DNA of 64,000 bases, taken from an uncultured Draconibacterium sp. GTDB lineage: Bacteria; Bacteroidota; Bacteroidia; Bacteroidales; Prolixibacteraceae. A program made the translations under genes and the position numbers. Below the pieces are notes generated by a model. That model saw only the letters and a list, made by a program, of their open reading frames with translations. It did not search any database and was not told where the DNA came from. How positions within the stretch are numbered: the stretch's first letter is position 1; each line of letters begins with the position of its first letter. Shown one piece after another: positions 1-64,000 of the stretch. The stretch covers positions 377,001-441,000 of the forward strand of contig NZ_OY776411.1 in NCBI RefSeq assembly GCF_963675585.1, in the 5' to 3' direction.

Positions 1-2
1 AT

Positions 3-371
3 GATTTTCCTTATTTACTGGAGCCTTATTTACCGGCAATAATTAAAAAGCTTAAAACGGAGAATAATGCGAGTAAAAAACGCCATTGGCTTAAATTACT
101 TAGCATGAATACCATTGAAGAAAAACACTTTCCCTTCCTATTTGATTTTTGTGTAGACACGTTCACGTCTGGTAATGAAGCCGTAGCAGTTCGTGTGCAC
201 GCCATGCAAATTCTCTATAACATATCGGAAATTGAGTCTGACTTTAAACACGAAGTAGCTCAAATAATTGAACACGAAATGCAGTATCATCCCTCTGCCG
301 GAATATCGTCAAGAGGTAGGAAACTCCTAAAAAAACTACATCTACAAATCCAAAAACTAAACCTGCCTTAA
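3..371 (+). CDS. Hypothetical helical protein, 5' end cut by the window
   Basis: The reading frame is open from the first bases and enters from the left, so the true start lies outside; about 122 residues are visible. An internal ATG at base 105 gives 88 residues, but the frame upstream (rich in Leu, Lys and Tyr) reads as coding, so I treat that Met as internal. The visible part is alpha-helical in character and ends in a basic tail (KKLHLQIQKLN). The pattern of paired helices with conserved hydrophobics resembles HEAT-like repeats, but I cannot assign a family. Its stop overlaps by four bases the stop of the convergent DUF2723 gene, so the two 3' ends share sequence. Function unknown. Confidence 0.6.
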   Translation, partial: DFPYLLEPYLPAIIKKLKTENNASKKRHWLKLLSMNTIEEKHFPFLFDFCVDTFTSGNEAVAVRVHAMQILYNISEIESDFKHEVAQIIEHEMQYHPSAGISSRGRKLLKKLHLQIQKLNLP

Positions 372-3300
372 GAACCTATTTTTGCTGATACAGAATTAAT
401 AAGCGCTTGTAATTTGTCGTCCAGTTCCTTGTTTAACTCTTCCTGTTTAAAATTCTGAGTTAAAATTACCATGTTACGCAAATGCGATATCTGCCTGTTT
501 TTTTCGCTGTTAACAGTAGCGGCAAACTCGTCGGGTAACGAAGTATAGTAATCAAGCAAACCATAGCAATTTTCAGCCATTACCCGAATAATATCGTTGG
601 CCTTGTCGGTAGCTCCGGCCCGGTAATATTGTTCCACTGCCTGAAACGAAGTATAATCATAAGGAATTGTTTCATTCGGGAACACCTCAAACATTTTGTC
701 TATTACCCCAATCGCTTTCTCTCTTTTGCTTTCGTCTTGTTCTCTGATTCCTTCATTAAGTATGGCAGTGGCTAAACGTGTAAACATAAACCTGGCCTGC
801 ATAATACTTATTTGTTTGCGGTTGTATTCATCCATATGAATGTCGGGATCGTTTACATTTCCCCAAACGTATTTGTTCATTACATTATCGTACAAAATAT
901 CCGTATCGATACGCCCCTGGAACATTCCGTTTTTCGCTGTTTTTATGGGCACAAAACGATACGCAAGACCTTCAAACTGCAGGTAATCCAAAAAATGAAT
1001 ATTGCCGGTATACAACAAACTGTGATCGATATATATAGGACGCTCCCAGTTGTTTGCAGCCATTAAATTCAACACAGCCATTTCGCTTTTGGTAAGCATG
1101 CCTTTCGTAATTTTAAACGACACTTTGTCTTCAATTAAATTGGCATCTTCCGGCTTAACCGTACCACTTTCAACTGCCTTTTGTTTGTCAACTGTAATAT
1201 GAAATTCGCGTGTAGGCAGAAAATCCAGCATGGCACCACTGGTTACTTTTACCTTGGTTCGTACATCGTCGCTGCCTAAGAACTCCATCGCCTCGCTCAA
1301 TTCAACCGATCCTTTTATGCGCTCCTGAAACAAAACCGCATCCATACGTCCCATGTAGTACTTGTCGTTTGAAAACGTAAACGGAATCGGGTCGGCGTCG
1401 TTGGTTTTAAATTTCTGCTGAGAAATGTACCAATCCATTCCCAGGTAACTTATGTTAATAATTTTAATGTCAGGTCGAACGCCTTCCACTTCCTGAACAT
1501 ACCAAAGCGGGAAGGTATCGTTATCGCCATAAGTAAACAATATGGCATTTGGAGCACACGACTCCAGGTAGTTTTTTGCATAATCGCGTGTCATGTATTT
1601 TCCCGAGCGATCGTGGTCATCCCAGTTTTCGGCGGCTAAAATACCAGGAACCAGAGCGATTGAAACAACAGTAACCAAAACAGCTCCGGGTGCTCCCTTA
1701 ATCACTTTTCGAACTACCGAGTAAAGCGCTGGAACTGCCAAACCAATCCAAATGGCAAATGCATAAAACGAACCGGCATAGGCGTAATCACGCTCACGCG
1801 GCTGATATGGAGTTTGGTTCAGATAAACTACAATCGCAATTCCGGTAAGTATAAAAAGCATCATGGTTACAGCAAACGTTTCTTTCCCTTTTTTGCCCTG
1901 ATTGTATTGATAAAACATACCAATTAATCCAAACAAAAGCGGCAAGAAATAATAAACATTTCGGCTGGCGTCGTTTTTCATAAAATCAGGCATCGCATCG
2001 CGTGGCCCAACTTTCGCTTTATCAATAAAGTCGATTCCACTCACCCAGTTGCCATTGTCAAAACTTCCATGGCCTTGCAAATCGTTTTGGCGACCCACAA
2101 AATTCCACATAAAATAACGCATATACATGTGTCCCAGCTGGTAGCTAATAAAAAAGCGGAGATTCTCACCAAAAGTTGGTTTCATCAGTGTTTTTAATTC
2201 GCCGCGTTCGCGCACTCTCACCGGTGTTCCGGTAACTTGTCCCCAATCTTTGTAGGCTTGAACATGGTTGTCGTTGTCACTGTACATACGTGGGAAAATG
2301 GTTTCCATTTTTGGTTCGTAAATCGAACCACCGGGCATTTCGCCGGTCATCACATATTTTCCATCCACCTTGTTGTACTGCTCTTTTGGCGGTTTTGTCT
2401 GAATACGGGGTGCATTATTGTAGGGGCCTTTAAATAAAGGACGGTCGCCATATTGTTCGCGGTTTAAATAACGAACCAAAGCAAATGCATTATCAGGATG
2501 ATTCTGGTTCATTGGAGGATTTGCCGATGCTCGGATAATAATCAATGCAAACGACGAGTATCCGATCAGAATTACAATAACCATAGTAACTGCAATGTTC
2601 CAAACAACCATATTTCGCTGCCTTGTGTAACGTATTCCCCAAACAGCTGCTGCAATTAAAAGAACACCCATAAACAGGATTCCGGAATTAAAAGGCAAGC
2701 CCAAACTATTAACAAATACGCGGTCGAAACCAAAAGCAATGCGCGGAACCCAGGGAATAATTCCGTACTGAATTCCTAGTAAAATTGCCATTGAAGCGAC
2801 CAGAGCATATATAACTCCTTTCCACGAAAATTCATATTTTTTGAAATAATAAACCAGACCGATTGCAGGAATGGCCAATAAGTTTAGTAAGTGAACACCT
2901 ATTGACAAGCCCACCAAATAAGCGATTAAAACAAGCCAGCGAGCCGCATGTTTTTCTTCGGCAACATCTTCCCATTTTAAAATGGCCCAAAAAACAATAG
3001 CCGTAAAAAACGACGACAATGCATAAACCTCACCTTCAACGGCTGAAAACCAAAACGAGTCGGTAAAGGTAAATGCCAATGCTCCTACCAAACCACTTCC
3101 CCAAACAGCAATTTGTTCGCCTGTATTTAATTCTTCCGAAGCAAACAGTTTTTTCGCCAAATGAACAATACTCCAGTACAATATCATAATTGTTCCGGCA
3201 CTGGCCAAGGCCGATAATGAATTTACCATAAGCGCAGCCTTGGTTTCATCGGGTGCAAACAGGGTAAAAATTCGTCCTAAAATCATAAATGTAGGTGCAC

Positions 3301-3457
3301 CGGGAGGGTGGCCTACTTCTAATTTGAAAGCACTTGTAATAAACTCTCCGCAATCCCACCAACTCACCGTTGGTTCAAGGGTTAAAAAGTAAGTTAAAGC
3401 AGCAATTACAAATACTGTCCAGCCAAGAATATTGTTAATTAATTTGGTGTGTTGCAT
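368..3457 (-). CDS. DUF2723 family membrane protein (GT-C-like, PMT-type)
   Basis: This 1029-residue protein belongs to the DUF2723 family common in Bacteroidota. The N-terminal two thirds carry a dozen or so hydrophobic segments. The first extracytoplasmic loop has WDCGE (residues 34-38) followed by GHPPGAP (49-55). Acidic residues in that loop are the usual catalytic position of GT-C glycosyltransferases such as protein O-mannosyltransferases. The C-terminal third is soluble and probably periplasmic. By family it is expected to glycosylate secreted proteins or envelope polymers from a lipid-linked sugar donor; the substrate cannot be read from sequence. It stands alone, convergent with the left-end gene, with a possible TATATTTG -7 element just upstream. 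Confidence 0.85.
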   Translation of the reverse strand: MQHTKLINNILGWTVFVIAALTYFLTLEPTVSWWDCGEFITSAFKLEVGHPPGAPTFMILGRIFTLFAPDETKAALMVNSLSALASAGTIMILYWSIVHLAKKLFASEELNTGEQIAVWGSGLVGALAFTFTDSFWFSAVEGEVYALSSFFTAIVFWAILKWEDVAEEKHAARWLVLIAYLVGLSIGVHLLNLLAIPAIGLVYYFKKYEFSWKGVIYALVASMAILLGIQYGIIPWVPRIAFGFDRVFVNSLGLPFNSGILFMGVLLIAAAVWGIRYTRQRNMVVWNIAVTMVIVILIGYSSFALIIIRASANPPMNQNHPDNAFALVRYLNREQYGDRPLFKGPYNNAPRIQTKPPKEQYNKVDGKYVMTGEMPGGSIYEPKMETIFPRMYSDNDNHVQAYKDWGQVTGTPVRVRERGELKTLMKPTFGENLRFFISYQLGHMYMRYFMWNFVGRQNDLQGHGSFDNGNWVSGIDFIDKAKVGPRDAMPDFMKNDASRNVYYFLPLLFGLIGMFYQYNQGKKGKETFAVTMMLFILTGIAIVVYLNQTPYQPRERDYAYAGSFYAFAIWIGLAVPALYSVVRKVIKGAPGAVLVTVVSIALVPGILAAENWDDHDRSGKYMTRDYAKNYLESCAPNAILFTYGDNDTFPLWYVQEVEGVRPDIKIINISYLGMDWYISQQKFKTNDADPIPFTFSNDKYYMGRMDAVLFQERIKGSVELSEAMEFLGSDDVRTKVKVTSGAMLDFLPTREFHITVDKQKAVESGTVKPEDANLIEDKVSFKITKGMLTKSEMAVLNLMAANNWERPIYIDHSLLYTGNIHFLDYLQFEGLAYRFVPIKTAKNGMFQGRIDTDILYDNVMNKYVWGNVNDPDIHMDEYNRKQISIMQARFMFTRLATAILNEGIREQDESKREKAIGVIDKMFEVFPNETIPYDYTSFQAVEQYYRAGATDKANDIIRVMAENCYGLLDYYTSLPDEFAATVNSEKNRQISHLRNMVILTQNFKQEELNKELDDKLQALINSVSAKIGS

Positions 3458-3479
3458 GATTTTTTATTTTGAACAGTGG

Positions 3480-3487
3480 CAAATATA
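3480..3487 (-). promoter_or_regulatory. Candidate -7 element of the DUF2723 gene
   Basis: On the minus strand these bases read TATATTTG, an exact match to the Bacteroidota -7 consensus TAnnTTTG, 22 bases before the start codon. No clear TTG lies at the -33 distance, so support is partial. Confidence 0.4.
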
Positions 3488-3572
3488 CGGTTTTAGTCAG
3501 TAAAGAAGAATAATGAAAAGGTTAAATACAATATTGATTTTTAATAATACTTGAAAAAAAATTATTGGAGTA

Positions 3573-3602
3573 TTTGCAGAATAAAAAAAATTTATACTTT
3601 TG
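3573..3602 (+). promoter_or_regulatory. Promoter of tRNA-Gln
   Basis: A TTTG at the left end and TACTTTTG at the right end, 18 bases apart, match the Bacteroidota sigma-70 promoter (TTTG, about 19, TAnnTTTG). The -7 element ends 30 bases before the mature tRNA, leaving room for a short 5' leader. Confidence 0.6.
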
Positions 3603-3632
3603 CACCGTCTTTAGCAAAAAGACACAAGGTAA

Positions 3633-3708
3633 TGACCCGTGGTGTAATTGGCAACACGTCTGGTTTTGGTCCAGAAGAGTCCAGGTTCGAGCCCTGGCGG
3701 GTCAACCA
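3633..3708 (+). tRNA. tRNA-Gln (anticodon TTG)
   Basis: The cloverleaf can be folded by eye. The 7-bp acceptor stem is TGACCCG / CGGGTCA. The D arm is followed by a 5-bp anticodon stem TCTGG / CCAGA whose loop TTTTGGT contains the anticodon TTG (Gln, CAA). The 5-bp T stem CCAGG / CCTGG closes a TTCGAGC loop. The U1-A72 pair is typical of bacterial tRNA-Gln. After the discriminator A, the chromosome carries CCA (last three bases here), so the tail may be encoded. A strong terminator follows directly. Confidence 0.95.
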
Positions 3709-3709
3709 A

Positions 3710-3746
3710 AAAAGCCTGCAGAAAACTGCAGGCTTTTGTTTTTTAT
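3710..3746 (+). terminator. Terminator of tRNA-Gln
   Basis: A perfect 8-bp stem GCCTGCAG / CTGCAGGC with an AAAA loop is extended by A-T pairs to 12 bp and followed by a T-rich run (TTTTGTTTTTT). It starts two bases after the encoded CCA. Confidence 0.85.
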
Positions 3747-4532
3747 AGCAACTTGTATTTATTGAATTTCGAGCAAAGTTACGGATCACCCGTAAAATCC
3801 GGTGGATTTGAATTTTTTATGCAATTATTTTCGCTACTATTCTGGCCAGAAACATAAATTAATCATCGAATAGATTGTTTAAAAACAGTGCTTTCTTTCC
3901 TGCCGGAGGCCATACTATTTAGCTTCCTGCCCGTTCGGTCAGACGGGGATCCAAATAGTATGCACAAAGATCAAGGCTTCTTTTGCCCTTCGCACATCAT
4001 CTTCACACCTGTGTGCCGAAGCGCTGCGATGTGCAGGCACAAAACCTAACTTCTGACGGGTGATCTTCTCACACATTCGAAGCTTCCCGCTCTCAGTAAG
4101 GCTTTGTTTTGATTCAGCACTTGACCAAAAGAGGCCGACTCACGATCGGATGTTATAAAATATTGTATGGTTTGTAGCCCGCAAGTCCGCCTTCATGAAA
4201 ATGCGTTAAGAAATTATGGGAATGGAGCGTTAAAAAAAGAAAAGCTGTTTGACACTGACCGAAAGAATGGAGCGTCGGCGGAGTTCTTTTCTTTTAGCGG
4301 AGTTTGCTAAATTTTAGCAATTTTCATGTCAGCGGCGGGCTCAGAAATGCCTTCTTCGTGCTTACTTTTTTTGCTGTAGAAAAAAGTTAGTCGCAGCGTA
4401 GCGAGAAAAATGTTTTATCCTGGTGAATTAATAATTCCTCCACCGCCATTTTAATGTGATCCTTTGTGTATCGAGGATCAGAAATAACCGTTTCACTGCA
4501 AATCTTATTTCGAAAAATTAGCCCCTACATCC
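3747..4532. repeat. Gene-free stretch with nested inverted repeats, probably a family of intergenic repeats
   Basis: No convincing coding frame is visible. Several dyads are. (1) CATACTATTT / AAATAGTATG at 3911-3962 encloses a CCCGT / ACGGG hairpin. (2) GCACATC / GATGTGC at 3992-4034 encloses CACAC / GTGTG. (3) CATGAAAAT / ATTTTCATG at 4194-4328 encloses a GCTAAA / TTTAGC palindrome and imperfect AAAAGAAAAG-type arms. (4) A T-run / A-run hairpin lies at 4361-4390. Base composition here is visibly more G+C rich in patches than in the flanking genes. It could be dispersed intergenic repeats, a structured RNA or the remains of a mobile element; the sequence alone does not decide. The right end runs into the 3' end of the efflux operon. 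Confidence 0.45.
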
Positions 4533-5753
4533 TCAAATCACTTTTTTAACAGACGAACGAGACTTCTGTTTGTCGAAATAAATACGAACAAAAAAGTAAG
4601 CCAGAGTTAAAGCGGCGTAAACAGCAGCTTGTGCATACAAAAACAACAACTCCGATTTTACATCTTCCAAACCAATTCCCATGGTTCGTATTCGTAAATA
4701 CGCAGGCACCGCTGTGGTTCCGGGAAGAATTTTCGAAAGGCCAACCAACCACTCGGGAATTGCCGAAACTGGCCACGATATTCCGCTTAAAAAGAGTGCG
4801 ATTGGCGAAAGAAACATCATAAAAACTATGGCCGACTCGCGGTGTTTAAACAGGGTTGACAAGCCAATTCCCAGAAAAATTACAGCCAACACAAATGGAA
4901 ATAGCAACATCATTACATCAAGCATATTTCCTTTGTCGGGATAATTAAACCAGTGGTGTATAACCACAACTGCCAAACAAATATTAAACATCGAAATTAA
5001 AACATAAGCTCCAACACGTCCTAACAATAAGGGAACAATTTCTTTTACACGTTTTTTTGCGGAAAGCACAAAAGGAGAAACTTTTGATTCGGAGAAAGTA
5101 CCTCCTAAAATTCCAATTCCAATTAGTAATGTTTGCTGAAGTATGATAATAATTAAGCCGGGCATAATAAAGCTGCCATATGCACCCGATGGATTATATA
5201 AAACATGGGTTTGCACATCAAAAGGGCTATTGGCAATTTGTGCCTGTTGAAAAGATTTACCTTCGGCCATGTAACGTTTTACATTTATTCCGCCACTAAA
5301 ATAAGCGTTGACGGTGGCAGTAGCCAGGTAAAATGTTTTGTATTTCAGCATATAACTTCCATCGGCATAAACCGCCACATTGGCCTGTTTCCCTGACAAT
5401 ACATCTTCCTGAAATCCTTTTGGGATAAGCAGTACTCCAATTATCTCGTTCGCCATAAACAAGTCTTCTGCTTCTTTTAAATGCTGTGGTTTGCAAATAA
5501 CACTTACATCGGGCGAAGCATCAAGCATTCCGGTATATTTTCTACTGATCGGGCTTTGATCCAGATCGACCACTCCAACAGGTAAATCGGTTAAAACTTC
5601 GTTAAAATAACCAAACGAATAAAGTAAAGGATAGATGATTAAAGCACCAACCAGAATGAGCACAGCACCACTATCGGTAAAAATGGCTTTCAACTCATTT
5701 TTAAAATGAATGGCCATTAATTCAAAGCTATTTATTCTTGTTTCTTTTGACAT
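4533..5753 (-). CDS. ABC-2 type transporter permease (second of a pair)
   Basis: This 406-residue protein has the layout of ABC2_membrane_3 permeases such as YbhS/YbhR. A cytoplasmic N-terminus is followed by one membrane segment at about 33-52, a large periplasmic domain beginning with the family-typical PVGVVDLDQSPIS (about 58-71), and a block of five or six membrane segments from about residue 200. It is last in the TetR-TolC-HlyD-permease-permease operon, six bases after the previous gene. These permeases normally pair with an ATPase and a HlyD adaptor to export drugs or other hydrophobic compounds through TolC. No ATPase gene is present here. Sequence similarity to its neighbour suggests tandem duplication. 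Confidence 0.85.
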   Translation of the reverse strand: MSKETRINSFELMAIHFKNELKAIFTDSGAVLILVGALIIYPLLYSFGYFNEVLTDLPVGVVDLDQSPISRKYTGMLDASPDVSVICKPQHLKEAEDLFMANEIIGVLLIPKGFQEDVLSGKQANVAVYADGSYMLKYKTFYLATATVNAYFSGGINVKRYMAEGKSFQQAQIANSPFDVQTHVLYNPSGAYGSFIMPGLIIIILQQTLLIGIGILGGTFSESKVSPFVLSAKKRVKEIVPLLLGRVGAYVLISMFNICLAVVVIHHWFNYPDKGNMLDVMMLLFPFVLAVIFLGIGLSTLFKHRESAIVFMMFLSPIALFLSGISWPVSAIPEWLVGLSKILPGTTAVPAYLRIRTMGIGLEDVKSELLFLYAQAAVYAALTLAYFFVRIYFDKQKSRSSVKKVI

Positions 5754-5759
5754 ATTCCT

Positions 5760-6944
5760 TTAAGATTTTCCCCAGTATTTTGAATCGCCGAGTGTACGTT
5801 TATACATTTTAAACGATGCAACACCAAGCAACATAAAAATTAAAATGTAACAGAGGTATGGCAGAGCTTCCTGTACAGGTGCCCCCCTCAACGACTGCGA
5901 AATAAAGAGCTTTTCCCACCAGGTAAATGGAAAAACAGAGGTAATTATTCGTACCAAACGCGGCATCCCTTCCATCGGAAAAGTTAATCCGGAAAAAGTA
6001 ATACCCATCATAATGTATGCACTTCCCACCGAAAGCGATAAACGCATATTTTTTGTAAGAGCAACAAACATTAGTCCCAACATCTGATAGGCAACAATGG
6101 TAATAAACTGCCCGGCAAAAAGAATCGTAAAACTTCCCTTTAACGGCATCCCTTCAACCTTGTACAACAAAAATGCAATTACCATGGCAAAACCCGAAAA
6201 AATAAGGGAGTACGGAAATAGTTTGCCTGCAATGGCCAAACGTACACTGTTGTTCCCGGTTTCGAGCAAGTTTAAACCTGTACCGCGCTTTAACTCGTTT
6301 CCAAATGTGTAAACCGAGCTCATAAATGCAAATAAAAACAATGTAAAATAGAGCATTGCTGAATTCAGAAAATAGCCGTAGTTGGAATACGGATTAAACA
6401 GAATGTGCTTTTGAATATCTACCGGAACAACCCTTGCCATAGCCTGTTCCTGATTTTTACCGGCCAACATTAATTTTTTAAGCTGCACTCCTCCCGACAA
6501 TGTACCCAGAGTTGTAACAACAGAGCGCTGAACCACCCCTGCTACGGTTACGTTTGTGCCGTTAATGTATACCGGAACGGGCGCTTGTATTCCCTGAAAA
6601 ACATTTTTCTCCAAACCTTTTGGCAACAAAACAATGGCATCAACAACCGACTGTTTCAAAAGCTCTTCGGCCTGAAACATATCCTCAACAATTTCCACAA
6701 TTGCTACATCGGAAGATGCATTTAAAGCGTTACTTACTTTTATGGAAAGCGCTGAATTATCCTGATCGACCACCGCAACCGGCAACTTTTTAGCTACTCC
6801 CTGATGAAAAATAAAAAACAGCAACATTATTCCCACCAGCGGACCGCCAAACAAAAGAAAACGATAAGCAGGATTGTGTTTTATCCGTTCGGCTTCGCGT
6901 AACATTACCGCGAAAATGGGATGTTGCTTCATTCCGGAAATCAT
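5760..6944 (-). CDS. ABC-2 type transporter permease (first of a pair)
   Basis: 394 residues, paralogous to the downstream permease: a membrane anchor at about 27-47, then PVAVVDQDNSALSIKVSNAL opening the periplasmic domain, and five to six membrane segments from about residue 190 to the C-terminus. It begins one base after the HlyD-type adaptor gene ends, so translation is tightly coupled. The pair probably forms the heterodimeric membrane channel of a tripartite exporter. The substrate is unknown; the TetR gene at the head of the operon suggests induction by a small toxic molecule. Confidence 0.85.
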   Translation of the reverse strand: MISGMKQHPIFAVMLREAERIKHNPAYRFLLFGGPLVGIMLLFFIFHQGVAKKLPVAVVDQDNSALSIKVSNALNASSDVAIVEIVEDMFQAEELLKQSVVDAIVLLPKGLEKNVFQGIQAPVPVYINGTNVTVAGVVQRSVVTTLGTLSGGVQLKKLMLAGKNQEQAMARVVPVDIQKHILFNPYSNYGYFLNSAMLYFTLFLFAFMSSVYTFGNELKRGTGLNLLETGNNSVRLAIAGKLFPYSLIFSGFAMVIAFLLYKVEGMPLKGSFTILFAGQFITIVAYQMLGLMFVALTKNMRLSLSVGSAYIMMGITFSGLTFPMEGMPRLVRIITSVFPFTWWEKLFISQSLRGAPVQEALPYLCYILIFMLLGVASFKMYKRTLGDSKYWGKS

Positions 6945-6945
6945 A

Positions 6946-7932
6946 CTATTGTTTTTCAGGCAAAGTGACCACTACTGACATCCCCGGGCGTAAACCCTCT
7001 ATCTTTTTTACCGGGCGGGCTTCAATTTCAAACGATTTTAAATCGAACTCACCTGATGTCTTTGTCGCATTCCAACGCGCAAAACTTCCGGTCGGACTAA
7101 TGTAACTTACTTTAAACTCAAAGGTTTTATTTTCCAAACCGGGTAATTTGGCCTCAAAAGTACTTCCCATGGTAAAATAATTCAGAAAATCTTCGCGTAC
7201 AAAAAGTGTTACCCAAATATTATCCAAATCGAGCACAGTAACTACCGGAAAGCCGGTGGGCACCAGTTCGCCATGTTCAACATTAATACCTGAAACTTCG
7301 CCATCGGCAATGGCATTAATTGTGGTTTCAGCAAGATAGGCTTCTACTTGTTCAATGGCCGCATCCGCTCTTTTTACAAGGGCTGCTGCAGCCGCTTTGT
7401 CTTCTTCGCGTGCTCCCTTTTCGGCTTTCTGCCAAACTGCTTTTGCCGCATTTGCCGACTCGCGGGCTGCTTTCATTTTTGTTTCGGCTTCATCACGTTG
7501 CTGTTCCGGAACCACTCCTTCGTTAAATAAATTCTGAATACGTGCAAAGGTTTTCTCGCCAAACTGGGCGGCGGCTTCGGCTTTTACATAAACACTATAA
7601 GCTGCAACAATATCCTCTTCCTGGGCGCCGTTCTGGGCTTTCCTGCTTTGTGCACTGGCTGCCGAACGTGCTGCATGAGCCTCGGCCAGTTTTGCATCTA
7701 TTTCAGGACTGTCGATGGAAAAAATAAAATCGCCTGTTTTTACTTTTTGTCCTTTGGTTACTGCAATTTCCTGAATTCGCCCGGGAACTTTTGAAGCAAT
7801 GCTGAATTGTTTGGCTTCCACTTCTCCCTGCAGAATTACAAGCTGCGGTTTCATTACAACAATAAATGTGTAAACAATAAATGCAACTATGGCAATTAAT
7901 ACAAGTATTGAGCTTAATGTTTTCTTATTCAT
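6946..7932 (-). CDS. HlyD/MFP-family periplasmic adaptor
   Basis: 328 residues. One N-terminal membrane anchor (about 7-27) precedes a biotinyl-lipoyl-like half (VPGRIQEIAVTKGQKVKTG, about 49-67) and a long alpha-helical hairpin rich in Ala, Glu and Lys (about 75-200). The second lipoyl half (GEVSGINVEHGELVPTG) and a beta-barrel segment (VVTVLDLDNIWVTLFV) follow. This is the EmrA/YbhG-type layout. It should bridge the inner-membrane permeases encoded downstream to the TolC-family channel encoded just upstream. The gene lies 17 bases after tolC and one base before the first permease. Confidence 0.88.
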   Translation of the reverse strand: MNKKTLSSILVLIAIVAFIVYTFIVVMKPQLVILQGEVEAKQFSIASKVPGRIQEIAVTKGQKVKTGDFIFSIDSPEIDAKLAEAHAARSAASAQSRKAQNGAQEEDIVAAYSVYVKAEAAAQFGEKTFARIQNLFNEGVVPEQQRDEAETKMKAARESANAAKAVWQKAEKGAREEDKAAAAALVKRADAAIEQVEAYLAETTINAIADGEVSGINVEHGELVPTGFPVVTVLDLDNIWVTLFVREDFLNYFTMGSTFEAKLPGLENKTFEFKVSYISPTGSFARWNATKTSGEFDLKSFEIEARPVKKIEGLRPGMSVVVTLPEKQ

Positions 7933-7949
7933 CTTCTTAAAATTGTTTG

Positions 7950-9470
7950 TTATTCTGAAAAATCGGTTAGCGTATTTTCTCCCGAGCAGTAGGCAATGTA
8001 ATCTTCCGGAATACCTGCAGTTTGTAAAAAGCAGGCCAGTGCCACATCGTATTCGTACAACACTTTTAATCGTAGCGTTTTTACCTGCACCACTTTTGTA
8101 TAAGCATCAACCACCGATGTGGAAGTTGCAAAACCCTCGTTAAATGCTTTCTCGGTACTTCGAAGGTATTCTTCAGCCAATTCAAGCGTGGTTTCCAGTT
8201 CGGTTTTTTGCTCCATTTGCATGTTCAACTCCTGGTACAATTTGGTTAAATAGGCTTCCAAATCGTTGTGTGCTTTTTGTTTTGCAAAGTTTACCTGATT
8301 GTACTGAGTTTCGCTCGCTTTAATATTGTTCTTGCGGGCCATCCCATTAAAAATGGTCCATTTCATTCCAACTCCAACCAACCAATCGGGCGCATAAGGC
8401 GATAAATCCTTATCTACAATATTGTAGTTTCCCATCATTGCAATGGTTGGTAAATATTCTTGTTTTTCCACTTTATGTTTTATCTCAACCAGCTCTCTTT
8501 TGCCTTCAATTTGTTTCAATTGCGGATTTGCCGATTTTGCTTTCGCCACCCAGTACGAAATGTCGGAAAGTTCTTTATTGATGAATAAATGACTTGCCGG
8601 AAGAACTTGTTTTAACGAATCGCTGGATAAAGTGGCTGCCAGTCCCGAACGAATAATTTCAATATTTCGTTCGGCCATTTTTAGTTCTCGTTCGGCTTCA
8701 TTCCGGGAAACAGTGGCATGCAACAGCTCCACTTTCGCAATCATTCCGTTATCGAATAATTTTTGTGCATCGTTGTAATGGTTTTGCATTCCTTCCAGTA
8801 CTTGTTTTCGAAGATCGCAAACCTGAACACCCAATGCCAATCCATAATAACGGGTAACCAGTTCGGATAGCAGTGCCCCTTCTGTTTTTCTCAAATCTTC
8901 ACGACTCATTTCTATTTGAACATCAGCCGCATCGTTGGCTCCTTTAATTTTTCCTCCGGTAAAAACAGGCCACATAAAATTTGCCGACACCGTTGCAAAA
9001 TTTTTCTCCTGAATCATTTGATCCCATTCTGCAGCTTCAATTGCTTCTCCGGCCTCGAGTAATTGTTTGCGCACTGCAGCAGTACTTACATCGTCGGGCA
9101 ACACCGGTACTATCGAATTGCTTGCCGGATCGGGATTTGGCACCCCGCTAAACACGCCATAATTACCCAGCGTATTGTAAAGTGGAGTAATGGCTTCACT
9201 TACCGGAGTTAAATCAAGGTGCAACGGATCAGACATGGAAACTGCCTGAGCACTCAACGAAACCTGTGGCAAATGCAAACCTCTTTTTACTTTTACTTCG
9301 TATTCCTTTTGCTGAATTTCTTGTTTCACACGCAATAGAGCCGGATTTTTTTCCGACATAATCTGCATGGCATCCTCAAAGGTTAGCAACTGCGTTTCGT
9401 TTTGTCCCACTGCAAAAAAAGGGCAAATAATTATTGCCAGCAGTGTTCTTCGGATTTTCCTTTTTATCAT
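7950..9470 (-). CDS. TolC-family outer-membrane efflux protein
   Basis: 506 residues. An N-terminal hydrophobic signal peptide (about 5-22) is followed by two related halves of the outer-membrane-efflux fold: long amphipathic helices with the tandem-repeat look of TolC proteins (AEEYLRSTEKAFNEGFATSTSVVDA near residue 440). It is expected to be a trimeric channel through the outer membrane and periplasm. It is the first structural gene of the TetR-controlled exporter operon, six bases after the tetR stop. Length is within the family range (430-520). Confidence 0.88.
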   Translation of the reverse strand: MIKRKIRRTLLAIIICPFFAVGQNETQLLTFEDAMQIMSEKNPALLRVKQEIQQKEYEVKVKRGLHLPQVSLSAQAVSMSDPLHLDLTPVSEAITPLYNTLGNYGVFSGVPNPDPASNSIVPVLPDDVSTAAVRKQLLEAGEAIEAAEWDQMIQEKNFATVSANFMWPVFTGGKIKGANDAADVQIEMSREDLRKTEGALLSELVTRYYGLALGVQVCDLRKQVLEGMQNHYNDAQKLFDNGMIAKVELLHATVSRNEAERELKMAERNIEIIRSGLAATLSSDSLKQVLPASHLFINKELSDISYWVAKAKSANPQLKQIEGKRELVEIKHKVEKQEYLPTIAMMGNYNIVDKDLSPYAPDWLVGVGMKWTIFNGMARKNNIKASETQYNQVNFAKQKAHNDLEAYLTKLYQELNMQMEQKTELETTLELAEEYLRSTEKAFNEGFATSTSVVDAYTKVVQVKTLRLKVLYEYDVALACFLQTAGIPEDYIAYCSGENTLTDFSE

Positions 9471-9475
9471 TTCTG

Positions 9476-10057
9476 TTATCTTAAAATCTTGTTAAACAGG
9501 TACAAAAGATGATCGACATCTGCATTGGAGATTTTCACCTTTTGCTTGCTATTTTTATAGCGTTGATTAATGTATTGAATGGTATTTATAAATAAGATCA
9601 GGTACAGATCATCTTCGCTTATTTTAGTATCCAGCGCATTCGAGCTCTGTCCAAACTCTTTTACTTTACGGATAATTTCAAATGTATTTTCACGAATTGT
9701 TTGATCGATTACAAAGCTATAATCATTGGTAAGTACATATAAAAATTTGACTTTAATTGGTTCAGCATTTGCCATTCGTACAAAATCGCGCACCATGGTT
9801 TCAATGGTTTCCGAAAACGACAATTCCTTTTCAATCAGTACTTCAAACTCGCCAAATACTTCCTGATACACTTCCTGTAATATGGAATTAACCATTTCGT
9901 ATTTGCCTTTGTAGTGCATGTAAAAATAACCCGAAGCCACTTCGGCTTCTTTTGCAATTAAAGCTGCCGATGCTCCTCCAAATCCGCGTTCCACAACTAG
10001 TTTCATGGTGGCTTGTTTTAAACGCTCAATTTTTTTATGATCAGTAATTCGTGCCAT
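9476..10057 (-). CDS. TetR/AcrR-family regulator of the exporter operon
   Basis: 193 residues. The N-terminal TetR helix-turn-helix lies at about 10-55 (LVVERGFGGASAALIAKEAE, then SGYFYMHYKGKYEMVN). The C-terminal ligand-binding domain is unassigned. It is first in the operon and almost certainly a local repressor: a 14-bp perfect palindrome lies just upstream of its start, between the start codon and a candidate -7 element, which would give autoregulation of the whole exporter operon. The inducer is unknown. Confidence 0.85.
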   Translation of the reverse strand: MARITDHKKIERLKQATMKLVVERGFGGASAALIAKEAEVASGYFYMHYKGKYEMVNSILQEVYQEVFGEFEVLIEKELSFSETIETMVRDFVRMANAEPIKVKFLYVLTNDYSFVIDQTIRENTFEIIRKVKEFGQSSNALDTKISEDDLYLILFINTIQYINQRYKNSKQKVKISNADVDHLLYLFNKILR

Positions 10058-10073
10058 AATTAGTTATTTAATA

Positions 10074-10087
10074 AATGAACGTTCATT
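10074..10087. promoter_or_regulatory. Probable TetR operator
   Basis: A perfect 14-bp palindrome AATGAACGTTCATT starts 17 bases before the tetR start and is followed by a further half-site-like ATTCATTT. It lies 12 bases downstream of the candidate -7 element, where bound repressor would block transcription. Palindromes of the ATGAACGTTCAT kind are common for TetR regulators. Confidence 0.65.
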
Positions 10088-10098
10088 CATTTATGATG

Positions 10099-10106
10099 CA
10101 AATGTA
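10099..10106 (-). promoter_or_regulatory. Candidate -7 element of the TetR exporter operon
   Basis: On the minus strand this reads TACATTTG, an exact TAnnTTTG match. Transcription would start a few bases downstream, at the edge of the palindromic operator. A convincing -33 TTG is not seen. Confidence 0.5.
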
Positions 10107-10233
10107 ATAACATTAACGGTATTTTGTCCTTTTTCGTTTTGTATATTAACCTAATTTAAAATTGAAGCGTAGATCTTCACAAATTGTACACACAGCAAAC
10201 AAAAAAATGGGATTGGACTGACTTTTGGGCACA

Positions 10234-10264
10234 AAAAAACCGGACTCAAATGAATCCGGTTTTA
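10234..10264 (-). terminator. Terminator of the sugar isomerase-like gene
   Basis: On the minus strand an AAACCGGA / TCCGGTTT stem closes a short loop and runs into a T tract (TTTTTTTG). It lies about 20 bases after the stop codon. Confidence 0.8.
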
Positions 10265-10282
10265 AGTTAAAATATCGTTTGC

Positions 10283-11221
10283 TTAAACAAAAAGCTTCGC
10301 ATTAATATTGTCGATACTTGCTTTCACACCTTCAAAAGGTTTGCCATTACCCTGGTTGTCGTCTTCAACAAATAAATATTTCAAACCTGCAGTTTCGCGT
10401 GCATCGTAAATACGTTTGTAATTTGCAACACCGGCACCAACAGAAACAATATCGTCTTTGTCTACTGTATAAAATGGCTCAACAACTTCTTTCCCCATAC
10501 CTTTAAAGTGAAGTAGTTGGAAACGGCCCGGATATTTATTGAACATTTCAACAGGATCCTGACCAGCTTTCATTGCCCAGTAACAATCCAGTTCCATTGT
10601 AATCAGGTCTGCATCCATTTCTTTCAGGAATACATCGTAGTATGGTACCATTCCGTCGGTTGGTTTAAACTCGAAGTTATGGTTGTGGTAACCAAATTGA
10701 ATACCTACATTTTTCATGATCTCACCAACTTTATTCCACTCGGCAATCATTCTTTTGTACGTTTCAATGTTACGGTCTTTTTCTTCAATCCAAGGCTGAA
10801 CACAGTATTCAACACCAATTTCGGCATGTGCATCGGCCATTATTTGAGCACTTGCAGTAGTAATTCCTTCAGCTTCAACACTGGTATGGCTACTTACAAC
10901 CTTCATTCCGTTGTCTTCCACCATTTTTTGGAATTCTTTTGGTGCTACACCATAAAATTTGCCATCGGCATACGAGGCCATCTCAACAAATTTATAGCCC
11001 ATGTCGGCAATTTTCTTTAACGAACCGGCTGCATCCGCTGCCATTGCATCGCGAATACTATAAAGCTGCAGTCCAAGACCCATTCCTGTAGCAGCCTTAA
11101 CTGCTTCTGCCACTTGTTCGGCAGGTTTTTTTGCGCCCGAACCGCAAGCGTAGGTTCCAAGTGCCAAAACACCAACCGTACCTGCTGTTGATATTCGTAG
11201 AAATTCTCTTCTATTCTTCAT
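10283..11221 (-). CDS. Exported sugar phosphate isomerase/epimerase-like protein (AP_endonuc_2 TIM barrel)
   Basis: 312 residues. The N-terminus has a twin-arginine-type signal (NRREFLRIST, residues 3-12) followed by a hydrophobic stretch ending in a Cys, so export by the Tat route is likely. The rest is a xylose-isomerase-like TIM barrel. It starts GLQLYSIRD (about 49-57) and contains GYHNHNFEF (about 178-186) and ITMELDCYWA (about 208-217), with the Glu, His and Asp residues that usually bind a divalent metal. Bacteroidota carry many such periplasmic isomerase/epimerase-like proteins in sugar catabolism; the substrate is unknown. It is monocistronic, with its own terminator. Confidence 0.82.
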   Translation of the reverse strand: MKNRREFLRISTAGTVGVLALGTYACGSGAKKPAEQVAEAVKAATGMGLGLQLYSIRDAMAADAAGSLKKIADMGYKFVEMASYADGKFYGVAPKEFQKMVEDNGMKVVSSHTSVEAEGITTASAQIMADAHAEIGVEYCVQPWIEEKDRNIETYKRMIAEWNKVGEIMKNVGIQFGYHNHNFEFKPTDGMVPYYDVFLKEMDADLITMELDCYWAMKAGQDPVEMFNKYPGRFQLLHFKGMGKEVVEPFYTVDKDDIVSVGAGVANYKRIYDARETAGLKYLFVEDDNQGNGKPFEGVKASIDNINAKLFV

Positions 11222-11574
11222 GATAATCTTTTAGTTAGTTTATATTAAATTAATTCAGCTATTTTTTCGAAATGAGCCTAAATATAATGCAATACAATTA
11301 TTTCTAAATATTTATACCTCATTTTTTTACAAAAAAACATCCAACAAATGTATAACTGCTTTCTGTCCGGAATATTTTAGAACTTAAAAAAGAAGCCACA
11401 TTAAATGCATTAAAAACTGGATTTAAAAAGTATCCAAGCAGAAAAACAACACACATACACCCTGATTTATAATAAATTGCATTTCAGAATCGATGTACAA
11501 AATTAAATATCAGAATGTGCGGAAAAATGAAAAGAATGATTGCCGAAAGTGACTTAAATAGCTGATACTATCAA
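11222..11574. other. AT-rich intergenic stretch, nothing recognised
   Basis: About 350 bases between two minus-strand genes. It holds the 5' region of the isomerase-like gene and the 3' end of the patatin gene. I see no plausible coding frame, tRNA, repeat or convincing hairpin terminator. Confidence 0.5.
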
Positions 11575-13863
11575 TTAAAATGGAAAACCTACACTAAAAT
11601 GGAAACGCGTTTTACTGTCCTTGTTATTATCGGAAACAAGCAGTTGTACCGGCCCAATAACCGATAAAAATTTAAGGCCAATGTTGTAGCCCCAGTAATA
11701 ATCGGTTAACGAATGGTGCGTAAAATTAGCAAACAAATCGTCGTAGGTATCGGCAAAATTACCTGCATTTACTGTCCCCGACAAAAACAGTCCCGAAGCC
11801 AGCTCAACATTCAACCCGGATTTTATGAACGAATAATTATAGGCGTAAACTTCGGCAAAATTATAGCCCACAAAATTTTTAAATACGTACAGGTCTTCAA
11901 ACTGGGTGCCGCCCAGCATAAAAATTCCGTAGGTTCCCGGGTTGTCGGTATTTAGTCCAGCACCAACGCCAAAATTATACGTAAACCGTTCAGCAAATGT
12001 TTTGTACCAGTTGTGGCTTAAACTTAAGGTGGCATAAGGAGTGTTTACCTCACCTACAAAATACTGCTGCTCGGGGTTGTATGTCTTTAACTCCATTTTT
12101 GCACTGGTACTGGCAGCGTGTGTAAACAAAACTTCGAGTTTCATTCCTTTTTTGGGGAAATACAAATTATCGGTGGAATTTAGTTTGTAAAATACAGTGT
12201 AGCCCCATTCCTTTGTAAGGTGTTTTTTAAAATTCGCTTCGGGATAAATACTTTGCAAATCTGATTTGGGAGTTAGTTTGTTCGACCGGAAAAATCCCTT
12301 TGCTCCAAAGTGATGGTTTAATCCGGGCGCATAATAAATGCCATATCCAACATCAAAAAAACCGTGTTTGTAATTTCCCAAACGTTCTCCTTTTTCGTAA
12401 AATGGCAATTTGTAATTTCTTGTATTTAGAAAAAACTGATCGGATAAACGCTGACTCTGTCCAAATTTTTTATCCAGCAACATGCTAAATCCGGGATTTT
12501 CGGCCACATTTACACTCATCAAAAAGCGTGAAGCGGGCAGCAGCATATTTCGCAAAGTAAGGTTCATTACCATTCCAACCCCTAAATCATCGTCGTAGTT
12601 TGGAGTAAAATTAAACATCGAACGAGGATTTTCTTTTACCTGAAAAACCAAAATATAACCGTCCGCATCCTCGCTCTTTTTTAAGGAATACGTGAGTTTA
12701 CTATAATAGCGGGTGCCATACATATAGTCTATGGCTTCCTTAATATTGTCGAAGGTTACCGAATCGCCTTTTTCAATACCCGATCTTTCTATAACATCTT
12801 CCTTATCGAGAAACTGCAAATTTTCAACTTCAATATCACTAATTAGAATATGTTTTGGCTGACTGATTTTGGGAACGGCTCTCAGTTTCAGATCCAATCT
12901 TTTGGCAAGTGCCTTTATCTCTTTCATTTGGAGCCGGGCCGAATTTTCTCCCACTTGCTGAATGGCTTCCCCTTTGGTAAAATCGCTTGCACTGAAATCA
13001 TCCAAATCAGGAACAATTAAAATATCGCATTTCGGATTTTGCTCGCGGGCATCAACTATTCCTGCCAATGCGATCGACCGTTGCAGTATATCTGTCATCG
13101 ATGTTATTTCATTCGCCTTAATATTTTCGGGGTACCCAACATACACACCAATAATAACATCAGCACCCATGTTAATAGCCTCCTGCACCGGGAAGTTACG
13201 AATTACGCCTCCATCAATCAGTAACATTGAATCCAGGTGCACCGGCGAAAAAACGGTTGGTATCGACATACTGGCACGAATGGATTTTACCAGATCGCCG
13301 GAACTGTGTTCCACAACTTTACCTGAAATAATATCAACGGACATGCAATGAAACGGGATGGGTAAACTATCGAAATTCTGCTCCGAAGACAGTGGCCAGA
13401 AAAGCTCGGAGAAATAGCTCTCAAGATGCTGGCCTTCAATCAATCCGGCAGGCAGGTTGATTTTCTTTTCTTTAATCGGAATTTCAAATGTATATTTTTT
13501 TGATTCCCGTTTTTCGAGCATGGTAACCATTCGTAAATTCTCGTCGTCGGTTAAAAGTTGGGGCCAATTGGCATTCTTTACAATCCAGGATAATTCATCT
13601 ACCGAATAACCGGCAGCATACAAACTCCCAACAATACTTCCCATGCTGGTACCTGTTATAATGTCGGGTTTTATACCGGCTTCCTCCAAAACTTTTATTA
13701 CACCAACATGTGCCAATCCTTTTGCACCGCCTCCACTTAATACCAAACCAATTTTAGGTTTTTCAAGCCGTAAACTATCATTTTGTGCATGGCTGCTAAA
13801 AGCAAAAAACACCAAGGTAAATAGCAGTATAAAGCCAGAATTAATATGCTTGTTGTTATTCAC
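11575..13863 (-). CDS. Patatin-like phospholipase fused to an outer-membrane beta-barrel
   Basis: 762 residues. A signal peptide (about 10-26) precedes a patatin lipase domain with the oxyanion loop SGGGAKG (43-49), nucleophile motif GTSMG (Ser73) and catalytic Asp in IDGG (Asp217). A POTRA-like segment follows at about 345-400 (ISDIEVENLQFLDKEDVI), then an Omp85/surface-antigen beta-barrel with alternating aromatic strands ending in Phe (HFSVGFPF). This is the PlpD (type Vd) architecture: lipase, POTRA and barrel in one chain. It probably acts on phospholipids from the outer membrane. Its gene is preceded by a 58-residue small gene on the same strand. Confidence 0.9.
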   Translation of the reverse strand: MNNNKHINSGFILLFTLVFFAFSSHAQNDSLRLEKPKIGLVLSGGGAKGLAHVGVIKVLEEAGIKPDIITGTSMGSIVGSLYAAGYSVDELSWIVKNANWPQLLTDDENLRMVTMLEKRESKKYTFEIPIKEKKINLPAGLIEGQHLESYFSELFWPLSSEQNFDSLPIPFHCMSVDIISGKVVEHSSGDLVKSIRASMSIPTVFSPVHLDSMLLIDGGVIRNFPVQEAINMGADVIIGVYVGYPENIKANEITSMTDILQRSIALAGIVDAREQNPKCDILIVPDLDDFSASDFTKGEAIQQVGENSARLQMKEIKALAKRLDLKLRAVPKISQPKHILISDIEVENLQFLDKEDVIERSGIEKGDSVTFDNIKEAIDYMYGTRYYSKLTYSLKKSEDADGYILVFQVKENPRSMFNFTPNYDDDLGVGMVMNLTLRNMLLPASRFLMSVNVAENPGFSMLLDKKFGQSQRLSDQFFLNTRNYKLPFYEKGERLGNYKHGFFDVGYGIYYAPGLNHHFGAKGFFRSNKLTPKSDLQSIYPEANFKKHLTKEWGYTVFYKLNSTDNLYFPKKGMKLEVLFTHAASTSAKMELKTYNPEQQYFVGEVNTPYATLSLSHNWYKTFAERFTYNFGVGAGLNTDNPGTYGIFMLGGTQFEDLYVFKNFVGYNFAEVYAYNYSFIKSGLNVELASGLFLSGTVNAGNFADTYDDLFANFTHHSLTDYYWGYNIGLKFLSVIGPVQLLVSDNNKDSKTRFHFSVGFPF

Positions 13864-13937
13864 TTTTGTAAGGTTAAAATGGTAAAAAAAAGAAGTTAAT
13901 CAAAAGATGCCCATTAAGCAACTGTAAAAGTCTATAC

Positions 13938-14114
13938 TTATTCGTATGAATTTAAAAAATGAACAAGTTCGAGCACCTCTTTCTCCGATGAAAAAGGATA
14001 ACCGCCATTCACTTTAAGCGAATAAATATTGTGATATAATATACTTTGTTTGGCGGGTGTCCATGTTGTAATTAACGAAATTGCATCTTGATAGAGTTGG
14101 TCACGTTTTGTCAT
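13938..14114 (-). CDS. Small hypothetical protein, 58 residues
   Basis: An ATG-started frame gives 58 residues beginning MTKRDQLYQDAIS and ending in a Tyr-Glu. It has an acidic/basic amphipathic N-terminus, a central ITTWTPAKQSILYHNIYSL stretch and a VNGGYPFSS turn, with no signal peptide or membrane segment. The minus strand upstream has an A-rich GAAAGAAAAAC, acceptable as a Bacteroidota initiation region. It is 36 bases downstream of the LytTR gene and 74 bases upstream of the patatin gene, so it could end the RND-LytSR operon. I recognise no family. Coding status rests on open frame, plausible composition and position. Confidence 0.6.
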   Translation of the reverse strand: MTKRDQLYQDAISLITTWTPAKQSILYHNIYSLKVNGGYPFSSEKEVLELVHFLNSYE

Positions 14115-14150
14115 AATTAGTGTTTTTCTTTCTGTAGATTTTCTGTCAGA

Positions 14151-14921
14151 TTATTTCCCCACCCATTCTTTAAACTCGCCGGCCTTTAATCGGCTTATTG
14201 TAATTGGTTCGTCGAAAGGATGTATTAAACGTAGAATAAGTTTTCCCCCAAAGTGATTTTCGAATTTTCGAATTGCATTCACATTTACGATTGTACTTCG
14301 GTTGGTTCGGAAAAACAATTCCGGATCAATTTGTTCTTCTAATTTTTCGATGGTTAAATCAATGATGTGTGCTTTCCCATCGAAAGTATATGCTGTTGTT
14401 ACTCTGTTTTCGGTTATAAACCAGGCAATATCATCCACATCAAGTTTAAAATAAGATGTTACTCCACTCACCAAAAAACGTTTTCTGTATTTTTTTTCTC
14501 CCTTTGTAATGGCCTCAAGTATTTGATGATAATCGGGAGCCTCACTGTGTTCTTTCTCCGTATTAAGAAAAATATTTTCGAGTTTTTCAATGGCCTGCTG
14601 AAGTTTACTCTCCTTAATTGGTTTTAACAAATAGTCTACACTGTTTACCTGAAATGCACGTAAAGCGTATTCGTCGTAAGCGGTGGTAAAAATTACCATA
14701 CTTTCTACCTTTACTGCATCGAAGATTGAAAAGCTAATGCCGTCGGTAAGCTGAATGTCCATAAAAATAAGGTCAGGCGCCGGATTAGTATTTAACCAGG
14801 CAACTGTGCTGTTTACACTTTCAAACCATTCTACGATTTCCCATTCGGGGCGTAATTTTTCAACCATTCCCCGAAGCAGCCGGTAATTGTGTAGTTCGTC
14901 TTCAACAATAATTATTCTCAT
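14151..14921 (-). CDS. LytTR-family response regulator
   Basis: 256 residues. The N-terminal receiver domain has acidic residues E7-D8-E9, the phospho-acceptor Asp55 (FMDIQL) and the conserved Lys in YLLKPIKES (about 109). A C-terminal LytTR DNA-binding domain covers about 148-250 (ENRVTTAYTFDGKAHIIDLT, FFRTNRSTIVNVNAI). It is the partner of the histidine kinase 17 bases upstream. Because both follow the RND pump genes on the same strand, they probably control that pump or the envelope stress it answers. LytTR regulators bind short direct repeats; I did not find a clear pair. Confidence 0.9.
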   Translation of the reverse strand: MRIIIVEDELHNYRLLRGMVEKLRPEWEIVEWFESVNSTVAWLNTNPAPDLIFMDIQLTDGISFSIFDAVKVESMVIFTTAYDEYALRAFQVNSVDYLLKPIKESKLQQAIEKLENIFLNTEKEHSEAPDYHQILEAITKGEKKYRKRFLVSGVTSYFKLDVDDIAWFITENRVTTAYTFDGKAHIIDLTIEKLEEQIDPELFFRTNRSTIVNVNAIRKFENHFGGKLILRLIHPFDEPITISRLKAGEFKEWVGK

Positions 14922-14938
14922 GGCCTTTGAATTTTCAG

Positions 14939-16006
14939 TTATAACATGGGAATTTTAACTTCAAATCTCTCTTCGTCATACTGCACAACAATCTCTTCCG
15001 ATGTCAGCATTTCATACCGTTTTACAAGATTTCTTAAACCTGTTTTGGTTGAATACGAAGAAGCTCTAAGATTCAGACTATTCGACACAATTAAAAATTT
15101 TGCATCGGTAGTAATTTCAATTTTTAATGGACTTTCTTTACTGGTAACATTGTGTTTAATGGCATTCTCCACCAAAAGCTGCAAAGTTAACGGCGCAATT
15201 TCCTTTTCAAGATCTTGCTCCAGAATAGCACTTTTAACTTCTATGCCTGCTCCCAATCGTTCCTTGTGCAAGCCAATATACGATTCAATAAATTCAAACT
15301 CTTCACTCAGTTTTACAAGTCGTTTGTCTTTGCTTTGTAAAACGTAGCGGTACACATCGGTAAAATTCTCGGTAAATTCAAGTGCAGTGCTTTGGTCGTA
15401 AATAATCAATGATTTAAGTACGCTCAAATTGTTAAAGAGAAAATGAGGATTCAACTGATCTTGCAAAGAGTTGTAATCCATACGCAATTTTTCGCGTTTC
15501 ATTTCTGCAATTTGCTCCTGCGAGTCGAGCCATTTCTGTGTAAACCGGGCTACTGCCAGCGAACTTGCCGTCATTTGCACAAATAATAAGCCCATCAGTA
15601 ATCCCATAAAAATCCCTGGTCGTGAATGTTCTTCCAGCAGTTCAGGTTCAATAAAAAACATCAATCCTTTCATTACCAAAAGTAAAACCAATAATCCCAG
15701 CACTAATTGTATCGCTAAACGCAACTTCAGTTTCTTGGGAACCGGTAAAAATCGTTCCAAAATGGTATCAAGTATAATCTGAAATTCTGCTACAAGATTA
15801 AATGCAATAATGATAGTGATGTAATAAAAAGATGCAGGTTTGGTTGTATGCTCGGAAGTACCAACAATGAAGGTAATAAGATTTAATACCCCGACAGCGA
15901 TTATACTGATTATTACAAACCGGATTATAACATTTCCCGGTTTATAGCTCGGCAATCGCACTGCCAATGCCAGTTTCTTTTTACTATGTAGGTCTAAACA
16001 CTTCAT
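14939..16006 (-). CDS. LytS-type sensor histidine kinase
   Basis: 355 residues. Four membrane segments (about 28-48, 60-80, 98-118, 132-152) lead to a His_kinase (PF06580) domain: QLNPHFLFN with phospho-acceptor His188, then an HATPase region with the N box VENAIKHN (about 286). The C-terminal ATP-binding part is short, as usual for this family. There is no large sensor domain, so it probably senses the membrane. The gene is 18 bases downstream of the TolC gene and 17 bases upstream of the LytTR regulator, which makes a five-gene pump-plus-sensor operon plausible. Confidence 0.88.
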   Translation of the reverse strand: MKCLDLHSKKKLALAVRLPSYKPGNVIIRFVIISIIAVGVLNLITFIVGTSEHTTKPASFYYITIIIAFNLVAEFQIILDTILERFLPVPKKLKLRLAIQLVLGLLVLLLVMKGLMFFIEPELLEEHSRPGIFMGLLMGLLFVQMTASSLAVARFTQKWLDSQEQIAEMKREKLRMDYNSLQDQLNPHFLFNNLSVLKSLIIYDQSTALEFTENFTDVYRYVLQSKDKRLVKLSEEFEFIESYIGLHKERLGAGIEVKSAILEQDLEKEIAPLTLQLLVENAIKHNVTSKESPLKIEITTDAKFLIVSNSLNLRASSYSTKTGLRNLVKRYEMLTSEEIVVQYDEERFEVKIPML

Positions 16007-16024
16007 CTTAATATCATACCATAA

Positions 16025-17419
16025 CTAACTGTCTTCGCCCGGAATATACAAATTTCCGGTAACTCTTTCCCAGCTGGTTTTTAACACATTAAAGCGTGCC
16101 ACAGCCTGAATCAGCTGAGCCTGTGCATCCTGCCATTGGGCCTGTGCATTTAACAAGTCGGTTGTTGTATTAAGCCCAACCTCAAAACTTGCCTGCGTTT
16201 CCTCCAGACTTTCTTTTGCCTCATCAATATTTTCCTGGGCGAGTAAGATCGATTCGTACGCTTCTTCAACCTGCACCTGTACCTGCATCACCTCAAGTTT
16301 AATTAAATCATTTGTATGTTGCAAATCGTTTTCTGCCTGATCGATACGCAACTGAGCCGCACGTTGTTTCTTTTTACCCTGCCCCCACTGAAAAATCGGG
16401 ATGGAAACCTGCGCTGCAACAAGCGTTCTAAAATCCGAGTTTTCGTATAAATCCTTCACCCAAATATTGGTATACTGAACTCCTACACCAACTGTTGGCA
16501 GGTAATCGGCACGGGTAATTTTTGCATCCAATTCTGAAATCTCCTTTTGTTTTTCCAGAATTTTTAGCTCGTTACGTTTGTTTGCTGCCAGCTCGGTTCC
16601 ATTGTTTAAATTGAACAGGTTTACATTGGCAGTTTCGTCGTAGCTGATTTGAATATCTGTTCCCAAATCCTGCCCCAATATTTGGTTCAGCGACATTTTA
16701 GTAAGACGTAACCCGTTTTTAGCCTTTAGCAAATTCAGCTTTGCTTCGTTTTTCTGAACACTCACCTTCAGTTTTTCACTTGCCGGTTGTAAACCAACTT
16801 CGTACATCGCTGTCATTTGGTCTTCCAGCTCAGTCAACATCTTAATATACTCCTCGGCAATTTTAATGCTCGATTGTACCATGGCAACATTCCAGAATGC
16901 CTGGTCGGTACTTTCAATTACCTGCGAGTAGGTCATATTTAAGGCTAAATCAGAAATAGCAACTCCTGCGTCGGCCTGTTTATTCGAATTTTTTATTTTA
17001 CCGCCCGCATAAACGGGCTGCGAAACCGACAAACCCGATTGTACAAGAGTTAACGAGTTCATATCGATACTCATTCCTGAACTCCAGACATCGCTGGTTC
17101 CCGAAAAATCACCGGCTTCGGCAGCTTCTACACTTTCCGCAGTCGGCATAAAATATCCCGGCATCGAAATCCCATCAAACCCGGGACTGTGAGTAAGCGA
17201 AATTTTACCGCTTACACTTGGCAAATAAGCGGTGCGAGCTACTTCCTGATTCGCCAAAGCCTCTTTATTTTGTAGTGCTGACTGTTTTAACTCCTTGTTA
17301 AATTCAACAGCTTGTTTCCGGCACTCTTCCAGAGTCATAACATTCTGACCCGAGACAGTCCCCAGCACCGTTGCAAAAAAAACAAAGGTGCTTATGATGT
17401 ATTTAATCGATTGAATCAT
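16025..17419 (-). CDS. TolC-family outer-membrane protein of the RND pump
   Basis: 464 residues with a signal peptide (about 5-24) and two outer-membrane-efflux repeats. The C-terminal half contains the typical helix SLEETQASFEVGLNTTTDLL near residue 420. It is expected to be the trimeric exit duct for the RND pump encoded upstream. The gap to the RND gene (150 bases) holds two tandem hairpins that may lower read-through or stabilise the upstream message, so this gene could be expressed at a different level. Confidence 0.88.
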   Translation of the reverse strand: MIQSIKYIISTFVFFATVLGTVSGQNVMTLEECRKQAVEFNKELKQSALQNKEALANQEVARTAYLPSVSGKISLTHSPGFDGISMPGYFMPTAESVEAAEAGDFSGTSDVWSSGMSIDMNSLTLVQSGLSVSQPVYAGGKIKNSNKQADAGVAISDLALNMTYSQVIESTDQAFWNVAMVQSSIKIAEEYIKMLTELEDQMTAMYEVGLQPASEKLKVSVQKNEAKLNLLKAKNGLRLTKMSLNQILGQDLGTDIQISYDETANVNLFNLNNGTELAANKRNELKILEKQKEISELDAKITRADYLPTVGVGVQYTNIWVKDLYENSDFRTLVAAQVSIPIFQWGQGKKKQRAAQLRIDQAENDLQHTNDLIKLEVMQVQVQVEEAYESILLAQENIDEAKESLEETQASFEVGLNTTTDLLNAQAQWQDAQAQLIQAVARFNVLKTSWERVTGNLYIPGEDS

Positions 17420-17479
17420 GTCTTACAATTTCAAAATAGTGTTTCAATTTTATTTCTGTTTGTCAATCCCTCCCTCAAT

Positions 17480-17528
17480 CTCCCTCTCCGAAAAGAGGGA
17501 GGCGATTTTCGTTGTTAAACGAATATCG
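17480..17528. repeat. Two adjacent hairpins between RND and TolC genes
   Basis: The first hairpin is a perfect 8-bp stem CTCCCTCT / AGAGGGAG (17480-17501). The second is an 11-bp stem CGATTTTCGTT / AACGAATATCG with one mismatch (17503-17528). No T tract follows on the minus strand. The CCCTCCCT-like bases before it and GGGAGGA after it add an outer dyad. It looks like a dispersed intergenic element inserted in an operon rather than a terminator. Confidence 0.6.
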
Positions 17529-17569
17529 GGAGGATCTTCAACTTTTATTATTATTCACCTTTTAGTGGC

Positions 17570-20500
17570 TTATTTCTTTTTTAACTCACTACCGTCAATC
17601 TTGTAAAGCACGGTGTAAAGTACAGGTACAACCAAAAGGGTAATCACCGAACCAACAGCCAAACCAAACATAATTACAATGGCGGTAGAACTAAACATTG
17701 CATCATTAATCAGGGGTGTCATTCCTAAAATGGTAGTTAACGATGCCATCATTACCGGGCGTAAACGTGATAGGGCAGCATCGATTGTAGAAGTCAAGCC
17801 CGTTTTACCGAGTCTTAAATTCTGGTTGATTTCGTCGAGCAGTACCACCGCGTTTTTAATCATCATTCCAATTAATCCGAGTGCCCCAATAATTCCGGCA
17901 AATGTTAGAAATGTTCCGGTACTAACTAATCCAAGCACAACTCCCACAAAAGCAAAGGGAACAACAAGGAAAATGATGATCGGTTGTTTCAGGTTATTAA
18001 ACAAACCAATTATTATAATGGCCATTAAACCAATTGCCAAGGGTAAGAACATAAACAGTGCTCCGTTAGCATCGCTCGAGCGTGCTGTTGCACCTTCCCA
18101 TCGTACTTTATAACCATCGGGAACATCAATTGCCTCCACTTTTGCCTGAAATTTATCCTGTACCTGCTGTGCAGTAAAACCCGAGGCAGCATCGCACTGT
18201 GCTTTTATCGATCGTTCGCCATTTAAGCGGTTAACAAGTTCGTATTCCCAGTTTATTTGCATGGTATCAACAATTTGTGCCAGAGGAGTACTTGCCGAAC
18301 TTCTTTGTCCCCAAACAGGGATAGTCATTAAGCCGTCTATATTCTGAGCCACATTGTTTGATGTTTTTAGCATAATGGGCATCATTTTATTTCCCTCGTG
18401 AATGGCACCAATTGGCATTCCGTTGGTTGCAATTTTAATGGAGTTACCCATATCCGAACGAGATAATCCGAGTGGCTGGGCTCTTTCAACCGAATATTTT
18501 GGTACAATCTTTTTGGTTTGATTTTTCCAGTTATCGGTAACATGAACAGCCGCAGGTTCTTCCAAAAAGATTTGTTTTGCCTGATTGGCCAAATCTTTTA
18601 AAACGGCAGGATCGGGTCCTGTAAATTCCACTTCAATATCGGCATCGGCAAAGGCTGCACCGTATTCCATAACACGAGTAAAAGCATTTGGATAATTTTT
18701 ATTCAGGTATTCCTCAATTTCAGGAATTAGCTGCGGAACATTTTCAGTATCATCGGTTTCAATGATTAATTCGCCGTAGTTTGCACCTCCTTTTGACATT
18801 CCACGCATTAAAAGATAACGTGCCGGCGGACGACCAATGGAACCGGTTACAGAATGAACTCCTTCCATTTTCATAATGTCTTGCTGAATCTCGGTAATGT
18901 CTTCTTCAACGGCATTAATATCGGCCCCCTGAGGCAGATAATATTCAACGTAGAATTGATCGTAATCCATTTTCGACATAAAATCTACCGTAACAAAACG
19001 GAACGAATAGAAGGCAAAAATTAGGATGGCAAAACTACCGCTGGCAAAAATCAGTTTATGACGAATCGCCCATTCAAGTGTACGACGGAAAATAGTATAA
19101 AATTTATTGTCGTAATGCTCGGCATGTTCACCTTTCGGACGTTCTTTACGGTAAAAATATTTGGCGTTAAATGGAGTTTGAATCATGGCAAACAACCAAC
19201 TTAAACTAAGCGAAATAATAAGTACAGTAAACAATGATGCTAAAAACTCGCCTGCTGCATTTGGCGACATACGCAAAGGCAAAAAGGCCAGAATAGCTAC
19301 CGCAGTAGCTCCAAGCAAAGGCAAAGCTGTCTTTTGTGCTGTGTTTACAAACGCTTTGCTTCGATCCATTCCATTTTTTAAATCGACCAGAATACCGTCG
19401 GCCACAACAATTGCATTATCAACGAGCATACCCATTGCCAGAATAATTGCTGCCAACGACACACGGTGAAGCGGTAATCCAATGGCCAACATCACAATAA
19501 GAGTACCCATAATTGTAAATACCAGTCCGCTCGAAATTAAAAGTCCTGAACGTAGCCCCATGGCAAACATAAGTACCACAATTACAATACCTACCGATAC
19601 AACCAGGTTCATCATAAAATCTTTTACAGCTGCATCAACACGGTCGGGCTGATAATATACCTGGTTTATTTCAATTCCAGCAGGAAGTTCTGCCTGAAGT
19701 TCTGCCAGTTTTTCGTCGAGCTTTTCTCCCAGCTTAACTACATTAATTCCACTTTCGTTCGAAAGTCCCAGTATTAATCCTGCCTGGTTATTGTAATACA
19801 GCGCATCTTGTTTTGGCTCCATATACGAACGGCTAATGCTTGCAATGTCGCCCAAACGGAAATTACCTCCTCCCGGAACCTGAATCAACAAGTTCTCAAT
19901 TTCTTCAATCGTGGTAATTTTTTGTCCAACTCCTACGCGTATCGATTCCTTTTCGGTTACTATCGTTCCCGGATCGATAATGGCTGTTTCGTTTTGTATT
20001 GCTGCAGCAATAAGCATCGGATTGATACTTAAACCTGCCAGTTTTTCCGGCGAAAAGGTAACATCAATCACTTCGGTTTCTTCGCCAAATATCTGCGAAC
20101 GGCGCACACCATTTACCGATAAAAGTTCACCTTCAATGTATTCGGTATATTTTATCAGTTCTTTGTGTGTAAAACCTTCGGCAGTTACGGCATACAAAAT
20201 ACCATATACATCAGCAAAATCGTCGTTTACAATAGGGTCCATTGCACCAGATGGCAAACTTCCCTTTACATCGTTCACTTTACGTCGAAGGTGGTCCCAA
20301 AGCTGTGGCAGCTGTGGTGTTTTTACTGTTTCCTGAATGTCAATCGTAATCATTGAAAGACCAGGACGTGAAATTGAATTAATTTCCTCCACGTTTTCAA
20401 GTTTCTGAATCGCCTTTTCAAGTACATCGGTAACTTCCAGCTCTACCTCGTGAGCTGTTGCTCCCGGATACGGCGTAATAACCATGGCCGATTTAATCGG

Positions 20501-20614
20501 GATCTCGGCATCCTCCAGCTTCCCAATATTGTTATATGCAATTAATCCCCCAAACAACACTGCAAACAGTATTGTAGAGATCATTGCCTTTTGATTTAAT
20601 AATTTTTCCAGCAT
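17570..20614 (-). CDS. RND-family efflux permease
   Basis: 1014 residues, within the usual 1000-1050 for AcrB/CzcA-type pumps. There is one N-terminal membrane helix (about 10-28), a periplasmic pore domain, a block of membrane helices from about 330 containing the proton-relay motif GMLVDNAIVVADG (TM4 Asp), a second periplasmic domain and a final block from about 850. It is energised by the proton gradient and exports drugs, lipids or metals; the TM4 motif and lack of a Cus/Czc-type Met or His cluster favour the hydrophobic/amphiphilic type, but specificity cannot be called. Its start overlaps the stop of the adaptor gene by one base. Confidence 0.92.
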   Translation of the reverse strand: MLEKLLNQKAMISTILFAVLFGGLIAYNNIGKLEDAEIPIKSAMVITPYPGATAHEVELEVTDVLEKAIQKLENVEEINSISRPGLSMITIDIQETVKTPQLPQLWDHLRRKVNDVKGSLPSGAMDPIVNDDFADVYGILYAVTAEGFTHKELIKYTEYIEGELLSVNGVRRSQIFGEETEVIDVTFSPEKLAGLSINPMLIAAAIQNETAIIDPGTIVTEKESIRVGVGQKITTIEEIENLLIQVPGGGNFRLGDIASISRSYMEPKQDALYYNNQAGLILGLSNESGINVVKLGEKLDEKLAELQAELPAGIEINQVYYQPDRVDAAVKDFMMNLVVSVGIVIVVLMFAMGLRSGLLISSGLVFTIMGTLIVMLAIGLPLHRVSLAAIILAMGMLVDNAIVVADGILVDLKNGMDRSKAFVNTAQKTALPLLGATAVAILAFLPLRMSPNAAGEFLASLFTVLIISLSLSWLFAMIQTPFNAKYFYRKERPKGEHAEHYDNKFYTIFRRTLEWAIRHKLIFASGSFAILIFAFYSFRFVTVDFMSKMDYDQFYVEYYLPQGADINAVEEDITEIQQDIMKMEGVHSVTGSIGRPPARYLLMRGMSKGGANYGELIIETDDTENVPQLIPEIEEYLNKNYPNAFTRVMEYGAAFADADIEVEFTGPDPAVLKDLANQAKQIFLEEPAAVHVTDNWKNQTKKIVPKYSVERAQPLGLSRSDMGNSIKIATNGMPIGAIHEGNKMMPIMLKTSNNVAQNIDGLMTIPVWGQRSSASTPLAQIVDTMQINWEYELVNRLNGERSIKAQCDAASGFTAQQVQDKFQAKVEAIDVPDGYKVRWEGATARSSDANGALFMFLPLAIGLMAIIIIGLFNNLKQPIIIFLVVPFAFVGVVLGLVSTGTFLTFAGIIGALGLIGMMIKNAVVLLDEINQNLRLGKTGLTSTIDAALSRLRPVMMASLTTILGMTPLINDAMFSSTAIVIMFGLAVGSVITLLVVPVLYTVLYKIDGSELKKK

Positions 20615-21684
20615 TACAATAATCCTCCAACGTTAGTTACTGATGGTTTTTCAATTGGTTTAACCTGCTGTCCATCTATCAAATAATGAGCACCGGCAGT
20701 AACTACCTGATCGCCAACTTTTAAACCCGACCGAACCTGAACCTGAGCCTGAGATTTAATAGAACCCAAATTCACTTCACGACGTTCAACCCTTTTTGTC
20801 GAATCGTTGTAAACCCAAACATAGTTGTTGGTCTTTTCATGAAAAACTGCAGTTGAAGGAACGGTTAGATCGTTGTTCTGAACGTTACAAATCATGGTAA
20901 CTTCGGCAGTCATTCCCGGAGCAATTTTTAACGCTTCTGAATTTTTAAAAGAAAATTTCACTTCGTATAACCCATCGTGCATGGCCTTTTCGCCAACACT
21001 CAATAAACTTACCGGAAGATTTTTTACATTGGCGTTTGCAACAGTCAGGTAACTTTCTTTATCGTTTTTTACTTTTTGAAGCTGACTCTCTGAAACCGAA
21101 ACTACCGCTTCAAGATGCGACATATCGATAACCGAGACAATTGGAGTTCCTGCACCAACGGTTTGGTGATTCTCTGTAAATTTCTCGTAAATATAACCTG
21201 AAAACGGAGCCTTCAATTCGGTATCGCGCAATTGGTTTTGAGCATTCTCGTAAGCTGTTTTTGCCATTAAATACCCCGACTGAATTTTTTCGAAAGTGTT
21301 TTCCGGAATTTTATTCTGCTCAACCAGCTGTTTGTAACGGCTGTATTCCGACTCAAGTTGTTCGAATTGTGCTTTGGTGGTTTGAACCTGCAACTGGTAA
21401 TCCCGTTTATCTATGGCTGCAATCACTTGTCCTGCACGCACATAATCACCTGTTTGAACATTCAACTGTGCCAGCGGCCCACCTACACGAAAAGAAAGGG
21501 AAGTAAGGCTTTTCTCCTTAATCTTCCCGTTAAAAACCATTTTGGTATCCGTTGTCCCACTCCCTATGGACTCTACCTTTACATATTTAATTGTCTCGGC
21601 TTGAGGCGTTTCTCCTTTTGTTTTACAACTTGTTAATGCTACAACTGCTGCAAGAAGTAAAAGAATTGATTTTGTAATTTTCAT
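20614..21684 (-). CDS. RND periplasmic adaptor lipoprotein
   Basis: 356 residues from the chosen ATG. The frame also opens 37 codons earlier, but the internal Met is followed at once by a classic lipoprotein signal (KITKSILLLLAAVVALTSC; lipobox LTSC), so I start there. After the lipidated Cys come the lipoyl half (VRAGQVIAAIDKRDYQLQ), a helical hairpin (about 100-165), the second lipoyl half (APFSGYIYEKFTENHQTVGAG), a beta-barrel and a membrane-proximal domain. It anchors in the inner membrane and links the RND pump to TolC. First core gene of the pump operon, six bases or more after the GT2-like gene when its long 5' region is counted. Confidence 0.88.
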   Translation of the reverse strand: MKITKSILLLLAAVVALTSCKTKGETPQAETIKYVKVESIGSGTTDTKMVFNGKIKEKSLTSLSFRVGGPLAQLNVQTGDYVRAGQVIAAIDKRDYQLQVQTTKAQFEQLESEYSRYKQLVEQNKIPENTFEKIQSGYLMAKTAYENAQNQLRDTELKAPFSGYIYEKFTENHQTVGAGTPIVSVIDMSHLEAVVSVSESQLQKVKNDKESYLTVANANVKNLPVSLLSVGEKAMHDGLYEVKFSFKNSEALKIAPGMTAEVTMICNVQNNDLTVPSTAVFHEKTNNYVWVYNDSTKRVERREVNLGSIKSQAQVQVRSGLKVGDQVVTAGAHYLIDGQQVKPIEKPSVTNVGGLL

Positions 21685-21800
21685 TTTTATATTCTGTTTT
21701 TTGGATTTTCTATTTTGTCGCGAATATATATTCCCTGATACTGAACCGGTTATAAAATATTCGTGAAATGCTAAAAGCCATTCATGAAATGACAACTTTC

Positions 21801-22571
21801 TTATGCCAGCTCTATTTCACCGTTTCTTTCCTTTAACATTTTCATTCGTTTATTTAACTCCAACTGCACACTACTAATCGTTGACCGTGTATAATTTTGC
21901 GTTTTCTGAATGTTGTTCTGAACACGTTTTGTGATCAGATCGATGTTTGTCAGTAAAGCATTTGCAACTTCCAACGAACCTTCAGCGTCATCATTCAGTT
22001 GTTCGTCTAACATCTTATCCAGTTGAGTTTGCAAACCATCGAGCGAAACAAAATGCATCCGTTTTCCAATGGTCTGATAGTACAAAGTGATGTACGATTC
22101 AACACCAAAACGGAGTTCACGAATATCATCCAAAATGGGCAGTAAATCTTCTTTTAACATGGCTTTCTGTCCAACCACCGATTTGTATGGATTAATCCTG
22201 AAATCAACCGTATATGCAGAAGGAAGTCCCAAAACCAGATCTGCTTTACCCTGAAATATTGGATTTAGCATATTGCTGAAATGGTGTTCACGAATGTCCT
22301 TCACATTGGCATTAAAAAATAAAATCACCTCGTTTGTTGCGTACTCCACACCATGTGCCATGGCATAACTTTTCCCTCTGTTTTTATCGAGTTTCAAATA
22401 TTCAAACTCATAGTGCATTGCCAGGCTTGACAAAACCTCTTCGGTTGAATCGGTTGAAGCATCGTCAACTACAATAATTTCGGCATCGGGATTGTGTTTA
22501 CAACATGCCGCAACTACTCCAAAGATGGTTTCTTCTTCGTTGTAGGTACACACAATAATACTAGTGTTCAT
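21801..22571 (-). CDS. Glycosyltransferase family 2-like protein with altered DXD motif
   Basis: 256 residues. The N-terminal Rossmann-like GT-A half is clear: IIVCTYNEEETI (5-16), VVDDASTDS (34-42) and KNRGKSYAMAHGVEYA (63-78). Where GT2 enzymes have the metal-binding DXD (usually a FxDAD string), this protein has FFNANV with Asn87 and Asn89. That is an unusual double substitution and could mean metal-independent, altered or lost activity. The C-terminal part (about 165-256) is helical. It sits 117 bases upstream of the RND adaptor start and may be cotranscribed with the pump. It has no membrane segment. Confidence 0.75.
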   Translation of the reverse strand: MNTSIIVCTYNEEETIFGVVAACCKHNPDAEIIVVDDASTDSTEEVLSSLAMHYEFEYLKLDKNRGKSYAMAHGVEYATNEVILFFNANVKDIREHHFSNMLNPIFQGKADLVLGLPSAYTVDFRINPYKSVVGQKAMLKEDLLPILDDIRELRFGVESYITLYYQTIGKRMHFVSLDGLQTQLDKMLDEQLNDDAEGSLEVANALLTNIDLITKRVQNNIQKTQNYTRSTISSVQLELNKRMKMLKERNGEIELA

Positions 22572-22760
22572 TGTCAGCTTTTGTTTTCTGTTATGGTAAA
22601 AGTATTACCACAGCTCATTAATTCTAAAGCAAACTGAATGAACTGCAAAAAACAAAGCATGAAGTGTTCGTTTTGTGCTTAAACTGATTTTTAAGATTTT
22701 GAGAATCGAAAATAAAAATGCCAACCCTTACAATAAATTTAGGTTTCGGAGGTAATTGTT

Positions 22761-23390
22761 TTACGAAAAGATTTGCTGGGTGAGTAAACTTACTGTTTTG
22801 TCTAATTTCTCAGCGTCCCGCAACGAATCGGTTTCAATTACATAGCTCATTACACCCAGAAATGCAGCAATTAATGTTTCGGAAAAAAAAGGGATATCAT
22901 CCTTTTCGATTTTTGTAAATTTACCTAAAGCATAGGCATCTTCCAAAATACGGGTGATGTAATCGCGTTCGAAAGTCATAAATTTTTGAATATTCGAAGC
23001 TCTGTAATCCTTGTTTTTTCCCATCAATCCAAGACACTCACCATCAATATCGAGAGTTACACTACGGTACAAATTGATTTTATCCATTATTCCCGTATGA
23101 AAAGCCAAAAAATAGGCCCTGATTTTGTCTTTTACTTCATTTTGCTCATCCACCTTTTTTTTCACCTCACGCCGAAGGTTGGTTATTTCGAGCTTTAATA
23201 CATGATCAAAAACCTCTTCTTTGCTCTTAAAATAATGATAAAGTGTGCTTTTGGCCTTTCCGCAAGCGTAAGCAATTTCATCCATGGTTGTTTTTTTCAA
23301 ACCATACTGCTGAAAAAGCACCTGAGCTTTTAAAACAATTTCCTCTTTTGCAGAATCTTCTTTTATCATTTTCTTACTTGTAAATGGCAT
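22761..23390 (-). CDS. TetR/AcrR-family transcriptional regulator
   Basis: 209 residues from the first ATG; a second in-frame Met at residue 8 is an equally good start. The helix-turn-helix is at about 20-65: VLFQQYGLKKTTMDEIAYACGKAKSTLYHYFKSKEEVF split over its three helices. The C-terminal ligand domain is family-typical in length. It lies upstream of the GT2/RND genes in the same orientation with a 189-base gap, so it is a likely repressor of that pump; no clean palindrome was spotted in the gap. Confidence 0.85.
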   Translation of the reverse strand: MPFTSKKMIKEDSAKEEIVLKAQVLFQQYGLKKTTMDEIAYACGKAKSTLYHYFKSKEEVFDHVLKLEITNLRREVKKKVDEQNEVKDKIRAYFLAFHTGIMDKINLYRSVTLDIDGECLGLMGKNKDYRASNIQKFMTFERDYITRILEDAYALGKFTKIEKDDIPFFSETLIAAFLGVMSYVIETDSLRDAEKLDKTVSLLTQQIFS

Positions 23391-23495
23391 TTAGTATACA
23401 AAAGAAAACAAAAAATGCCTGCAATTCCAATATTCCCGACCCTTTTTGCAATTTAGTCGATACTCTAAAAATTTCAGCTTAATTGAAAAGGAAAT

Positions 23496-24656
23496 TTATT
23501 TCTTAAAAAAGTCCATACTCCATTCGTCCATCCATTCCAGATAAGGCGTTCCATTTTCATCAAACTGAACCGGAAGCCAGATATACCGACCGTCGATTGC
23601 ATTTTCAGGAGTCCACCGATCGGCCATAAAAATTAACGCATTTTTGTATCCCGGCACCGGCAAAATGTAGGTGCTCTGCGAATAAAAAGTCAGATCCATA
23701 TCATCTCCAATACATGGATTCTTTATATATTCCCAGTCGCCTAGTATCGAATCGGCAACGAGTAAACGTGCTGCATTTGGCGCCCACCCGGTACAACCCG
23801 ATGTTACCATATAATACTTATTATTGTGTTTAAATAATGCCGGAGCTTCGTTGTGCCCGGTTGGCTGCACCCGAATGTATTTCCCTGTAAAACCGGTATA
23901 ATCTTCGTTTAATTCTGAAATGTGCAGGGTAAGGTTTTCTTCAGAAGCATGAATGTGATAGGCTTTTCCATCGTCATCGACATAAAGTGCCATGTCGCGG
24001 GCCATTTGTCCTTTTACAAAGTCGCGCTGCACAAACATTCCGTCTTTTACGGCTTGTATCCATTCATCCGACCACTCTTTTATATCCTCAGGGTAGCTCT
24101 TGGTTTTTAACTCATCGGGGAAATGCAACGGCCATGTTTCTGCATTTGGATTTACAGCCTCAATAAAAGTATAAGGTCCACTTATTTTATCGGAAGTGGC
24201 TACCCCGGTTTTGGCTGCAGAATAGCCCATCCCTTTCAGCTCAAGATGAAACCACATTACGTATTTTTTGGTTTTCGGGTTATAAATAACTTTTGGACGC
24301 TCGATAACCGAACCAACAGTAATCGGACTTTCAGGGTCGTCACTCACTTTTAATGCAATACTTTCGTCCTTCCAATCCACCAGGTTTTCCGACGAATAAC
24401 AATGTACCCCAACACGCGCCTGGTTTCCCTTTTTGCCTTCCACTTTGTGTTCGCCAAACCAATAATACACGCCATTGTCAATTAATATTCCACCACCATG
24501 TGCATTTATGTGCACTCCGTTATTATCGGGCCAGATTTCTCCGGGTTTTATTGTTTTCATTTCCTGACTGCAGGAGAAAAGGAGCAAGGCCAAAGGCATA
24601 ATTACCAGGAGCACAAAGTATTTCAATTTGTATAATTGAATTTGTGTTTTATTCAT
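23496..24656 (-). CDS. Glycoside hydrolase family 43 lipoprotein
   Basis: 386 residues. A hydrophobic leader ends in LLFSC (Cys29), so it is probably a lipoprotein. The beta-propeller has NAHGGGILIDNGVYYW (about 51-66) near its start, VYYWFGE and NEAPALFKHNNKYY with the probable acid Glu (about 268), and FYSQST (about 326). The NAHGGG opening and a Gln in the SQST position resemble GH43 subfamily 24 exo-beta-1,3-galactanases, in which a Gln replaces the usual Asp base. So arabinogalactan side-chain or galactan cleavage is possible but not shown. No SusC/D or other polysaccharide-locus genes are near it. Confidence 0.82.
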   Translation of the reverse strand: MNKTQIQLYKLKYFVLLVIMPLALLLFSCSQEMKTIKPGEIWPDNNGVHINAHGGGILIDNGVYYWFGEHKVEGKKGNQARVGVHCYSSENLVDWKDESIALKVSDDPESPITVGSVIERPKVIYNPKTKKYVMWFHLELKGMGYSAAKTGVATSDKISGPYTFIEAVNPNAETWPLHFPDELKTKSYPEDIKEWSDEWIQAVKDGMFVQRDFVKGQMARDMALYVDDDGKAYHIHASEENLTLHISELNEDYTGFTGKYIRVQPTGHNEAPALFKHNNKYYMVTSGCTGWAPNAARLLVADSILGDWEYIKNPCIGDDMDLTFYSQSTYILPVPGYKNALIFMADRWTPENAIDGRYIWLPVQFDENGTPYLEWMDEWSMDFFKK

Positions 24657-24695
24657 TTTAGTTGGTTTAGTATTTTTTTCAATCCGGGATTTTAA

Positions 24696-25169
24696 TTAAA
24701 ATGAATCATCCAGTTCACGAATAATATCGCCAAGTACTTTTACAGCAGAATCTCCAATTGCAGCAGCACCGTCGATGATTTTTTCGAGGTCTTCATCCAT
24801 GTCGTTATCGATGTATTCCTGTAACTTTTTTCTAACGTCATCTACATCTTCCTTAAACAGCTGTTTCAGCACCTCGTTTACATCTTCCTTGTTCTTATAC
24901 GAATGGTATCGAATAATCAGACCCTTAATTTTAATTTGATCCTGCAAAGTAAATTCATCCCTGAATTTCAGGTACCAGTCGGAGTTATATTTCTGAAACT
25001 GACCATCGGCCCATTCCCAGTCTTTTGCAGTATACTTTTTATGGTTCTCTTCTACCCGATCGATAAAGCGTTCGAATTTATCGAGATAATCCTCTTTTGA
25101 ATCCGGCACCAAACACGATACCATAAAAAGCAACAAACTTGCCAATGTATATTTTATAACTTCTTTCAT
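24696..25169 (-). CDS. Small lipoprotein, DUF6565-like
   Basis: 157 residues with a lipoprotein signal (LASLLLFMVSC, Cys19) followed by a highly charged, wholly helical domain (DKFERFIDRVEENHKKY, DVRKKLQEYIDNDMDEDLEKI). Composition and length fit the DUF6565 lipoproteins of Bacteroidota; I am moderately sure of that assignment. No function is known. It stands between the GH43 gene and a run of CTGAACT repeats. Confidence 0.65.
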   Translation of the reverse strand: MKEVIKYTLASLLLFMVSCLVPDSKEDYLDKFERFIDRVEENHKKYTAKDWEWADGQFQKYNSDWYLKFRDEFTLQDQIKIKGLIIRYHSYKNKEDVNEVLKQLFKEDVDDVRKKLQEYIDNDMDEDLEKIIDGAAAIGDSAVKVLGDIIRELDDSF

Positions 25170-25186
25170 TTTCTGAACTTTAAACG

Positions 25187-25214
25187 CTGAACTCTGAACT
25201 CTGAACTCTGAACT
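25187..25214. repeat. Tandem heptamer CTGAACT, four perfect copies
   Basis: Four uninterrupted copies of CTGAACT end one base before the stop codon of the phosphoribosyltransferase gene, with a fifth copy 8 bases upstream of the array. Related words (AACTCTGAACTTT) recur at 31555-31605, so this is a recurrent intergenic motif in this genome. Confidence 0.8.
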
Positions 25215-25613
25215 TTACGCTTTCCATGGCCATTTTACACACTCCTTAATTTCGGGGAAAAGTACAAAGTCAGCTTTGCCTTTCATGGCGCAGGTTTTTA
25301 CGTTTAACCCAGGGAGTTGTTTCAAAGCAGCTTCCATTGTTTTTCCTGAAACAGAAACATCATCAACCAGTAAAATCCGTTTCCCTTCCAAATTCCATTC
25401 GGGTTTTTGCAATACTACCGGCGCTTCGTAACGCGGATTGTTTTGCTCATCGCGGTAGTTTAATGTCATAACTTCGAGTTCGGCATTTAAATGATAGGCA
25501 ACCATTGTGGCTGCCGGTACTCCCCCCGACCCAATTCCTATAACAATATCAATCTCCGGAAAAGAAATTGTATTTAAACGTTCGGTAATTTTTTTAAACG
25601 ACAGTGGAACCAT
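25215..25613 (-). CDS. Phosphoribosyltransferase-fold protein
   Basis: 132 residues, a compact type I PRTase. The PRPP-binding loop is ILLVDDVSVSGKT (about 87-99), with the two acidic residues and Ser-Gly-Lys-Thr of the family. An earlier GIGSGGVPAA (about 27-36) binds pyrophosphate. The chain is short and has no recognisable hood for a particular base, so it cannot be named as hpt, apt, gpt or PyrR. It follows the large histidine kinase and rlmH on the same strand (56-base gap) and probably belongs to that operon. Confidence 0.8.
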   Translation of the reverse strand: MVPLSFKKITERLNTISFPEIDIVIGIGSGGVPAATMVAYHLNAELEVMTLNYRDEQNNPRYEAPVVLQKPEWNLEGKRILLVDDVSVSGKTMEAALKQLPGLNVKTCAMKGKADFVLFPEIKECVKWPWKA

Positions 25614-25669
25614 ATTTAATTAGCTTATAGTATTCAAAGATCAATTAACCAAAATTTCTAAAGTATGTT

Positions 25670-28600
25670 TTAAGTATTACAGTTTTCATCCGGTTCGTAT
25701 ACCGGAATTTCGAGATAAAAAGTTGTCCCTTCCCCCATTTCAGTGTTAAACCATATTTTACCCGAAAAATTCTCAACAATATTTTTTACAATCGACAAAC
25801 CAAGCCCCATACCACTTGTTTTTGTAGTAAAACTCGGGCTAAATAATTTTTCCTGCATTTCAACAGGAATTCCGGTACCGTTGTCTTGCACCGTAATTAC
25901 GGCCATGTGTTCTCTACGATCGAGTTTTAGTAAAATTTTACCCATCCGGTTTTCAGGGACTGCCTGAATCGCATTTCGAATCAGGTTAATGATTGCCCTC
26001 GAAAGTTGTTCCCGATCGGCATTTACTTCCAAACACTCAAAGCCATTCGAGCTAAAAACAATTTGAACACGGTCGTGTGTTTCATACAAATCAATTGTTT
26101 TTTGCAATTGTTCCGAGAGGCAGAAAACCTGATTTCGTGCGGTTGGTATCTTGGCAAAGTTCGAGAACTCTGTGGCAATGTTTGAAAGGTTATCGATTTG
26201 TTCGATTAAAGTTGCTGTAACCCGTTCTAAAAATTTATTGTATTCTTCGTTATTTCCTTTTGTGCGCTGCAGATACTGAATGTTCAGTTTCATTGGCGTT
26301 AACGGATTTTTAATCTCATGCGCAATTTGTTTTGCCATTTCGCGCCACGCCGATTCCCTCTCCGAACGGGCCAATAAATCAGCACTCACCGCCAACTCAT
26401 CCACCTTTTTATTGTACTCTTTTACCAGGCTGCCAATTTCATCTTTCCGGGTGTAATGAATGGGTTCGTTGTGTTTCCCCAACTGCATTTTCTGCAAATT
26501 CTCCTGAATAACCACAAGCGGCCGGGTAATTTGATTGGCAATAAAAACAGCGGCAATAATACTCGCCAAAAACAACAATACATAAAGATTGATAAAGGCT
26601 ACAATAAAGGTTGAAATTTCCTGGCTGTAATTGTCCTGACGGATAAAATAGGGCAAATTAATTACGCCCAGGTAATTTCCGAAATTGTTGATAATGGGCC
26701 GGTAAGCTGACAAATACGAAAGGTTACCAATATTTTCGGGCTGAAAATAACTGATCTGAAAATTCTTATAAACCTCGTAATTGGCTCTTGCGTTAATTTT
26801 ACTCGATACCAGTCCCCGCTCAAATATCTCGAAACGCGACGATGCGATCAGTTCGCCGTCAGTGCCGTAAATATTAATGTCGGTGCGGAATATGTTGGAT
26901 AGTTTGGATAACTCCTGCCTCAACCAGGCTTCCAGTTCGGGTGTAATTTGCTCCTTATCGGTTAAGCGGTTGTCAATTTCTTCAGCAATCGATTTCATTT
27001 TTTCGTTCAAATCGTTTCGGTGTTTTGCTTTATATTCCTGCACATTGTAATACAGCGTAACCAAAGCCACCACCAGCAACGACACAAATACAATTGAAAT
27101 AATTGCAGCCTGAATTTTAAATTTTAAATCGAAGAATAGCTTTCTGTCGCGAATGGTTTGATTGCCAATCACCAAAATAATCAGCATATTCAAAAAGAAA
27201 AATACAAAAAGATAGGGGAATGAAATCAAGTAATCGATGGGAGTTAAAAGTTTGCGCGAAACCACCACATAATTATCCTCTCGCGAATGATATACCAAAT
27301 GTTCAAATTTATCCTGTTTCAGAAATGCAAATTCCTCATCCGACTTCAGATAAACATGCCCGTTGTAATTGTAATTGTAATCGCCAAATTTATCCGTAAG
27401 CTCGCCTCCGTAATATTTGGCGTAGTTAAACTTTTGGTAAATATCCGATCGCGCCATCGATTTATCAATCAGCAACTCCGGAAAGCCAATGCCCTCAAAA
27501 AGTAAGTCCGAATCCAAATCGATATAAATGCTTACTCCGCGTTCGTTATCTGCCAATGGATAAGTTAGGCGGCCGGTGTACGAAATTCGGCCATTCATAT
27601 TATCCATAAAATAAAAATTGGTACCGGGCACCTGTATGCCCTGAATATCAATCAGCTCGTTCATAAATGGCCAGCATGGCACAGCACGATTATCGGGATT
27701 GGTTAACAGGCTGTCGTTGTTGTGACACACATAAATATTGAGCAGGTATTTTCTGAAATAAGTGTTAAAATACGACTCGCGGATGTACTCTTCCAGGTCT
27801 TCATCGTCGTTCTGAAACAGCAAACTTTGAATTGCCGGGTCATTTTCGATCCGGTACTGAACCTCGGTCATAAATACTTCCGCCGCCGGATCGCGCTCTG
27901 TAACCAGGGTAACTGCCAGCAATTTTTGATGCTCGCGGTCTTTTTGAATAATTGTACGGTTAATAATAATTAGCGAATACAAGGATACAACTGCCACAAA
28001 AACAATCAGGTAACTTAGTGTAAAAGTTTGCAAATACTGTTTGCTTATGAGGTAGGCAAGTACAGCACAAGCCAGAAAAAGCAGCAAGGCAGGAATGGCA
28101 ATGTAGCGGATAGCAAGATATTGAGCACCGGCTAAAAACAGAATAATTGCCAGATTTAACAAGAGCAACTCGTGCAGCTTTAAATCGGTTAACGACTCTT
28201 CATTTATTTTTATGGTAAAAAATACGATTCCCAGCAAAAACAATCCGATTGAGAATATTCCAATGATACTTTGCGATGAAATTTCGGTGATTTTATTAAG
28301 CGAAAACGAAATGGTTGAGTTGTAAATAAGCTCCTTAATAAAAAAGTTAACCAACAGATATAAACTGGCGCTAAATAAAAACAAAAGAGCAATAATTACT
28401 TTTCGCGGCAGTCGCGAAGTTTTTTGCAGTTCGCTGATGTTTAATCCACTACCAAAATTAAACAACCAAAAAAGGAAGAACAAGGCCAGCAAAAAATAGT
28501 CGCCCAGCGAAGGCAGCCATTCGTTTATCGCAAAAAAATCGGGGCCAAAAAACTTTAAATGAAAAAATACTTTTGGCACTTCGAAAATAAGATGGATCCA

Positions 28601-29359
28601 GTAAACAATAAACAGTGCCCCTGCCAAACCCAATAATTTCATCATAAAAAGGGTGTTCCTTTCAACAAACTCCTTTCTGAAATAAAGCAGCAACAACAGC
28701 AAGCCAATAAAATAAATAAAGCCCGGCACGTAAAGCTGATTAGTAGTACACAAATAGCTGCCGTAGGGTAAAAGCGAAAACAGATACTTGCCTTCACTAT
28801 TTACAATCTCGTAGGCCATTTTATGTTTCGCCTCTCTGATTATATAATCGTTTGGCAAATGATAACTGCTGAAAAAATTGTTTTGAAGGTATTTATTTTC
28901 GTAGGTGTAATTTCGTTTTAAGAGGTGTAAACCAACCACTTCGTAATTGCCAACTGCCACCGTATCGATTAAATAATAACCATTGGGCAGCTTTATAAGA
29001 CCGTTTGTTTTTTTAAATTCTTCGGGTGTATTGTAAAATGCAATTCCGCGGTCGGTCCAAAACACCAAATCCTTGTTTTGGTATACCAGCACACCAAATC
29101 CGGTTTCACGAACTTCGGTTTCTTCGCGTTTAAAAAAGTTGCTTAAATCTTCATCAAAATCATCCTTTTTTAAAATTTCGGTTAAGGAGCTGAGTTCTGA
29201 TTTTAGCTGAACTTCATTTTCGATTAACTGGTTCTGAAATTCCTGAATCAGCTTTGTTTCCGGATTTTTTCTGAGCAGCCCATTTTCGATAATGGCTGCA
29301 GCAACCAAAATACAAATGGCCAGAATCAGATATGTATATTTATTTAATCTAAACTGCAT
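25670..29359 (-). CDS. Very large NtrY-like sensor histidine kinase
   Basis: 1229 residues. The N-terminal half has one membrane segment near residue 10, a periplasmic region of about 180 residues and then some ten hydrophobic segments (about 205-470). A second extracytoplasmic region and a membrane segment near 700 precede another periplasmic segment ending in a membrane helix near 925. HAMP (about 940-990), HisKA with phospho-acceptor His1014 (AHEIKNPLTP) and an HATPase domain (N box NLIRNAIQAV, G boxes DNGTGIP and TTKTSGMGLGLSIVKN) complete it. The kinase core is NtrY-like; the long multi-membrane front is unusual. No response-regulator gene is adjacent. It starts three bases after rlmH. 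Confidence 0.88.
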   Translation of the reverse strand: MQFRLNKYTYLILAICILVAAAIIENGLLRKNPETKLIQEFQNQLIENEVQLKSELSSLTEILKKDDFDEDLSNFFKREETEVRETGFGVLVYQNKDLVFWTDRGIAFYNTPEEFKKTNGLIKLPNGYYLIDTVAVGNYEVVGLHLLKRNYTYENKYLQNNFFSSYHLPNDYIIREAKHKMAYEIVNSEGKYLFSLLPYGSYLCTTNQLYVPGFIYFIGLLLLLLYFRKEFVERNTLFMMKLLGLAGALFIVYWIHLIFEVPKVFFHLKFFGPDFFAINEWLPSLGDYFLLALFFLFWLFNFGSGLNISELQKTSRLPRKVIIALLFLFSASLYLLVNFFIKELIYNSTISFSLNKITEISSQSIIGIFSIGLFLLGIVFFTIKINEESLTDLKLHELLLLNLAIILFLAGAQYLAIRYIAIPALLLFLACAVLAYLISKQYLQTFTLSYLIVFVAVVSLYSLIIINRTIIQKDREHQKLLAVTLVTERDPAAEVFMTEVQYRIENDPAIQSLLFQNDDEDLEEYIRESYFNTYFRKYLLNIYVCHNNDSLLTNPDNRAVPCWPFMNELIDIQGIQVPGTNFYFMDNMNGRISYTGRLTYPLADNERGVSIYIDLDSDLLFEGIGFPELLIDKSMARSDIYQKFNYAKYYGGELTDKFGDYNYNYNGHVYLKSDEEFAFLKQDKFEHLVYHSREDNYVVVSRKLLTPIDYLISFPYLFVFFFLNMLIILVIGNQTIRDRKLFFDLKFKIQAAIISIVFVSLLVVALVTLYYNVQEYKAKHRNDLNEKMKSIAEEIDNRLTDKEQITPELEAWLRQELSKLSNIFRTDINIYGTDGELIASSRFEIFERGLVSSKINARANYEVYKNFQISYFQPENIGNLSYLSAYRPIINNFGNYLGVINLPYFIRQDNYSQEISTFIVAFINLYVLLFLASIIAAVFIANQITRPLVVIQENLQKMQLGKHNEPIHYTRKDEIGSLVKEYNKKVDELAVSADLLARSERESAWREMAKQIAHEIKNPLTPMKLNIQYLQRTKGNNEEYNKFLERVTATLIEQIDNLSNIATEFSNFAKIPTARNQVFCLSEQLQKTIDLYETHDRVQIVFSSNGFECLEVNADREQLSRAIINLIRNAIQAVPENRMGKILLKLDRREHMAVITVQDNGTGIPVEMQEKLFSPSFTTKTSGMGLGLSIVKNIVENFSGKIWFNTEMGEGTTFYLEIPVYEPDENCNT

Positions 29360-29362
29360 TGT

Positions 29363-29836
29363 TTACTCGTGGTGATACGGTTCGCCCTTTAAAATTGTAA
29401 AAGCCCTGTAAATTTGCTCCACACACAAAATTCGCACCATTTGATGCGAAAAAGTCATTCGCGATAAAGAAATTTTAGACGATGCCCGCTCGTAAACCTC
29501 CTGCGAAAAACCGTAAGGCCCGCCAATAACAAACACCAACTCTTTCGGACCGCTTATCATTTTCTTTTCAATAAACTGCGAAAAACTTTTCGAAGAATAC
29601 ATTTTACCGTTCTCATCAAATAAATGCAACTCTTTGCCCGGCCCGAGTTTCGATAAAATCAATTCCCCTTCCTTTGCTTTTTGAATGTCGATGCTTGTTT
29701 TTTTGCCCTTTTTAATGTCGGGAATAATATCCATCTCAAAATTGATGTAATGTTTGAGCCTCTTAACATACTCATTCATTCCATCGATTATGTATGAAGC
29801 ATCGGTTTTACCCACAACAAGCAACGTAATTTTCAT
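29363..29836 (-). CDS. rlmH: 23S rRNA (pseudouridine1915-N3)-methyltransferase RlmH
   Basis: 157 residues, the standard length of this SPOUT-class enzyme. It starts KITLLVVGKTDASY, contains the SAM-knot FVIGGPYGFS (about 111-120) and ends in the invariant MVRILCVEQIYRAFTILKGEPYHH tail (split here over its helix and terminal HH). It methylates pseudouridine 1915 in helix 69 of 23S rRNA on assembled ribosomes. It is first in a minus-strand operon with the large kinase and phosphoribosyltransferase, and divergent from the DUF4783 gene. Confidence 0.96.
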   Translation of the reverse strand: MKITLLVVGKTDASYIIDGMNEYVKRLKHYINFEMDIIPDIKKGKKTSIDIQKAKEGELILSKLGPGKELHLFDENGKMYSSKSFSQFIEKKMISGPKELVFVIGGPYGFSQEVYERASSKISLSRMTFSHQMVRILCVEQIYRAFTILKGEPYHHE

Positions 29837-30041
29837 TCGGAAAAATTGGTTTTAAATACTTTTGACTATTCATCCATCCATTAGTTAAATCTAAACAGAA
29901 TTCAGTAATTTAACATTATGTACATACGTCAATCTGTCAAATGATTTTTAATTTTATAAATTTACATTAAAAATAAGGCTATAAAAGTGTTTTGCATAGT
30001 TTTTGCTATTCATGCAGCACATATACCGAAAAAGAAAAAAT

Positions 30042-30452
30042 ATGCATAATCTAAAAAGAATAATATTTTTTGTTGGTCTACTTTTCAGTGTAGCCGGGCT
30101 CTCTGCAAATTCGTTTCAGGAAAAAATTCCGAATGATATAATTATTAGTCTGGAAACCGGTAACGCGAAATTACTTTCTGGCTATTTCAATCAAAATGTA
30201 GAATTGGTAGTTCTCGACAACGATAATGTGTACAGTAAAGCGCAGGCTCAGCAGATTGTAAATAACTTTTTTAATAGTTTTAGCCCGGTTCCGGAAAATG
30301 CCTTTAGTATAATTCACGATGGAGGAAAGGCAGATGCTAAATATGTAATAGGTAAATTAGTTACTGAAAAAGGAAATTTCCGCGTTTATTTTCTCTTAAA
30401 GAAAAACGGAGACAAAGACTACATTCATCAGCTTAGAATAGAAAAACAGTAA
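30042..30452 (+). CDS. DUF4783 domain protein, exported
   Basis: 136 residues from the ATG chosen, which begins a clean signal peptide (HNLKRIIFFVGLLFSVAGLSANS) and has an A-rich AAAAAGAAAAAAT upstream. An earlier in-frame ATG 13 codons before would add a basic leader and is less likely. The mature part is an NTF2-like small domain (SLETGNAKLLSGYFNQNVELVV at about 34-55). DUF4783 proteins are widespread single genes in Bacteroidota with no known role. It is seven bases upstream of the YihY gene, so the two are probably cotranscribed. Confidence 0.8.
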   Translation: MHNLKRIIFFVGLLFSVAGLSANSFQEKIPNDIIISLETGNAKLLSGYFNQNVELVVLDNDNVYSKAQAQQIVNNFFNSFSPVPENAFSIIHDGGKADAKYVIGKLVTEKGNFRVYFLLKKNGDKDYIHQLRIEKQ

Positions 30453-30459
30453 GTCCCAA

Positions 30460-31392
30460 ATGGCAAGTGAAAAACTTACTTTTAGGCGTATAAAAATGCT
30501 GGGAGAAAAAGCTGCCGAGCGTGCAAAAAAAGTATCTCTCCCCTTGTTCGACGATGTTCCGTTGTACGATGTGGCTTTATTTTTTTGGCGAAGTATTGTT
30601 GACGGCTCAATTACTACGCGTGCATCGGGAATTGCTTTTTCCTTTTTTATCGCACTTTTCCCCGGGGTAATTTTCCTGTTTACTTTAATTCCGTACATAC
30701 CCATCGATAATTTTCAGAATGAACTGTTTCTGATCATTCAACAGGTTGTACCCGAAAGTACTTTTGCCACCATTGAAGAAACACTCACCGAAATTTTAAT
30801 GCAACCCAGAGGAGACCTGCTCTCGCTGAACTTTGTTATGGCACTTATTTTTGCCACAAACGGACTGGTTTCGATGATGAGTGCTTTTGATGCAACAGTG
30901 CACAATATTAACCGGCGAAAGTGGTGGAGTCAATACCTTGCAGCGGTATTAATGTTAATAGTTTTTACACTGGCGCTTACAGTTGGCATTGCCATGTTAA
31001 CAGGTGGACAAGCACTAATCAACTACCTGAGCCGCATCGAGATTATACAAGACAAACTCCTGGTGTATCTTTTAATTACAGGAAAATGGATACTAACCAT
31101 AACCATCTTCTTTTTTGCTTTCTCCTTTTTGTATTATATGGCTCCGGCAAAAAAAACAAAATGGCGTTTTATTTCGGCTGGCGGAACACTGGCTACCGTT
31201 TTAAGTATTATAGGTTTTGCTGCCATGAGTTATTACCTTAATAATTTCAGTCAATACAATAAATTGTACGGTTCTATTGGTACGCTGCTGGCCATCCTGT
31301 TTCTGATGTATGTAATGTCGTTGATATTACTGGTTGGATTCGAATTAAATGCGAGTATTTATCAGGCGCACACTTACCAGGATGAAGACTGA
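30460..31392 (+). CDS. YihY/BrkB-family inner-membrane protein
   Basis: 310 residues with six or seven hydrophobic segments. The family signature region TTRASGIAFSFFIALFPG is at about 48-65, with further helices near 130-150, 155-180, 200-225, 235-260 and 270-300. The old name RNase BN for this family is a misassignment; the real role is unknown. It follows DUF4783 closely. Confidence 0.85.
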   Translation: MASEKLTFRRIKMLGEKAAERAKKVSLPLFDDVPLYDVALFFWRSIVDGSITTRASGIAFSFFIALFPGVIFLFTLIPYIPIDNFQNELFLIIQQVVPESTFATIEETLTEILMQPRGDLLSLNFVMALIFATNGLVSMMSAFDATVHNINRRKWWSQYLAAVLMLIVFTLALTVGIAMLTGGQALINYLSRIEIIQDKLLVYLLITGKWILTITIFFFAFSFLYYMAPAKKTKWRFISAGGTLATVLSIIGFAAMSYYLNNFSQYNKLYGSIGTLLAILFLMYVMSLILLVGFELNASIYQAHTYQDED

Positions 31393-31406
31393 AGAAAAGT
31401 AAATGG

Positions 31407-31486
31407 GTGAATGAGGAAATGCGTGAATGAGTGATTGTGGGAATGAGTTAATTTGTGAACGAGAGAGTGCGGGAAAGGAGTTTATT
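31407..31486. repeat. Five imperfect 16-bp tandem units
   Basis: The units read GTGAATGAGGAAATGC, GTGAATGAGTGATTGT, GGGAATGAGTTAATTT, GTGAACGAGAGAGTGC and GGGAAAGGAGTTTATT. The period is exactly 16 and the first five to eight bases are conserved. It lies just after the yihY stop. No coding frame crosses the array convincingly. Confidence 0.65.
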
Positions 31487-31554
31487 GAAAACGCAGCTTG
31501 TTTAAATTAACAAACAAATATCATCCATCTAAATTATTCCATTCAATCTGCAAC

Positions 31555-31683
31555 TAAACTCTGAACTTTCAACTTTTGCCTTTGAACTCTGAACTTTGAA
31601 TTTTTATTATGGGAAAAGAACAACAACGTCAGAATATCCAATAACCAACAACCAATAACCAATACCGAACACTGAACACTTCC
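31555..31683. repeat. AACTCTGAACTTT and AACCAATA word repeats between converging genes
   Basis: Two copies of AACTCTGAACTT-type words are followed by ATAACCAACAACCAATAACC and GAACACTGAACACTT, ending at the stop of the rhomboid gene. The same words appear near 25187. This is low-complexity intergenic repeat, not coding. Confidence 0.55.
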
Positions 31684-31685
31684 AA

Positions 31686-32567
31686 CTACTTCTTCCCTTG
31701 TTTAAACAACAATTCTTTTTCCTGTTTGGTAAGACTGTCGTAGCCCTTTTTACCAATTTTATCTAGTATGTTGTTTATCTCGTCTTGCTGGGCATGTTTT
31801 TGGCGATTGTAATCGTGATCGTCGCGTGGTGGTTTTTTGTACGTTACTTTCATTTTACTTTTTGGCTTAAAAACTCCGGCAAACCAGGCAGCGAATTTAT
31901 CGAGCCAACTTACCAATCCGTCTCCCATATCTGTTCCTTTTTGCAACCGTTTTATATAAAACCAGCCCCAAAATGCACCGCCCAGATGAGCAATATTTCC
32001 TCCCGGATTTGAAGTTGAGATACTTAGGATGGACAACAAAACATAAAATGCCGCCACATATTTTAAGGGGAAACGCCCAATAAAAAACAAGTGAATTTCG
32101 CGGTTGGGATCATACACGGCAACAGCAACCAAAATGGCAAAAACCGAGGCCGAAGCTCCCATCAGCAATCCGTACACCGAATTAAAAGCCGGGAAAATAT
32201 TGTAGGCAAGAATATAAAATCCTGCACCAACCAAACCTCCTAAAAGATATACACTTAATAACTTTTTACCTTCGAAATGAAAAAGGAACAACTGGCCGAA
32301 CCAATACAAACCCAACACATTAAACAGCAGGTGCAAAAAACCGGAATGCAAAAACATATAGGTTATCGGAGTCCAGGGTCGTCTTAATAAATCCTGGGTA
32401 ACTGAAAGAACCGAAAGCCATTGGGCAAGTTGGGCAGGTTGCCCTGCCAGATAAAAAAATACGCCAATAATTTTCAACACTAAAAATACGCCAATATTTA
32501 TGTATATCAGCCGTGTTAAAACCGAGCCCTCTTTAAAAGTACGTTTTATGTCTCCCCAAATATCCAC
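31686..32567 (-). CDS. Rhomboid-family intramembrane serine protease with C-terminal DUF6576-like tail
   Basis: 293 residues. Six or so membrane helices hold the catalytic dyad: GAS with Ser139 (MGASASVF, 136-143) and His194 in NIAHLGGAFWG. HSGFLHLLFN (74-83) supplies the conserved His/Asn of helix 2. The cytoplasmic tail (about 225-293) is basic and ends in DEINNILDKIGKKGYDSLT, the short helical module seen at the end of many Bacteroidota rhomboids (DUF6576-like). It cleaves membrane proteins within the bilayer; substrates are unknown. Second of two tandem rhomboid genes downstream of mutL. Confidence 0.9.
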   Translation of the reverse strand: MDIWGDIKRTFKEGSVLTRLIYINIGVFLVLKIIGVFFYLAGQPAQLAQWLSVLSVTQDLLRRPWTPITYMFLHSGFLHLLFNVLGLYWFGQLFLFHFEGKKLLSVYLLGGLVGAGFYILAYNIFPAFNSVYGLLMGASASVFAILVAVAVYDPNREIHLFFIGRFPLKYVAAFYVLLSILSISTSNPGGNIAHLGGAFWGWFYIKRLQKGTDMGDGLVSWLDKFAAWFAGVFKPKSKMKVTYKKPPRDDHDYNRQKHAQQDEINNILDKIGKKGYDSLTKQEKELLFKQGKK

Positions 32568-32639
32568 CGTTATTACCTCAAAATTTCAATTATCCAATTA
32601 ACGCTTTTCGTATTCACCAACTTTACATTCAAATTGGGC

Positions 32640-33380
32640 TTAATAAAAATGATTTGAATTTTTTCGCCAGTATCTGATCATAAAATAACCAAACAACATT
32701 CCACCAAGATGTGCGAAATGAGCTACACTTCCCTGAATTCCTGAAATTCCAAAAAACAGTTCGAGCAATCCATAACCGGTTACAAAATATTTTGCTTTAA
32801 TCGGAATGGGTGGGAAAAGCAACATTAATTCCGTATTCGGAAACAACATACCAAAACCCAGCAAAATGCCAAAAACAGCTCCCGACGCACCAACTGTTGG
32901 AGTATTTAATATTGCATTTAACTTGCCGGCCAAAGGATCGCTAAAGTTTTTTCCCTGCTCCCAAATACCATAACCAACCTCTTTTACATAGGCAATTTGT
33001 TGGGGATCCATTTTGGCAAGCAAAACTTTATACTCAATAAATGTAACGCCGGTTTGTAAAACTGCGGCACCAATTCCGGTAACCAGATAAAAAATCAGAA
33101 ATCGTTTTGGCCCCCAAACACTTTCGAGCACCCTACCAAACATGTACAAAGCAAACATATTAAAAAAGATATGCCCGAAACCCGGAGTGCTGTGCATAAA
33201 CATGTAGGTAAAAAACTGGTGCAGTTTGAATTTTTCGGAAAGAGGAAAATGCAAGCCAAGAATTGGATACAGATTCGTTCCCATTTGTTTCATTACCAAA
33301 GTAATTACAAAAAACAAAACATTTGCCAGAATCAGGTTCTTAACAACAGGCGGAATATTTAATGCAGGTCTGTAATTCAT
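32640..33380 (-). CDS. Rhomboid-family intramembrane serine protease
   Basis: 246 residues with six membrane helices. The nucleophile is Ser166 in GASGAVFG (164-171); the base is His224 in AHLGGMLFGY. HIFFNMFALYMFG (70-82) gives the conserved helix-2 His and Asn. It has no long C-terminal tail, unlike its neighbour. An insertion of about 40 residues between helices (about 120-160) is larger than in GlpG. It lies 72 bases upstream of the second rhomboid gene and 151 bases downstream of mutL. Confidence 0.9.
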   Translation of the reverse strand: MNYRPALNIPPVVKNLILANVLFFVITLVMKQMGTNLYPILGLHFPLSEKFKLHQFFTYMFMHSTPGFGHIFFNMFALYMFGRVLESVWGPKRFLIFYLVTGIGAAVLQTGVTFIEYKVLLAKMDPQQIAYVKEVGYGIWEQGKNFSDPLAGKLNAILNTPTVGASGAVFGILLGFGMLFPNTELMLLFPPIPIKAKYFVTGYGLLELFFGISGIQGSVAHFAHLGGMLFGYFMIRYWRKNSNHFY

Positions 33381-33531
33381 ATTTTTTATGTTGGAAGACC
33401 GAAGATTGCTACCGGAAGTTACCCTCCAATTTCAAAAACAACGTTCTTCATTTATTGTTCTATTTCAACTTAGCCTCACCTTGTACAATTGCCAGACCAA
33501 AATTAATCGCCTTTAAATTAACGACAATCTG

Positions 33532-35391
33532 TCACCTTGCGAAACTTTTTTCGATGTCCTCGGTCGGAATAATGGTCAAAACCTTTTTTCCGTCGGGTGA
33601 AAAGTTGGGTGTTGAACAGGCAAAAAGATCATCGATCAAACGATCAACCTCTTCCTGTTTCAAATCGGTACCATAATCAAGTGCCGATGCCTTTGCCAGC
33701 GACTGTGCAATTTGCTCTTTCGCTTTTGTACGTGCGTTTAACGGCGAGTTTTTGTATTCCTCAATTAATTTCTCCACAATCATTTCGGGCGACGAAATAT
33801 CCAAAACACCGGGAGTACCGTTAATTATAAACGTATCTTTTCCGAATTCGCGTATATCAAATCCCAGCGAAAGCAGATCATCCAGAATGGTTTTCAAAAG
33901 CGCAGAATCAGCCGGATTGAGTTCAATGGTTTGCGGGAAAAGTTGTTGTTGACTGGCCACTGAATCCGATTTCAGTACTTCCATAAACTTTTCAAACAAA
34001 ATTCTTTCGTGGGCTCTTTTCTGATCGATTACCATTAAACCCGATTTAACAGGTGTTAAAATATAACGTTGTTTCAACTGAAGTACTTTCTTTCCGCTAA
34101 AACTTTCCGAGGCCTGTGCGTACAAATCGTCGGTGCTTTTAAAAGTCTGCTGATATTCTTCTTCCGGTTTTAATTTCAGCTGAGCTCCCTGGTACAAATC
34201 TTCCCAATTGTCTAAATTCTTTTTCTCGCGCGGCATTGATTGCGACGGATTGTAACTACCTCCCGTAAACTGCTTTTCAGTGTCAAACGGATTATAATCC
34301 GGATTTATCTGAATTTCGGGGAAACGAATATCTTCGCCACTCCGTTTCGGTACTGGAATATCGATGCTTCCACTCTGGTCGAAATCAATGGATGGAACAA
34401 CATTATGTTTGCCCAGCGATTCGCGCACTGCTGCGTGAATGATCGGCCAGATATCGCGCTCGTTTTCAAATTTTATTTCAGTTTTTGTAGGGTGAACATT
34501 TATATCAATTGAGTCGGCAGCAAGTTCTAAATATAAAAAGTACGACGGAAAAGTATCGGGCGGCAGCAACTGTTCGTAAGCTTTCATTATTGCCTTATGA
34601 AAATAAGGATGGCGCATGTACCTGCCATTCACAAAAAAGAACTGCTCTCCCATGGTTTTTCTGGCAAATTTTGGCTGCCCTATGAAACCATACACTTTTA
34701 CAATACTTGTATCTTCGCTAACATTTACCAGGCTCTGGTTAAGCGACTTACCAAAAACATCAACAATTCGTTTCCGCAAATTAGTTGGTGGCAGTTCGTA
34801 CAAAGCGGTACCGTTGTGAAACAGCGAAATTTTAATATCGGGATTGGGTAGAGCAATGCGCTGAATTTCCCAAATAATGTGTTTTAATTCGGTTGAATTG
34901 GCTTTTAGAAATTTACGACGGGCAGGCACATTAAAAAACAGGTTTTTAATCATAAAATTGGTGCCGTTGTTACATCCGGCAGGCTCCTGTATTTTTACTT
35001 CCGATCCAATAATATGGATGAATGTCCCCAGTTCATCGTCGGGTTGTTTGGTTCGTAATTCTACGTCGGCAATTGCAGCTATCGATGCAAGTGCCTCGCC
35101 CCGGAAACCCATGGTGCGAATACAAAACAAATCGTTTGCCGAGCGGATTTTGGAGGTAGCATGCCGCTCGAAAGCCATTCGCGCATCGGTTGGCGACATT
35201 CCACAACCGTTATCGCTTATTTGAACCAGGGTTTTCCCTGCATCTTTTATATTTACCGTAATTTCAGTAGCACCCGCATCAAGGGCATTTTCAACCAATT
35301 CTTTCACCACTGAAGCAGGGCGTTGAATAACCTCACCAGCAGCAATTTGATTGGCAACTGCATCGGGTAATAACTGAATAATATCGCTCAA
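33532..35391 (-). CDS. mutL: DNA mismatch repair protein MutL
   Basis: 619 residues. The N-terminal GHKL ATPase is intact: ELVENALDAGATEI (about 30-43), DNGCGM (about 59-64) and TMGFRGEALASIAAIAD (about 93-109). The transducer domain follows, then a linker (about 340-420) and the dimerisation domain. The endonuclease motif usually written DQHA(X)2E(X)4E reads DQKRAHERILFE from Asp456: the metal-binding His is Lys. The C-terminal metal site (CPHGRP in many MutL) is replaced by FSPDGKKV. The nicking activity may therefore be altered or absent. MutL couples MutS mismatch recognition to strand excision. The gene follows a small membrane-protein gene by 33 bases. Confidence 0.95.
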   Translation of the reverse strand: MSDIIQLLPDAVANQIAAGEVIQRPASVVKELVENALDAGATEITVNIKDAGKTLVQISDNGCGMSPTDARMAFERHATSKIRSANDLFCIRTMGFRGEALASIAAIADVELRTKQPDDELGTFIHIIGSEVKIQEPAGCNNGTNFMIKNLFFNVPARRKFLKANSTELKHIIWEIQRIALPNPDIKISLFHNGTALYELPPTNLRKRIVDVFGKSLNQSLVNVSEDTSIVKVYGFIGQPKFARKTMGEQFFFVNGRYMRHPYFHKAIMKAYEQLLPPDTFPSYFLYLELAADSIDINVHPTKTEIKFENERDIWPIIHAAVRESLGKHNVVPSIDFDQSGSIDIPVPKRSGEDIRFPEIQINPDYNPFDTEKQFTGGSYNPSQSMPREKKNLDNWEDLYQGAQLKLKPEEEYQQTFKSTDDLYAQASESFSGKKVLQLKQRYILTPVKSGLMVIDQKRAHERILFEKFMEVLKSDSVASQQQLFPQTIELNPADSALLKTILDDLLSLGFDIREFGKDTFIINGTPGVLDISSPEMIVEKLIEEYKNSPLNARTKAKEQIAQSLAKASALDYGTDLKQEEVDRLIDDLFACSTPNFSPDGKKVLTIIPTEDIEKSFAR

Positions 35392-35424
35392 ATCTGGAAT
35401 TTTAAATGAAAGAGTTGCGTGAAA

Positions 35425-35736
35425 TTAAGCTGAAAAAAAATCGGAATAAAAGAAAAGATAAACAACCAAAACCAGGATCATAATAATCCATATTAGTCGT
35501 CTGTTTTGAGCTTTCCGGGCACTTTCCGATGATTTTGCCCAACCATCTCCTGCTCTGAATTGTCCTTTAATGCTCGGACGATACGGTTTTCCATCATCCA
35601 CTTTTTCATCTACAATCCCTAATTCTTCTTTTATTCTTCTCTCTCTCTCGTCGCGTTCTTCCTTGTCAGGATCGTAAAACCGAGGGTTAATTCTGAACTT
35701 TTTTGTTCCCGGTGTATGAAAAAAATTGCTAATCAT
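35425..35736 (-). CDS. Small basic protein with C-terminal membrane anchor
   Basis: 103 residues. The N-terminal 75 are highly charged (DKEERDERERRIKEE, about 24-38) and a single membrane helix lies near the C-terminus (LIWIIMILVLVVYLFF, about 81-96). It would sit as a tail-anchored cytoplasmic protein. I recognise no function; it is seen as the gene in front of mutL. A TATCTTTG -7 element lies 19 bases before its start, so it leads the mutL-rhomboid operon. Confidence 0.7.
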   Translation of the reverse strand: MISNFFHTPGTKKFRINPRFYDPDKEERDERERRIKEELGIVDEKVDDGKPYRPSIKGQFRAGDGWAKSSESARKAQNRRLIWIIMILVLVVYLFFYSDFFSA

Positions 35737-35754
35737 GGTAAATCGTTTATGCTA

Positions 35755-35762
35755 CAAAGATA
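35755..35762 (-). promoter_or_regulatory. Candidate -7 element of the mutL-rhomboid operon
   Basis: Minus strand TATCTTTG matches TAnnTTTG, 19 bases before the first start codon. No -33 TTG at the right distance. Confidence 0.45.
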
Positions 35763-35797
35763 ACCTTTATTCTGCAAAAATTATTCCGCTATTAAAA

Positions 35798-36946
35798 TCA
35801 AAACGACTTCTCCAGAATCCATCTCAATTGTTCATCATTTAACTCCACCGGATTTCCTTTCATACTGCTCGCTACTTTGGCCTTTTTAATCAGTTCCGGA
35901 AAATCATCTTCTAACAATCCGCATTTTGAAAGACCTGGTATTTGCAACGCTTCAATTAAGTTATCAGCCCAAACAATCACGTCCTCAGCTTTTGCCAAAT
36001 CACTTCCGGTTAAGATCTTTGCCAGCTCATTAAATTTTTCAATGTCCTTACCTTGTTCTGTAAGTACTTCGATATTTATTTGAATTACGGCTGCCATCAA
36101 ACCGGCACAAATTGCTCCGTGCGGAATTGGAAACATACCTCCCATGGGCCCGGCAAAACCGTGAATAGCTCCCAGTTTTACGTTGGCCAGCGCCATGCCT
36201 CCCAACATACTCGCCATGGCCATATCTTCACGTGCTTTTTTATCACTTCCGTTTTTATATGCACGTAACAGCGATCTTGAAATACAGTGTAAACCTTCCC
36301 TGCAAATCATGTCAACAAAAGGGTTAGCCTGGTTCGACACAAACGTTTCCAATAAATGAGTTAATGCATCAACCCCTGTACTGGCAGTTAGTTCCGGCGA
36401 CATCGAATAAGTAAGAACCGGATCGATTACTGCTACATTCGGGTACATTAAATCGCTGCGCAGGCTTACCTTTACATTGTGTTCAAGCGATTTTATCACT
36501 GAGTTTTTGGTTACTTCGGCACCCGTTCCGGCAGTGGTTGGAATGGCAATACTTGGCAACGGTGCTTCAGTAAGTGCTTCTCCTTTCCCGATTACTTCCA
36601 GATAATCCATTAAATCGCCCTTGTTGGTTGCAAGTGCTGCAATTGCTTTTGCTCCATCAATCACACTGCCTCCGCCCAGACCAAGCACCACATCGCAGTT
36701 GTTGCTTTGCGCCATTTTTGTTCCCGCTTTAATCAATTGAACCGTAGGCTCCGACTCAATTTGAAACAGCGAAACTTTTGTTTCGGAAGGAAAGCGAGCG
36801 GAAAGCTGCTGTGCTTTTTCGGTATTTCTACCTGTAACCAGCAATATATTTTTGCCCATTTTAGCTACTATTCCCGGAACTTTCTCCAACGAATGATTCC
36901 CAAATAGTATTTGCGAGGCTGTGGCAAATGAAAAGTTGAATGACAT
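35798..36946 (-). CDS. Iron-containing alcohol dehydrogenase
   Basis: 382 residues, group III Fe-ADH. The NAD-binding half has GLGGGSVIDGAKAIAAL (about 88-104) and TTAGTGAEVTKNSVI (about 137-151). The metal-binding half has DALTHLLE (about 194-201, Asp and His) and IHGFAGPMGGMFPIPHGAICA (about 263-283, two His, split by glycines). It reduces aldehydes or oxidises alcohols with NAD(P)H; the substrate is not evident. The next gene on the same strand upstream is an ABM-fold monooxygenase; 98 bases separate them. Confidence 0.88.
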   Translation of the reverse strand: MSFNFSFATASQILFGNHSLEKVPGIVAKMGKNILLVTGRNTEKAQQLSARFPSETKVSLFQIESEPTVQLIKAGTKMAQSNNCDVVLGLGGGSVIDGAKAIAALATNKGDLMDYLEVIGKGEALTEAPLPSIAIPTTAGTGAEVTKNSVIKSLEHNVKVSLRSDLMYPNVAVIDPVLTYSMSPELTASTGVDALTHLLETFVSNQANPFVDMICREGLHCISRSLLRAYKNGSDKKAREDMAMASMLGGMALANVKLGAIHGFAGPMGGMFPIPHGAICAGLMAAVIQINIEVLTEQGKDIEKFNELAKILTGSDLAKAEDVIVWADNLIEALQIPGLSKCGLLEDDFPELIKKAKVASSMKGNPVELNDEQLRWILEKSF

Positions 36947-37044
36947 ATTTTTATGATTTACAATTGGACCTTAACGTGCTGCGGAATTCTTTTCAGCACC
37001 TTTGTCAAATAGATAACGAAATAAATTAGGAATGACGCACTAAA

Positions 37045-37353
37045 TTAATCCCACCCGGTTTCATCTGGATGAACATTAAAAAACTTAATCGCCGAACGTG
37101 GTTCTGCCATCATATGGGCAACTGTGTCGCGCCACTTTTGGTAGTGGGCTGTTTCTTTGTGCAAGGCCGGATCTTCGGCAGTCCTGTACACTTCAACCAA
37201 CACAAAACGCGTAGGATCATCTTGCTGTTGCACAAAATCAAAACGCGCAATTCCGGGCTCTTTTATACTGTTTTGAGCATTCTCGATCGTAGCTTTTTTA
37301 AATGCTTCAACCTCCTTTTCTTTTACATGAACAAATACGTGAACGATAAACAT
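37045..37353 (-). CDS. ABM-fold (antibiotic biosynthesis monooxygenase / LsrG-like) protein
   Basis: 102 residues in a single dimeric alpha/beta-barrel domain: [17 protein letters not shown] (2-18), [12 protein letters not shown] (34-45), [16 protein letters not shown] (55-70), [13 protein letters not shown] (72-84). The pattern matches quinol monooxygenases and LsrG, which act without cofactor on quinols or on phospho-AI-2. No other lsr genes are here, so a general oxygenase or detoxification role with the neighbouring alcohol dehydrogenase is as likely. Confidence 0.8.
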
Positions 37354-37518
37354 AGTTTAAGAATTTACAGGAAGTCAGCAGACGGAATTTAGAAGTAAAC
37401 ATACAATTCCGGCTAAATTTGACTTCCCGGGTGATACTTCTCCTACAAAATTGAAAAAATATTTTCTTTCTATTCCAACCTTTTCGAAATATCTTCGTCA
37501 TAAATGCAGACATGAGAT

Positions 37519-38166
37519 TTGAAGAAACAAGAATTACACATTCAGTATCTCAGAACAAATTGGAAAAATAAACGTCGACACTTGGAAGTACTCTTTAACC
37601 ACAGCGAACAAAAATTGGTGCGACTTTGCAAAAAGGGAGATGCAAAAGCACAGTACAAATTGTACAAATTGTATTGCAAAGGCATGTTTAATGTGGCTAT
37701 ACGAATGACAAACAACCGGGGTTTGGCTGAAGATGTACTTCAGGACGCGTTTATTAAAGCCTTTTCTGAAATAAATAAATTAAAAGACGAAAAGGCATTT
37801 GGAGGCTGGCTAAAACGGATTGTAATAAACCGTTGCATTGACGTTTCGCGAAAAGAGAATATGATTTACGCCGACATGGAAACACTGCGAAACCAGCATC
37901 TTGAAATTGCAGAGGAAGTGGAAAGTGAATGCGATCCGGAACTGGTTCACAACTTGATAAAAAAACTACCGGATGGCGCACGGGAAATCCTGGTACTTCG
38001 CGCGCTGGAAGGTTTTAAACATGCTGAAATTGGAGAAAAACTTGGCATTTCGGAATCAACAGCAAAAACACAGTTTTTCAGGGCAAAACAGTTACTGGCA
38101 CAAATGATTAATGAAAATGAAAGAGAACATCGAAAAATATTTGAAGGAGAAGCGCTTAAAGCTTGA
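37519..38166 (+). CDS. RNA polymerase sigma-70 (ECF-like) factor, non-ATG start
   Basis: 215 residues if started at the TTG used here. Region 2 is LYKLYCKGMFNVAIRMTNNRGLAEDVLQDAFIKAF (about 48-82; the YxxYxxxxF and DVxQD signatures), and region 4 is DGAREILVLRALEGFKHAEIGEKLGISESTAKTQFFRAKQ (about 154-193). No ATG precedes region 2 in this frame: an in-frame ATG at 37504 is followed three codons later by TGA. Start choices are TTG 37519 or TTG 37582. The next gene overlaps its 3' end by 50 to 56 bases. It probably drives itself and the surface protein downstream. Confidence 0.85.
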   Translation: MKKQELHIQYLRTNWKNKRRHLEVLFNHSEQKLVRLCKKGDAKAQYKLYKLYCKGMFNVAIRMTNNRGLAEDVLQDAFIKAFSEINKLKDEKAFGGWLKRIVINRCIDVSRKENMIYADMETLRNQHLEIAEEVESECDPELVHNLIKKLPDGAREILVLRALEGFKHAEIGEKLGISESTAKTQFFRAKQLLAQMINENEREHRKIFEGEALKA

Positions 38167-38647
38167 TGTAGAAGAGCCCGAACAGGATTTGATTTGGGAA
38201 GGCATCAGAAGCGGACTTCAGCAACAAAAGAAAGGGCTGCCGGAGTGGTTCTGGAAGGTAGCTGCCCTATTTATTTTTGTGGTTTCGGCAACTTACTTCG
38301 TTACCAACGAAACTTCGAAAAAACAAATCGTTGTGGTAAATTTATCGGATGTATCGAAAGAATTGGGCGAACAGGAAAGCCAACTAAAACACCTGGCAAA
38401 TTTAAAATGGGAAGAAGTGCAACAGCAACTTCCTGAGAAAAACACCGAACTACAGTTTTTGCTCGACGAACTAAACGAGCTGGATGCCATTTACGATACT
38501 TACCGGCAAGATTTGAATCAAACCATAAATAACGAACCCGTTGCTCGGGCCATGCTCGATTACTACGAGAAAAAAGTGAGAATTCTAAACCGCTTATTAC
38601 TGGAAATTGAAAAACAAAAATACCATGAAGAAACAATTACACTTTAA
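38111..38647 (+). CDS. Single-pass membrane protein, probable anti-sigma factor
   Basis: 178 residues. A cytoplasmic N-terminus of about 45 (LKLDVEEPEQDLIWEGI) precedes one membrane helix (WKVAALFIFVVSATYFV, about 47-63) and a helical, charged periplasmic part with coiled-coil character (about 75-175). No zinc-binding anti-sigma motif (HxxxCxxC) is present. Overlap with the sigma gene (two ATG options, 38111 and 38117) and the topology argue for a sigma-regulating role, inferred from position. Its end overlaps the next gene by 23 bases. Confidence 0.72.
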   Translation: MKMKENIEKYLKEKRLKLDVEEPEQDLIWEGIRSGLQQQKKGLPEWFWKVAALFIFVVSATYFVTNETSKKQIVVVNLSDVSKELGEQESQLKHLANLKWEEVQQQLPEKNTELQFLLDELNELDAIYDTYRQDLNQTINNEPVARAMLDYYEKKVRILNRLLLEIEKQKYHEETITL

Positions 38648-39917
38648 AACATTGCTGCTTGCAATTGCACTGCTTTTTGCAAACTTAGCTGTACTGTCGC
38701 AAACCTACGAAGCCGGTAAAACACTTGAAAAATCGGCGGCTGTTCCTGAAAATGTTGACGTTCTGATCTCAAATCATTCGGGCGATATCGACTTTACAGT
38801 CACTAACGAAAATTCGGTTAAAATACACACCGACATAAAAGTTTCTACCAAAACAAAAGAAGAGGCCGACATACTTATAAAAGCCATTGAAAACTTTGAG
38901 TTTGAACTGAGTGGAAATACCATGAATATTGACACCCGTTTTTACAAAAGCATGAACACAATAAACGGTCGCAGTACCATTACGCTTTTAAACGGCGACA
39001 AAATAAAGATCAAAGATTTTGAGATCAGCCATAAAATCAGTATTCCCAGATCGGCTTCGTTAAACCTAAAAAACAAATACAGCAATGTGACTCTTGAATC
39101 GCTTACGGGAGAAGCACAGTTAAATTTGTACAGCAGTAAATTAACTGCCGGCAATTTCTCCTCAGATGTAAGTATTGAATCGAAATACTCGAAACTGTAT
39201 GTTGGTGATTTTAATGCAAAAACAAAACTCAATTTATACGATACCGATATTGTTTTTAAATCGGCAAGCAATCTGAACATCCAGAGTAAATACTCAAAGT
39301 TTGAAGGAAACAAAGCCGGAAGTTTGACGATAAACTCATACGACGACGATTATAAAATTGATGAGTTTACAGATTTAAAAATGGAAGCAAAATATTCCGA
39401 CCTGGCTTCGGAGGCTGTTTTAAACATGCTCGATTTGAATTTATACGACAGCGATGTAAAAATTGCATCGGCAAAACAAGCCCGTTTTAGTGGCAAGTAC
39501 TGCGAATTAAAGTTGGGCAATGTCAAAGAGCTGAGTATTCCATCGTCGTACGACAACGATATTTACCTCGGAAAAACAGTTTCAATTGAAATTAGCGAGA
39601 GTAAATACAGTTTGTATGACATAAATTCCACATCGAAATTTGACCTTTTAGGTTACGACGATGAAGTAAAAATTGACAAACTTAATTCGGATTTTGGAGG
39701 CATTTCGGTAGATGGAAAATACGGAAAACTAAGCATTAATTCCGGATCGGTTCCTTTTAAGATTGATGTACAAATGAAATACGGGAAAGTTGATTTCCCA
39801 GAATCGCTGAAAGTGAGTAAACACATTGAGAAGAACAGCGAATTGGAAATACTGGCCGGAGAAAACGGAGAAACAGTAAAAATCAGGGGATACGATATGA
39901 AAGTTGATATTCAGTAG
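38625..39917 (+). CDS. Exported beta-repeat protein (DUF4097-like adhesin fold)
   Basis: 430 residues from the ATG that begins a signal peptide (KKQLHFKTLLLAIALLFANLAVLSQ). The mature chain is a succession of beta strands with a recurring pattern: xSKYSxLxxxxxxxLxLNLYDSDxxIxSA, at about 150, 180, 205, 230, 260, 285, 305 and 335. This is a beta-solenoid/DUF4097-like layout, with alternating KYS and YD(D/S) turns. It has no sorting domain or membrane anchor visible. It is third in the sigma cassette, so it is probably the regulated output or a signal-sensing partner. Confidence 0.75.
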   Translation: MKKQLHFKTLLLAIALLFANLAVLSQTYEAGKTLEKSAAVPENVDVLISNHSGDIDFTVTNENSVKIHTDIKVSTKTKEEADILIKAIENFEFELSGNTMNIDTRFYKSMNTINGRSTITLLNGDKIKIKDFEISHKISIPRSASLNLKNKYSNVTLESLTGEAQLNLYSSKLTAGNFSSDVSIESKYSKLYVGDFNAKTKLNLYDTDIVFKSASNLNIQSKYSKFEGNKAGSLTINSYDDDYKIDEFTDLKMEAKYSDLASEAVLNMLDLNLYDSDVKIASAKQARFSGKYCELKLGNVKELSIPSSYDNDIYLGKTVSIEISESKYSLYDINSTSKFDLLGYDDEVKIDKLNSDFGGISVDGKYGKLSINSGSVPFKIDVQMKYGKVDFPESLKVSKHIEKNSELEILAGENGETVKIRGYDMKVDIQ

Positions 39918-39932
39918 TGATTTTCGATTGGT

Positions 39933-39963
39933 CTGCTAAACTTTATTGCAAACAGTTTAGCAG
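39933..39963. terminator. Hairpin between converging genes
   Basis: A perfect 10-bp stem CTGCTAAACT / AGTTTAGCAG closes an 11-base loop. T tracts are weak on both strands, so termination strength is uncertain; it ends one base before the stop of the DUF438 gene. Confidence 0.55.
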
Positions 39964-39964
39964 G

Positions 39965-41161
39965 CTAATCCGCCCAGTCAAGCAATCGATTTTCGCCCGT
40001 CAAACTCTGAATTTCACTTATTTCCTGCGAAACTTCAACCACTCCTTTGTAATTGCCTTTTTCATCTCTTATGGCAAAATATTGTATTAATAGTCTTTCT
40101 CCCTTTATAGTTATCCAAAAACTTGCCGATTCTTTTTCTCCGGCTCTAAAAGCTTCCACAATTTTCTCAACCACATGTACACTTTCTTTTGGGTGACAAT
40201 TGTGTACATCGCGCCCAATTATTGCCTTGGTTCGTGGAAAAATACGTTTTTTAGGGCTTGAAAAATATTGAACTTTATCAAACTCGTCAACAAAAGTAAG
40301 GTCAACCGGCAAGTGGTTAAAAAGCAGTTTTATTTGTTCAACCGTTAAACTTCCTGTTTCAAGATTAATTTTGCCGGAGATACTTTCCAACCCCGCAGTT
40401 TCCTCTAAATCAATTTTGGGAGTGAAAAACGGAAAGCCAATTTCCATACTTTCAGCAAATAAATTTTCAAGCTCTTTTTCAGGTACCACATCGGCAACAA
40501 GTGGATACAAAATTCGTTCTTCCCTGAACTTTATGGCATTCATGTTAAAATATAAATCACCGGTAAGTCGGTTAAACTCCTTCAGTTCAAAAGTGCTGTC
40601 ACGTAAAAGTTCAGCAAGCTTTTTCAAATTACGTTTTATATCGTCGTGAAAAGACCACATTACGGAGACACAGCGAAATTCAGGTATGTATTTTTCAATT
40701 ACCGGAAACAACAAGTTTTCTTTAATCAGGTAATAATTCACAAATTTCTCCAATTCAGTAAAAACTTCGAGCGCCTCTTGTTTTGGTTCGGAAATCTCCG
40801 GGTGTTTATTTATTTCTTTAATAAAAGGTTTTAAAGAGTTAAGCTTTTCCAGCATCACACGGTTGTTTTCCTGTAACACCCACAAATAACTATTTTCTTG
40901 TGGCTTTGCATACGGATAGTCAACAATGGTTTTATACAATAAATTCAGAATTTTATTGATTCCTTTTTTCAGCTCAGGCATTGGAATGTTCTTTTTCACC
41001 AGGTCATCAACCAGAAAAACCACATCCGTAGGAATACACAAATCAATAATTTTACGATGTTCTTCGTAGAGTTCCTTTACATTTTTATTTCGTAATATAG
41101 CCTCAAACAGAGTGGTAAGTTTCTGTATTCGCTCGGCTTTATGGTTGGTAAATTCCGACAT
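39965..41161 (-). CDS. DUF438-hemerythrin-PAS protein
   Basis: 398 residues in the DUF438 order. An N-terminal DUF438 helical domain (about 10-80: EAILRNKNVKELYEEHRKII) is followed by a hemerythrin-like HHE domain (about 95-235; His in SFHDDIKRN and EERILYP) and a PAS domain (about 275-390: LPVDLTFVDEFDKVQYFS, then HNCHPKESVHVVEKIVEAF). HHE di-iron sites bind O2 or NO. The gene lies three bases after the Rrf2 regulator on the same strand and divergent from the RIC-NorZ operon, so a sensor or scavenger in nitric-oxide response is likely. Confidence 0.85.
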   Translation of the reverse strand: MSEFTNHKAERIQKLTTLFEAILRNKNVKELYEEHRKIIDLCIPTDVVFLVDDLVKKNIPMPELKKGINKILNLLYKTIVDYPYAKPQENSYLWVLQENNRVMLEKLNSLKPFIKEINKHPEISEPKQEALEVFTELEKFVNYYLIKENLLFPVIEKYIPEFRCVSVMWSFHDDIKRNLKKLAELLRDSTFELKEFNRLTGDLYFNMNAIKFREERILYPLVADVVPEKELENLFAESMEIGFPFFTPKIDLEETAGLESISGKINLETGSLTVEQIKLLFNHLPVDLTFVDEFDKVQYFSSPKKRIFPRTKAIIGRDVHNCHPKESVHVVEKIVEAFRAGEKESASFWITIKGERLLIQYFAIRDEKGNYKGVVEVSQEISEIQSLTGENRLLDWAD

Positions 41162-41164
41162 ATT

Positions 41165-41602
41165 CTATTTTCTGCTAAGTACAAAATCCAGGGTATTTGG
41201 GTCTTCACCGGCTAAACTTTGAATGGTTTCCTGGTTAACCAGTTTATTTATTGCATCGCGTATTGGAGCGTAAGAATAATGTAAAGGACAGGGATTATTC
41301 TCATCGCAATGTTTTAAGCCAAAACCGCAACCTTCAAATAAGGCGCTTCCTTCAATGGCAGAAATTACCTGCCGCAACGATAGAGAGCCATTTTCAGAGT
41401 TAATTGTATAACCACCGTTCTTGCCTTTCACCGAGGCGAGAAATCCCAAACGAACCATCCGCTGTAAAATTTTTGCCATAAAATGAGGAGGCGTTTCTAC
41501 TTCCGTTGCTATTTCGGTAATGCCCGGGCGTCTGTTGTTCTGATTCTGAATCTGAATATAAACAAGCCCTCGTAATGCATATTCTGTTTCTTTCTTAAAC
41601 AC
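41165..41602 (-). CDS. Rrf2-family iron-sulfur regulator (NsrR/IscR-like)
   Basis: 145 residues. The winged helix-turn-helix covers about 5-75 (ALRGLVYIQIQ, ITEIATEVETPPHFMAKILQ, LASVKGKNGGY). Three cysteines at 92, 99 and 105 have the C-X6-C-X5-C spacing expected of a [4Fe-4S] or [2Fe-2S] ligand loop in this family. Its neighbours (RIC, hemerythrin, NorZ) make an NO-sensing NsrR-like repressor the best guess. The dyad at 41648-41665 is its likely operator. Confidence 0.88.
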   Translation of the reverse strand: MFKKETEYALRGLVYIQIQNQNNRRPGITEIATEVETPPHFMAKILQRMVRLGFLASVKGKNGGYTINSENGSLSLRQVISAIEGSALFEGCGFGLKHCDENNPCPLHYSYAPIRDAINKLVNQETIQSLAGEDPNTLDFVLSRK

Positions 41603-41619
41603 AACTTTTGAATTTGTTT

Positions 41620-41627
41620 CAAAAATA
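41620..41627 (-). promoter_or_regulatory. Candidate -7 element for the Rrf2-DUF438 genes
   Basis: Minus strand TATTTTTG matches TAnnTTTG, 18 bases before the Rrf2 start. The -33 region has no good TTG. Confidence 0.4.
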
Positions 41628-41647
41628 ATAAAAATATCAATTGACTA

Positions 41648-41665
41648 ATAGACCTTTTTGTCTAT
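41648..41665. promoter_or_regulatory. Candidate Rrf2 operator
   Basis: ATAGAC and GTCTAT form a perfect inverted repeat with a 6-base centre (total 18 bp). It covers the -33 TTG of the RIC promoter and lies between the divergent Rrf2 and RIC genes, as expected for an NO-responsive repressor site. Confidence 0.6.
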
Positions 41666-41688
41666 ATTAAAAAAACTATTTATATTTG
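41658..41688 (+). promoter_or_regulatory. Promoter of the RIC-NorZ operon
   Basis: TTG, 20 bases, TATATTTG: an almost ideal Bacteroidota promoter. The -7 element ends 23 bases before the RIC start codon. Confidence 0.75.
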
Positions 41689-41711
41689 TCTCAAACTTTT
41701 AACAATATACT

Positions 41712-42410
41712 ATGACGGAAGTAGCATTTAAAAATCAACAGATAGGCGAAATTGTGACGAATGACTTTCGCACATCGTCGGTATTTACGGATGCAGGCAT
41801 TGATTTTTGTTGCGGTGGAAAACAATCGGTTGGAGAAGCCTGTAAAGCGCTTAATCTTGATGTTGATGCTTTGGAACAAAAAGTTAAAGCAGTAAATAGT
41901 GAACCCATCAATCATGCTCTAAATTTTAAGGAATGGGACCTGAGTTTTTTAATGGATTACATAAAAAACACCCATCACAAGTACGTTCTTAAATCTTTAC
42001 CTGACTTGGTTTTCTATACGGCTAAAATTGCAGATGTTCATGGCGATAATCACGCCGAACTTGTGGAAATTGCCAGTAAGATAAAGGAAGTGAACAATGA
42101 ATTAAGCCAGCATTTGAAAATGGAAGAAGAAGTTCTTTTCCCGGCCATAAAAACTCACCTCACAAAACCTTCAAAAGAAACAAGAGCCATTATTCATTCC
42201 GAAATAACAAGGATGCTGGGAGAGCATGACTTTGCAGGGGGCACACTGGACGAAATCAACAGACTGACAGCAGGTTATAAAATCCCAGAAGATGCATGCA
42301 ACACCTATCGGGTAGCTTTTAAATTACTCAAAGAATTTGAAGATGACATTCATATCCACGTACATCTTGAGAATAACATTCTTTTTCCAAAGGCCTTACA
42401 ATTGGATTAG
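41712..42410 (+). CDS. ric: Iron-sulfur cluster repair di-iron protein RIC (YtfE/ScdA)
   Basis: 232 residues. The N-terminal ScdA_N domain (about 1-65) contains the marker DFCCGG (Cys33-Cys34). A hemerythrin-like four-helix domain follows with His at NHALNF, NTHHKYVL (about 90), DNHAEL, QHLKMEEEVLFP and HVHLENNILFP. The di-iron protein restores iron-sulfur clusters damaged by NO or peroxide. It is the first gene after the NO-type promoter and is 16 bases upstream of a second hemerythrin gene. Confidence 0.93.
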   Translation: MTEVAFKNQQIGEIVTNDFRTSSVFTDAGIDFCCGGKQSVGEACKALNLDVDALEQKVKAVNSEPINHALNFKEWDLSFLMDYIKNTHHKYVLKSLPDLVFYTAKIADVHGDNHAELVEIASKIKEVNNELSQHLKMEEEVLFPAIKTHLTKPSKETRAIIHSEITRMLGEHDFAGGTLDEINRLTAGYKIPEDACNTYRVAFKLLKEFEDDIHIHVHLENNILFPKALQLD

Positions 42411-42426
42411 TTTAAAAAAATGAATT

Positions 42427-42972
42427 ATGAATACAGCAACACAAAATCTCGAAAACGATCATATTTATATTCTTCGCTTGTGCGATGTAATCTTAAAAAT
42501 GGTTGAAAAAGAAAGCACGGAAACAGATCACTTTGAACTGGTTGTCCAGCTAATTAAAAATTTTGCCGACGGACTTCATCATGCAAAAGAAGAAGACCTG
42601 CTATTTCCGTTATTGGGAGATAAGGGCTTTTCGAAAGAACAAGGTCCGGTGGCAGTTATGTTACACGAACACGTTCAAGGTCGGAATTTTGTGCATGGAG
42701 TTACGGAAGGAATACAGGCATTCAAAAGCGGGAATAGCGATTCAATACAAGTAATTTATGAGAACTTGAGTGGATATGCACATTTGCTGCAAGCACATAT
42801 CGATAAAGAAAATAACATTCTGTTTCGTATGGCAGACGATGTTCTTAACGATGACGAACAAAAATATCTTCTTTCAAAATTTTCTACGATCGAAGAAAAT
42901 GCCAAACCTGAATTTAACTTAACAAACTCAATTCAGAATATCAACAAACTCGCTGCAATTTACCTTGCTTAG
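42427..42972 (+). CDS. Hemerythrin-domain protein
   Basis: 181 residues with one HHE four-helix domain: ENDHIYILRLCDVI (about 9-22), GLHHAKEEDLLFPLL (about 54-68), LHEHVQGRNFVHGV (about 83-96) and LQAHIDKENNILF (about 123-135), which together give the His/Glu ligands of a di-iron site. It may bind O2 or NO or donate iron. Second in the RIC-NorZ operon; its start is 16 bases after the RIC stop. Confidence 0.85.
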   Translation: MNTATQNLENDHIYILRLCDVILKMVEKESTETDHFELVVQLIKNFADGLHHAKEEDLLFPLLGDKGFSKEQGPVAVMLHEHVQGRNFVHGVTEGIQAFKSGNSDSIQVIYENLSGYAHLLQAHIDKENNILFRMADDVLNDDEQKYLLSKFSTIEENAKPEFNLTNSIQNINKLAAIYLA

Positions 42973-42996
42973 TTTCAAAACTCAAATTTTCATTTT

Positions 42997-43335
42997 ATGA
43001 TTATTACATCCGTGAAAGATGCGCCCCCCCGGGAGAACCCTCATCAGGTTGATGTACGAAGATTATACAATTACGCTACGGCAGAGGCAATGCACATAAC
43101 ACTCCAACCCGGTGAGTCGCTTAAACCCCATACCACACCGGTTGATGTATTTTTCTATGTTCTGGAAGGTGCGCCCAACATACAAGTGGGTGAAGAAATA
43201 AAAACGGTTGCAAAAGATATTCTGGTCGAAAGTCCACGGAATATTAAACATTGTATTTCAAACCAGTCAGAATCAGTAGCGCGAATTCTTGTTGTCAAGT
43301 CTCCGAAACAGCTAACAAAATCAATTTTAGTATAA
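42997..43335 (+). CDS. Cupin-domain protein
   Basis: 112 residues, a single cupin barrel: LQPGESLKPHTTPVDVFFYVLEG (about 29-51, the first motif with His and Glu-like positions reduced to His and Asp) and SPRNIKHCISNQS (about 79-91, second-motif His). Function is unknown; small cupins recur in nitrogen-oxide operons. It starts 24 bases after the hemerythrin gene and is followed by an 80-base gap before norZ. Confidence 0.8.
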   Translation: MIITSVKDAPPRENPHQVDVRRLYNYATAEAMHITLQPGESLKPHTTPVDVFFYVLEGAPNIQVGEEIKTVAKDILVESPRNIKHCISNQSESVARILVVKSPKQLTKSILV

Positions 43336-43415
43336 ACAAATAATCGAGGCTTCGAAGAATCTCTCTTTCGTATAAAGCCTTACTTAAGATGAACTAAACT
43401 TTAAAATTTTCAAAA

Positions 43416-45656
43416 ATGAAAGCAAAAAAATTATGGATGGGCTTTATCGCCGTTATGGTTATTTCATTTGGTGTATTGCTGTATTTTGGCAAAGAAATAT
43501 ATCGTAAAGCACCTCCCATTCCAGACAAGGTGATTACATCTGATGGAAATGTACTTTTTACAGGCCAGCAAATTAAAGATGGCCAAAATGTATGGCAATC
43601 AATTGGTGGTCAGGAACTGGGATCAATTTGGGGGCATGGCGCTTATCAGGCTCCCGACTGGAGTGCCGACTGGCTGCACAAAGAAGCTGTTTTTATTTTA
43701 AATGAGCTGGCCCGACAAAACGAAGGTGCACCCTATGAAAATTTGAGTGAAGAGAAACAGGCTTCACTAAAAATACAGCTTCAAAAAGATATTCGAAAAA
43801 ATAGATTCGACCCGAAAACAAAAACATTAACTGTATCTGATGTACGTAGCAAAGCGATTGCCAGTAACAGTAAATTTTATGGCGGATTGTTTACAAACGA
43901 CCCAGCTTTATCTGATTTGCGCGATTCGTATAGTATTCCGCTTAATTCTTTAAAAAGTGAGGAACGGGTTCATTTGTTAAATGCATTTTTCTTTTGGGCA
44001 TCGTGGGCTTGTGTTACCGAAAGGCCCGGACAAGAAATTACATACACCAACAACTGGCCAGCCGAAAAATTGGTAGGCAACGAACCAACCGGAGAGTTGC
44101 ATTTATGGACAGGTTTTAGCGTGATTGTTTTGCTGGCAGGAATTGGATTAATGTCGATGTATTATGCTAGGAGAAAACAAGAAGAAGTAGAAGCACCAAC
44201 CTTGTTTCCTTTAAAAAACGAAGTTCAAACGCCCTCTCAAAAAGCTACTGTAAAGTATTTTTGGGTGGTTTCAGCGTTGCTATTGGTACAGGTAATAATG
44301 GGTGTAATTACTGCCCACTACGGTGTTGAAGGCCAGGCTCTTTATGGATTGCCACTTTCCGATTGGCTACCTTATTCGGTTTCGCGCACCTGGCATGTAC
44401 AAATTGCCATTTTTTGGATCGCAACATCGTGGCTGGCAACAGGTTTATACTATGCTCCAGCCATTTCAGGGATTGAACCAAAATTTCAAAAACTAGGAGT
44501 AAATTTTCTATTTCTTGCTTTGCTTGCAATTGTGGTGGGTTCACTCGCCGGACAATGGATGGGTGTAATGCAAAAACTTGGTTTGGTAAGCAATTTCTGG
44601 TTTGGTCATCAGGGTTACGAATATGTTGACCTTGGTCGTTTTTGGCAAATATTCCTTTTTGTTGGTTTAATAATTTGGTTGTTGCTAATGGGGCGTGCTA
44701 TTTATCCTGCCTTAAAGCAAAAATCGGAAAACCGCAACCTACTCATTCTATTTCTAATTTCGACGATTGCCATTGCAGCCTTTTATGGTGCCGGATTAAT
44801 GTGGGGCCGCCAAACCAATCTGGCCATAGCAGAATATTGGCGCTGGTGGGTTGTACACTTGTGGGTTGAAGGATTTTTTGAGGTGTTTGCTGCGGTGGTT
44901 GTAGCTTTTCTGTTTGTTCGATTGGAAATTGTAAAAGCTGCGACAGCAACTCTGGCAGTACTGTTTTCGACTATAATTTTTCTCTCCGGTGGAATTCTGG
45001 GAACTTTTCATCATTTATATTTTACCGGAACACCAACAGCGGTTATGGCACTTGGAGCCACTTTTAGTGCACTCGAAGTTGTGCCGCTCGTATTAATGGG
45101 TTTTGAAGCATTCGACAACCTAAAAGTTAGTCGCAGCAGTGAATGGATAAAAGCTTACAAATGGCCTATTTACAGTTTTATTGCAGTGGCATTTTGGAAT
45201 CTCGTTGGCGCCGGAATTTTTGGTTTCCTGATTAATCCACCAACTGCATTATATTACATGCAAGGATTAAATACAACCGCAGTACATGGTCACACTGCAC
45301 TATTTGGCGTTTACGGAATGCTGGGTATCGGCTTAATGCTTTTCGTTTTACGCGATATGGACAAAGATGCAATTTGGAAGGACAAATGGATAAAGTTTGC
45401 ATTCTGGAGTATCAACATAGGACTGGCCGCTATGGTTTTAATTAGTGTGCTACCGGTTGGACTGGCGCAAACCGTTGCAAGTGTAAAAGAAGGATTGTGG
45501 TGGGCCCGTTCAGCAGAATTTCTGCAGCAACCTTATTTGGTTACTTTCAAATGGCTACGGGTTATTGGCGATACCATTTTTGCGTTGGGCACCGTTGCAT
45601 TGGCCTGGTTTATTTTTGGATTAAAATTTGGCTGGAGTACCGAAAACAATAAATAA
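43416..45656 (+). CDS. norZ: Quinol-dependent nitric-oxide reductase (NorZ/qNorB)
   Basis: 746 residues, the size of single-subunit quinol NO reductases. The N-terminal extension holds one membrane helix and a periplasmic domain with DGQNVWQSIGGQELGSIWGHGAY (split over about 56-78). The heme-copper oxidase-like core has 13 or so helices: RTWHVQIAIFW (about 325), HLWVEGFFEVF (His/Glu near the FeB site, about 485), GTFHHLYF (about 530, paired His) and VHGHTALFGVYG (about 625). It reduces NO to N2O with quinol, for detoxification or denitrification. No nir or nos genes are nearby, so defence is more likely. Confidence 0.94.
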   Translation: MKAKKLWMGFIAVMVISFGVLLYFGKEIYRKAPPIPDKVITSDGNVLFTGQQIKDGQNVWQSIGGQELGSIWGHGAYQAPDWSADWLHKEAVFILNELARQNEGAPYENLSEEKQASLKIQLQKDIRKNRFDPKTKTLTVSDVRSKAIASNSKFYGGLFTNDPALSDLRDSYSIPLNSLKSEERVHLLNAFFFWASWACVTERPGQEITYTNNWPAEKLVGNEPTGELHLWTGFSVIVLLAGIGLMSMYYARRKQEEVEAPTLFPLKNEVQTPSQKATVKYFWVVSALLLVQVIMGVITAHYGVEGQALYGLPLSDWLPYSVSRTWHVQIAIFWIATSWLATGLYYAPAISGIEPKFQKLGVNFLFLALLAIVVGSLAGQWMGVMQKLGLVSNFWFGHQGYEYVDLGRFWQIFLFVGLIIWLLLMGRAIYPALKQKSENRNLLILFLISTIAIAAFYGAGLMWGRQTNLAIAEYWRWWVVHLWVEGFFEVFAAVVVAFLFVRLEIVKAATATLAVLFSTIIFLSGGILGTFHHLYFTGTPTAVMALGATFSALEVVPLVLMGFEAFDNLKVSRSSEWIKAYKWPIYSFIAVAFWNLVGAGIFGFLINPPTALYYMQGLNTTAVHGHTALFGVYGMLGIGLMLFVLRDMDKDAIWKDKWIKFAFWSINIGLAAMVLISVLPVGLAQTVASVKEGLWWARSAEFLQQPYLVTFKWLRVIGDTIFALGTVALAWFIFGLKFGWSTENNK

Positions 45657-45703
45657 TATTAAAAATTCTTATTGAGGGATAAGCATTTGATTGCATGACT
45701 ATT

Positions 45704-45746
45704 GTGCCACTTTGTTTTTGCAAGGTGGCACTTTGTTTTTTCTTTT
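45704..45746 (+). terminator. Terminator of the RIC-NorZ operon
   Basis: A stem GTGCCACTTT / AAGGTGGCAC (one G-T type mismatch in ten) closes an 11-base loop and runs into TTTGTTTTTTCTTTT. About 48 bases after the norZ stop. Confidence 0.85.
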
Positions 45747-45873
45747 GGGGCGAATTAGTATTTAATTTGGCTTTACTCCGTTTTTCCCATACAGATACAG
45801 TTCTTCACAACGGTGTTTTTGAGTTAAATGAACTATTTTAGTTCTGGGGTATTATTACTAAAAGCACAATGCA

Positions 45874-46272
45874 ATGAAATTTAAGAATATCGACTTTGAA
45901 GATTTAAGCCAGGTAATAATTGGATCATCGGTATTATCAGTACCGATTGCATTTACCGAAGAAGCCTGGAATTTAAGTAAAACCATTCCCGTTTTAAACC
46001 TTGGAGTAATAATAATCCTGACACTTTGTTTTATTGGGATTTACGCCTTTAAAGGAATTTTTCAAGGACATATAAAACAGCGTAAAGCCACATTTGTAAA
46101 ACGCGTATTCATTGATTATGGCGTAACCTTACTGGTTGTGGTTATCGTTCTGTTTGCTCTCAATAAATTTCCAATAAGCGAGAATCCGTTAATCGCCCTA
46201 AAAAGGGTAATAATTATTTCTTTTCCGGCCTCAATGGGCGGGATTGTTGTGGATAGTCTTGATAAGGAATAG
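45874..46272 (+). CDS. DUF2391-like small integral membrane protein
   Basis: 132 residues. VIIGSSVLSVPIAFTEEAWNLS (about 14-35) resembles the conserved motif of DUF2391/TIGR02587 membrane proteins. There are four membrane segments (about 14-30, 40-60, 75-95 and 105-125). Function is unknown. It has its own upstream region after the nor terminator and is convergent with the symporter gene, 27 bases away. Confidence 0.7.
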   Translation: MKFKNIDFEDLSQVIIGSSVLSVPIAFTEEAWNLSKTIPVLNLGVIIILTLCFIGIYAFKGIFQGHIKQRKATFVKRVFIDYGVTLLVVVIVLFALNKFPISENPLIALKRVIIISFPASMGGIVVDSLDKE

Positions 46273-46299
46273 TGGTATTTCTGTTGAACCGATATTCAA

Positions 46300-47712
46300 T
46301 CAAAATCTGCGCTTCTTCGCGAATAGCATGACTAAAAAGTAAGACAAAACCGATAGAACAATACCAAAAATATTTGCATCTAAGTTTAAGGGTAGCTCCA
46401 TTTCGCTAACAATCAGAAATAAAGTTGTTAAGCCACCGGCAAACATTGAAACCAAGGCTGCATTCGCATTCGGATTTCGTAAAAATAAGGCTGCCAGCAC
46501 CGGCACAATCATTCCTGAAACCATAAATGAATAGGAATGCAACATTAGATCAAGAACACTGGTCATTTTAAGCGCTAAAAACATGGCCAGTACACCAACA
46601 ATAAGTGTTAATAACTGAGAGTAACGTAAACTATTTGCTGTCCGGTGCTTTTTTAATACGTCAGTCAGAATATTTCCCGAAGCTGCCATTAAACAACTAT
46701 CTGCCGTTGACATTATTGCTGAGAAATAGGCAGACAAAACGATTCCCATTAATCCAACTGGTAGAATGGTACGTAATAAAACAGGCAAACCCATTTCGGC
46801 ATCGATGGTGGCAAAAGAATATCCGGCTAACATCCCTTTTTCGATTGCTACCCGGGCAAACATACCCAAAAGAACTCCTACAAATGCCATAAACGGATAT
46901 TCGAACAAACCTGCAATAAACCATCCTTTTTGGGCTGTCCGTGTATCTTTCGAAGCATATATTCGCTGATACAAAGTCATTCCAATAAACCAGATTGGGA
47001 TAATGGTAAACATCCAGTTAACAATTTGCTGCCACGATATTGAATCGAGTCTTAAAAAACTACTGTCGAGGGTTTCCTGAATTGCACCAAGGCCGCCAAT
47101 TTTAAAATAAGCAAGGGGTAAAGCAATAAAAAGCAGTCCCACCATTAATATGATCCACTGAATAGTATCGGTATAAATAACAGCCTTTAAGCCACCAAGC
47201 ACAGTATAAACAATGGCAATGCCTCCCATCACAAAAAGTGCATTTTGTATGGAAATAACCGGAAAAGTAGATGATGCCAATTTAGCCCCTGCCAATATCT
47301 GAGAACTTGTAAATCCCAGGTATCCAATGGCCGAAATTACACCTGCAAACAGAGCTACTCGTTTATCATACACATGTTCCAGAAACTGAGGAAAAGAGAA
47401 AAAACCTTTTTTACGAGCCAGACCTGCCACTTTGGGAATTAAAAACACACCGCTTAACCAGGCTCCCAGCAATCCGGTAAAAAGCAACCAACTTCCCGAC
47501 AAGCCCATTGTAAAACCAAGTCCTCCCAAACCGATGGAGAAACCGCCACCAACATCAGTAGCTACAACCGACAAACCAATGTGCAAACTGGTCAGACTCC
47601 TTCCTCCTACGTAATAATCATCGGTGCTTTTATTTTTTTTCATAAAATAAAAGCCAACACCCAACATGGCAACTAAATAAATGCCAAAAATAGTTCCGTC
47701 AATCCAACTCAT
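46300..47712 (-). CDS. Sodium:solute symporter family transporter
   Basis: 470 residues with about 13 membrane helices, LeuT-fold SSS family. Signatures are VGGRSLTSLHIGLSVVATDVGGG (about 35-57), GGLKAVIYTDTIQWIIL (about 173-189) and MSTADSCLMAASGN (about 330-343, Na2-site Ser). Its start codon overlaps the stop of the 76-residue gene by four bases, so it belongs to the abl operon. Given the context, uptake or re-uptake of a compatible solute or of lysine is a reasonable guess, not shown by sequence. Confidence 0.88.
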   Translation of the reverse strand: MSWIDGTIFGIYLVAMLGVGFYFMKKNKSTDDYYVGGRSLTSLHIGLSVVATDVGGGFSIGLGGLGFTMGLSGSWLLFTGLLGAWLSGVFLIPKVAGLARKKGFFSFPQFLEHVYDKRVALFAGVISAIGYLGFTSSQILAGAKLASSTFPVISIQNALFVMGGIAIVYTVLGGLKAVIYTDTIQWIILMVGLLFIALPLAYFKIGGLGAIQETLDSSFLRLDSISWQQIVNWMFTIIPIWFIGMTLYQRIYASKDTRTAQKGWFIAGLFEYPFMAFVGVLLGMFARVAIEKGMLAGYSFATIDAEMGLPVLLRTILPVGLMGIVLSAYFSAIMSTADSCLMAASGNILTDVLKKHRTANSLRYSQLLTLIVGVLAMFLALKMTSVLDLMLHSYSFMVSGMIVPVLAALFLRNPNANAALVSMFAGGLTTLFLIVSEMELPLNLDANIFGIVLSVLSYFLVMLFAKKRRF

Positions 47713-47939
47713 TCTCCAATTTCAACATTTAATTCAATCAGAGATGACCTTTCCTGATGTCTTACCAGGCCTTTATTCAGCAAGGAATATATTGTTTCCT
47801 GCCCTTTGGTGGTAGGCAGTTTCAGGTTTTTAATAATTTCTCCGTATATACACTTCCCTTTCCGATCTAAATACAATAACACTTCCTTTTCCAAAGAATC
47901 TTTTATATCATGAATATCAATCTTATCTTTTTGATCCAT
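47709..47939 (-). CDS. Small winged-helix-like protein of the abl operon
   Basis: 76 residues. The pattern DSLEKEVLLYLDRKGKCIYGEIIKNL, then LPTTKGQETIYSLLNKGLVRHQ and a short strand (SSLIELNVEI) looks like a compact winged helix: helix, helix, recognition helix, wing. It could be a small transcriptional regulator or a protein-binding accessory. Start is five bases after the four-cysteine gene and its last four bases overlap the symporter start. No family name is assigned. Confidence 0.65.
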   Translation of the reverse strand: MDQKDKIDIHDIKDSLEKEVLLYLDRKGKCIYGEIIKNLKLPTTKGQETIYSLLNKGLVRHQERSSLIELNVEIGE

Positions 47940-47944
47940 AACTT

Positions 47945-48121
47945 TTACCTCTTCGAAAGTTCGTTTGTTAGCTCAACATAACGCTCACAATTTTTCCATC
48001 CTCTCATTCCCCTTATGCAGAACACATTCCTAAAAATAGGAAGGGGGGTTTCGTTAACTACTTTTTTGCCCTGAAAAATCTCACAATCGTTGGCAAACCT
48101 ACATTTATCCTTTAAGCTCAT
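47945..48121 (-). CDS. 58-residue four-cysteine protein between ablB and the wHTH gene
   Basis: An ATG frame starts one base after the ablB stop codon and encodes 58 residues with cysteines at 7, 13, 35 and 45 (MSLKDKCRFANDCEIFQGKK near the N-terminus, then VFCIRGMRGWKNCERY). The spacing C-X5-C-X21-C-X9-C suggests a zinc knuckle or an iron-sulfur site. Tight packing between two operon genes (one base and five bases) supports real coding. I recognise no family name. Its place right after a radical-SAM aminomutase/acetyltransferase pair makes an accessory or regulatory role worth testing. Confidence 0.72.
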   Translation of the reverse strand: MSLKDKCRFANDCEIFQGKKVVNETPLPIFRNVFCIRGMRGWKNCERYVELTNELSKR

Positions 48122-48122
48122 C

Positions 48123-48962
48123 CTAAATATTTTTATAATAAACGTTCATACTTTCTATACCTCCTGAAATTTGCGTATTCTTAATCAATGTGCCGGAATA
48201 AATGTAATTTCTGCGAATGAAAGTCTTGTTCATTCCAACCGACTTTAGCCGGGCAATGGTATACAAGGTTTTAATTCCCTGGGCTTTCATTTCATTTTCC
48301 ATTGCATTTAAAAGCAATACCGACAAATTTTTCCCCTGATATGCAGGAAGTGTTGCAAAATCAGTCATCTCAGCATTCTGGCTTTCTTTATCGACTTCGG
48401 CCGATGCCAAAGCAATTAACTTTCCTTTTGCCTTTATTCCGAAATACTGAACATTGTTCTCCATAGTTTCCAATATGTAATCCGGATCGTGAATAGGGAA
48501 AGGATAACTTGCAAAAACTTTACGATAAATGGCTGCAATCAAATCCAGATCCTCCTTTGTCAGCCTTGAAAGTTCAACAGAACTATCCTTTCTGATATCA
48601 CCGAATTTTAGCACCTTCGTTTTTTTCAACAAGGCACTAAGCTCAATCAAACTATCCGTTTCAATATCGAGTAACCTGTCTGAATTTAAAAATTTCGACA
48701 TAAAAAAAGCGGCTTGGTCTCCTTTATAAAAACCCGGAATTTGAGCTTCAACAAAAAAGCCATTTGCTAAAAACTGAGGCGCATACTGCTGTGGAATCTT
48801 GCAAAATATTTTGGAGTAATTGTTTGCACGCGCCAATGAATTTATCTGTTCAATAATTTCAGAACCATCTCTTTTGTCGAGTTTCATAAGGTACACCCGC
48901 TTGTTCAACTCTCCATGCTGAACTATCGTTCCAAAACCTATTTTCTCAATTCTATCCTGCAT
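48123..48962 (-). CDS. ablB: Beta-lysine N-epsilon-acetyltransferase
   Basis: About 280 residues. I start at the Met of [11 protein letters not shown] because GAGAAGGG lies six bases upstream; the frame also opens nine codons earlier, inside ablA. The C-terminal GNAT domain has the acetyl-CoA loop region [23 protein letters not shown] (split about 204-226) and [19 protein letters not shown] near the end, matching the putative beta-lysine acetyltransferase family (YodP/AblB). It acetylates the N6 of beta-lysine to give the osmolyte N-epsilon-acetyl-beta-lysine. Its start overlaps the end of ablA by about 11 bases. Confidence 0.9.
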
Positions 48963-50268
48963 TTTCATCCCTTCTCGAAATACGTTCATTGTCTTCAGGA
49001 ATCAATGAGATCGAATCATTCTTATTCGACAAAAGTCGCTCAATACCAATTGCTTCCGATTCATCAATCTCTCCCAGTTTTAAATCAAGGTTGCACTGTT
49101 CACACTCGCGATCACACATCTTCTGTTCATAACTGTCCGGCTCTTTGTAAGTTGTAATTACACCTTCGTAATTTCGCAAAACAACTTTATTGGTCGACCA
49201 CGAAATAATATAATTGGGCATTACCGGAATTTTGCCGCCACCACCCGGTGCATCAATAACATAAGTTGGGCGCGCAAAACCACTGGTGTGTCCCACCAGA
49301 CTTTCCATAATTTCGATTCCTTTCCCAATTGGAGTTCTAAAATGCGACAATCCTTCCGACAAATCGCACTGATACAAATAATAGGGACGCACCCGGTTTT
49401 GAACCAGTTTGTGCAACAAGGATTTCATTATTCGCGGACAATCGTTTACATCTGCCAACAAAACCGATTGGTTTCCCAGCGGAAAGCCACCATCAGCTAA
49501 CTTTGCCAATGCTTCTTTGGCCGAACTTGTTATTTCGTTTGGATGATTAAAATGCGTATTAATCCACAAAGGCTGGTATTTTTTTAATACCGCAACCAAT
49601 TCATCGGTTATCCGATACGGCAACACAACCGGCATGCGTGTTCCAATCCGAATAATTTCGACATGTGGAATTTTACTAATTTCTGAAAGTAACCAGTCAA
49701 TTTTAGAGTCGGGCAACATGAGTGGATCTCCACCGGAAAGCAAAACATCGCGAACCTGTGGGTTCTCCTGAATATATTTAATCCCTTTTTGAAGTTGCTC
49801 CTTTGAAGGGACAAAATCAATGTCGCCCACTTTTCGTTTGCGTGTACAGTGGCGACAATACATAGAACAAATATTACTCACATGAAACAACACTCTGTCG
49901 GGGTAACGATGAGTAATTCCTTCAACCGGGCTGTCACTGTCTTCCGACAACGGATCTTCCAGCTCCGATTTGAGTGTTGTTAATTCTTCAATACCACCAA
50001 AAGCTTGTTTAAAAACCGGATCGTTTCTAAAATTCTTTTTATCAATTAACGACAAATAGTAAGGTGTTATTGATAGTGGAAACTTCTCGAAGGTTTCGAA
50101 CAACTCCAACTTTTCATTTTGGGTGAATTGTACTCCTGTTAACTCTTCAAACTTATCAACCGACCTTATGGAGTGTTTTAACTGCCACTTCCAGTCTTTC
50201 CAGTTCGAAATTTTTGGTTGATCTTCTATTCGGTTAGCAATATTTTGCTGTGTATTATTATATATCAT
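48952..50268 (-). CDS. ablA: Lysine 2,3-aminomutase (radical SAM, PLP)
   Basis: 438 residues. The radical-SAM cluster motif is CSMYCRHC (Cys134, Cys138, Cys141), after an N-terminal helical part. A SAM-binding stretch [10 protein letters not shown] (about 177-186) follows, then the PLP-anchoring region [12 protein letters not shown] (about 333-344) and a C-terminal CDRECEQCN cysteine cluster that binds zinc in the family. It converts L-lysine to L-beta-lysine, either for fermentation or, with AblB, for osmolyte synthesis. The direct overlap with ablB favours osmolyte synthesis. Confidence 0.94.
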
Positions 50269-50291
50269 ACATTAATTTTTTAAAGTCTGTT

Positions 50292-50663
50292 TTAATTGGG
50301 TACAAACATGAGTTTGATATTTTTAAAATTCTTTTCAGCAATAATTGTTTCTACCCGACCTATCATACATTCGGGCACAACAACTGTAAAATCGCCATTT
50401 TGCTGTCTGGCCGTCAAAGAAAACAAACGCCACTTCTCAATATTAATTTTGGTACTTAATTCAACTTCATACAACATACTTTTTTCGCTGGGAATCGTGA
50501 TTTTCAAATCCGGGAAAAATCCCACACCTGTTGATTTCCATACTATTTTGTCGGGTATCTTATAATTCTCCAACAATTTTGTTTCCACTAAAACGTCTTC
50601 ATCAAACGCTTTCATTTGAGTTATTACCGCCTGCACAACTTCCTTCTTTTTTAATAAACTCAT
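50292..50663 (-). CDS. Hypothetical protein heading the abl operon
   Basis: 123 residues, soluble. The sequence runs from helical (VVQAVITQMKAFDEDVLVETKLL) to a beta-rich core: GVGFFPDLKITIP (about 46-58), SMLYEVELSTKINIEKWRLF (about 61-80), DFTVVVPE (about 90-97). The order PD, then EVEL, then K is faintly like a PD-(D/E)XK nuclease or restriction-like fold, but I would not assign a function. It is 23 bases upstream of ablA and directly behind a near-consensus promoter. Confidence 0.65.
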   Translation of the reverse strand: MSLLKKKEVVQAVITQMKAFDEDVLVETKLLENYKIPDKIVWKSTGVGFFPDLKITIPSEKSMLYEVELSTKINIEKWRLFSLTARQQNGDFTVVVPECMIGRVETIIAEKNFKNIKLMFVPN

Positions 50664-50693
50664 CCCTTCAAATCCATTTAGTTTCTATGCGAA

Positions 50694-50724
50694 CAAAACT
50701 ACAAAAAATGCAAAGGCATCCAAA
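50694..50724 (-). promoter_or_regulatory. Promoter of the abl-symporter operon
   Basis: Read on the minus strand: TTTTG, 19 bases, TAGTTTTG. This matches the Bacteroidota consensus closely. The -7 element ends about 30 bases before the 123-residue gene. There is no other good promoter in front of ablA, so the six genes probably form one transcript. Confidence 0.75.
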
Positions 50725-50734
50725 ACAATAACAT

Positions 50735-50755
50735 TATTAAAGTGTTTATTTAATA
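50735..50755. promoter_or_regulatory. AT-rich dyad between the abl and otsAB promoters
   Basis: TATTAAA and TTTAATA form a perfect inverted repeat around a 7-base centre. It lies about midway between the abl -33 element and the otsA -7 element, a suitable place for a shared regulator, though AT-rich dyads arise by chance. Confidence 0.35.
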
Positions 50756-50797
50756 TGTAATAAAACGAATCAGACCGGGGACTTCAAACATTTTACA

Positions 50798-50805
50798 TAA
50801 ATTTG
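50798..50805 (+). promoter_or_regulatory. Candidate -7 element of the otsAB gene
   Basis: TAAATTTG matches TAnnTTTG, 29 bases before the start codon. The -33 box is not evident (GGGGAC in its place), which would fit an activator-dependent promoter. Confidence 0.5.
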
Positions 50806-50834
50806 CATTAATTATAATTTCTATAGAAACTATC

Positions 50835-53036
50835 ATGAATAGATTAATAATTGCCTCGAACCGCTTGCCGGTTAGTATAACAAAATCAGAGAAAAATTTA
50901 AGCTTAACACCAAGTGCCGGAGGACTGGCAACTGGTTTAAAATCATACCATAAAGGGAACGACAGTGTTTGGATTGGGTGGCCCGGTGTAAGTCCGGGAA
51001 CAAAAAAAGAAGCTGCCGAAATTACATCATTGCTCGAACAGGAACAATGTTTGCCCGTATTTTTAAGCGAGCAACAAATTGTAAATTATTACGATGGTTT
51101 TAGCAATGCAACGCTTTGGCCACTGTTTCACTACTTTGGAGAGTTTACCGAATTTAACGAGACGTACTGGGAGAGTTATTACCAGGTAAACCTGCAATTT
51201 GCGGAGGCCATTATTGCCAACGCAGAAGAAAACGACACAGTATGGGTACACGACTACCAACTGTTACTGGTTCCAAATATTTTACGCCAAAAACGGCCGG
51301 ATCTCAGAATTGGTTTTTTCCTTCACATTCCATTTCCCTCTTACGAATTGATTCGAATTCTTCCCTGGCGCGAAGAGATTATTGAAGGAATGCTGGGTGC
51401 CGATTTACTGGGATTTCACACCTACGACTATGCCCGTCATTTTATCAGTTCGGTAAAACGTTTGTTGGGCCACGATGTGGAATTTAATCAGATAAAACTT
51501 GAAAACCGTCAGGTGTATATCGATGTATTCCCAATGGGAATTGATTACAATAAATTTGAAAAACTGGCATTGGAAGTGCAGAGCAAACCCATTCAGGAAC
51601 GCTCGAAAGAACACCAGGACATTGACCGTTTTCTGATGGGAAAACCCGACCGGAAAATAATTCTTTCCATCGACCGGCTCGACTATACCAAAGGAATTCC
51701 TGAGCGATTAAAAGCTTTCAGGTATTTTCTGAACAAGTACCCCGAATACCGCGAACAGGTTTCACTTATTATGTTGACTGTTCCTTCGCGAACCGATGTG
51801 GAACAATATCAAAACTTAAAAAACGAAGTAGATATTTTGGTTGGAAATATAAATGGCGAATACGGAACGCTTAACTGGAACCCGGTTATTTATTTTTACC
51901 GGTCGATGCCATTTGAAAACCTGATTGAGTTATACAGCTCGGCCGACGTTGCACTTCTTACGCCTTTACGCGATGGAATGAACCTGGTGGCAAAAGAATA
52001 CATCGCATCGAAAGTAAACCACAAAGGCGCATTAATACTAAGCGAAATGGCCGGTGCATCGCGCGAACTTGGCGAAGCTATTTCGGTAAATCCCAACAAC
52101 ATACCGCAAACTGCCGAAGCCATTTACAAAGCGCTTACCCAAACCGACAAAGAACGCGAAAAGGCAGTACTGGCCATGCAAAAACGCATTAAACGATACG
52201 ATGTACACAAATGGGCTTCTGAATTTATGACAGCCTTAAAATCGACCATCGAAAAACAGATGGATCATCATGCCCGAAAAATATCGCCAAAATTACGATC
52301 TGAGATTCTCGAAGATTTTAGGAGCTCAAAATCAAAAACGTTGTTTTTAGACTACGACGGCACTTTGCAACGTTTTTTTGATGATCCGCAGGCAGCATCG
52401 CCCGACAAAGAATTGTACGATTTACTCGACCGTATTTCGAAACTTGAAAAAACAAAACTGGTATTGGTAAGCGGACGCGACCGTGATACATTCGACAAAT
52501 GGTTTGGCAACCGAAACTACAATTTAATAGCCGAACACGGCGCCTGGGAACGAAAACTGGGCAAAGGCTGGGCCGAAAGAAAAGCAATAAATTCGGAATG
52601 GAAAGACAGTATACTTCCTGTACTCGAATCGTTTGTTGACCGCACACCGGGAAGTTTTATCGAAGAAAAAACCTATTCGCTGGTGTGGCACTACCGTAAA
52701 GCCGACATAGAATTAGGAGTGGTTCGTGCTCTTGAATTGCTGCATACCGTATCAAATTTAATTCTGAACCAGGATCTGGAAATTCTGGAAGGTAAAAAAG
52801 TAATTGAAATTAAAGTTACCGGAATTAATAAAGGGACTGCCGCTGCTGAATTTTTGGCGACGAGCCCGTCGGAATCGATTCTGGCTTTTGGCGACGACTG
52901 GACCGATGAATTTCTGTTTAAAGAACTACCGGCAAACGCTCACACGGTAAAAGTGGGATCTGAAAATTCGGTGGCAAAATATTACGTTAACAACTACAAA
53001 GACGTTCGAAACTTTTTAAAAGAACTATTGAAATAA
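50835..53036 (+). CDS. otsAB: Bifunctional trehalose-6-phosphate synthase / phosphatase
   Basis: 733 residues. The N-terminal GT20 domain (about 1-470) has SNRLPVSITK (7-16), the GGLATGLK loop (28-35), WVHDYQLLLVP (about 136-146), LSIDRLDYTKGIP (about 277-289) and LRDGMNLVAKEY (about 377-388). The C-terminal HAD phosphatase (about 490-733) has FLDYDGTL (nucleophile Asp near 506), SGRDRD and FGDDWTDEF (about 687-695). A fused OtsA-OtsB makes trehalose from UDP-glucose and glucose-6-phosphate in one protein. Divergent from the abl osmolyte operon and 57 bases upstream of a GH15 gene. Confidence 0.95.
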   Translation: MNRLIIASNRLPVSITKSEKNLSLTPSAGGLATGLKSYHKGNDSVWIGWPGVSPGTKKEAAEITSLLEQEQCLPVFLSEQQIVNYYDGFSNATLWPLFHYFGEFTEFNETYWESYYQVNLQFAEAIIANAEENDTVWVHDYQLLLVPNILRQKRPDLRIGFFLHIPFPSYELIRILPWREEIIEGMLGADLLGFHTYDYARHFISSVKRLLGHDVEFNQIKLENRQVYIDVFPMGIDYNKFEKLALEVQSKPIQERSKEHQDIDRFLMGKPDRKIILSIDRLDYTKGIPERLKAFRYFLNKYPEYREQVSLIMLTVPSRTDVEQYQNLKNEVDILVGNINGEYGTLNWNPVIYFYRSMPFENLIELYSSADVALLTPLRDGMNLVAKEYIASKVNHKGALILSEMAGASRELGEAISVNPNNIPQTAEAIYKALTQTDKEREKAVLAMQKRIKRYDVHKWASEFMTALKSTIEKQMDHHARKISPKLRSEILEDFRSSKSKTLFLDYDGTLQRFFDDPQAASPDKELYDLLDRISKLEKTKLVLVSGRDRDTFDKWFGNRNYNLIAEHGAWERKLGKGWAERKAINSEWKDSILPVLESFVDRTPGSFIEEKTYSLVWHYRKADIELGVVRALELLHTVSNLILNQDLEILEGKKVIEIKVTGINKGTAAAEFLATSPSESILAFGDDWTDEFLFKELPANAHTVKVGSENSVAKYYVNNYKDVRNFLKELLK

Positions 53037-53093
53037 GAAAACCTACCTGCTTATTGGCGTAACTTATTATTCTCACAAAATAAAAGTTTATCT

Positions 53094-54896
53094 ATGAAAA
53101 ACATGAATTATGCCGTTATCGGAAACTGCAAAAGTGCAGCACTTATTTCCGAGAAAGGTTCGATTGACTGGTACTGTGCTCCCGATTTTAACTCGGCTTC
53201 GGTATTTGCAAAAATCCTTGACGATGAAATTGGTGGCAGTTTCGAAATTATTTGCGACGACAGTTACTCGATAAAACAAAGCTATATACGATCGACAAAC
53301 ATTGTATCAACCACATTTACTAGTGGCAACGATTGTTTTGAAGTCATTGATTTTATGCCACGTTACAAAAACAATGGCGACTATTTTAATCCATCGGAGA
53401 TAATCAGGTATTTCAGATACAGATCGGGCAACCCTGTATTTTCTATTTTGTACAATCCGAAAATGGAATATGCAAAATACGATACTGAAATTGTTGCCGA
53501 AGACGAATACATAAAAAGCTCGACAACCGAAGGCGAGTACGATTCGATTTATCTCTACACCAATATCGACAAGGAAGCCATTATTCAGCAAAAACCAATT
53601 CACCTAAAAGAGGATGCATACGTTTTACTGGCTTACGACGAAAAACTGCTGACTCAAACCTTAGACCGCCAATACCTGAAACTGCAAAAAACCAAAGTTT
53701 ACTGGCTGGACTGGGCCAACAGTTTAACCTCGTTTAAAAGTTACAACAAAGAAATTGTGCGAAGCGCGCTGGTTCTAAAACTGCTGAGTTACGACAAAAC
53801 GGGAGCTGTTTTAGCAGCTGCAACCACATCGTTGCCTGAGTCGATTGGTGAGGAACGAAACTGGGATTACCGTTTTTGCTGGATTCGCGATGCCTCAATG
53901 GCCATTAAAATTATGTCGAAACTCGGCCACCTGAATACGGTTAAACGTTTTATGAAGTTTATTATCGATATTATTCCCGATAAGGATGAAAAGATACAGA
54001 TCATGTATGGAATAAATCGTGAGAAAAAATTAACAGAAGAAGAACTCACACACCTAAAGGGATACAAAAATTCGTCACCCGTTCGTATTGGAAATGCAGC
54101 CTACGAGCAAAAACAAAACGATATTTACGGAGTTTTGGTCGATGTTATTTACCAGCAATTTATCCAGTTCAAGATCTCTCTCGAAAACAGTGAATCGCTG
54201 TGGACCATTGTTCGGAGTATTGTTCGTATTGTGGAAAACAACTGGCAAAAACCCGACAAGGGAATTTGGGAAATCAGAACCGACGAAAAACATTTTACCT
54301 TTTCGAAGGTGTTGTGCTGGGTTGCCATTGACAGAGCCATAAAAATTGCCGACATCATTCACAAAGAAAAATACCTGAATGATTGGCAAAAATTAGCCGA
54401 CACAATTAAAAGCGATATCCTTAAAAATGCATGGAACGATGAGAAAGGTGCCTTCACCCAATTTTACGGATCGAAGGACATGGACGCAGCCAATTTATTA
54501 ATGGAATCATACGGTTTTATTGATGCAAAAGATCCAAAATACATTCAAACCGTGGTTGAAACAGAAAAGGAACTTTGTTACAACGGACTGATGTACAGGT
54601 ATAAAAACCAGGATGATTTCGGACTTCCAACGTCATCGTTTACCATCTGTACTTTTTGGCTGATAAATGCACTCGATGCGGTAGGACAACGAAAAAAAGC
54701 AAAACAAATGTTCGACCAGTTGCTCAAATACAGCAACCATGTTGGACTGTTTAGCGAAGATCTTGACTTTGAAACCAAAGAGCTTTTGGGAAATTTCCCG
54801 CAAGCCTATTCGCATTTAGCACTTATCGATACAGCAATAAATCTTTCGAAAGGAAAAATTACGGAAGACGAACAAATCCTGGAAGCGATACATTAA
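53094..54896 (+). CDS. Glycoside hydrolase family 15 protein (trehalase/glucoamylase-like)
   Basis: 600 residues. An N-terminal beta domain opens with NYAVIGNCKSAALISEKGSIDWYCAPDF (split, about 4-31). The (alpha/alpha)6 barrel has ERNWDYRFCWIRDASMAI (about 254-271), the catalytic-acid segment GIWEIRTDEKHFTFSKVLCW (about 389-408) and the base segment LFSEDLDFETKELLGNFPQAYSHLALI near 565. Bacterial members at this length include alpha,alpha-trehalases and glucan hydrolases. The otsAB neighbour makes trehalose the probable substrate. A synthesis and a breakdown gene side by side suggest controlled turnover of the solute. Confidence 0.88.
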   Translation: MKNMNYAVIGNCKSAALISEKGSIDWYCAPDFNSASVFAKILDDEIGGSFEIICDDSYSIKQSYIRSTNIVSTTFTSGNDCFEVIDFMPRYKNNGDYFNPSEIIRYFRYRSGNPVFSILYNPKMEYAKYDTEIVAEDEYIKSSTTEGEYDSIYLYTNIDKEAIIQQKPIHLKEDAYVLLAYDEKLLTQTLDRQYLKLQKTKVYWLDWANSLTSFKSYNKEIVRSALVLKLLSYDKTGAVLAAATTSLPESIGEERNWDYRFCWIRDASMAIKIMSKLGHLNTVKRFMKFIIDIIPDKDEKIQIMYGINREKKLTEEELTHLKGYKNSSPVRIGNAAYEQKQNDIYGVLVDVIYQQFIQFKISLENSESLWTIVRSIVRIVENNWQKPDKGIWEIRTDEKHFTFSKVLCWVAIDRAIKIADIIHKEKYLNDWQKLADTIKSDILKNAWNDEKGAFTQFYGSKDMDAANLLMESYGFIDAKDPKYIQTVVETEKELCYNGLMYRYKNQDDFGLPTSSFTICTFWLINALDAVGQRKKAKQMFDQLLKYSNHVGLFSEDLDFETKELLGNFPQAYSHLALIDTAINLSKGKITEDEQILEAIH

Positions 54897-54902
54897 AAAA
54901 GA

Positions 54903-55400
54903 TCAGATATCCTGGTTGTCAAAAGACTCCTCCAAATCCTCTTCCATGGTTAACATTGGCGAAGCATTCACTTTTTCAATGTCCATTATGGTAACGAGGG
55001 TTTCGAGGCCTTTTTCAACCTGCTGAAGTAGTTCGGCATCCAATTGGGCAAGTTTTTCTGAAAGCTGTTCGTGCAACAACGACGGCATTTTACTCAGCAA
55101 AGTATCTCCGGCTGAAGTCAGGGCAATGTTAACTACCCTTTTATCTCCCGATTTAGGCAATCGTGCCAGATAACCTTTTCGCTCGAGCCGGTTAATAATA
55201 CCACTTACCGTGCTCGAATTTAAATTCAGAAATTTGCGGATTTCGCCTTGGGTTGACTGGTAATTTTTGGAATCGCGTAAAAAGTTAAGGCACAAAACCT
55301 GTGGAATACTTACACCATATTCTTTTTGGATTTTTTTCGACTCAATATCAACCGAGCGAACAATTTTTCTGATTTTTATTAAAATTTCTGTGGTATCCAT
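54903..55400 (-). CDS. MarR-family regulator
   Basis: 165 residues from the ATG that starts MDTTEILIKIRKIV; 13 further codons upstream are open but their composition (FSHC) is less plausible. The winged helix covers about 35-100: VSIPQVLCLNFL, TQGEIRKFLNLNSSTVSGIINRLERKGYL split across two helices, then wing PKSGDKRVVNIALT. The C-terminus is an acidic tail. MarR regulators of this type control ectoine and other osmolyte genes (EctR). It converges on the GH15 gene with six bases between and may control the island. Confidence 0.83.
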   Translation of the reverse strand: MDTTEILIKIRKIVRSVDIESKKIQKEYGVSIPQVLCLNFLRDSKNYQSTQGEIRKFLNLNSSTVSGIINRLERKGYLARLPKSGDKRVVNIALTSAGDTLLSKMPSLLHEQLSEKLAQLDAELLQQVEKGLETLVTIMDIEKVNASPMLTMEEDLEESFDNQDI

Positions 55401-55480
55401 ACAATGGCTAAAAATACAAATGTTTTTCTCATCTGCCAATTGGAATAATATTTGTTAAGCAAGGCACAAAAACCGCATCA

Positions 55481-56572
55481 ATGAAAACAGCCCAATTCTA
55501 CTTTTTTATAAGCTTTATACTGCTTTTTAACTTTACTTCCCCGGCTCAGCAAAACAATACCATAAGAGGCCAAATAATCGATTCAGAATCGCACAAGCCA
55601 ATTCCCCATGCCGAGGTTTTTATTTCAGGCACAACCGTTGGATGTATTACAGATACGGCCGGAATATTTCAAATAAAACCGCCTTATTTCCCTTGTACTT
55701 TGGTGGCCGACCATGTTGCTTACGAATCGTTTGTTAAACCTCTGGAACATGGCGTAAATCTGCAAATAGATCTCAGGCCTTCCAATTATTCGCTGCCCGA
55801 AATTGCAGTGAAAGGCAAGGACAAACGAAAACGAAATCTCCGTTTCTTTTACTCTCACTTTATTAAAGAGAACCGAGACCAAATTAAAATCCTAAATGAT
55901 TCTGCGCTGATTTTCCAACGAGATAAAATGCAATTTATAGCCAAAACCAACGAACCGTTGTTGCTTGTAAATGATTATCTGGGGTATAAAGTAAAAGTAA
56001 TTTTAGATGAGTTTAAAGTATATGCTTTGGATGGTCCAAACGGAAAGCCAATTCCTTTAAATTCGATCGATGGTGGAGAAGTGCTGCAAATGAGCGGATA
56101 TTATTTCTACGAACCTCTGGAAAAACAGTTTCCCAACAAAAAATCCGACTACACGCTTAACCGCCAAACTTCATATTATGGCTCGTACCGCCATTTTTTA
56201 AAATCGATTTACGATGAAAATTTAGGACAACAAGGATATGAAATAGAGGTAATTCCAAACGATATTGCTGCAGCTTTTTTTCGTCTGCCATCAAATGGAC
56301 AGAATAACGATGCCAAACAGTATACCAGCAAAGCAAATTCGTTAAAAGTACACTACTATTTTAATTCGAAGCAGCGTCCGGTTCCGTTGGAGAATATCGA
56401 AGAATATTTCCAGGTAACACAACGCACTTCAATAATTCACCTTACAGGGAAGCCTTTTTTCATCCGGCAAAATGGCACCAGCCCGCAACTTCCTCTGATT
56501 ATTGAGGGTGGTATGGAGATTAAAAATTTTGCCAATTCATTGCCAGAAGATTACATACCTCCTATAAACTAA
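55481..56572 (+). CDS. Carboxypeptidase-regulatory-domain surface protein
   Basis: 363 residues. Signal peptide (about 3-22), then a carboxypeptidase D regulatory-like beta sandwich (TIRGQIIDSESHKPIPHAEVF, about 28-48; VAYESF near 82; SLPEIAVKG near 105). The remaining 250 residues are beta-rich with no clear family. In Bacteroidota this combination marks outer-membrane-associated proteins; no TonB-dependent barrel is present, so it is probably a periplasmic or cell-surface protein. It is divergent from the MarR regulator. Confidence 0.75.
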   Translation: MKTAQFYFFISFILLFNFTSPAQQNNTIRGQIIDSESHKPIPHAEVFISGTTVGCITDTAGIFQIKPPYFPCTLVADHVAYESFVKPLEHGVNLQIDLRPSNYSLPEIAVKGKDKRKRNLRFFYSHFIKENRDQIKILNDSALIFQRDKMQFIAKTNEPLLLVNDYLGYKVKVILDEFKVYALDGPNGKPIPLNSIDGGEVLQMSGYYFYEPLEKQFPNKKSDYTLNRQTSYYGSYRHFLKSIYDENLGQQGYEIEVIPNDIAAAFFRLPSNGQNNDAKQYTSKANSLKVHYYFNSKQRPVPLENIEEYFQVTQRTSIIHLTGKPFFIRQNGTSPQLPLIIEGGMEIKNFANSLPEDYIPPIN

Positions 56573-56613
56573 AAAGTCCACCCGCATTCTTTCAAATACA
56601 AATGGACTTTTCC
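56571..56613. terminator. Bidirectional terminator between converging genes
   Basis: A 9-bp stem AAAAGTCCA / TGGACTTTT encloses a 22-base loop. T runs flank it on both strands (TTTTCC on plus, TTTTTAG on minus), so it can serve both this gene and der. Confidence 0.7.
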
Positions 56614-56636
56614 TGCTTCGGGTAACCGACTTTCCT

Positions 56637-57947
56637 CTACTTCTGTCGGAAATAAATCTGGATTGGAACACCCGTAAAATTAAAGTTATCGCGCAACTGG
56701 TTTTCAATGTAACGGCGATACGGCTCTTTAATGTATTGCGGTAAGTTGGCAAACAAAGCAAAAGCCGGCGTTGGCGATGGCAACTGCGTGCAATATTTAA
56801 TTTTAATATATTTCCCTTTAACCGAAGGTGGCCCGTAAGTTTCAATCGCTTCCAGCAACACCTCGTTTAGTTCCGAAGTTTTTATTCGTTGTTTGCGGTT
56901 AGCATTCACTTCCATGGCAACTTCCAAAGCTTTATGTACCCGTTGTTTTGTTAACGCCGAAATAAAAAGAATTGGAACATCGACAAAAGGAGCCAAACGC
57001 TTCTGAATCTCTTCTGTCAGTTTTTTGGTTGTCATGGTGTCTTTGTCAATCAAATCCCACTTGTTAACCAAAATAACCACTCCCTTTTTATTTTTCACTG
57101 CCAGGTTAAAAATGTTTACGTCCTGCGCTTCTACACCACGAGTAGCATCAATCAACAACAAACAAACATCTGAATTTTCAATGGTTCGCACTGAACGTAA
57201 AACCGAATAAAATTCCAGGTCTTCACTTACCTTGGGTTTTTTTCGCAAACCGGCGGTATCCACAATCATAAAATCGTGACCGAACTTATTGTAACGTGTA
57301 TGAATTGCATCGCGGGTAGTACCGGCAACATCAGTTACAATGTTTCTATCCTCTCCAATCAACGCATTAATAAACGATGATTTACCAACGTTTGGACGCC
57401 CAACTACCGACAAGTACGGCAATTCATGTTCCTCTTCCAAAGAATCTTTATCGGGAAAAAGCTCCACCAGAGCATCTAACATCTCTCCTGTCCCACTTCC
57501 TGTCATCGACGAAATACAATAAATCTCGCCCAATCCTAATCCGTAAAACTCTTGAGCATCAGGAATTCGGTTATGGTTATCAACCTTGTTTACCACAAGA
57601 ATCACTTTTTTCCCACTTTTCCTTAAGATGGTGGCAATTGCATCATCAAGGTCGGTAATTCCCGATTCCACATCCACAACAAAAGTGATTACGTCGGCCT
57701 CATCAATGGCCAGGTGCACTTGTTTGTTAATTTCTGCTTCAAAAATATCGTCTGAATTTACTACATAACCACCCGTATCAATTACCGAAAAGTCCACTCC
57801 GTTCCACTCACCTTTTCCATAGTTCCGGTCGCGTGTTACACCTGCGGTTTCGTTAACAATTGCTTTTCTTTGTTCAATCAGGCGATTAAACATTGTCGAT
57901 TTACCAACATTTGGTCTTCCAACTATTGCTATTATTCTACTACTCAT
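56637..57947 (-). CDS. der: Ribosome assembly GTPase Der (EngA)
   Basis: 436 residues with two GTPase domains and a C-terminal KH-like domain. The first P-loop is GRPNVGKST (7-15) with DTGGY (about 57-61) and NKVD (about 118); the second is GRPNVGKSS (about 181-189) with [10 protein letters not shown] (about 229-238) and NKWD (about 296). The KH domain is about 350-436. Der supports 50S subunit assembly. It lies 66 bases downstream of era on the same strand, with a 14-bp palindrome CAGGCGATCGCCTG in the gap. Confidence 0.96.
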
Positions 57948-57967
57948 TTCTTACTTTTTTTAACCGA

Positions 57968-57981
57968 CAGGCGATCGCCTG
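57968..57981. repeat. 14-bp perfect palindrome in the era-der gap
   Basis: CAGGCGATCGCCTG is a perfect palindrome with a GCGATCGC core. It is not followed by a T tract. It could be a protein-binding or restriction/methylation site or simply chance. Confidence 0.6.
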
Positions 57982-58013
57982 CCATTACTGAAAACTGTGA
58001 TTAAAACCGGATG

Positions 58014-58898
58014 CTAGAATTTATCGTATCCGAATTGTTTTAACGCTCCGTCCTTTTCACGCCAGTCTTTGGCTACCTTCACATACAACTCGAGGAATAT
58101 TTTTTTCTCAAAAAACTCCTCGGCATCTTTGCGTGCTTCAGTTCCCACTCTTTTAATCATTTTCCCCTGATGCCCGATAATAATTCCTTTCTGGCTATCG
58201 CGTGCCACGTGAATTACAGTTCGAATGTTGATTATCTTATCACTTTCCTTAAATTCCTCAACTTCCACTTCCACTGAGTATGGAATCTCTTTCTGATAAT
58301 GCAACAATATTTTTTCGCGAACGATTTCCTGCATAAAAAAACGTTCGTTACGGTCAGTCAATTCATCCTTTCCAAAAAAGGCAGGACCTTCGGGAAGCAA
58401 TTCCAGAATTCGGTCGAAAATAGGTTCAATATTAAATTTTTCGAGAGCGGAAATCGGGAAAATATCTGCTCCCGGGAAAACTCCTCCCCAGTAGTCAAAC
58501 AATTTTACCACTTCTTCCTGGTTCGATAGATCAATTTTATTAATCAGTACGATTACCGGCATGTTCGATTTACGAACTTTCTCGATGTATTCCGGATTTT
58601 TATCCACTTTCTCCTTTACATCGGTTACAAACAAAATCACATCAGCATCAATTAATGCCGTGTCAACAAAGCGCATCATCGACTCTTGCAATTTGTAACT
58701 TGGTTTTAAAATACCCGGGGTATCGGAATAAACAATCTGGAAATCTTCACCACTCACAATTCCTTTAATGCGGTGGCGGGTGGTTTGCATTTTCTGGGTA
58801 ATAATCGAGAGTTTCTCGCCTACCAGCGCATTCATTATTGTTGATTTACCAACATTCGGATTGCCAACAATATTCACAAATCCTGCTTTATGTGCCAT
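58014..58898 (-). CDS. era: Ribosome-associated GTPase Era
   Basis: 294 residues. The P-loop is GNPNVGKST (12-20), G3 is DTPGI (about 58-62), G4 is NKID (about 121-124) and G5 ISALEK (about 152). The C-terminal KH domain contains the GXXG loop in GIIIGHQGKMIKRVG (about 237-251). Era binds the 3' end of 16S rRNA and assists 30S assembly. First of the era-der pair. Confidence 0.96.
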   Translation of the reverse strand: MAHKAGFVNIVGNPNVGKSTIMNALVGEKLSIITQKMQTTRHRIKGIVSGEDFQIVYSDTPGILKPSYKLQESMMRFVDTALIDADVILFVTDVKEKVDKNPEYIEKVRKSNMPVIVLINKIDLSNQEEVVKLFDYWGGVFPGADIFPISALEKFNIEPIFDRILELLPEGPAFFGKDELTDRNERFFMQEIVREKILLHYQKEIPYSVEVEVEEFKESDKIINIRTVIHVARDSQKGIIIGHQGKMIKRVGTEARKDAEEFFEKKIFLELYVKVAKDWREKDGALKQFGYDKF

Positions 58899-58963
58899 AT
58901 TTTAAATTTTAGGTGATCCTTTCTCCGAAGAGAATTTCTATATTAAATCGTTAAAAATCAGCG

Positions 58964-58971
58964 CAAAGATA
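58964..58971 (-). promoter_or_regulatory. Candidate -7 element of the era-der operon
   Basis: Minus strand TATCTTTG matches TAnnTTTG, 65 bases before the era start. No clear -33 TTG. Confidence 0.4.
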
Positions 58972-59136
58972 AACGAATTGGTTGAATATGGATACTGCTT
59001 TTAAAATTAAACAAGACCTGCAGGTATAATATTCAGCAACCAACACCGCAACCAGCTACAAATCCCCTTATTTACTGGCACTTAACTTTGATTTAAGATT
59101 GATTTAGAAGCAGGTAAAAACTACAAATAGCTTTGT

Positions 59137-59907
59137 CTATCGGTTTGCTTTAATGTATTTAATTACGTTTAAAAAGGTATCGTTGTAAAAATCGTTGCTG
59201 TTTTCGTTTACATATTTTAGCAGGGCACGATGTGGTTCTTCGCCAACATTTAAATACCCTCCACCAACACTGTGAAACATAAAAACAGCAATGGTTCCTT
59301 TCTCGCGCGCTTCGTTAACATAGGCAATTAAGTCTTCAGAAGTTGGTTCATCCACTCCCCACGAACAGGCTTTAATCACATCAAAATCGTCCATCGTTTC
59401 CGGAATGGGACCATCTAAACGTGCCCCTACAAATATTTCCTCAATGTTTTTTGTAAAGTCGTCATTTCCGGCCTTGTAATCGCCGCAGGTGTAAGCAAAA
59501 CTTCGTTCCGTTTTACCATCAATGGCTTTTAAAAGAGTATTTGCAGTTTCTATTTCAGCTACTATTTGCTCAAGCGTATAATTATTCAAATCGTACTCCG
59601 GTTTTACCCAATCTCTGTTTTCACCCAAACAAGGATGAAAAAGCGTGTGATTGCCCAGTTCATGTCCGTTCTTTGCAATGGCACGCCACTCATTGGTTCT
59701 TTTGTTTAAACTTTGCGAATTACCTGTACAATAAAAAGTTCCCTTAAAGCCGTATTCATCCAATTGCGGAACAGCAATATCAAGATGCCCGTCTAAACCA
59801 TCGTCGTAGGTAAAAACCACGGCAGCTTTTTTACCGTCGGGCCAGGCAAATTGTGCATTCGAAACGAACGAAATACACAAGAACAAAATACCAATTACCT
59901 TTTTCAT
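59137..59907 (-). CDS. Exported polysaccharide deacetylase (CE4/NodB)
   Basis: 256 residues. A signal peptide (KKVIGILFLCISFVSNAQ, residues 2-19) is followed by the NodB fold. The catalytic Asp-Asp is in TYDDGLDGHLD (about 34-44), the zinc His pair in GHELGNHTLFHP (about 80-91) and further elements in SFAYTCGDYKAGN and VFMFHSVGGG. It deacetylates an N-acetylated glycan outside the cytoplasm. Its start overlaps the last four bases of the DapF-like gene, so they are translated together, an odd pairing with an amino-acid enzyme unless both act on cell-wall metabolism. Confidence 0.88.
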   Translation of the reverse strand: MKKVIGILFLCISFVSNAQFAWPDGKKAAVVFTYDDGLDGHLDIAVPQLDEYGFKGTFYCTGNSQSLNKRTNEWRAIAKNGHELGNHTLFHPCLGENRDWVKPEYDLNNYTLEQIVAEIETANTLLKAIDGKTERSFAYTCGDYKAGNDDFTKNIEEIFVGARLDGPIPETMDDFDVIKACSWGVDEPTSEDLIAYVNEAREKGTIAVFMFHSVGGGYLNVGEEPHRALLKYVNENSNDFYNDTFLNVIKYIKANR

Positions 59908-60761
59908 AAGTCTTGAATTAATTCATGACTCAATGTTCCCGAACAAATTTCGCGCACTTCTCCAGTCATGCGAATTTCCCAATCTTCATCTATCTCAATT
60001 TTCAGGTCGCCACCCGGCATTTTTATGGTGAGTTTGCGTTCTGTTAATCCTCGTCTTACAACCGTACAAGCGACTGCACACGACGAGCTTCCTGAAGCTA
60101 AAGTCCAACCCGCGCCGCGTTCCCAGATTAAAACCTCTACTTCGTTTGGCGAAACAACTTTAGCAAACTGAACGTTAATCCGGTTTGGAAACATTTTATG
60201 ATTTTCAATTTCAGAACCATAGGTTTTAATTTCATCCTCGCTCAATTCGTCTTTTAAAATAATACAATGCGGATTTCCCACCGAAACACAGTTCATTTCG
60301 TATTTGCGATCTGCCAATTGTAAGGTTTCGCCAATACACTCATTATTTTCGCAGTTCACGGGTATTTTTTTCGATTCGAAAATTGCTTTTCCCATATCCA
60401 CTTTTATCAGAAATGCCTTCCCATCCTTTTCTTCAATAATCTCAGCTTTTACAAGTCCTCCTGGCGTTTCAATACTGAATGTTTTTTCAGAAGCAAAACC
60501 GTAATCGTACAGGTACTTTGCAAAAATGCGCAATCCATTTCCACTTTTTTCGGCTTCCGAACCATCAGGATTTAAAATACGAAGTCCAAAATCAGCTTTT
60601 GAACTCGACACTTTTAACAGAATCCCGTCGGAACCGATTCCAAAATGTACGTCACAAATACGAACAATGGCCTGTTCTGTTAATTCAAATGATATTTCTT
60701 CCTGATTTAGAACAATGTAATCGTTTCCTAAACCGTGGGTTTTTACAAAGAAGTTTTGCAT
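59904..60761 (-). CDS. Diaminopimelate epimerase-like protein lacking both catalytic cysteines
   Basis: 285 residues with the full DapF two-lobe fold: KTHGLGNDYIVLNQ (7-20), GIGSDGILLK (41-50), FGLRILNPDGSEAEKSGNGLRIF (split, 58-80) and ERGAGWTLASGSSSCA (214-229). In DapF the catalytic cysteines lie in CGNG and ACGTG. Here they are Ser73 (SGNG) and Ser223 (ASGSS). The rest of the fold is conserved. Classical two-base Cys epimerisation cannot work the same way; it may be a relative with another activity or a weak racemase. The dapL gene (61514) makes LL-DAP, so a real epimerase should exist elsewhere if this one does not serve. A reference annotation may call it dapF. Confidence 0.85.
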   Translation of the reverse strand: MQNFFVKTHGLGNDYIVLNQEEISFELTEQAIVRICDVHFGIGSDGILLKVSSSKADFGLRILNPDGSEAEKSGNGLRIFAKYLYDYGFASEKTFSIETPGGLVKAEIIEEKDGKAFLIKVDMGKAIFESKKIPVNCENNECIGETLQLADRKYEMNCVSVGNPHCIILKDELSEDEIKTYGSEIENHKMFPNRINVQFAKVVSPNEVEVLIWERGAGWTLASGSSSCAVACTVVRRGLTERKLTIKMPGGDLKIEIDEDWEIRMTGEVREICSGTLSHELIQDL

Positions 60762-60776
60762 AGTGGATTTTCCATT

Positions 60777-61202
60777 TTAATTTTTCTCAAAATTATAATT
60801 CTTAATGAACTCACGGTACTCTTCCTCCCAACTTTTCCTTTTGTGATGTATTTCCTGATTTTTTATATAATTCTTCACCCTCTCGATTTGTGATTCACTA
60901 ATCGACACCGCAAAATATTCATCAGCCCATTCAAAGTTAGAACAGAACCCGGTTTTGTTAATCCAGAATGAACTCTCCCCTTTTATCATTTGCATTATTT
61001 TGGCAATATTCTGATCGGGAAGCAAAGAAATTAAACAATGAACATGGTCGCGGCAGCCATTAATTGAATAGATATAGATATTTTTTGATTTGGCATTTGT
61101 TCTGATATGCTCTAATATTTTTGATTTGTTTTCTTCATTTAAAAAGGAAGCTCTGGATTTTGTTCCCCAAACACAATGAAGCCAATTTCTCACATAAGAC
61201 AT
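60777..61202 (-). CDS. REP-associated tyrosine transposase (RAYT, Y1/HUH)
   Basis: 141 residues, a compact IS200-like HUH enzyme. The metal-binding HUH pair is DHVHCLISL (His53, His55) and the catalytic Tyr is Tyr112 in RVKNYIKNQEIHH. It has the N-terminal NWLHCVWGTKSR and C-terminal basic helix typical of Bacteroidota RAYTs. Single-strand hairpins that fit REP elements lie directly upstream. Only 15 bases separate its stop from the dapF-like gene on the same strand. It is probably a domesticated or stable RAYT rather than an active insertion sequence, as no IS ends are visible. Confidence 0.88.
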   Translation of the reverse strand: MSYVRNWLHCVWGTKSRASFLNEENKSKILEHIRTNAKSKNIYIYSINGCRDHVHCLISLLPDQNIAKIMQMIKGESSFWINKTGFCSNFEWADEYFAVSISESQIERVKNYIKNQEIHHKRKSWEEEYREFIKNYNFEKN

Positions 61203-61217
61203 ATTTTAAAGCTTTTT

Positions 61218-61379
61218 GGGCTAAAGCCCATGTTTACCGAAACTACTTTTGACCTCCAGCCTAAAGGCAGGAGTTATACAATTTACAAAAAACATTTTTT
61301 AGATATACATAAAACCATAACTCCAGCTTTTAAGCTGGGGTAAATAATCTACAACCTCTTCTTTACCGGGCTTTAGCCC
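61218..61379. repeat. Inverted pair of REP-type palindrome doublets next to RAYT
   Basis: Four palindromes occur in order. GGGCTAAAGCCC is at 61218-61229. CTCCAGCC / GGCAGGAG is at 61254-61273. CTCCAGCTT / AAGCTGGGG is at 61321-61340. GGGCTTTAGCCC is at 61368-61379. Read as reverse complements, the second pair repeats the first: GGGCTAAAGCCC, a spacer, then a CCAGC(N)GCTGG hairpin and GAGTTAT. So two copies of one REP doublet face each other. This is the BIME layout expected of RAYT targets. The gap between the hairpins (61280-61316) is AT-rich. The remaining bases up to 61513 hold the dapL promoter. Confidence 0.8.
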
Positions 61380-61438
61380 TTCTGAGTGAAATAGAAACAT
61401 CTTGCATTAAATAAATCTAAATAAGGCTTAAGCTTCTG

Positions 61439-61468
61439 TTGATCAAAAAAATAGGCAGACTATATTTT
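61439..61468 (+). promoter_or_regulatory. Candidate promoter of dapL
   Basis: TTG, 19 bases, then TATATTTT, one base off TAnnTTTG. A second candidate, TATCTTTA, lies at 61471. The dapL start is 45 bases further on. Confidence 0.5.
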
Positions 61469-61513
61469 TATATCTTTACGCATCAAAATTGAGACAAATA
61501 AAAATAGACAGAT

Positions 61514-62743
61514 ATGGCATTAATTAATGAAAATTACCTGAAACTTCAGGCAGGATATCTTTTCCCTGAAATTGGGCGAAGAGTAAGTGAATTTATTGAG
61601 GCAAACCCGGATAAAAAAGTAATTAAAATGGGTATTGGCGACGTTACCCAACCTTTGGTTCCCAGTGTTGTAAAAGCGTTTCACGAAGGTGTTGACGAAA
61701 TGGCAAAAGGCGATACTTTTAAAGGTTACGGTCCGGAACAAGGCTACGCTTTCCTTCGCGAAGCCATTGCAAAAAACTCGTACCAGGACAATGGAATTGA
61801 TATTTCGGCCGGTGAAATTTTTGTTTCGGATGGTTCGAAATGTGATACCGGAAACATTCAGGAGATTTTTGGAGGCGACAATAAAATTGCCATTTGCGAT
61901 CCGGTATACCCGGTTTACGCCGACACTACTGTTATGAGTGGAAAAACCGGCACTTGCCAGTCGAATGGTTATTACGACGGAATTATTTATATGCCATGTA
62001 CAAAGGAAAATGGTTTTATTCCTGAATTGCCCGTTGAAACTCCCGATCTGATTTTCTTGTGCTACCCAAATAATCCAACCGGAACTGTTGCATCAAAAGA
62101 AGAGCTGAAAAAATGGGTGGATTATGCCACTGAAAAAAATGCCATTATTTTATACGATGCTGCTTACGAAGCATTTATTACTGAAGATGGAATTCCGCGT
62201 TCAATTTACGAAATTGAAGGAGCCAAAAAAGTAGCCATCGAATTCCGAAGTTTTTCGAAAACAGCCGGTTTTACAGGTACACGTTGCGCTACAACAGTTA
62301 TTCCTAACGAATTGGTAGCCTATGATTCTGCAGGCAAAGCGCATTCGGTAAAAGCACTTTGGAACCGCCGCCAGTCTACCAAATTCAACGGAGTTTCGTA
62401 CCCGGTGCAAAAAGCTGCTGCAGCCATTTATACCGAAGAAGGTAAAAAAGAGGTTGCTGAAGTTATTTCGTACTACCTTGAAAATGCAAAAATAATGCGC
62501 GCCAGCTTAGCAGAAATTGGTTACGAAGTTTATGGCGGAGTAAATGCACCTTATGTTTGGGTGAGAACAAAAAACGATACAACTTCGTGGGACTTTTTCG
62601 ACAAAGTACTTAACGAAGCCAATGTGGTAGGAACTCCCGGTTCAGGTTTTGGACCTGCAGGCGAAGGCTATTTCCGCTTTTCAGCTTTTGCAGATCGCGA
62701 AAATGTGCTTGAAGCAATGGAACGAATTAAAAATTTGAGCTAA
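61514..62743 (+). CDS. dapL: LL-diaminopimelate aminotransferase
   Basis: 409 residues, class I/II fold. It begins [23 protein letters not shown] (split, 2-24), has YPNNPTG (about 180-187) and the PLP-lysine region [14 protein letters not shown] (Lys near 249), and ends in ERIKNLS. Length and the GxDVTQPL start ([11 protein letters not shown], about 38-48) match DapL. It turns tetrahydrodipicolinate directly to LL-diaminopimelate, the short route to lysine and peptidoglycan. No other dap gene lies in the window except the DapF-like one on the other strand. Confidence 0.95.
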
Positions 62744-62760
62744 GAGAATAACAGTATTTA

Positions 62761-62897
62761 GGGGCTGTCTTAAAGGTAATCTAATACGTCATTCTGAACT
62801 TGTTTCAGAATCTTCATATACGAATAAAAAAGACCCTGAAATAACTTCAGGGTGACGTTTCAGGGCAACTGATTTACTTTTGAGACAGCCTTTTTTT
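62761..62897. repeat. Composite inverted-repeat element, also acting as terminator of dapL
   Basis: An outer stem GGCTGTCT / AGACAGCC (62763 and 62883) ends in seven Ts, giving a factor-independent terminator for dapL. Inside lie two hairpins, ATTCTGAA / TTCAGAAT (62791-62811) and ACCCTGAA / TTCAGGGT (62833-62853). These are inverted copies of one motif: CGTCATTCTGAA on plus and CGTCACCCTGAA on minus. The whole looks like a small miniature inverted-repeat element of a kind frequent in Bacteroidota gaps. Confidence 0.7.
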
Positions 62898-62901
62898 GTG
62901 C

Positions 62902-63999
62902 TTAATTCAGCACCGGTAAAATTATTTTCGAAGCCTTATTTTTTTCGTGATAAATCTTGATTTCGCTTTTGACAAAATCAGTTTCATTACAATGATAAAT
63001 ATCTACAAATTGTTGTGGATTGCGATCAACCAGCGGAAACCAGCTACTTTGCACCTGTACCATAATCCGATGCCCGGTTTTAAAACAGTGCGCAATTGAA
63101 GGTAATTCGAATTTTACTTCATCAACCTGCCCGGGCACAAAAGCAGCAGGTTTTTCAAAACTGTTTCGGTAACGGCCTCTAAAAACTTCACCTCTTACCA
63201 ACATCTGATACGCACCCATTGGGTATGTATTTTCGCTATCGTTACTGGTTTCTTCATAACTAAAGTCATCGGGAAATACGTCAATAATTTTTACCACAAA
63301 ATCAGCATCAGTAGTCGAAATGCTCGTTACAATATCGGCAATAACATTGCCGGTAACCGTCACATCTTCTTTTAAAATATCGGTTTGAAAAACCAAAACA
63401 TCAGGTCGGCGTGCTGCAAAACGCTGGTCGTTCGACATGTATTCGCGGGTGCGGTTTAAATGTACATTTTCTTCGTACGGAACCGGTTTAGCCGGATCGC
63501 TGATGTATGAACTAAAACTATTTTCAAGGTTTGGCTCAGTGTCTGTCAACTTCCCATCGGCCTGCAAAAACATTGTTTTATCCACCTTGTTTTTTGGTGG
63601 CCATTGTGTAAACGATTTCCATTCATCTGCTCCTGTAATATAAATATTGGCTTCAGCGATTTGCGAAACATCACCTTTTCCTTTCAAAAAATAATTAAAG
63701 AAAGGAATCTCAAAATTTTGCTGAAAATACAAACTGGTATTTGTTGGAAACTGAATATTTCCATGATGAGTCCCGTCGTTTGCAGCCCATTGTCCGTGTG
63801 ACCATGGTCCCTCAACAATTGCATTAAATTCTTTCCCCGGATTATTCTCTTCTGCCCCTTTGTAGGCATTCCACGCACCCCAGCAATCTTCTGCATCAAA
63901 TAAACCGCCAACCCACAACATAGCTGGGTTCAAATTTTTGGTTGCATTTCGCGCATCACGGGCCTGCCACCAATCATCGTAATCGGGGTGCTCCATCAT
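62902..63999 (-). CDS. CocE/NonD-family alpha/beta hydrolase, N-terminus outside the window
   Basis: 365 residues of the C-terminal part are visible; the real start is beyond the right edge (the family is about 600 residues). Visible landmarks are GGLFDAEDCWGAW (about 31-43, the catalytic Asp of the X-Pro dipeptidyl-peptidase/cocaine-esterase group) and VEGPWSHGQWA (about 62-72, catalytic His). The last 250 residues are the jelly-roll C-terminal domain (X-Pro peptidase C-like), with VFQTDILKEDVTVTG at about 209-223. It is a serine peptidase or acylase acting on short peptides or acyl amides; the nucleophile Ser lies outside. Confidence 0.85.
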   Translation of the reverse strand: MMEHPDYDDWWQARDARNATKNLNPAMLWVGGLFDAEDCWGAWNAYKGAEENNPGKEFNAIVEGPWSHGQWAANDGTHHGNIQFPTNTSLYFQQNFEIPFFNYFLKGKGDVSQIAEANIYITGADEWKSFTQWPPKNKVDKTMFLQADGKLTDTEPNLENSFSSYISDPAKPVPYEENVHLNRTREYMSNDQRFAARRPDVLVFQTDILKEDVTVTGNVIADIVTSISTTDADFVVKIIDVFPDDFSYEETSNDSENTYPMGAYQMLVRGEVFRGRYRNSFEKPAAFVPGQVDEVKFELPSIAHCFKTGHRIMVQVQSSWFPLVDRNPQQFVDIYHCNETDFVKSEIKIYHEKNKASKIILPVLN

Positions 64000-64000
64000 T

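Follow-up and report, generated by a model that had tools for sequence, protein, structure and literature searches.

The genes ablA and ablB are described as salt-induced in methanogens, and acetyl-beta-lysine as accumulated in green sulfur bacteria (both as cited by PMC9337991, in its text and reference list), while passages of the same paper place the ablA gene of Dehalobacter under a Na+ riboswitch. Other compatible-solute operons are, according to passages of PMC7876524, repressed in a salinity-dependent manner by the MarR proteins EctR1 and CosR, whose genes lie beside compatible-solute genes. Here we analyse a locus of a Maribellus/Draconibacterium-type Prolixibacteraceae genome (6.03 Mb), located in a window of 64 kb (the whole stretch of DNA analysed), in which ablAB, trehalose genes and a marR gene are neighbours. 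Neither this layout nor MarR control of ablAB was found described in the open-licence PMC literature, as covered by titles, abstract starts and passages.

Gene content and layout of the locus

Six genes form a run on the minus strand: u123, ablA, ablB, cys58 (58 aa, four Cys), wh76 (76 aa) and a symporter gene of the SSS family. The ablA and ablB reading frames overlap, a single base separates ablB from cys58, and the wh76 stop overlaps the symporter start in an ATGA. Divergent from this run, otsBA and a GH15 gene occupy the plus strand, the two sets being separated by an intergenic gap of 171 bases (u123 starts at 50663, otsBA at 50835), and marR, in convergent orientation, closes the block. 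The gene positions, the six-gene run and the divergent gap are all as the original prediction had them, and its proposal of a compatible-solute locus uniting ablAB, a symporter and trehalose genes is supported. Because the layout recurs in related genomes, it goes beyond chance.

AblA (lysine 2,3-aminomutase, a radical SAM enzyme; 48952..50268, minus strand) and AblB (beta-lysine N-acetyltransferase; 48123..48989, minus strand) both pass curated cut-offs (TIGR03820, 763.9 bits vs 525.4; TIGR03827, 311.5 vs 205.1) and are encoded by adjacent genes, as predicted for the N-acetyl-beta-lysine pathway. AblA aligns with the solved L-lysine 2,3-aminomutase 2a5h over residues 21-397 and retains CxxxCxxC, YQCDL and DAPGGGGK. 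The locus thus resembles described ablAB pairs in its two overlapping enzyme genes and differs in the addition of cys58, wh76, the symporter, MarR and the trehalose genes. Unlike Dehalobacter ablA, as presented in passages of PMC9337991, it has no detected Na+ riboswitch: an Rfam search of positions 43000-57000 returned no known riboswitch, the sole match up to E 1 being an L10 leader (E 0.072). Control of ablA by a Na+-I or c-di-AMP riboswitch was accordingly rejected, since the leader had no Rfam match and the sub-threshold L10 leader lies elsewhere. The annotated ablA of Ilyobacter was also discarded as a comparison, its annotated neighbours including no acetyltransferase, symporter or MarR gene.

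On the other side of the gap, otsA and otsB are a single fused gene for trehalose-6-phosphate synthase/phosphatase (50835..53036, plus strand), passing the cut-off with 1009.8 bits (NF011071, cut-off 634). It is followed by a GH15 glycoside hydrolase, a probable trehalase (53094..54896, plus strand), which belongs to the family by PF00723 (213.6 bits), matches TREH_N (53.8 bits) and stays below the cut-offs of two archaeal trehalase equivalogs (417 bits vs 820 and 365.7 vs 1000). A GH15 gene neighbours otsBA at all 30 otsBA loci examined, 11 linked, as here, and 19 unlinked. The fused OtsBA adjoining GH15 is as in other bacterial pairs; in a tree, however, linked otsBA (14 sequences) stand apart from unlinked ones (19). 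The symporter (46300..47712, minus strand; PF00474, 153.7 bits) scored below both TIGR00813 (153.3 bits, cut-off 184) and PutP (139.1, cut-off 515.5), so that no equivalog was assigned.

Position of marR in relatives

The MarR protein, a predicted local regulator, is encoded at 54903..55400 on the minus strand (PF12802/PF01047, MarR 46 bits); the conserved ATG with which it starts falls at 55400, the end coordinate given in the original prediction, a longer frame beginning with TTG at 55439. In NCBIfam it comes closest to FabT (48.8 bits, cut-off 200). Of 55 distinct loci of Bacteroidales type, 29 have marR directly before ablA in the same orientation, within 400 bases, and 17 have it farther upstream with otsBA-GH15 in between; it is out of view in 8 and downstream in one. 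The view of MarR as the gene closing the block holds for its convergent end position here but falls short, as the 29 loci with marR directly before ablA make it more than a block end. Three genus members lacking AblB gave no match to this MarR. As a MarR family protein encoded at an osmolyte locus it can be likened to EctR1 and CosR, by family and gene position only, and those regulators belong to ectoine and betaine genes, thus to other osmolytes.

In all 13 green sulfur loci fetched, marR is likewise found at ablA, and TTTCGTGTACGAAA-type repeats precede marR in 11 of them; the FMO protein was present in the three tested members of this green sulfur family. These repeats and the candidate Bacteroidales palindromes described below resemble each other in sequence.

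A conserved site at the abl promoter

An operator-like sequence, GTTCGCATAGAAAC, predicted at 50681..50694 (minus strand), abuts TAGTTTTG at the abl promoter. It is an imperfect palindrome set against the -7 box, and the conserved block runs about 13 bases beyond this box. EM-based motif discovery, applied to 32 upstream regions that lack trehalose neighbours and carried out after the motif had been spotted by eye, gave a motif of 25.3 bits, compared with 9.3-10.4 bits for four shuffled sets run with fewer starts. The motif scored at least 17.8 bits in 30 of the 32 discovery regions and at least 20.6 bits in all 11 trehalose-linked regions kept out of discovery, the top score over five shuffles of each region being 10.9.

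In 100 family genomes, TTTTGTTCGYATAGAAAC with up to one mismatch occurred at 36 sites, 28 of them within 4 kb of ablB, against 7 matches for the reversed pattern. The 8 sites far from ablB carry one mismatch each, and the one in G042 overlaps the marR start codon. Exact copies of the 18-mer holding GTTCGCATAGAAAC numbered 21 in the same genomes, all at ablAB. Two genomes carrying the abl site encode MarR elsewhere, and no conserved site was found upstream of marR itself in Bacteroidales.

A palindrome before otsBA in linked loci

A second operator-like palindrome, TTTCTATAGAAA, is predicted just before otsBA (50818..50829, plus strand). At the otsBA start it was matched at 11-12 of 12 bases in 11/11 linked genus genes examined and at 10 or fewer in 19/19 unlinked otsBA examined, so that the close match distinguishes the linked pairs only. 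Among 11 non-redundant linked loci, 7 had 11-12 of 12 and three had 10 (L090, L095 and L116), and the site was absent in L107 (7 of 12).

Exact TTYSYATAGAAACT is found twice in the 6.03-Mb genome, both copies falling inside the 171-base gap, about one copy being expected by a base-composition estimate; the operator search patterns were composed after the sites were known. Relaxed searches did not discriminate: one mismatch gave 25 matches in the own genome versus 25 in the control, a 19-mer with three mismatches gave 3 versus 6, poorer than its control, and 10 of 100 shuffles gave at least as many matches as the four found in the 64-kb window with up to two mismatches. As mismatch searches are no better than controls or shuffles, the exact sites alone are informative. 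A wider regulon in the own genome was rejected, there being no credible sites.

The small genes

The product of cys58 (47945..48121, minus strand) has four invariant cysteines: C7, C13, C35 and C45 are kept in 51/51 aligned sequences. The gene is present in 30 of 34 AblB-positive family genomes, and of the 53 distinct Bacteroidales-type loci that contain ablB, 49 have it directly 3′ of that gene. Across the phylum, it was recovered in at least one of 296 genomes, the host's own, among the best 20 candidates per genome. No credible relative was found in Pfam, NCBIfam, PHROG, PADLOC or PDB and no match in defence and phage libraries, and the AlphaFold model is poor (mean pLDDT 67.4, pTM 0.39). 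Cys58 is thus a four-Cys family of conserved context without assignment.

Its neighbour wh76, a 76-aa winged-helix protein (47709..47939, minus strand; TrmB 2.4e-4, below gathering), lies directly 3′ of cys58 in 40 of 51 loci. In PDB, a profile of 25 sequences matched winged helices of the Z-alpha and Lrp types, the best at 2e-5, and the defence and phage libraries gave weak matches of winged-helix and other types. By contrast with cys58, well kept beside ablAB, and wh76, mostly kept, u123 (50292..50663, minus strand; 123 aa) does not bear out the idea that the small genes accompany ablAB in relatives: its 10 distinct sequences all come, among the loci compared, from trehalose-linked Draconibacterium/Maribellus-type loci. 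The u123 model is of low confidence (mean pLDDT 62.1, N-terminus poor); its best PDB match was at E 0.085, with nothing at 0.001, and several of these weak model matches we take to be PD-(D/E)XK nucleases, a lead only. One match (E 0.11) was seen in the defence and phage libraries.

Proposed two-osmolyte control and its alternatives

We consider that a salt-relieved MarR repressor governing both osmolyte pathways of the locus best explains these data, with a probability of about 0.72. At low salt, the MarR dimer would sit on GTTCGCATAGAAAC, covering the abl transcription start and the -7 box at its edge, and likewise on TTTCTATAGAAA, which lies a little 3′ of the -7 box of otsBA; rising salinity would release MarR. 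GH15 may later hydrolyse trehalose, the symporter may take up or recapture a solute, and cys58 and wh76 could help to control the same regulon as accessory proteins, by a mechanism that we can only guess. Gene identities, conserved order, and the sites with their places are read directly from the DNA; from there we infer that MarR binds the candidate sites and that it responds to salt, as well as which products are made and on which substrates the symporter and GH15 act.

That two independent osmolyte operons simply adjoin, the sites belonging to other regulators or to the promoters and MarR controlling one operon only, is unlikely. The abl site does contact the -7 box, so its conservation is partly that of a promoter, yet the conserved block extends past this box. 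The abl and otsBA sites are not identical, and the site is missing from all 19 unlinked otsBA, so that trehalose genes can operate without it; the otsBA palindrome nevertheless tracks linkage, and the confinement of both exact TTYSYATAGAAACT copies to the gap, with about one expected by estimate, also speaks for a shared control. Far less probable is a role of ablA in lysine breakdown by fermentation rather than osmolyte synthesis. Passages of PMC2821294 describe ablA genes clustering with lysine degradation genes, but here the operon includes the AblB acetyltransferase and has its gap in common with trehalose genes. A search for lysine-5,6-aminomutase alpha (PF09043) was silent, and as it was silent in every control too, it proves little.

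For cys58, the four invariant cysteines and the position 3′ of ablB would suit a protein supporting AblA, for example an iron-sulfur or electron-supply partner of this radical SAM enzyme. We find this improbable in view of loci where the two part company: in L107 and L116, otsBA and marR have cys58 and the symporter next to them and ablAB is not in view (wh76 in L107 only), G032 retains the cys58-wh76 pair but lacks AblB and a close match to MarR, no symporter being seen next to the pair, and the 13 green sulfur loci with ablAB gave no cys58 match. A broader scenario extends MarR control of both pathways: a dedicated MarR-operator pair might have accompanied the acetyl-beta-lysine pathway on its way from green sulfur bacteria to marine Bacteroidales and, in one genus-level group, have brought trehalose synthesis under its control as a one-regulator two-osmolyte switch, with cys58 and wh76 as a new metal-binding/winged-helix control pair tuning the symporter or the operon. 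Taken as a whole, we regard it as doubtful.

To our knowledge, osmolyte choice by bacteria beyond the best-studied models is poorly known. In this marine-type bacterium, acetyl-beta-lysine and trehalose genes stand side by side behind related candidate switch sites, probably served by one neighbouring regulator, in a layout kept in close relatives, and the four-Cys family gains a conserved genomic context. For a group with named strains (Draconibacterium, Maribellus, Sunxiuqinia), this puts forward two pathways, a candidate regulator and a specific DNA site, so that the proposed switch is directly testable.

Layout of the two divergent arms

Re-inspection of the window bore out all the gene positions of the original prediction, with 171 bases separating the starts of the first genes of the two divergent arms. 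In profile searches AblA, AblB and the fused OtsBA (trehalose synthase/phosphatase) passed curated cut-offs, and the SSS symporter, GH15 and MarR were assigned at the family level. Residues 21–397 of AblA align to the solved L-lysine 2,3-aminomutase 2a5h and retain its CxxxCxxC motif together with YQCDL and DAPGGGGK, two stretches whose Asp residues bind lysine. At 45622–45746 the model of the ribosomal L10 leader scored 31.2 bits, below its gathering threshold of 44 (E 0.072), probably by chance.

Conservation of the abl cassette

Among 100 genomes of the family (Prolixibacteraceae), AblB exceeded the cut-off in 34 and cys58, encoding the 58-aa four-Cys protein, was present in 33; comparison of the two lists gave 30 genomes with both. 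AblB occurred without cys58 in G012, G034, G046 and G079. Conversely, cys58 without AblB over the cut-off was found in G092, which carries an ablB piece at 203.3 bits, in G032, with cys58 and the 76-aa gene wh76 alone, and in G091, where a diverged match (42 bits) adjoins an EngB-like gene, so labelled from its translation.

In all, 97 loci were assembled from 35 family regions, 20 regions of a phylum draw and 42 named loci of a collection scan. Merging those with the same peptide left 75 distinct loci, of which 55 are Bacteroidales-type and the other 20 come from the phylum draw. Within the 55, ablA was followed by ablB in 48/53, ablB by cys58 in 49/53, cys58 by wh76 in 40/51 and wh76 by the symporter in 29/40, a count in which some loci are cut off by a contig edge and others genuinely lack the symporter, with assorted other genes in its place. 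Interrupted cassettes were also seen: ablA was undetectable and the symporter in pieces only in L065 (G030), the symporter was split over two open stretches in L099, and so was ablA in L104 and L049.

A candidate operator at the abl promoter

Motif discovery in 32 upstream regions, non-redundant and with no trehalose genes nearby, yielded TTTTGTTCGcATAGAAAC at 25.3 bits, against 9.3 to 10.4 bits for four shuffled sets run from 15 starts (80 for the real set). In 30 of these regions the motif scored 17.8 bits or more; it fell short in L104, with its interrupted ablA, and in L113, whose contig ends inside ablA. All 11 trehalose-linked regions, kept out of discovery, scored at least 20.6 bits. 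With GTTCGCATAGAAAC read as a palindrome, a hand count gives pairing at 4 of 7 positions. The abl site abuts TAGTTTTG in the window, a sequence that fits the Bacteroidetes −7 box.

Across the 100 family genomes, all 21 exact matches to the site lay within 4 kb of ablB, as did 28 of the 36 with at most one mismatch; the reversed pattern gave 7 matches against these 36. Such a match was present in 28 of the 34 AblB genomes. As for the remainder, contigs stop at or near the operon start in G016 and G081, ablB has no adjoining ablA in G012, and the abl sites of G008, G048 and G057 differ more.

The marR gene lies directly upstream of ablA on the same strand in 29 of the 55 distinct Bacteroidales-type loci, and on the same strand beyond the oppositely pointing otsBA-GH15 pair in 17, including the window; it is downstream in one and not in view in 8. 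MarR is encoded elsewhere in G014 and G044, yet their abl promoters retain the site. Searched with this MarR, three members of the genus without AblB (G010, G063, G090) yielded nothing at E 0.001. In L045 (G042) a one-mismatch copy of the abl site at 1779–1796 overlaps the marR start codon, a possible site of self-control.

Apparent capture of trehalose synthesis

In the window the site of the otsBA promoter, TTTCTATAGAAA, begins 17 bases ahead of the start codon and 20 bases past the start of a TAnnTTTG box. The family search found otsBA in 55 of 100 genomes. Among the best 30 of these matches, the site scored 11 or 12 of 12 in all 11 copies linked to ablA, and 10 or less in all 19 unlinked ones (no ablA shown within 1.5 kb). 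A second set, non-redundant and sharing some members with the first, comprised 11 linked loci: 7 reached 11–12, 3 had a score of 10 in a suitable position, and L107 lacked the site. In a midpoint-rooted tree of 33 sequences, omitting 9 near-duplicate linked loci, 14 linked and 19 unlinked otsBA fell on opposite sides of the root (support 1.0 and 0.82). Going by scores and tree, the site thus tracks physical linkage and does not look like an old feature of otsBA in the family. A second otsBA, 48% identical, was noted in G083 (C1:3742258–3744462) about 2 kb from the linked copy, itself interrupted.

The small proteins

Four Cys, one Gly and one Trp were invariant in all 51 aligned Cys58 sequences. 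No credible relative was found in the libraries searched; the best matches among named records were from Maribellus and Draconibacterium. Profile matches identified Wh76 as a winged helix. In L107 and L116, where ablAB is not in view, cys58 and the symporter adjoin otsBA and marR, and wh76 is present in L107. These loci, together with the isolated cys58-wh76 pair of G032, argue for a role of the two proteins in control or transport and against one in AblA chemistry. The Cys58 domain may be wider than this osmolyte regulon. A diverged four-Cys relative lies at L164:3143–3373 between genes that by eye resemble mannose-6-phosphate isomerase and EngB, on a 6-kb contig holding no osmolyte gene.

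The 123-aa u123 (50292–50663) was represented by 10 distinct sequences among the collected loci, all from trehalose-linked close relatives. Its PD...E-x-E pattern and its modelled strand-strand-helix-strand-helix-strand fold weakly recall PD-(D/E)XK nucleases.

Comparison with green sulfur bacteria

AblB exceeded the cut-off in 17 of 395 phylum genomes, 14 of them in a single family of green sulfur bacteria; of five genomes tested, the FMO bacteriochlorophyll protein was present in all three from this family and absent in the two others. In the 13 loci fetched from this family, marR is immediately next to ablA or overlaps it, ablB follows, and 8 had a symporter match. Repeats of the TTTCGTGTACGAAA type occurred about 29–55 bases before marR in 11/13, as counted by a loose pattern written after the repeats were seen. 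The MarR of these loci aligns with that of Bacteroidales through the helix-turn-helix.

The two-osmolyte locus is real, conserved and probably co-regulated. The two pathways were already known; what is new is the candidate pairing of regulator and site, the apparent recruitment of trehalose synthesis, and the pair of small proteins.
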